Shown in pieces: positions 1 to 20,402 of a stretch of 20,402 nt of DNA (position 1 is the first letter of the stretch; the number at the start of each line of letters is the position of its first letter). Origin of the DNA: a virus; IMG/VR virus record IMGVR_UViG_3300007523_000109, positions 1 to 20,402 of that record. The stretch is one strand, 5' to 3'. The notes below the pieces were generated by a model that ran no database searches, was not told where the DNA came from, and was given only the letters and a program-made list of their open reading frames with translations. Position numbers and translations under genes: made by a program.

Positions 1-105
1 CGGGAGTGTCGCTGGATTCGTCAGCTTACTCAGTACGTCGCCAGCGCGTTTGTACGTCGTGACGTACGGCGAAGAGCTGTGAGCAATCGACAGATATGTG
101 CCCAT
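1..105 (-). CDS. Propeller-like phage protein, 5' end only
   Basis: An ATG at 103-105 overlaps the TGA of the upstream gene by one base (TGATG). The frame stays open for 35 codons to the window edge, so the rest of the gene lies outside. The visible residues begin MGTYLSIAHSSSPYVTTYKR and continue through G-D-V-L-S-K-L-T-N-P-A-T. A His-Ser-Ser-Ser-Pro-Tyr-Val-Thr-x-Tyr segment followed by a short phrase ending in Leu-x-x-Pro resembles the repeating blade of WD40-like beta-propeller proteins seen at the end of phage tail operons. The propeller assignment is inference from one blade-like repeat. The position after the minor tail genes fits a tail-tip or receptor-binding component. There is a purine-rich stretch but no sharp ribosome-binding site, so coupling to the preceding gene is likely. 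Confidence 0.7.
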   Translation of the reverse strand, partial: MGTYLSIAHSSSPYVTTYKRAGDVLSKLTNPATLP

Positions 106-317
106 CAGCTCGCCCCCAGCTTCAACACGACGGCCCAGCCGTCAGGCTTGCCGACCTTCGCCAACATCACTTTGTCGGTAACCGTCAACGTCAACGACGC
201 ATCCTTCAACGCGACCGGAGACGCCGAAGCATCCCCAGCGAATAACACTGTCAGCGGCGACGTAGCCGCCACCTCGCCCCAAGTAATCTCTTGGGTTCGC
301 CCACCAGTTACCAACAT
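105..317 (-). CDS. Small beta-rich tail-associated protein (70 aa)
   Basis: The ATG at 315-317 follows the stop of the minor tail gene by one base (TGAAATG), with a GGGGAG ribosome-binding site about 6 bases upstream. The 70-residue product is mostly alternating hydrophobic and polar residues. Phrases such as T-V-L-F-A-G-D, S-L-T-L-T-V-T-D-K-V-M-L-A-K-V-G and D-G-W-A-V-V-L suggest a small beta-barrel. Similar short proteins occur among the last tail genes of actinobacterial siphophages, but I do not know a defined function. There is no signal peptide or membrane segment. It ends with a one-base overlap into the propeller-like gene, placing it in the tail-tip module. Role in tail-tip assembly is inference. 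Confidence 0.75.
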   Translation of the reverse strand: MLVTGGRTQEITWGEVAATSPLTVLFAGDASASPVALKDASLTLTVTDKVMLAKVGKPDGWAVVLKLGAS

Positions 318-318
318 T

Positions 319-1443
319 TCACACTCCCCTTAAACTGAGTTGCATATCGCTGCCGTCGAGCGGCAGAGACCATGCTGTGACCAGGAACCGGCCATCGACC
401 GGAACAGAACTGTCAACAAAACTCACGACATCAAAATGCCCGTGAACCGGGTTCGGTGACACCGACAACTCGAACAGCCGGGCGACACGAGACTCCGCAT
501 CCATGACCCGCAACACCGCAGTCTCCAACGCATCCTGTGAGGCATACGTCCCGCGAATAATGCGGCGGATCGTTCGCCCGCCACGCCCGTCGATTGAAGT
601 CAAACCGTCCGACTGATTCGTTAGCGTGTAAAGCCCGGTACCGGCGACCGGTGCCGCCGCCGCCGTCGCATCATCATTGACACCGACGATCTCGTTAGCC
701 GCCTGATAATAGTCGGAGATGCTGGTGCGGGATTCGCTCACCGTCGTAGACGCCGAATCGGCGCTGTACGTCCAGACCGTCGGCAGATCGGTGGGCGACA
801 GATATGGGACCGACAGGTACCATCCGTCACGGTCAACACGCAGCGCCCGGTAGCCGATCGACTCCAACAGGTCGTTGACGATTTGCAGCGTCGTTGTCTC
901 GTCGGCCAACGGGAACACTCGGGCAGCAGCCGACGTTGTAGCCGCCGCCGTCTGGTCGATGCTGACCTTCGCCTCACCCGCCCCGGTAATCAACGCCTCG
1001 ACGGCTGCGATCACCGGACTACCCGACGCCAGAGAATAGGTGACGCCGTGCGGCGTGTTCAACACGTCGAGCTTGTCGAAACCTTCGACATGCCAGGTCG
1101 GCGGGATTTCACCGATACGGCGCTCCGGTGTAGACGGCAAGAACACGCCCAGGTTCAGCCGATACCACGTCGCATTGTCGGACGACACCAGCATGTACGG
1201 ACGGAGCCGCTGCGAACCCCAAGCCACCCCGCGGGCAAGGTTCAGCCGACACGACCCGTGCAGCGTCCGAAAGATGCCACGGTCGACACTGGAGCCCGCC
1301 GCCAGAAAGTCGGAGCCGAGATCCTCAATCAAAACGTCATCGGAATCGAGCAGGTCACAGCCAGCGTCATAGAAGACTTGGTGACCCTCGACGAGAGCGA
1401 CCTGCTGCGCCGGCGTCAGCGACGACCACAACAGGACGCTCAT
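319..1443 (-). CDS. Minor tail protein, hub/baseplate-like (374 aa)
   Basis: The ATG (1441-1443) overlaps the TGA of the preceding gene in an ATGA junction. The protein begins MSVLLWSSLTPAQQ and is rich in short beta strands, with a domain break near residue 150-170, where Ala/Thr-rich sequence separates an N-terminal part from a part containing L-L-E-S-I-G-Y and D-R-D-G-W-Y-L-S-V-P. This pattern (an R-x-D-x-x-G-x-W/Y-based middle domain reading a local property of a ring, then a C-terminal beta domain with V-S-V-D-G-R-F-L-V-T) is typical of hub-like minor tail proteins located after the tape measure and distal tail genes. It has no enzymatic motif I can see. Its neighbours (small distal-tail protein before, small beta-barrel after) support a tail-tip role. 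The precise family is not certain. Confidence 0.75.
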   Translation of the reverse strand: MSVLLWSSLTPAQQVALVEGHQVFYDAGCDLLDSDDVLIEDLGSDFLAAGSSVDRGIFRTLHGSCRLNLARGVAWGSQRLRPYMLVSSDNATWYRLNLGVFLPSTPERRIGEIPPTWHVEGFDKLDVLNTPHGVTYSLASGSPVIAAVEALITGAGEAKVSIDQTAAATTSAAARVFPLADETTTLQIVNDLLESIGYRALRVDRDGWYLSVPYLSPTDLPTVWTYSADSASTTVSESRTSISDYYQAANEIVGVNDDATAAAAPVAGTGLYTLTNQSDGLTSIDGRGGRTIRRIIRGTYASQDALETAVLRVMDAESRVARLFELSVSPNPVHGHFDVVSFVDSSVPVDGRFLVTAWSLPLDGSDMQLSLRGV

Positions 1444-1817
1444 ACTATTTCCGAGTAAGTAATGTTCTGCACGGTGAACGACACGTCTTTGATTCTGTCC
1501 GAGGATTCTGCCTCGGCCCCATAGACCGAGCTGATCACGCCGTACACCAAGCGTGAGCGCTGGTCCCTGAACAGGATTGGCACAGATACGAGGTCGAGCA
1601 GCGAGTCGAACGACTCTCTCGACATCTGGCGGTAGGAGAGGTTGTACGCCTTATCAGTCCCGGGCGTTGAGATGACACGACGAACACCCCCGGCGTATGT
1701 TCGAACTGATGTAGCGTCGGCGACGTTCTCCGTCTCGGCGTACTGTCCGATGACGAGGGTGTCCGACAGGTCACTGATCGGGGCGAGGACCGTGTCGGCC
1801 ATGGCCAGCTCGGTCAT
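1440..1817 (-). CDS. Distal-tail-like minor tail protein (125 aa)
   Basis: The start ATG (1815-1817) forms an ATGA overlap with the end of the tape measure gene, and the stop overlaps the next gene in the same way. The product (MTELAMADTVLAPISDLSDT...) is short and beta-rich. It contains R-x-Y-A-G-G-V-R-R-V, then L-S-Y-R-Q-M-S-R-E-S-F-D-S-L-L-D-L, then V-P-I-L-F-R-D-Q-R-S-R-L-V-Y-G and V-S-F-T-V-Q-N-I-T. The layout of a helix after 'R-E-x-F-D-x-L' followed by L-x-R-D-x-R-G/S-x-x-x-x-G is what is seen in small distal tail or tail-tip proteins whose barrel contacts the tube end. Position directly after the tape measure is the classic place for such a gene. An internal start (second Met, residue 6) is possible but the overlap favours the first. 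Confidence 0.7.
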   Translation of the reverse strand: MTELAMADTVLAPISDLSDTLVIGQYAETENVADATSVRTYAGGVRRVISTPGTDKAYNLSYRQMSRESFDSLLDLVSVPILFRDQRSRLVYGVISSVYGAEAESSDRIKDVSFTVQNITYSEIV

Positions 1818-4800
1818 GACGCACGCTCGTTCTGACGGATTCCTTTGAAGCCTTGGACCATGCCCCGCTCAACGGCGGCGGTGATGGCCGACATGTCAGC
1901 ATCAGGAAGCATCCTGCCGAGCTTAGGCGGTTCGCCGGTCTTGTTGCTCGTTATAGCTGGAATGTCCGACGGCCGCCCGGCCGCAGGTTTAGGCACTGAC
2001 TGCGGCGTCGGAGCTTTCGGTACGAACTGTGAGAAGAACCTCTCGACACGGGCGATGATCGACTCCATCATGGCGAGCTGCTGTGCGGGGTTAGACGACA
2101 ACGACGCTACGTCGGTTAAGTCTTTACCGAGGAGGAGGCCCTGACCACCGAGCTCGTTAAACCGATCCACAGTGGCCTGAGCTTTAGCGGCGTCATTGGC
2201 GATCTTCGTAGCGATATCAGCGTCTATGGATGCCTGCAACACTTTGGCATCATTGAGAGCCTTCTGAGCCGTAGCCAGCTCATAGTAGGCGTCACGTAGG
2301 CCCCTGACCTCAACGGCGGTCAGCCCGGCTGCAGTGGCGGCGGACTCCCACGCTGCTTGCTGCTCCTCCGTTCCGAGGGTGTTGGCTATCGTCTCCTCGG
2401 TGAGCCGCATATTCGCGTCGCGCAGCGCCTCGGCGGCGTCGGAGACTTTCTCTTGGGCGAGGGCGAGATCCTTCGCCGTGGATTCTCCGTCGAGCTGAAC
2501 TTCTGTCAAGTTCTCCTGGGCCTCGGCGAGGCTGCGCTCAGCGTCCGATACCGACTCTACGAGCCCCTCTACCTTGTCGGCCCTGTTGATGCCGTCGAAG
2601 ATGCCGCTCAGCGCATCATCAGCGGCCTTGACGAGCGCCTCAAACTCATCGAGTACGGCATCGGAGAGATCTTTGGCGGCCTTGACGGCTTCGGACTCGG
2701 CGTTCTCGATCGCCTGAACAAGGGCATCGCTGACCCTCGGGGCCTCCTCGGCGATGCCCTCCTCTACACCGATGATGATCGGGGCCCCGACCTCCTCGCG
2801 GAACACGAGACTGCTCTCTGCCCCGGCCTCTGCGGCATCGTCGACGGCGTCGGACATTGCGCTTGCCACGGCCGGGGCCCCTTCAGTGACGCCGACGGCG
2901 ACGCCCTCGATCATCGGCTTGCCGATCTCTCGCTTGGTCTTCTTGGACGGCGATGCGTTCTCGGCGGCGAGAACACCGGCGGCGATGGCGGCGTTGATTG
3001 CAGCGGTCATTGCGTTGGAGAGCTTGAACGAGTTGTCGGTGATGCCGTCCTCTGTGCCTGACATCATGTGCAGGCCGATATCTACGGACTCGTCGTAGGC
3101 GGCGGTCTTCGCTTCACGAATAGCCGTTAGACGCTTTTCCTCTGCCAGCTTCGCTGCGAACGCTGCGATCTCTGCTTCTTTGTCAAAGCCGACCGCCATG
3201 TTCTTCGCTGCCAGGGAACCAGACTCAACCCACTTATCGAAGGCCGTCTGTAGCTCGGCGGCGTTCTGGGGGTCGGCCAGGCCAGTGATCAGGTTCTGAC
3301 CCTCAACACCCATAGTGGCGAGGTGTGCAGCGAAGTCGGCGCTCGTAGCGTCGCCGATCGTATCTAGGTTCCCCTGCCACGCTGTGAGGCCCCAGATGGT
3401 GCTATCGAGTGACGCTATGTAGTCCTTGGCCGTCGAATCGGCGCTGACCTGGAACGTGTCGAACGACTCAGCACCCGCCTGAAACGAGTCGTTTATGCCG
3501 TCCCTCCATTCCTGAGCGGCGTTTACCGTCTCGTCGTACGCATCGTTGGCCGCACTGACCATCTCGTCGTACTTGTCGACGACATCCTGCAGGGGCCCCT
3601 GTATGCCCTCCAGCGCCTCCTTCTCGGCCTCCTTGGCCGCTTCGATGGCCTCGGACGACTCGGCGACAAGGCCGCCAGACTTGGCGAGCTCCTCGTTCGC
3701 CGTCGACAGCGACTGGACTGCAGTCTTGGAGTTAATGATGCCCTGCGCTAGTGCCGCCTCAACGACGATCAGCATCTCAGCGATCTCGACGTTGTTCGCC
3801 ATCTCCACGCTGACACCGGCAACGTCCTCGGCGTGGCTGACCGCCGCCGCCCCGCCTTCTCGCCTGGCCGCTGTATCGATGAGGGATGCTCGGGCAGCGT
3901 CGACGGCCGCCACGTTGTAGAGGTCGAAGATGTTATTCGTGGCATTCAGCGAATCGATCAAGTCGCCGTTGGTGTTGATGAATACTTGCGCCGCACTCAT
4001 CAATGCGTTCGAGCCGGAGAATGCGCGCCCGCTGGCGAGGCTGTTAGCGATCAGCGCATCGGACATCTCTTCTGACGCACCGGCCGCCATGAGTTGCTTG
4101 CGGGTGTAGCCGTCGAGGGCCTCCTGACCCCCGACGAACACGGGGGTCATCCGCTCCATGTTTGTGTGGAGGAAGAGGAGCCCCTCGCTCATCTCGTCGG
4201 TCCACTTGTCGGACTCAATCACCGACTCGATCATCAGATCGATGCCGGTAACGGCGGCCACCGCCCCGCCCTCTATCAGACCGAGGAGATCTGCCTGCTC
4301 TTTCAGCTCGGTGATGTTGGCCTGAATGGCCGTCGTTAGGCTCTCGACCTTGTCCTGAGCGTCCTTCTGCTTCTTGCTGTGATTGAACCACGCAGCGGAG
4401 GCGATGGCCGTGGCCGCCGCAACGGCCACCGTTGCGGCCAGCAGAAGTGGGTGCGCCCTCGAGAAGGTCACCATGGCGGCTTGCGCCAACTTGAGGTTCG
4501 TCCGCATCTTGATGAGCGACCCGATTATGAACGACGCAGCGCCGCCGACCGCCAGGATCCCGACCGTGGCACCCGCCGCTCCGCCGATGAGCTTCTGGAA
4601 CTCGGGGCTCATGTTGCTGAAGGCGTTGGTGGCGTCGCCCGCTGTTGTCACCAGGAACTTCATCGCCGGGAGAAGTCCCGCACCGACGTTGTCCTTCAGG
4701 TTCTTCATGTCCGCAGCGAGTATCCGCTGACTGTTGGCGAGATCGTCGGAGGTGTCGGCGAAGTCACCGGCCATGCTCTCTGTGGCCGCCATGATGACGC

Positions 4801-5434
4801 CGTACCGGGCCTGCACCTTGATGGACTCGGTCAGCTCACTCTTTGAAGCGGCCAGACCGTTCGCCAGTGCGTACTGCTCGACAGTGACGGCCGAGACGTC
4901 GATGCCGAACCGGCGCATGGCCTCGGCCTCACCGGCGAGTGAGGTCTGGAACAGACCCACGGCCCGACTGACGTCCATGTTCAGGACCGAGGCGAAGTCG
5001 GCGGCGCGGGTCGTCATCTCCTGGACGGTGGCGACAACGTCTCCACCCTCGCCCGCCACGGTGCTTGCGAAGCTGGCGAACCCGGTAGCGAGCTGAGCGA
5101 ACTCGGTGCGGCTCAGACCGATCGACTTAGCGGCGTTCTCGCCCAGAGCGAGTACACCCTCGGCGGCGTCGCCGAACGTCTTCTCGACAGCGTTGATCGA
5201 CTCGTTCAAGTCGCTGGCACCGGCACCGATCGACCAGAGCGCCTTACCAGCGACACCAGCGGTGGCCATAGCGCCAGCGCCGAACTTCATCATGTTGCCG
5301 CCGAGACGATCGAGCTTGCCACTGCTCCCGTCGATAGCGTCCCCAGCCTGCTTGCCGAACTGGTCGACGGCCTTGATGGCCTGAGCGGCGTCGAGCCTCA
5401 GCAGATACTGAAGGCGTTCACTAATCGTTGCCAC
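1814..5434 (-). CDS. Tail tape measure protein (1206 aa)
   Basis: This is the longest gene of the window. The GTG start (5432-5434) is chosen because GAGGAG lies 7 bases upstream and residues 2 onward (A-T-I-S-E-R-L-Q-Y-L-L-R-L-D) are typical of tape measure N-termini. The N-terminal third has the tape measure core with V-E-K-T-F-G-D and A-Q-L-A-T-G-F-A-S. Two hydrophobic segments lie near residues 287-308 and 328-349. The rest is long Ala/Glu/Lys-rich helix, including coiled-coil-like stretches and the repeated phrase I-G-V-x-x-G-I/V-x-E-x-A-P. The family sets tail length and is ejected with DNA. At about 0.15 nm per residue, the protein predicts a tail near 180 nm. It directly follows the tail chaperone gene and overlaps the next gene by four bases. 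Confidence 0.95.
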   Translation of the reverse strand: MATISERLQYLLRLDAAQAIKAVDQFGKQAGDAIDGSSGKLDRLGGNMMKFGAGAMATAGVAGKALWSIGAGASDLNESINAVEKTFGDAAEGVLALGENAAKSIGLSRTEFAQLATGFASFASTVAGEGGDVVATVQEMTTRAADFASVLNMDVSRAVGLFQTSLAGEAEAMRRFGIDVSAVTVEQYALANGLAASKSELTESIKVQARYGVIMAATESMAGDFADTSDDLANSQRILAADMKNLKDNVGAGLLPAMKFLVTTAGDATNAFSNMSPEFQKLIGGAAGATVGILAVGGAASFIIGSLIKMRTNLKLAQAAMVTFSRAHPLLLAATVAVAAATAIASAAWFNHSKKQKDAQDKVESLTTAIQANITELKEQADLLGLIEGGAVAAVTGIDLMIESVIESDKWTDEMSEGLLFLHTNMERMTPVFVGGQEALDGYTRKQLMAAGASEEMSDALIANSLASGRAFSGSNALMSAAQVFINTNGDLIDSLNATNNIFDLYNVAAVDAARASLIDTAARREGGAAAVSHAEDVAGVSVEMANNVEIAEMLIVVEAALAQGIINSKTAVQSLSTANEELAKSGGLVAESSEAIEAAKEAEKEALEGIQGPLQDVVDKYDEMVSAANDAYDETVNAAQEWRDGINDSFQAGAESFDTFQVSADSTAKDYIASLDSTIWGLTAWQGNLDTIGDATSADFAAHLATMGVEGQNLITGLADPQNAAELQTAFDKWVESGSLAAKNMAVGFDKEAEIAAFAAKLAEEKRLTAIREAKTAAYDESVDIGLHMMSGTEDGITDNSFKLSNAMTAAINAAIAAGVLAAENASPSKKTKREIGKPMIEGVAVGVTEGAPAVASAMSDAVDDAAEAGAESSLVFREEVGAPIIIGVEEGIAEEAPRVSDALVQAIENAESEAVKAAKDLSDAVLDEFEALVKAADDALSGIFDGINRADKVEGLVESVSDAERSLAEAQENLTEVQLDGESTAKDLALAQEKVSDAAEALRDANMRLTEETIANTLGTEEQQAAWESAATAAGLTAVEVRGLRDAYYELATAQKALNDAKVLQASIDADIATKIANDAAKAQATVDRFNELGGQGLLLGKDLTDVASLSSNPAQQLAMMESIIARVERFFSQFVPKAPTPQSVPKPAAGRPSDIPAITSNKTGEPPKLGRMLPDADMSAITAAVERGMVQGFKGIRQNERAS

Positions 5435-5502
5435 GGGCAGGCTCCTCTACGGTCGGCCAGGTCATTGCAAATGCAACAGCCTCTTGGGGGAGGTTACTCC
5501 CC
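5421..5502 (-). other. Possible +1 programmed frameshift and extension of the tail chaperone
   Basis: Just before the chaperone stop the codons are TTC GGG GAG TAA, so a GGGG run (5499-5502) lets a Gly-tRNA move one base forward and still pair with GGG. The +1 frame then reads 25 further codons (S-N-L-P-Q-E-A-V-A-F-A-M-T-W-P-T-V-E-E-P-A-R-G-N-D) before TAG at 5421-5423, ending 14 bases inside the tape measure gene. A full +1 product would be 147 residues. Tail assembly chaperones of siphophages commonly have such a frameshifted long form. The -1 frame instead ends after about 13 codons. The event is inference from sequence only. Confidence 0.4.
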
Positions 5503-5865
5503 GAAGCTGAGCGCTGGCAGGATTACATCAGCCATTGATGCGCTGCGAACCTCGTTGACGGCCTGGGCGATGCACGTTGCTACCGCCCGAGTCACTTCGT
5601 CGACGTCCTCACCGGTGCCCGTGTCGGCCGCCTCGGCGAGGTCGGCGGACAGGAACATCTGGATCAGCAGCATGAGTACCATGCCGTGAACATCGGACAC
5701 GGCCCCCGACTCGTCGTAAACGAGCGGATCAAGGTCGATCATCGAGATGTCGTCGCGACCAGTGAGCATCACAAGGATGGCGAAGTGGCCGCCCGTGATG
5801 TCGGCCTCGCTGTAGGTCTTGCCCTTCCAAGTAATGGTCCAGGTCTTATTGTCTGTGTGTGTCAT
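5494..5865 (-). CDS. Tail assembly chaperone (gpG-like, 123 aa)
   Basis: The ATG (5863-5865) overlaps the preceding stop in an ATGA junction. The protein starts MTHTDNKTWTITWKGKTYSE, which gives a short beta hairpin. A helical middle follows (H-F-A-I-L-V-M-L-T-G, V-H-G-M-V-L-M-L-L-I-Q-M-F-L), then an acidic segment and a helical end with V-T-R-A-V-A-T-C-I-A-Q-A-V-N-E-V. Size, fold pattern and position immediately before the tape measure match the first chaperone of lambda gpG/gpGT type, which binds the tape measure and recruits tube subunits. No separate second chaperone gene fits in the 59-base gap to the tape measure start. The only candidate for a long form is the short +1 extension described separately. 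Confidence 0.75.
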   Translation of the reverse strand: MTHTDNKTWTITWKGKTYSEADITGGHFAILVMLTGRDDISMIDLDPLVYDESGAVSDVHGMVLMLLIQMFLSADLAEAADTGTGEDVDEVTRAVATCIAQAVNEVRSASMADVILPALSFGE

Positions 5866-6440
5866 GACTTACCAACATACTGCATTCGAACGCCCGCCCC
5901 GCTCTTGATGACTGCGAAGATGTTGCCTCTAACTATTCGCAGCACAGCGCCCTCGGCCGCCTTCTGTCCGAGTGCGAACGGGTACTCGCCCTTGGTGCCG
6001 GGGTGCATGGCCGAGCGCCGATACCCGCGGGCGGGCGGCATGATCAGGTTCGACTTGCCGGTCTTCGTGTTGACAACGACGGGCCCGACTAGCTTGCGTT
6101 CGGTCTTTCGGCGACTGACGCCCCGGCTGCCCTTGGGGTAGATCCCGTGCGGCTTGGTCGGTCGTTCGATGAGATGCGCCGGGCCGCGAATAGCTACGGT
6201 CGCCGAGGCTACTTCGCCCCTCGTATCGACCTTGTAGTAGATGGATAGGCGAGCGCCCTTCCTACCGACGTTAGACATGCGGAGATCAGGACCGATGGCC
6301 TTGGCCAATTGCTTCGTGTGTATCTTCTTGGCCTCAGCGGCGGCCTTGTGCATGGTCTCCGTTGATCCGGCCTTAATAGCCCCGCCCAGACGACCCATGA
6401 GATCGGGAATGGAGGGCCCGCTGAGCGAGGCTTTAGGCAC
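5862..6440 (-). CDS. HK97 gp10-like tail-completion/neck protein (192 aa)
   Basis: The GTG start (6438-6440) lies 8 bases after the stop of the second tube gene and has no clear ribosome-binding site, so re-initiation is plausible. An ATG at residue 15 is an alternative. The protein is very basic, with N-terminal helix (L-M-G-R-L-G-G-A-I-K-A-G, then H-K-A-A-A-E-A-K-K-I-H-T-K-Q-L) and a later beta region. The phrase R-R-S-A-M-H-P-G-T-K-G-E-Y-P-F, followed by a C-terminal helix, resembles the H-P-G-T-x-x-x-P-F signature of HK97 gp10-like head-tail or tail-completion proteins. In most siphophages that gene precedes the tube gene, whereas here it follows both tube genes. Function as a neck or tail-completion factor is therefore a moderate-confidence inference. 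Confidence 0.55.
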   Translation of the reverse strand: MPKASLSGPSIPDLMGRLGGAIKAGSTETMHKAAAEAKKIHTKQLAKAIGPDLRMSNVGRKGARLSIYYKVDTRGEVASATVAIRGPAHLIERPTKPHGIYPKGSRGVSRRKTERKLVGPVVVNTKTGKSNLIMPPARGYRRSAMHPGTKGEYPFALGQKAAEGAVLRIVRGNIFAVIKSGAGVRMQYVGKS

Positions 6441-6448
6441 GATCTACA

Positions 6449-6871
6449 TCAGAACGATGCGTTGGTTACAGCACCAGTGATCTGAAGTGAAGCGCTGTAC
6501 TCGGAGCGCCCACTGACGCCGGTGCTCAGGTCGAATGACGTGAGCAACGCTTCGCCGGTCACCTTGGCCTGACCGACGACGGATCCGCCGGGGCCCCACT
6601 GGAACGAGAACCCGGCCGTGCCAGCAGCTTGGGCGGCTTTCAGGTTGGTCAGGTGGGTAGCGAGAGTCGGGTCGTACGGACCGCTGATCGAGATCGATCC
6701 GTCCTGCATGCCAGCGATGAACGCCTTGCTGACCGTTCCGAGCACCGAAACGTCGATAGTCTCGGTCGGCTGCGAGACGCTAACCGTGTCGATGTAGGGC
6801 TGAAGGTTGGTGAGCGATCCAGCGGCATTGTCCAGCCGGAAGTCGCCCTTGTAGCCGGGACTGAATGCCAT
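6449..6871 (-). CDS. Tail tube protein 2, short paralogue (140 aa)
   Basis: The ATG (6869-6871) has an AAGGAG ribosome-binding site about 7 bases upstream. The protein begins MAFSPGYKGDFRLDN. It shares with the preceding tube gene the opening P-G-Y-K, a central E-T-I-D-V-S-V-L block, K-A-F-I-A-G followed by S-I-S-I-S-G-P-Y-D, and a C-terminal S-F-D-L-S-T-G...E-Y-S-A-S-L-Q-I-T-G. These are characteristic of siphophage tube subunits, which form hexameric rings stacked along the tail. The protein is only the core domain, without the extra C-terminal domain of its neighbour. Its own strong ribosome-binding site suggests high expression, so it may be the main tube subunit. Whether both copies enter the tube is not visible from sequence. 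Confidence 0.8.
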   Translation of the reverse strand: MAFSPGYKGDFRLDNAAGSLTNLQPYIDTVSVSQPTETIDVSVLGTVSKAFIAGMQDGSISISGPYDPTLATHLTNLKAAQAAGTAGFSFQWGPGGSVVGQAKVTGEALLTSFDLSTGVSGRSEYSASLQITGAVTNASF

Positions 6872-6904
6872 GTTGTTTCTCCTTGTTGATTTCTGATGTA
6901 GAGG

Positions 6905-7615
6905 TTAGAGCTTTGCGACCGAAACGCCGCGGACAGTGCTGCCCGTGCCGACGATCGTGTCGGTGACACGTACGTACCGCTTGGTGCTACCACTGAACTC
7001 GATGCGCTGCGACGTCACGCCGGTGGCGGCCGTGAACGACGCCAAAGTGGTCCAGGCCGTTGACCCGTCAGCAGAGTGCTCGACGAGAACTGTGTCGGAC
7101 GTGATACCGGTGAGCGAGGTGACGTGTAGGTGCACCAGTGCGCCGACAGTACCGGCCGCTCCGAGGTCTACGTTGGCCGACGTCGTGGTAGTGGTCAGCG
7201 TGTCGTGCCCGGCGCTGAAGCCGAACCCCACACGTCCCGTGCTCTCAGAACTGATCGAGTAGTCGGCGGTCCCGCCCTGCTGTGCCGTCGTATCGAACGA
7301 GGACTGCACGCCCTCGATGAGCCACGCACCGCTGCCGATGTCTGACCCCTCGATCATGAACGTGATCGGGGCCGAGTCTGAACGCCAAGATGCGTACACG
7401 TCGAACGGCTCGTTGGTAGAAGACAGCACATCAAGGGGCCCCGATGCGCTGAACGCCCCCGACTCGGGCCCGATGAGGAACGTCTTGTGAGTGTCGGACA
7501 GCACGGTGACGTCGATCAGCTCGGTTGCCGAGTTGAGTGACGCCGTGCGTACCTGGGCAGAAAGGTTCAGCGAACCTGCCAGGATTCTGGACTTGTAACC
7601 GGGCGTTGTTGCCAT
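6905..7615 (-). CDS. Tail tube protein 1 with C-terminal Ig-like domain (236 aa)
   Basis: The start ATG (7613-7615) shares one base with the stop of the previous gene (TAATG). Residues 1 to about 145 are a tube core (MATTPGYKSRILAG..., E-L-I-D-V-T-V-L, K-T-F-L-I-G, S-A-S-G-P-L-D, Y-S-I-S-S-E-S-T-G) clearly related to the next gene's product. Residues about 150-236 form an added beta domain, with V-E-H-S-A-D-G-S-T-A-W-T-T-L followed by Q-R-I-E-F-S-G-S-T-K-R-Y-V-R-V. That pattern is common in Ig-like or carbohydrate-binding-like decorations of tail tubes and is usually displayed on the virion surface. The gene may supply decorated subunits of a mixed tube, or the main tube protein with the short copy as an accessory. 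I cannot decide between these. Confidence 0.8.
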   Translation of the reverse strand: MATTPGYKSRILAGSLNLSAQVRTASLNSATELIDVTVLSDTHKTFLIGPESGAFSASGPLDVLSSTNEPFDVYASWRSDSAPITFMIEGSDIGSGAWLIEGVQSSFDTTAQQGGTADYSISSESTGRVGFGFSAGHDTLTTTTTSANVDLGAAGTVGALVHLHVTSLTGITSDTVLVEHSADGSTAWTTLASFTAATGVTSQRIEFSGSTKRYVRVTDTIVGTGSTVRGVSVAKL

Positions 7616-8019
7616 TAGAACACGACCTCCACGTCGACCTCAAACATCATGAGTGTTTCCTCTGCGATGACGACCTCGGTCGGTTCCCCGACGAGGATGA
7701 CCTGAGCGTAGTCCACGTTAGCTGCCCAGAGTGCGCCATCCTCGATAGCCGCCACAAGTGAACCGGAACCGGACGGCTCTCGGAGCACGTCACAGCGGGC
7801 CTGAGCAGACCTCTCCGAGGCGACACCGACAAACACAGAGACGCTGAACTGGTACTCCGCCCTGGACTTTCCGAGGACCATGCGAGGGTCGTACGCCCCC
7901 AGACGGACGTGGGCGCACGGGTGGGCGATCGTACTCGACAGGTACGGGATCGCTCGGAGCCCGGCCCCCGTGGTGATGGCCCCGGCGAGCGAGTCTCGTG
8001 CCTCGGCAATGGTTGTCAT
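7615..8019 (-). CDS. Tail terminator-like connector protein (134 aa)
   Basis: ATG at 8017-8019 overlaps the stop of the adaptor gene (ATGA). The protein begins MTTIAEARDSLAGAITTGAG, a helix, then an alpha/beta core with E-Y-Q-F-S-V-S-V-F-V-G, a helix containing S-A-Q-A-R-C-D-V-L, and a strand pair ending M-M-F-E-V-D-V-E-V-V-F. Helix-strand-helix-strand order, size near 130 residues and location just before the tube genes match tail terminators, which cap the tube and join it to the head. A head-tail stopper is the main alternative. Only this gene and the adaptor lie between the accessory cassette and tube genes, so one of the usual three to four connector proteins is missing here or is encoded elsewhere, perhaps by the gp10-like gene. 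Confidence 0.65.
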   Translation of the reverse strand: MTTIAEARDSLAGAITTGAGLRAIPYLSSTIAHPCAHVRLGAYDPRMVLGKSRAEYQFSVSVFVGVASERSAQARCDVLREPSGSGSLVAAIEDGALWAANVDYAQVILVGEPTEVVIAEETLMMFEVDVEVVF

Positions 8020-8624
8020 ACTTCCATCTTTCTGAACGGCTCAAGTAGGCCGATGGCCACGTAGTCGAGCGCCGGGATCCGCATCGGGATCCCGTCGACA
8101 CTGATCTGCATCGATCCGAACACGCCCGAACCTGTGACCTTGTAGATGTTCTTGGCCTGGATCAGACACGCCGAGGATACGGCGTCGGGGACGGCCGGGT
8201 AACCGTGAACCGCCGTCACTCGGAGCCCTGGTCGGCGCTTCATCGGGTAACGGTAGTTGTCGACCAGGGTGATGCGGTCCCACGGCTGTCTTGGCGTGAG
8301 GTACTCGGCGTTGAGAGGCTCAAGAATGAAGTCGATCGTCTCGGTGAGGGTGGTTGAGAACCCTCCGTCGTCGTCTTCGTCAATGGAGACAACGAGGCCG
8401 GTTCGCAAAGCGATGTCAAGCACGTCGGCGACCATCGGCTCGGCAACGTTGTAGAAGCGGGTTGCCAGCTCGGACTCGGACCAGAACACCCGGCCGCAGT
8501 GTGCGTCGATCTGGCGTGACGCAGAGGAGACGGAGAGCTCAAGTCGAACGTCGTCAAGGCCGTCGTCTATCTGGAGCTCGGCCTTCAGTGTTGCCAGCGT
8601 TATGTACCCGTTTGTGATTGACAC
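8016..8624 (-). CDS. Head-tail adaptor (HK97 gp6-like, 202 aa)
   Basis: The GTG start (8622-8624) has GAGGAG 6 bases upstream. The protein begins with a T-L-A-T-L-K-A-E-L-Q-I-D-D-G-L-D-D-V-R-L-E helix, followed by V-S-S-A-S-R-Q-I-D-A-H-C-G-R-V-F. This is the usual opening of gp6-like adaptors that bind the portal as a dodecamer. The middle holds long beta segments, and near the end there is V-P-D-A-V-S-S-A-C-L-I-Q-A-K-N-I-Y-K, the typical second helix. At about 200 residues it is longer than the minimal adaptor (near 100-130) and matches the longer actinophage type. The ribosome-binding site overlaps the last codons of the methyltransferase gene, so the connector genes begin directly after the accessory cassette. 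Confidence 0.8.
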   Translation of the reverse strand: MSITNGYITLATLKAELQIDDGLDDVRLELSVSSASRQIDAHCGRVFWSESELATRFYNVAEPMVADVLDIALRTGLVVSIDEDDDGGFSTTLTETIDFILEPLNAEYLTPRQPWDRITLVDNYRYPMKRRPGLRVTAVHGYPAVPDAVSSACLIQAKNIYKVTGSGVFGSMQISVDGIPMRIPALDYVAIGLLEPFRKMEV

Positions 8625-8635
8625 GTCGCACTCCT

Positions 8636-9178
8636 CTACATCTGGATGATACCGAGTCCGTTGCAGTGCGTAGCGTTATGCCACTGCCGACCTTCTGCTG
8701 CAGCGTACTCCTGAACGGCCACCCTCACCGGGTACATCGGGCGCGCCGGTGCGCCCTCGGGTCGAGCGAGCTCTGTGTCGTGGAACACCATGAGTCCTCC
8801 CGGCCTGACGAGGTGCTGATACAGCTCGATCTCGGCGACGGTCTGATCGTAGAGGTGGCTCGTATCAATGAACACGATGTCGGCGGGCCTCGGCAACTGG
8901 GCAACGATGACCGGGTCAAGGTCGTCGCCCTGAATGAAAGTCCAGTTCGGGTGCTCGCCGATTGGGGGCACCTCGTCAATGTCAACCGACCAGAGGCCCC
9001 CGCCCGTCTGAGAGAGCCCGTGGAGCCACGCTATGGTCGACACTCCGGTGCGGGTTCCGAGCTCGATCACGACCTTGGCGTCGGTGTGCAGCACCATCTC
9101 GACGAACGAGGCGAGGTGGCCCTGAATGTCTGACGGCTCGCCGATCACTTGACGGTACTGAGACAGCAGGTCTTTCAT
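8636..9178 (-). CDS. Class I SAM-dependent methyltransferase, CmcI/Methyltransf_24-like (180 aa)
   Basis: I start at ATG 9176-9178, which overlaps the GT17 stop (ATGA) and has GAAAGG upstream, rather than at an in-frame GTG nine codons earlier. Residues 37-45 (V-I-E-L-G-T-R-T-G) are the glycine-rich SAM-binding motif I. The acidic residues D66 and D68 end strand 2 (L-W-S-V-D-I-D). D105 in I-V-F-I-D-T-S-H fits motif post-II, and V-F-H-D-T (131-135) resembles the metal-binding His-Asp seen in the CmcI or sugar O-methyltransferase group. The enzyme probably transfers a methyl group, and in this cassette the most natural substrate is a sugar put in place by the neighbouring glycosyltransferases. 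The substrate assignment is inference. Confidence 0.85.
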   Translation of the reverse strand: MKDLLSQYRQVIGEPSDIQGHLASFVEMVLHTDAKVVIELGTRTGVSTIAWLHGLSQTGGGLWSVDIDEVPPIGEHPNWTFIQGDDLDPVIVAQLPRPADIVFIDTSHLYDQTVAEIELYQHLVRPGGLMVFHDTELARPEGAPARPMYPVRVAVQEYAAAEGRQWHNATHCNGLGIIQM

Positions 9179-9984
9179 GACGTCGCCTTTCTCGGGCGGA
9201 ACCACGTGTCAGGACAGTGCCCCGCCGTGATGAACTCGGGCCAACCGGCGTCGATGTCGACCGGCTCCATCTTGACGCCGTCGCTGTGAACCCCGTCGCG
9301 CCAGAACGAGAGTCCGTCGGAGATGCCCGCCGAGATCCTGTCGGCCACCTCGGGGTGGCAGAAAGCGCCGAGCTTCTCGGCCGCCCGCTCGGGCCCGCCG
9401 AGCCAGCTGAAGTGCCACCCGCCGTCGGTGATCGGGCAGTGTGCCGAGGTTCGTACGTCACGCATGTGCGTGAACGGCATCCTGGGGTGCCCCGCCATAA
9501 CCGCCGACACCGTGCCGACGACGGTCCCGCACCACTTGATCGGATAGAACCAGTCGACCGCCCAGAAGTGGCCACGCATGCCGATAACGATCAGACGACC
9601 GCCCGGCCTCAAGTTACGCACGACGATCGCCCTCGGGATCTCGTCGACGTCGGACTGCATCAGGGTGTCAGTGGCGGCGGCGTTAATGTCGGCCAGACCC
9701 GCAGCGATGAACTCGCGCTGGGCGTGCTCTCGCTCCCATGAGTCGGGGGCGTCGGCGGCCGTGGGGAGGCCGGTGGCCCGCACGATAGTTAGCTTGTCGA
9801 CCCACCGGTCGAACCTTTCGCCGCCCTGAGCGAGGTACTCGGAGAGGTGGTACGGCTTGGGGTGGTCCTGGTGGTCGACGTCGGCCTCAACAATAATGAA
9901 GTGATCGACGACGTCGTAGAGCTCCATGAGGCGCATCTCAAGAACGTCAAACTCATTGAAAAACATAAAGCTGTCGATGATCAT
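9175..9984 (-). CDS. GT17-family-like glycosyltransferase (269 aa)
   Basis: I take ATG 9982-9984, which overlaps the TGA of the zinc-finger gene (ATGA), over an upstream in-frame start whose extra N-terminal residues look unstructured. The N-terminus M-I-I-D-S-F-M-F-F-N-E-F-D-V-L-E-M-R-L and the following D-H-F-I-I-V-E-A are hallmarks of the GT17 fold (beta-1,4-N-acetylglucosaminyltransferase family). D112-V-D114-E115-I-P is the metal/nucleotide-sugar D-x-D motif. The later phrase R-L-I-V-I-G-M-R-G-H and a W-H-F-S-W-L-G-G motif also agree with the family. In bacteria and phages members add a sugar to glycans or to proteins. It is soluble and should act in the cytoplasm. The cassette suggests a role downstream of the two-domain enzyme. 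Confidence 0.85.
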   Translation of the reverse strand: MIIDSFMFFNEFDVLEMRLMELYDVVDHFIIVEADVDHQDHPKPYHLSEYLAQGGERFDRWVDKLTIVRATGLPTAADAPDSWEREHAQREFIAAGLADINAAATDTLMQSDVDEIPRAIVVRNLRPGGRLIVIGMRGHFWAVDWFYPIKWCGTVVGTVSAVMAGHPRMPFTHMRDVRTSAHCPITDGGWHFSWLGGPERAAEKLGAFCHPEVADRISAGISDGLSFWRDGVHSDGVKMEPVDIDAGWPEFITAGHCPDTWFRPRKATS

Positions 9985-10133
9985 CGGACGTTCCATTTCC
10001 TGAATATCTTGAGCTCGTTGTAGCCGTGAACCTGGCACTCCCGGCTGCAGTATTTCTTACTGCTGCGGAACGGGTACTCGTTCGGGCACCAGATGCACCG
10101 GGTCGGCGCACCCTCGGGAAGTGGGCGGGTCAT
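9981..10133 (-). CDS. Cys4 zinc-finger microprotein (50 aa)
   Basis: The gene is in a gap between the two glycosyltransferase genes. ATG (10131-10133) overlaps the stop of the two-domain enzyme, and TGA (9981-9983) overlaps the start of the GT17 gene, both in ATGA junctions, which is good evidence that it is translated. C13-x-x-C16 and C29-S-R-E-C33 form a Cys4 zinc-binding site of the 'Y-C-S-x-x-C' type. The protein is basic, with the C-terminal end K-I-F-R-K-W-N-V-R. Such mini-zinc fingers are common in actinobacteria and their phages without known role. It may bind nucleic acid or a partner protein of the cassette. Confidence 0.85.
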   Translation of the reverse strand: MTRPLPEGAPTRCIWCPNEYPFRSSKKYCSRECQVHGYNELKIFRKWNVR

Positions 10134-11947
10134 CGCCCCGCCTTGTGCATGGCGATGAGCGGGGCCCGTTGCATGAACGTGGCCTCGTCGGACTCGCTGT
10201 GGCTGACCGCTCGCGTGTACAGCGTGTCGGCCTGTCGGGCGGACTCGTCGCCGTCGTATCCTGGGTGGTGGTGGATGATGCGGCAGTCTTCGACGAACTT
10301 GAAGACGCCTCGGGCCTTGGCCAGGCCGATCACCTCTTTGTCAACGAACCAGTGCCGGTAGCACTCGGGCATCGTGACGCCCGGCCCGTCGAGCGAGCTG
10401 CCCACATCGTTGATGTAGTCACGACGAACGAAGAAGTGGTCAGCGTGACGACCGGCAGCGACGTCGGGGTTGCGGACACGGCCGGGCTCCGAGTCGTTGG
10501 TCCCGATGATGTCGCACTCTTCAGACACGGCGGCGGCGGCTTCGAACCAGCCCGGCGTGAACTCCACGTCGTCGCCGACGATGAGTACCCAGTCGCTATC
10601 TGAACGGCTCACCAGCTCGTTGACGTTCTGGGCGTAGGTCTTGTCGATCGACCCCTGGTGCACCTTGAAGGTAGACCCGAGCGAGTCGAAGAACCGCTTG
10701 GAGTTACCTTCACGCATTGCGGGGACGATGACGTCGACGTCGATCATCTTCGGCTTGAGCGGCGGCGGAGGTGGGCACAGCTCGTTGAGCACGGGCACCC
10801 AGTTCTCGGCGAACACGGTGCGGTAGTCGTAGCCCATGGCGAACCGGCGATGGTCGACGGCAGCGCCCTCGGCCGACAGCTTGTAAGCGCCCTCCAGGGC
10901 CTCCAGCACGTTGACCGTGTACGGCATGATGTAACTGGACGACTGCGACTGGTCCCAGATGAGCTGTCCGTCTACGAGGTGCCCCGAACCGACCAGCTCG
11001 GACTGCGAGCTGAAGTCGGACACGATCACGGGAACCCCGCACGCCTGAGCCTCTATCAGCGGCACGCCGAACCCCTCGCCGTGACTAGGTGCCAGCAGCA
11101 CGTCCATCGTCGAGTACAGCGCCGCCATCATCTCGTCGGGGAGCCCGAGACGGTAGGCGTACTGGTCGGTCCAGATCAGGGCGTGGTTCGGGATCCCGCA
11201 GTGCGTGGCGAGCTCGACCAGATCAAGTCCACCGGCGGCTCCCAGCTTGTCGGAGTGCACCAGCAGCACGGCCTCGTTGTGGCCCTTCCAGAACTGCCCG
11301 AACGCTCGGAACGCTTCGTTGAACCCCTTGCGGTCCTGTGGGTCTTTGTTCATGGCGACCATGCCCACCACGTAGGCGTCCGAGGGGACGTCGAACAGTG
11401 TGTGACCGGTGACGGACGTTCCGTCGCCGGTGGTCACGATCGGCGTGGGCTTAAACACGTCGGTGTCGACGGAAAGTGGAACGTACAGCGGGTCGAGCCC
11501 GGCCTGACGTAGGCCCGCCTCGCCGAACTTCGACATGGCGATCGGGATAGCGCCGGTGGTGTGGAAGAACTCCAGCACCTGCTTCGGGACCGGGTAGTGG
11601 TCGACCGGGGCCCACGCAGCAACTCGAAAGTCGGCCAGCTCTCGGTTCTTGCTGAGCACCCACACGTCGAGAAGCGGAATGATCACACCACCCTGTGGGT
11701 CGCCCTCAAAGAAGTGCATAGCGTTCTGCGAGATCACGTCGGGGCTGTTGGTGAAGTAGCCGGACGGGTAGATGCGGATCTTGTGGCCCCTCGGGGACGT
11801 CCACTGGCCGACCTCGCCCTGCTGGCCGTAGGTCGACCCGACGGCGACTTCGTGACCGGCGTCAGCGAGAAGGTCGGCGAGATGCCTGCACTGCACGCCG
11901 TAGCCGGTGCTCACGGTCGGACTGTTTGAATGGATCAAGAACTTCAT
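10130..11947 (-). CDS. Two-domain glycosyltransferase, GT4 plus GT2-like (605 aa)
   Basis: The start ATG (11945-11947) overlaps the preceding gene's TGA. The N-terminal ~390 residues are a GT4 (GT-B) enzyme, opening M-K-F-L-I-H-S-N-S-P-T-V-S-T-G-Y-G-V-Q. It then has V-P-L-S-V-D-T-D-V-F-K-P before the second Rossmann domain. The nucleotide-sugar site H-G-E-G-F-G-V-P-L-I-E-A-Q near residues 285-300 carries the E-x7-E pair. From about residue 400 a second domain begins with V-D-V-I-V-P-A-M, and has V-L-I-V-G-D-D-V-E-F near residue 454 (D-D-V metal site) and H-H-H-P-G-Y-D near the end, which fits GT2 (GT-A). One chain thus has two transferase folds, likely for consecutive sugars. Phage-encoded glycosyltransferases can decorate virion proteins or host surface polymers. 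Which applies here is unknown. Confidence 0.88.
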   Translation of the reverse strand: MKFLIHSNSPTVSTGYGVQCRHLADLLADAGHEVAVGSTYGQQGEVGQWTSPRGHKIRIYPSGYFTNSPDVISQNAMHFFEGDPQGGVIIPLLDVWVLSKNRELADFRVAAWAPVDHYPVPKQVLEFFHTTGAIPIAMSKFGEAGLRQAGLDPLYVPLSVDTDVFKPTPIVTTGDGTSVTGHTLFDVPSDAYVVGMVAMNKDPQDRKGFNEAFRAFGQFWKGHNEAVLLVHSDKLGAAGGLDLVELATHCGIPNHALIWTDQYAYRLGLPDEMMAALYSTMDVLLAPSHGEGFGVPLIEAQACGVPVIVSDFSSQSELVGSGHLVDGQLIWDQSQSSSYIMPYTVNVLEALEGAYKLSAEGAAVDHRRFAMGYDYRTVFAENWVPVLNELCPPPPPLKPKMIDVDVIVPAMREGNSKRFFDSLGSTFKVHQGSIDKTYAQNVNELVSRSDSDWVLIVGDDVEFTPGWFEAAAAVSEECDIIGTNDSEPGRVRNPDVAAGRHADHFFVRRDYINDVGSSLDGPGVTMPECYRHWFVDKEVIGLAKARGVFKFVEDCRIIHHHPGYDGDESARQADTLYTRAVSHSESDEATFMQRAPLIAMHKAGR

Positions 11948-12108
11948 GATGCGTCACGCATGTCGTACTCAACAGCGCTGGGAACCGTCAGAACCTCGTA
12001 GCGGCCGCCGGACTTGAACACGGCCACGACGACCTCGGGATCATTCCGTCGGGCAAGATCCAGTGCGAGATGGTCGAACTGGTCGACATCGATTAAGTAG
12101 CTTGGCAT
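11944..12108 (-). CDS. Small hypothetical protein heading the glycosylation cassette (54 aa)
   Basis: The ATG (12106-12108) has GAGGAG, 6 bases upstream. The 54-residue product begins MPSYLIDVDQFDHLALDLAR and continues with two predicted beta strands (E-V-V-V-A-V-F-K and Y-E-V-L-T-V-P), giving a strand-helix-strand-strand pattern. I do not recognise a family. The gene is the first after the capsid gene's hairpins and its stop overlaps the start of the two-domain glycosyltransferase (ATGA), so its ribosome-binding site probably serves the entire coupled cassette. It may be a regulatory or adaptor peptide, but nothing in the sequence shows a function. Confidence 0.75.
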   Translation of the reverse strand: MPSYLIDVDQFDHLALDLARRNDPEVVVAVFKSGGRYEVLTVPSAVEYDMRDAS

Positions 12109-12172
12109 GCGTTTCTCCTCGGCAAGATGGGTGGGTGTTAGAGCACCACAATACACACCCGTGACGCGAAAC

Positions 12173-12199
12173 GGGGCATCCCCGCTGAAGGGACGCCCC
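12173..12199 (-). terminator. Second hairpin downstream of the capsid gene
   Basis: On the minus strand GGGGCGTCCC pairs with GGGATGCCCC (10 base pairs with one G-U) around a 7-base loop. It is followed by GTTTCGCG, so the T-run is short. It lies between capsid stop and the first cassette gene. It may act as a weak terminator or as an mRNA-stabilising structure, and probably lets some transcripts through into the cassette. Confidence 0.55.
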
Positions 12200-12228
12200 G
12201 CTTGCTTCACCTTGCCGGGTGAATGGCC

Positions 12229-12248
12229 CCCCGCTGTCGACAGCGGGG
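12229..12248 (-). terminator. Perfect GC-rich palindrome downstream of the capsid gene
   Basis: CCCCGCTGTCGACAGCGGGG is fully self-complementary over 20 bases and begins 7 bases after the capsid stop codon. In RNA it would form an 8-base-pair stem with a TCGA loop. No U-run follows. Its position suggests attenuation or 3'-end protection of the abundant capsid mRNA, giving lower expression of the glycosylation cassette downstream. Regulation is inferred. Confidence 0.65.
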
Positions 12249-12254
12249 AGATTC

Positions 12255-13568
12255 TCAGCTCACGCTTGACTTCATGACGTTGATCGCCGTGAGGTCTTGA
12301 GCGCCCGATGCCGAGCGCCACTTTCCTCTGAAGCCGACCTCGTCGGTAGCGAAGAAGACCGAGTCGTTGCGCTCGATCATCAGGCTGCCGACCGTGCGGA
12401 CGTAGTAGCCCGCCCAGTCGCCGAAGAAGATGGACTTGGAGTTGGACGCCAACGCTGCAATGTTCGGGTCGGTGAACACCGGGTAGCCGAACAACGTGTC
12501 CGGCGTGCGGAGGCCAGCGATGCCGCCCTGGAGGGACGGCTGCCACAGCGGTGCGCCCTCGGTGCCACCGGCACCGTCACGCAGCTTGCGTACCGCACCA
12601 GCGGTGCTGTCCTTCATCAACCAACCTGCCGAGCTTGAGCTGCGATAGGCGTCGTTGATCGAGTATTCCAGGTCAACCAGGTTGCTGAACGTCGGACCAA
12701 CGAGCGATCCACCGGTAGCGGCCGTACCGGCGGCACCCGTGAAGGCGCTCCCGATGAGGTCCGTCATGATGGCGGTGTTGATCTGGCGGCCGACAGCGCG
12801 TCCGATGTCGCGTGACACGAAGCCGACAATGTCGACTCCCGTGTCGCTGACGACCTCGTTAGCAAGCTTGACCAGTTCACCGTACTTGTTGGGGGTCAAG
12901 CTGAGCAGGTTGAACGTCGGGTCGGTTCCAGCGAAGGCGACGCCCTGACTGGATACCTGCGTGGCGATGGAGTGCGCCGTGACCTTCGGGAAGGTCATCG
13001 GCTCGCCGGAGCCGGACGTGATCCGAGTGGTCGGCATACGCAGCGCTGCGATGTTCGCCTCCAGGATCTCGTACAGCGAACGCGCCATGACGGTCGGGAC
13101 CGCTGAAGCGACCGAGCCGGTGTCCCATGCGAGGGCCCTGATCTCGGACGGGCTTGCGCCCATGCGGAGAAGATCGCGCTCACGGGCAACGGCCATGACG
13201 TCGGCACGAATGGCGTTGACGGGCTTGCCGTCATCGTCGTGCGTATCGAAGCGCTTCTCGCCACGAAGGAAGGAGCGGATCTCGACGTTGGCGTCGGAGC
13301 GTGCTGCGTCGGGGTCGACGTCGGCACCGAATGCGATCTCTTGGGCGTTTCGGATGCCCTCGTTCTCGCCATCGATGCGGGCCCGCTCGATCAGTTCGTC
13401 GCGCTCTGAGCCGAGGCTGTCGATGCGTGCGTTGTAGCGGTCCCACTGGGTCCGCTGCTCCATCGACATTTCCTCACCCTTGGGGAGGTCAGAAAGAAAG
13501 CCTTGGGCTTCGGTCCACACGGTGTTGCGGGTTGCGTTGAGGGCTTGCGCCCGTTCCAGAATGTTCAT
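12255..13568 (-). CDS. HK97-fold major capsid protein (437 aa)
   Basis: ATG (13566-13568) has AGGAGG 8 bases upstream, a strong site expected for the most abundant virion protein. The first ~75 residues (M-N-I-L-E-R-A-Q-A-L-N-A..., Q-R-T-Q-W-D-R-Y-N-A-R-I) form a coiled-coil-like scaffolding delta domain, normally removed by the prohead protease encoded just upstream. Residues from about 160 show the HK97 fold: a long helix R-S-L-Y-E-I-L-E-A-N, then T-F-P-K-V, D-I-V-G-F-V-S-R-D-I-G-R-A-V-G-R-Q-I-N-T-A, W-L-M-K-D-S-T-A-G and near the end F-F-G-D-W-A-G-Y-Y-V-R. The cleavage site is not certain. It lies between about residues 80 and 130 by analogy. The gene is downstream of protease and upstream of two hairpins. 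Confidence 0.95.
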   Translation of the reverse strand: MNILERAQALNATRNTVWTEAQGFLSDLPKGEEMSMEQRTQWDRYNARIDSLGSERDELIERARIDGENEGIRNAQEIAFGADVDPDAARSDANVEIRSFLRGEKRFDTHDDDGKPVNAIRADVMAVARERDLLRMGASPSEIRALAWDTGSVASAVPTVMARSLYEILEANIAALRMPTTRITSGSGEPMTFPKVTAHSIATQVSSQGVAFAGTDPTFNLLSLTPNKYGELVKLANEVVSDTGVDIVGFVSRDIGRAVGRQINTAIMTDLIGSAFTGAAGTAATGGSLVGPTFSNLVDLEYSINDAYRSSSSAGWLMKDSTAGAVRKLRDGAGGTEGAPLWQPSLQGGIAGLRTPDTLFGYPVFTDPNIAALASNSKSIFFGDWAGYYVRTVGSLMIERNDSVFFATDEVGFRGKWRSASGAQDLTAINVMKSSVS

Positions 13569-13680
13569 GAGTTGTTCCTCCTCGGAACTTGAAGTTGAAT
13601 TGCATGGATTGTCGACGTGGTGACGGTCGTGGTGGCCGCTGGGCGGCTCCGAGTCCCTGTTCCGAGTCCGACGGGTAGGT
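13569..13680 (-). promoter_or_regulatory. Leader region of the capsid gene
   Basis: This is one of the few long gaps (112 bases). It holds a GC-rich hairpin (stem GCCGC/GCGGC with a 3-base loop, 13635-13647), two direct copies of TCCGAGTCC (13648-13656 and 13661-13669), and the AGGAGG site of the capsid gene. I see no convincing -10/-35 pair. The length and structures suggest control of capsid expression at RNA level or an unrecognised promoter. Confidence 0.35.
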
Positions 13681-14343
13681 CTAGTTGCGCCTCATCATGT
13701 GCTGACGCATGAGCTCGTCAACGGCCGATGGTGACCGGGTCAGGCCGTCGATCGCCCGGCGTAGTTCGTCGGGGTCGACATCATTGGCGAGCATCTCGGT
13801 CATGAACGTGTCGAGCGATCGGACCGTAGCGCTAGTCGTCGGACTCGCCGGGAACGCCACGATCGACACCTCGGCGAGCGAGATCTCTCTGATCGTGCGG
13901 TGCGTCATGTCGGCGTTCCACTCGTCGTCGAGCACTCGCATGCCGATCGACATCTGGTCGATGTCGCCACGCTTCAGCTCGGAGCGGAGAATCTGGACGG
14001 CCGGGTTCGACGGGTCGAGACTCGGTGCGTGGGCTCGGAGGTGCGGGTCGTCAGACAACGTCATCGTGCCGGACTTGGTCCGAGCGAACACGTTGCTGGC
14101 GTCGTGGTTCTTGAGAAGTCGAACGTCGGACCGCTGAGCAATGGTGCGATGGAACGCCCCCTTGTGGATCTCCTCTTCGAACTCACCGAACTTGTCGCGC
14201 ACGGCGTAGCCGACACCGACAACAGATGCGACACCGTCAAACGTGATGGCTCCGCCCCCGTCACGCATCTCAAGATCATCGATGGTGTAAGTGCGGATCT
14301 CTTGACCACCGGTTCGTGCTCGTCGATCGTTCACATCAATCAT
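13681..14343 (-). CDS. Prohead protease, HK97 (S78) family (220 aa)
   Basis: ATG (14341-14343) follows a strong AGGAGG site 7 bases upstream. The fold is seen in F-D-G-V-A-S-V-V-G-V, then E-E-E-I-H-K-G-A-F-H-R-T-I, then the catalytic histidine in L-L-K-N-H80-D and A-R-T-K-S-G-T-M-T-L. S132 in I-D-Q-M-S132-I-G-M is the catalytic serine, and E158 lies in L-A-E-V-S-I-V-A-F-P-A. These three segments are diagnostic. The enzyme is packed in the prohead, removes the capsid delta domain and destroys itself. It lies in the usual place between portal and capsid genes, but is separated from the portal by the 922-residue effector-like gene, whose inter-module linkers could be additional substrates. That last point is inference. 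Confidence 0.95.
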   Translation of the reverse strand: MIDVNDRRARTGGQEIRTYTIDDLEMRDGGGAITFDGVASVVGVGYAVRDKFGEFEEEIHKGAFHRTIAQRSDVRLLKNHDASNVFARTKSGTMTLSDDPHLRAHAPSLDPSNPAVQILRSELKRGDIDQMSIGMRVLDDEWNADMTHRTIREISLAEVSIVAFPASPTTSATVRSLDTFMTEMLANDVDPDELRRAIDGLTRSPSAVDELMRQHMMRRN

Positions 14344-14380
14344 GGGGGTGCCTCCTCTTTGTTGGGATCATAGTCGCATC

Positions 14381-14400
14381 ATCCGCATAGACCCGCGGAT
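14381..14400 (-). other. Small hairpin between effector and protease genes
   Basis: ATCCGC and GCGGAT are inverted around an 8-base loop. The structure starts on the last base of the effector stop codon. Nothing like a U-run follows, so it is more likely an RNA processing or translation-separation element than a terminator. Confidence 0.3.
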
Positions 14401-17168
14401 CAGGGCACGCTCATTCGGGGCGACGTGATAGCGTCTCGACCATGATTAGCTCCGACGACAGCATCAGGATGACCGCCGAGATCGGGCGAGGACTCGCCAA
14501 GTCCGAGTCCGCCGTTGCGGGGAAGTCCGCCGAGCTCGGCGCTTCGTGGGACCGACTCGTCGTACAGGTTGCGGAGATCGCCGCCGCTGGGTACATCGTT
14601 GATCCCTCGAAGGAGATCGCCGATCCGGCCGCTTACGACATTCTCACCGGCACCTACGCTGTCTGACCGGGGAACGATAGAGGGCTGACTGCCCTTGTTC
14701 TTGAACGACTCCCACGCCCCAGGATCGATCACGTTGTCGACTCCGTTCTTCTGTTCGAAGATGACCCTCGGCGTGGACGTCATGTCCCACACTCGGATCT
14801 CGTCGAAGAGCTTGAGCTTGACGGCCTGGGGCACGACATCGCTCACAGAGTTGTGAGTGTTCTCGATGTTCTCTGCCGGAACCTTTCGACCGGTTCGCTC
14901 GGCCCGATCGGTGGCCCGCTTGAACGCCTCGTCCTTTGAGATCGTGGCGTACTCGGCGATGACTCGGGCCCCTGACGCCCGGCCTGCAGCGACCTTGGCC
15001 TCAATCTTTGCGATCGACGAGTCGCCGGTCCCGTCAAGGATCGTGTCGTTGCCCGCAGCGAGAGACTCGGCGACCAGTCGAGACGCCATGTCTGACGATT
15101 CTTCGTGAGCGTAAGCGGCGGCGCTGGTGTCGCCCTTCTTCAGGCGGGCCTGGTACTCGGGCAGAGCGGCCTTGGCCTCGTCACTGTCAGACTTGACGGC
15201 GTTGTCGGTCTTGACGAGGCCGGTACTGAGGAGCGTGCCCTTGCCCGCACCGGATCCCCCGCCCATGATCGTGAGGGTCTTGTTGGCGCTCGGTGTGACC
15301 CCGGCCATCTGACCGCTGACGAACGGGTCGTGAACGTCCGATACGCGCCCGGCGCTGTACGTGCGTCGCCCGTCATCGCCGATCGTCGAGTTTGCGGCCT
15401 GAGAGTCGAAGCCGCCGCCCGTCGCACTACCTTTACGTCGACCGTGAACAGACTGCGGAGAGTGACCGCCGTGGCGCACGGCGCTGCGCTCGGGAACCAG
15501 CCACTCGTTGGCCTCGGAGAGCGCCTCAAGCGCCAGCAGGTCCACGTCTTCAGAGCCGTCAGCGAAGAGGGACTCACTGACGTCTTGACCATCGGAGTCG
15601 GTCGACACCCCGATGCTGATTATTTCCCGGCTCATCCCGTTGGACCTCCCATAGCTGTGGCGAGTAGTGACGTCGCCTGTTGATGATTTTCCTGAAGCGT
15701 ACGCTGCGTCGATTTCCGGCGTGGTGAAGTACTCGCCGGGGCCCAGCCCCTTGAGCACTTTGCCCTTGCCGCCACGCGACACGTCGAACCCGGCCGGGCG
15801 GCCGTGAGACTTCTGGTTGTGAGAACCGTGCCGAACGTCTATGACGTGCGGGTCGGCCAGGGTGTGAGCGCCCCTGATGTCGGCGTCCTCAGTGCCGGGC
15901 ATCCTCACCTGCTTGATCCAGTCGTGCTCGGCCTCGTCAATGTTGATGGTCACGGCGTTCTCCGAGCGGTTGGTGACGGCGAAGTCGACGAAGTTGGTCG
16001 GGCTATCGTACAGCACGACCTCGCGCTCAATAATTGAGCCGTTGCCCGACCACGTCGAGACGCCGTATATCTGTGACGCCGGGACGTCGATCGTGATTGT
16101 GCTGCCGCCGAACGAGGCCGCTACAGTCTTCGACTCTGACCACGAGCTGAGCGGGTTGGTCTTGATCGACACGTTCTGCCCGCCAACGTTTGAGATGGTC
16201 GACGATCCCGAGCCCCGGTACAGCGTGACCAGATCGGTCGGCTCGATGCCGCTCTTCGACATCACGCTGGCGGTCTGGCGCTGCGTCGCTTCGCGGACTG
16301 CGCTGAACGAAGTCGGCAACGTGTTGCGGAGAGCGGCGGCGCTGTTTAGGTGGCCCGAGGGGATCCAGCCCATCGAAACGGGAACGGTCAGTGACCCGTT
16401 GGGGGTGCTGGCCTTGAACGTCTTATCGCCGCGGTGCGCTGCGACCTCAAGCTGAGCGGCGACCGACACAGTGGACTGCGAGGAGAGGGCCCATGCGCTG
16501 TTGGTGTTGGAGATCAGTGCCGAGGCCGGGCTGACGCCTGTCGCTGCCTCCAGCCGGGCCGACAGCAACTTAACGTCGCCGACGGCCGGGAGCCCGGCCG
16601 TCTCGCGCTCGCCCTTGAACTCTCGCACGGCCTGGAACACGGCCTCTTTTGAGTCACGGTTGGCGGCGGCGGCGTCGACCTGGTCCGGTGACGAGAACGC
16701 GTTTACCGGTGGTGTGTTCTTCTGGCGGATGTTCATCTGCGTCTCAACGTCGGAGATCTGCATACGCACGCCGAGCGGAATCGAAGGCAGCGATCCGCCG
16801 ACGGGCAGCCCCGCTTCGTTGACCTCGGCGGCGGTTGCCGACGGGAGGCCGAAGTTGACCAATGCCTCGTTGGTAGCGCCGAGGTCGCCAAAGATCCGAC
16901 CGTACGGCTGAGCGTTCAGCTCGTCGGCGACCGCCTGCTTCTCTCGGTCGGACAGGCGGTTCGCCGTCTCGATCGAACCGGCCGACTTGACGTACCCACC
17001 GGCCAGTTCGCTAAGCAGCGGGTTGCCTCCGCCCGATCCTGCCCGGTAGGCACCCTCGCCCGTGAGCCCGTCGACCGGCACTCGGCCGCCGCCGCCGCCG
17101 CCGCGACCGTGAGACTTCTGGTCGTGAGAAGCGTGGCGAACGTCTATGACGTGCGGGTCGGCCGTCAC
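14400..17168 (-). CDS. Multidomain effector: ADP-ribosyltransferase-like plus zeta-toxin-like kinase (922 aa)
   Basis: The GTG (17166-17168) overlaps the portal stop (GTGA). Order: linker A, residues 4-22 (D-P-H-V-I-D-V-R-H-A-S-H-D-Q-K-S-H-G-R). Glycine run. Helical region to about 300. ADP-ribosyltransferase-like core with R318 (L-Y-R-G-S-G), S341-S-W-S344 followed by A-A-S-F-G, and E381-R-E383, the R-S-ExE triad. Linker B, 439-457. A ~105-residue unassigned part. Degenerate linker C, 564-578. A P-loop kinase with G-G-G-S-G-A-G-K643-G-T, S-D-S-D (660-663), L-P-E-Y and I-L-D-G-T-G-D, which is the zeta-toxin pattern (UDP-GlcNAc kinase family). Then a Gly/Ser-rich tail. Its place between portal and protease suggests a packaged protein. 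T4 Alt shows that phages inject ADP-ribosyltransferases. Targets and cleavage are unknown. The last ~75 codons overlap a plus-strand candidate frame. Confidence 0.85.
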   Translation of the reverse strand: MTADPHVIDVRHASHDQKSHGRGGGGGGRVPVDGLTGEGAYRAGSGGGNPLLSELAGGYVKSAGSIETANRLSDREKQAVADELNAQPYGRIFGDLGATNEALVNFGLPSATAAEVNEAGLPVGGSLPSIPLGVRMQISDVETQMNIRQKNTPPVNAFSSPDQVDAAAANRDSKEAVFQAVREFKGERETAGLPAVGDVKLLSARLEAATGVSPASALISNTNSAWALSSQSTVSVAAQLEVAAHRGDKTFKASTPNGSLTVPVSMGWIPSGHLNSAAALRNTLPTSFSAVREATQRQTASVMSKSGIEPTDLVTLYRGSGSSTISNVGGQNVSIKTNPLSSWSESKTVAASFGGSTITIDVPASQIYGVSTWSGNGSIIEREVVLYDSPTNFVDFAVTNRSENAVTINIDEAEHDWIKQVRMPGTEDADIRGAHTLADPHVIDVRHGSHNQKSHGRPAGFDVSRGGKGKVLKGLGPGEYFTTPEIDAAYASGKSSTGDVTTRHSYGRSNGMSREIISIGVSTDSDGQDVSESLFADGSEDVDLLALEALSEANEWLVPERSAVRHGGHSPQSVHGRRKGSATGGGFDSQAANSTIGDDGRRTYSAGRVSDVHDPFVSGQMAGVTPSANKTLTIMGGGSGAGKGTLLSTGLVKTDNAVKSDSDEAKAALPEYQARLKKGDTSAAAYAHEESSDMASRLVAESLAAGNDTILDGTGDSSIAKIEAKVAAGRASGARVIAEYATISKDEAFKRATDRAERTGRKVPAENIENTHNSVSDVVPQAVKLKLFDEIRVWDMTSTPRVIFEQKNGVDNVIDPGAWESFKNKGSQPSIVPRSDSVGAGENVVSGRIGDLLRGINDVPSGGDLRNLYDESVPRSAELGGLPRNGGLGLGESSPDLGGHPDAVVGANHGRDAITSPRMSVP
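14429..14434 (+). promoter_or_regulatory. Leaderless-type -10 box for the plus-strand candidate
   Basis: TAGCGT (TAnnnT form) ends 7 bases before ATG at 14442, the spacing of leaderless actinobacterial genes. No ribosome-binding site or -35 box is clear. It supports the nested plus-strand frame only weakly. Confidence 0.25.
14442..14666 (+). CDS. Candidate nested antisense gene (74 aa)
   Basis: This frame lies wholly inside the 3' end of the effector gene on the opposite strand, codon-aligned with it. By my hand count about 80% of its third codon positions are G or C, against about 62% for the minus-strand frame in the same stretch, whereas in this genome high G+C at third positions marks real genes. 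The product (M-I-S-S-D-D-S-I-R-M-T-A-E-I-G-R-G-L-A-K) looks like a soluble two- or three-helix protein with a Y-I-V-D-P-S-K-E-I end. The effector's sense sequence becomes Gly/Ser-rich and unstructured just where this frame ends. No family is recognised. An antitoxin of the kinase module is one idea, purely speculative. A shadow frame remains possible because both strands show the R-N-Y pattern. Confidence 0.35.
   Translation: MISSDDSIRMTAEIGRGLAKSESAVAGKSAELGASWDRLVVQVAEIAAAGYIVDPSKEIADPAAYDILTGTYAV
15799..15858. repeat. 60-bp direct repeat, copy 2
   Basis: It matches 17104-17163 at 56 of 60 positions and encodes linker B of the effector protein. The copies are 1305 bases apart, which is 435 codons, so recombination between them would remove the ADP-ribosyltransferase module without shifting the frame. 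Confidence 0.9.
17104..17163. repeat. 60-bp direct repeat, copy 1
   Basis: First copy of the linker-coding repeat, at the start of the effector gene (linker A). It differs from the other copy at four positions. It is followed in the gene by a run of GGC-type codons that gives six glycines. Confidence 0.9.
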
Positions 17169-18331
17169 GGGGCCCCCTCGTTGGGGTCGACCCCGGGATC
17201 CGCCGGTGCCTCGGGCGGCGGGTTCATCTCGTCCTTCTCGGCCTGGGTCAGCGGGCGAAGTTCTTCCAACTGGCGGACCTCGTCGACCGTGATGAACTTC
17301 TGCTCCAGACCGAGCTTGTAGGCGTCGTAGCGGCTCTTCGTGTCGCCGCGCAGCGTGCTGTTCACGTTGAACTTTACGAACTGCTTCCTCGGAAGGAGCT
17401 CACTGAACGCCTTCTCAAGACGCACGATCCACGGCATGAACGTGACCTGGACCCGGCGCACGTTGCGCTGGTCAAGGTTGGCGTAACTGATCGACGACCC
17501 ATCGATCGGGATGCCGAGGTCGGTCGGATCCAGCAGGAACAACTGACCAGCGATCTCGGCGGCCGAGTACTTGCGCGTCTGGAGGAACTGCATCTGCTCG
17601 GAGTTAACGCCGGTCTGTTTCCACGTACCGCCGTCGTCGATGACGCCGGGCATGCCCTTGCCTGATCGCGATCGCATCTTCTTCCACTGCATCGCCATGG
17701 CGCGCTTCGTGGCGGGCTGTGCGATGCGTGGGAGCTCGATGACGCCCGGCATGTTGCCGTCGGCGTTGAAGAAGTTCGATCCGAACTCCATGGCGGCGAG
17801 GCCGAGGCCGATCGTCTGGCGGGCGTGCTCGATCGGCGAGAGGCCGACGAGCTCACCGGGGAGCATCATGCCTGCTATGTGGAGAACGTTGGTGCGGACC
17901 CGGCCCTCAACGCGAATGACCTTGCGCCTACCCTCGGCGGTGACGGCCACCTTCTCGTCGGCGATCGGAATGAGCTCACGTAAGCGCCCATCAGAATCGA
18001 ACGTCAAAGCGATGTAGCTGTTGCCGTAGAGAAGCAGAGCGGTCAGCACCTGCGAAACAAACGACAACCAATCGAGATCGTTCGACGGACGATAGAGCCA
18101 CAGCGGCGGCTCGGTAGCTACGCGCTCCTCGCCCTGCTGCCGGTATGTGTCGATCGGCATCGTGGCGATCGACTCAGAGATCATACGCACCGAGCCGTGC
18201 ACGGCCATGAGCTGCATGGCGGTCGTCGCCGTGACGGCCATGCCCGACGCAACGTCGTCGGATCCGTCGGTGAACCACGACCAGGTCGTGCTCCTCTCTT
18301 CGGGTTGATCGGTTCTGCGTAGGCCCAGCAT
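17165..18331 (-). CDS. Portal protein, HK97 gp3-like (388 aa)
   Basis: The frame is open further upstream, but I use ATG 18329-18331: it has GGAGA about 8 bases before it, shares one base with the stop of the preceding microprotein, and begins M-L-G-L-R-R-T-D, whereas the extra upstream residues are Arg-rich antisense-like sequence. Family features include V-H-G-S-V-R-M-I-S-E-S-I-A-T-M-P near residue 45, L-L-L-Y-G-N-S-Y-I-A-L near 100, F-F-N-A-D-G-N-M-P-G-V-I, and Q-F-L-Q-T-R-K-Y-S-A-A-E-I-A. The C-terminal tail is Pro/Glu-rich (N-P-P-P-E-A-P-A-D-P-G). The portal is a dodecameric ring at one vertex that carries terminase, DNA and the adaptor. The next gene begins in a GTGA overlap. Confidence 0.95.
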   Translation of the reverse strand: MLGLRRTDQPEERSTTWSWFTDGSDDVASGMAVTATTAMQLMAVHGSVRMISESIATMPIDTYRQQGEERVATEPPLWLYRPSNDLDWLSFVSQVLTALLLYGNSYIALTFDSDGRLRELIPIADEKVAVTAEGRRKVIRVEGRVRTNVLHIAGMMLPGELVGLSPIEHARQTIGLGLAAMEFGSNFFNADGNMPGVIELPRIAQPATKRAMAMQWKKMRSRSGKGMPGVIDDGGTWKQTGVNSEQMQFLQTRKYSAAEIAGQLFLLDPTDLGIPIDGSSISYANLDQRNVRRVQVTFMPWIVRLEKAFSELLPRKQFVKFNVNSTLRGDTKSRYDAYKLGLEQKFITVDEVRQLEELRPLTQAEKDEMNPPPEAPADPGVDPNEGAP

Positions 18332-18468
18332 CAGCGCGTCTCCATCGCAAGACCGGCGTACACCAGTGCCAGTGATAGTCCGATCATCCCGCCGCCGACA
18401 TCGGCGACTAGGAACCCACTCACGGGCAGACCGATCAGGCCGAGGGCCTGCAACAGTGCTCCGGTCAT
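18331..18468 (-). CDS. Membrane microprotein between terminase and portal (45 aa)
   Basis: A short gene filling the gap between large terminase and portal. ATG (18466-18468) overlaps the terminase TGA (ATGA), and its TGA shares one base with the portal ATG (TGATG). The product is M-T-G-A-L-L-Q-A-L-G-L-I-G-L-P-V-S-G-F, then a polar turn D-V-G-G-G and a second hydrophobic stretch I-G-L-S-L-A-L-V-Y-A-G-L-A, ending M-E-T-R. This gives two short hydrophobic segments around a Gly-rich turn, a possible membrane hairpin. It has no recognised family. Small membrane proteins in this position occur in actinophages without known function. Coupling on both sides supports its reality. Confidence 0.8.
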   Translation of the reverse strand: MTGALLQALGLIGLPVSGFLVADVGGGMIGLSLALVYAGLAMETR

Positions 18469-19934
18469 TCGTCATCCTCCAGCCAGTCGTCCAGCGACGT
18501 CACGCCGCCGAGGTACTCGGTGGCTTCACTTAGGGTATCAAGACGGCCGTGTGCCATAGTGGACGTCGTCAAAGGTGTTATATCGATCTCGCTCGACCTT
18601 CGGCTCCAGTACTGCCCGCCGTCGCTGTGATTCTTGAGCTTCACAGCGGCCAACGCCAACCGGATATTCGGATCTCCTCGGTGCCGGAGCTGCGGTGCCT
18701 CCCCGCGTGTAGCGTCGATGAACCGACCGGTGGCGGCCGTGTAGTCGGCCGTCGACATGACGTCAACCGGGATCGGTGGCACGGCGGCAGCGAATGAGTC
18801 GATGAACGCACCGGCCGGACTACCCGCCACAATAATGATGGACGTCTTGTGACCCTCAGCGAGCTCACGCGCACGGGCGAGTACCCAGTCCGTTCCAGGG
18901 CGGCGATCTCTGACCGCAACATGGCGGAGGCCATCGCTGCGGTGACCAGAGATACCGAACGTCGACCACTGCCGATCAGGTGAGACGTCGAGCGCCAGGC
19001 GGACACCCTCGTCGACCGCCATCGATTTACCATCGGTCAGAGTCTCCCACACGTCGAGAGGGATCGGAACGTCAGCCTGAACGCCCTCGTCCTCGGGGAC
19101 ACCGAGGTGCTCTCTTGCGAACTCGGCGGGGTCGAGCGTGGCGAACGCCATCTCGATGAGGTCGGGGTCGATGATGAGGCCGAGAGACGGGTTGGCCCGG
19201 CACCACGACGAGCGGTCCGACGGCGTGACGTCGGCGTCGTTGCCCCATTCGTAATACAGCAAGCGGCCGCCCTCGTGGGCCCGGCCTCGGTTCATCACCT
19301 TTCGGAGAACGGGAGAATCCTTGTGCGGTGCCGACGAGGTGTACCAGATCGACGGATTCTCTCGGGCCATCATGGTCGGCAGAACGGCACCCATAGTCAC
19401 GTTCGACAGAACGAACGACTCGTCGAGGTAAAGCGTGTCGGAGCTGAACCCGCGACCGCTCGTTCCGTTGCGAGCGAGAAACTTGAGGCGTGATCCGTTC
19501 CTGAGCATGATCCCCTGGTCGCCCGCACCCGTTCGAATGATCTTGACGTCCTTCATCAACATGCGAGACCCCTCGACAAGCGACTTGATACGCAGGAAGT
19601 GCTCCATGGCGGTTTTGTACTCGTGCGCCGTGTGGATCTGCAACGGCTCGTTCAAGACAAAGAGGCCGATGAGCTGGCGCGCCTCAAGGATCGAGCCCTT
19701 CCCGTTCTGACGGGCCACGACGAGGCCCGTCTCGGTGGCGGCGAACTTGGTCGGGTCGCTCGCTCGGACCTTGATCGAGTCGACGAGAACGTCGAGCTGC
19801 CAGTCAAAGAGATGGAGCCCGCACATCTCGACGAGGTCGAGTGCGGCGTCGGTGAGCGGGTTACGAACTGCGTCGACTGGACTGTGCTTGGCGCTCGGTT
19901 CTTGACTTCCGAGCAGCGGCGAGAGCGTCTGCAA
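18465..19934 (-). CDS. terL: Large terminase subunit (489 aa)
   Basis: Start is TTG (19932-19934), chosen because AAGGAG lies 8 bases upstream and residues before L-T-D-A-A-L-D-L-V-E-M-C-G-L are needed. The ATPase part holds G-L-H-L-F-D-W-Q, the Walker A loop A74-R-Q-N-G-K79-G-S, Walker B in L-Y-L-D171-E172, and R-N-G-S-R-L-K-F-L-A-R. The C-terminal part begins near residue 310 with V-R-L-A-L-D-V-S-P-D, the first acidic residue of the RNase H-like nuclease, and continues to D-I-T-P-L-T-T-S-T-M-A-H. The enzyme packages DNA through the portal and cuts the concatemer. The Q-N-G-K-G loop is typical of actinobacteriophage terminases. It overlaps the small-subunit gene by about 74 bases and the microprotein gene by four. 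Confidence 0.95.
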   Translation of the reverse strand: MQTLSPLLGSQEPSAKHSPVDAVRNPLTDAALDLVEMCGLHLFDWQLDVLVDSIKVRASDPTKFAATETGLVVARQNGKGSILEARQLIGLFVLNEPLQIHTAHEYKTAMEHFLRIKSLVEGSRMLMKDVKIIRTGAGDQGIMLRNGSRLKFLARNGTSGRGFSSDTLYLDESFVLSNVTMGAVLPTMMARENPSIWYTSSAPHKDSPVLRKVMNRGRAHEGGRLLYYEWGNDADVTPSDRSSWCRANPSLGLIIDPDLIEMAFATLDPAEFAREHLGVPEDEGVQADVPIPLDVWETLTDGKSMAVDEGVRLALDVSPDRQWSTFGISGHRSDGLRHVAVRDRRPGTDWVLARARELAEGHKTSIIIVAGSPAGAFIDSFAAAVPPIPVDVMSTADYTAATGRFIDATRGEAPQLRHRGDPNIRLALAAVKLKNHSDGGQYWSRRSSEIDITPLTTSTMAHGRLDTLSEATEYLGGVTSLDDWLEDDE

Positions 19935-20199
19935 GTGTCGGCTCCTTCACGGTTTCGGCCGTGCTCGCTCGGTCTAGCTGGGCGATGGCCTGGATGGTCT
20001 TAACGAGCTGCCCAGCGATCGCACCGACGCCCAGCTTCTGAGTGCCGACCGCCGTCTCTGCGTCGAGGTGAACCCACATGGACTCACGAACCCGAACGAG
20101 CTCGGCACGCTCGTCGAGCTCGTAACCGGCCTCGGCGAGGGCGGCGTTGACTTGGTCACGAAGTCGTACCAGGGCCTCAACGGTGGCGGGGAGCTTCAT
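19861..20199 (-). CDS. Putative small terminase subunit (112 aa)
   Basis: First gene of the operon. I use ATG 20197-20199; a GTG 12 codons upstream (20233-20235) would give 124 residues but has no ribosome-binding site and would include a -10-like box in the coding region. The protein is helical: M-K-L-P-A-T-V-E-A-L-V-R-L-R-D-Q-V-N-A-A-L-A, then a middle helix (G-A-I-A-G-Q-L-V-K-T-I-Q-A-I-A-Q-L), and a basic end R-K-S-R-T-E-R-Q-A-Q-S-S-R-R. Position right before the large terminase, with an overlap and RBS inside this gene, supports a small-subunit role (DNA recognition). I see no clear helix-turn-helix, so another packaging-related or regulatory role is possible. Confidence 0.6.
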   Translation of the reverse strand: MKLPATVEALVRLRDQVNAALAEAGYELDERAELVRVRESMWVHLDAETAVGTQKLGVGAIAGQLVKTIQAIAQLDRASTAETVKEPTLADALAAARKSRTERQAQSSRRSS

Positions 20200-20207
20200 G
20201 CGGTCAA

Positions 20208-20213
20208 ATAGTA
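20208..20213 (-). promoter_or_regulatory. Leaderless-type -10 box for the structural operon
   Basis: TACTAT on the minus strand ends 8 bases before ATG 20199. No ribosome-binding site lies between, so a leaderless transcript is likely in an actinobacterial host. A -35 match is weak. This may be the late-operon promoter. Confidence 0.4.
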
Positions 20214-20235
20214 GCGTACTCAGCGATACACGCAC

Positions 20236-20402
20236 ATACCGTGACGAATCTTGGTCGTATCTGCCGATATCCGGCCGTATTGAGAATGACCTCTCTACGT
20301 GAGGTTTTCTGTACCGCTGAAGGTCACTTTCTGAGGCGTTACGACCTCGGGAAAGCCATATATCACAAGGGTTTCCGGGGACTCATAAGAATACGTAATC
20401 CA
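20236..20402. other. Upstream non-coding region
   Basis: I see no gene in this 167-base end of the window. On the minus strand there is a short inverted repeat, ACCTC...GAGGT around a 7-base loop (about 20288-20304), which could be an operator or the end of a preceding unit. The region is richer in A and T than the genes. It probably holds the control region of the operon. Confidence 0.5.

Follow-up and report, generated by a model that had tools for sequence, protein, structure and literature searches.

The phage T4 protein Alt is an ADP-ribosyltransferase (ART) borne in the head, and the T4 capsid targeting sequence is a short head-addressing peptide that occurs as a single N-terminal leader. 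Phages and conjugative elements encode polyvalent proteins, head-associated products of late head genes that combine several unrelated enzyme domains, ARTs included; fusions of MuF to zeta-like kinases have been described among them (accessible text of PMC5512222). MuF polymorphic toxins carry a C-terminal toxin-type domain, the ART being one known type, and their gene lies directly downstream of the portal gene (accessible text of PMC5576092).

The protein studied here, of 922 residues, is encoded in a viral record of 20402 bases (the window, by which we mean the whole stretch of DNA analyzed). Like polyvalent proteins, it unites unrelated enzyme domains among late head genes: a zeta-toxin-type kinase and a probable ART share one polypeptide, with portal, protease, and capsid genes as neighbors, and it is thus a polyvalent protein in make-up (accessible text of PMC5512222 and PMC9503650). 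It has in common with MuF toxins the position directly downstream of the portal gene but, unlike them, contains several toxin modules in one protein and no match to PF04233, the MuF model used, which matched nothing in a sibling contig (L002) either. A short recurring sequence, hereafter the tag, precedes each of its modules; the accessible text on polyvalent proteins does not mention such a tag, and neither "linker" nor "short motif" appears as a term in the main text (PMC5512222). A sequence-only reading of this DNA had named no precedent for the combination of enzymes. Multi-enzyme head proteins are known, and the exact ART–zeta pairing was not found in the accessible text of PMC5512222. 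As far as we searched, the protein class is already known and what is new is the recurrent tag, apparently undescribed in open-licence PMC text.

Results

The gene and its neighbors

The 922-residue frame pointed out in the sequence-only reading is real, an open reading frame (ORF) with a GTG start that overlaps the portal stop (Table 1). That reading gave no strand; the gene lies on the minus strand. The sibling viral contig L002 is 99.96% identical to the window over the 11,000 bases compared; its copy of the gene is interrupted by a stop at codon 29, right behind tag copy 1, and the frame is uninterrupted in the window. Cyanophage PSS2 was the sole isolated phage matched by the whole 922-aa protein, in the kinase part, and the matches of the window portal and capsid proteins all fell below 60% identity. 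Module 2 returned no match in scans of Pfam, PHROG, and NCBIfam, and the only relative of the C-terminal tail among the searched loci is the sibling contig.

Table 1 Features of the 922-residue protein gene and its neighbors in the window
Feature	Position	Strand	Basis or remark
Portal gene, directly upstream	17165..18475	-	Pfam Phage_portal 6.6e-62
Whole 922-aa gene, GTG start	14400..17168	-	4-nt GTGA overlap with portal stop
Tag copy 1, residues 3-22 (ADPHVIDVRHASHDQKSHGR)	17103..17162	-	
Module 1, region of unknown fold followed by probable ART, residues 23-437	15858..17102	-	Invariant residues, five relatives
Probable ART core, residues 290-435	15864..16301	-	Five-relative alignment; DRAT matches
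R318 of probable ART	16215-16217	-	Invariant in five aligned phage proteins
S341-S344 of probable ART	16137-16148	-	S341, S342, S344 invariant in five aligned phage proteins
E381, E383 of probable ART	16026-16028, 16020-16022	-	Invariant in five aligned phage proteins
Tag copy 2, residues 438-457	15798..15857	-	DNA 93% identical to copy 1 over 61 nt
Module 2, residues 458-560	15489..15797	-	No family match
Tag copy 3, residues 561-577, variant HSPQSVHG	15438..15488	-	Similar variants in L024, L104
Module 3, zeta-toxin-type kinase, residues 589-826; P-loop K643 at 15240-15242	14691..15404	-	Pfam, PHROG, alignment, model
C-terminal tail, residues 828-922	14403..14687	-	Query 810-922
S78 prohead protease, directly downstream	13681..14343	-	Pfam Peptidase_S78 2.4e-31
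HK97-type major capsid protein	12255..13568	-	Pfam Phage_capsid 4.4e-38

A zeta-toxin-type kinase and a probable ART

Module 3 is a zeta-toxin-type kinase, well supported by fold and family. Pfam Zeta_toxin (PF06414) matches residues 625–799 (E = 9.3e-23, 81.1 bits against a curated cut-off of 22.3), AAA_33 also matches the kinase part above its cut-off (7.6e-9), and PHROG 16619, annotated as a minor head protein, matches residues 601–810 (1.8e-32). The equivalents of K643, D663, H688, E690, S692, and D712 are invariant in a 32-row alignment (numbers converted from segment numbering), and the family profile found zeta (1GVN, 3.5e-15), PezT (1e-10), Pnkp1 (5.3e-8), and AvrRxo1 (3.7e-6) in the PDB. 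The structure model of a 271-aa segment is confident (pLDDT 89.9, pTM 0.85) and has the P-loop kinase fold of zeta and PezT, its best Foldseek match being zeta with substrate (3q8x, 1e-10). The P-loop, zeta-toxin-like kinase of the sequence-only reading is thereby borne out, including by the structure prediction which that reading had suggested as a check. The family is common, with at least 347 viral loci confirmed, of which 80 were kept. The window kinase shares its fold, P-loop, and other family residues with the zeta and PezT toxins but differs in being part of a larger head-region protein, and identity in structural alignments is ∼16%. The PSS2 minor head protein (PHROG 16619; three records, one phage) is 33.5% identical to window residues 612–870, the zeta part, but shows no ART or tag match, and a relaxed pattern found no HDQ-type tag in the PSS2 reading frames.

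AvrRxo1 phosphorylates NAD. An AvrRxo1-like activity of module 3 on NAD, in place of a cell-wall sugar nucleotide, would mean that NAD metabolism, or defence based on NAD, is the target of both enzymes; the family profile covers AvrRxo1 nearly full length and Foldseek matches it at 7.6e-10, but the better profile scores of zeta and PezT leave this alternative improbable.

Module 1 very probably contains a divergent, DRAT-like ART, judging from residue conservation and profile matches. The residues R318, G319, P339, S341, S342, S344, A350, F353, G375, G377, E381, and E383 are invariant in a five-row alignment (relatives L012, L089, L098, and L007 came from the tag loci, L138 from a profile search), so that the R318/S341–S344/E381–E383 signature noticed earlier holds across five phage proteins, and the conserved R, S-x-S region, and E-x-E of an R-S-E type ART are present in five relatives. 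The window protein matches Pfam DRAT at 0.0011 (18.7 bits, under the cut-off of 25); four of the five family members match it at E up to 0.1, and L138 does so above the cut-off (8.2e-7, 28.9 bits). The structure model is poor (pLDDT 32.6), its top Foldseek matches include PARP12 chains, none of them significant (E 1.1 and above), and the ART profile matched no ART in the PDB. The pairing earlier placed between portal and prohead protease has therefore fared unevenly, the kinase being well supported and the ART probable; the profile comparisons proposed with it recovered zeta and PezT from the PDB but no ART, and it is L138 that passes DRAT.

Tag copies in the window protein

Three copies of the tag, [KR]H..(..)HDQ[KS][TS]HG, occur in the window protein, one heading each module; the sequence-only reading had not remarked on them. 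With up to three mismatches allowed, the window gave two matches to the pattern, both mismatch-free, against 0.15 expected, and two matches were also reached in 2 of 100 window shuffles. Copy 3 is a low-confidence linker in the kinase model (pLDDT < 50, residues 1–26 of the 271-aa segment). At the DNA level, copies 1 and 2 form a recent direct repeat, 61 nt long, 1305 bp apart, and 93% identical, with the same nucleotide at 18 of 20 third codon positions. Such a repeat fits the alternative that the tag is a joint only, a flexible linker with underlying DNA that acts as a recombination site, spread by duplication and having no partner of its own.

The tag across viral loci

Two tag DNA patterns matched 18 and 102 viral stretches, which after repeat removal comprised 310 strict tags in 203 ORFs of 100 loci. 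Copy counts, spacing, conservation, likeness within contigs, and the mosaic analysis below are based on a nonredundant set of 146 ORFs of at least 150 aa. A single copy is present in 92 of these, two copies in 27, three in 21, four in 5, and five in 1; tags in the same ORF are 116 to 609 aa apart (86 gaps). Chance was rejected as the origin of the tag, 349 tags being present in L005–L121 and none in shuffled proteins, a count that is non-independent because these loci were gathered via the tag.

When 60 of the 146 tagged proteins are aligned, every column conserved at 90% or more is a tag residue (K, H, H, D, Q, H, and G), the proteins being otherwise dissimilar. First and internal copies are about equally conserved (upstream KH: 0.99 and 0.96; strict core: 0.89 and 0.94), and 47 of the 146 ORFs are one-tag genes with the tag near the N-terminus, at most 80 aa from the upstream stop. 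Tags are more alike within contigs (0.647, 421 pairs) than between contigs (0.515, 26,241 pairs), and the highest value in 300 permutations was 0.534. Between contigs, third codon positions agree at 0.465 where the tag residues agree. The protein sequence is thus kept while codons differ, and a passive linker need not hold seven residues at this level in dissimilar proteins; both points argue against the tag being a joint only, which we regard as improbable in spite of the repeat in the window and of the module shuffling at tags described below.

The tag consensus, searched by tblastn against isolated phages, gave either nothing or three weak matches in repressor genes, short queries being insensitive, and the tag was not found in the PDB. 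One tag-array protein had no match in isolated phages; for the others, matches were confined to module or MuF parts. Neither this tag nor a second type (see below) was found by text search of open-licence PMC papers, a search to which sequences inside figures are invisible, and searches by topic in the same papers returned nothing pertinent.

Exchange of modules at the tag

Mosaic alignments were taken among nonredundant tagged proteins as those of at least 60 aa covering no more than 60% of the shorter protein. After masking of tags, 31.5% of them begin no farther than 30 aa from a tag and 1.9% include a tag, compared with 17–21% and 20–26%, respectively, for equal masks at shifted places (five runs); unmasked, 13.4% contain a tag vs. 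36.7% for shifted labels. Cutting the proteins at tags yielded 293 modules with a median length of 221 aa; these fall into 100 families, of which 65 have a single member. For 21 of the 24 families with at least three members, an upstream module is in view, and 16 are found behind at least two different modules; of the 35 multi-member families, 16 are found in one-tag as well as multi-tag proteins. The tag is a module border where enzyme cassettes get exchanged.

Behind the tag stand ARTs, zeta kinases, metallopeptidases, and acetyltransferases, which, as predicted from family matches, are typical host-acting enzymes. Families were scanned for in 60 of the 146 proteins, picked by copy number and length, at E up to 0.01, so that some matches lie under the curated cut-off: ADPrib_exo_Tox, Phage_Mu_F, and SprT-like in seven each, DUF3626 and Acetyltransf_7 in five each, DRAT in three, Zeta_toxin in two, and PARP, Arr-ms, and KptA in one each. 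In PHROG, one unnamed family was matched by 38 of the 60 and Alt-like ARTs by 6.

Genome context and hosts

A tagged ORF is present in 111 loci, duplicates included, which are therefore not independent contigs. A MuF match is in view in 59, and in 24 the MuF ORF is itself tagged; the nearest tagged ORF lies within 500 bp of MuF in 57 of the 59, always on the same strand, and wherever MuF is in view the tag array begins at or beside its gene. Of the 46 contigs of at least 20 kb, mostly fragments in which absences weigh little, 34 have MuF (PF04233), 3 S78, 3 an HK97 capsid, 2 ClpP, and none an SPP1 portal. The three S78/HK97 contigs include the sibling of the window, and the window lineage, with S78 and HK97 and without a MuF match, is atypical among tag-bearing phages. 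As a single head family that might be the common partner of the tag, the HK97 capsid, SPP1 portal, and ClpP were rejected on these counts from mostly fragmentary contigs.

The same contigs bear on the alternative that the tag is mainly a proteolytic site, at which a polyprotein would be cut into its separate enzymes, either within the procapsid or once injected. One copy per module with all copies kept fits cleavage, as does the predicted disorder around tag 3; 37 of 100 loci have HExxH motifs in their tagged ORFs (44 motifs vs. 4 in shuffled proteins), metallopeptidase processing of polyvalent proteins has already been proposed (accessible text of PMC5512222), and in the window lineage the S78 protease adjoins the gene. 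However, known maturation proteases are few in the contigs of at least 20 kb (misses being weak in fragments), the window has no credible HExxH metallopeptidase gene, and one-module genes are headed by the tag too. We consider cleavage as the main role less likely than a docking label, and an S78 cleavage site as the general rule is rejected by the presence of S78 in just 3 of the 46 contigs.

The DNA form of the tag (present in 101 of L005–L121) was matched by 13 stretches in genomes of 84,980 species, one of which, in Sphaerisporangium album, was judged genuine by its frame and surroundings. There, a one-module gene with a tag and an ART (PF03496, 7.8e-15) lies downstream of a MuF gene (2.4e-10, scored in the identical viral record), and its tag has EH in place of KH or RH. 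With one genuine stretch in so many species, tag arrays look rare in prophages and may reside mainly in non-integrating phages.

Zeta loci gathered without the tag

In 79 zeta loci gathered without the tag (from the 80 kept), the HDQ tag is found within 150 aa upstream in 3, a second tag, QPRDxxGRF, in 6, and neither in 70; phage zeta modules thus generally need no tag. QPRDxxGRF occurs 17 times in these loci vs. 0 in shuffled proteins and builds similar arrays, as in L225, where one ORF has three copies and three more ORFs have one each. Both types occur together in 2 of 203 loci, which are the same DNA, the Sphaerisporangium region (one prophage), and the manner in which loci were gathered confounds the rarity of two types in one contig. 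A crude MuF cysteine pattern, on which we do not rely, was found in none of the 79 zeta proteins.

Discussion

From its position and relatives, the window protein is likeliest a putative virion-borne effector. The reading we favor, to which we give about an even chance, is that of a head-region multi-enzyme effector in which the tag is a docking or packaging label for head cargo. The protein would be a three-module effector with a tag copy heading each module, made together with the portal, taken into the procapsid, and later delivered with the DNA. The tag would serve as an address label: a partner specific to the phage and located inside the head (the portal, MuF, the scaffold, or a capsid protein) would bind it, and any enzyme joined to the tag might thereby become head cargo. 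In the infected cell, the ART part would modify a host protein by ADP-ribosylation, and a nucleotide sugar would be phosphorylated by the kinase part, in the fashion of zeta toxins. T4, with a head ART and an addressing peptide, offers a parallel to this proposal, although the window tag, unlike the T4 signal, is repeated between modules and has a different sequence.

Several results favor a label for head cargo: the gene lies between portal and protease, and tagged ORFs lie at or beside MuF; one-tag genes have the tag near the N-terminus, where nothing needs separating; internal copies are conserved about as well as first copies; the second tag type builds similar arrays; and the tag marks borders between modules with host-acting enzyme content. 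The greater likeness of tags within contigs favors a phage-specific partner, but could also arise if a tag were duplicated along with its cassette, copies 1 and 2 being a recent repeat. The label reading is further weakened because no tested head protein family is common to the contigs, because most phage zeta modules have neither tag, and because packaging would need no more than a single label per polypeptide, whereas every module has its own; the proposal as a whole is also weakened by the poor ART model and the lack of a MuF match in the window lineage. More tentatively, the tag may be a general, exchangeable head-cargo label, with open-ended arrays of host-acting enzymes, each lineage having its own tag (of the HDQKTHG or the QPRDxxGRF type) matched to its own partner and recombination at the tag adding as well as swapping cassettes.

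Because a phage region in the genome of a named bacterium contains a tagged ART gene, the recurring tag is open to testing. If the tag is a processing site, it would show how multi-enzyme proteins get split. If it is an address label, it would provide a sequence handle for many unannotated candidate effectors and show how many tailed phages not belonging to the T4 group load varied enzymes into their heads.

Variant tags and a second linker motif

Variants of the HDQ tag similar to its third copy in the 922-residue window protein (HSPQSVHG) were found in two other contigs, each time in two ORFs of one contig: HPDQKVHG and HPSQKVHG in L024, and HADQSVHG, twice, in L104. Of the 60 tagged proteins that were scanned against families (chosen by copy number and length from 146 nonredundant tagged ORFs), 38 have a match to PHROG 2859, a family with no assigned function. 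Since its match in the L051 protein spans the tag at residue 150, the tag may already be present, unnamed, in the PHROG library.

Much as the HDQ tag does, a second motif, QPRDxxGR[FW], recurs inside single ORFs and from ORF to ORF; its breadth was sampled with one strict pattern (11 stretches). In the Sphaerisporangium ORF the motif reads HPRASDGRFG. The viral record identical to that region gave no match to the S78 protease family.

In the sibling contig L002, the counterpart of the 922-residue gene is interrupted after the first tag and before the remainder of the gene, unlike the window version, which is open at this codon. The stop may reflect a strain difference or an assembly error.

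Locations of the features described
Feature	Location	Strand	Remark
Three sugar-modification genes	window 8636-11947	minus	between capsid and head-tail genes
Tail-region protein, C-terminal F5/8 type C (galactose-binding-like) domain	window 6905-7615	minus	match 1.1e-6
Second linker motif QPRDxxGR[FW]	L225 4034-11131; also L159, L172, L184, L194		
ORF with second motif, overlapping end of tagged ART gene	L134 5324-7999		Sphaerisporangium; translation
Stop at codon 29 of counterpart of 922-residue gene	L002 5097-5099, with L008		comparison with window

Sugar-modification genes in the window

The three sugar-modification genes encode an O-methyltransferase (Methyltransf_24, 4.9e-15), a family-17 glycosyltransferase (3.6e-19), and a product with GT1/GT2-type glycosyltransferase matches. 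Their role is possibly modification of the particle.
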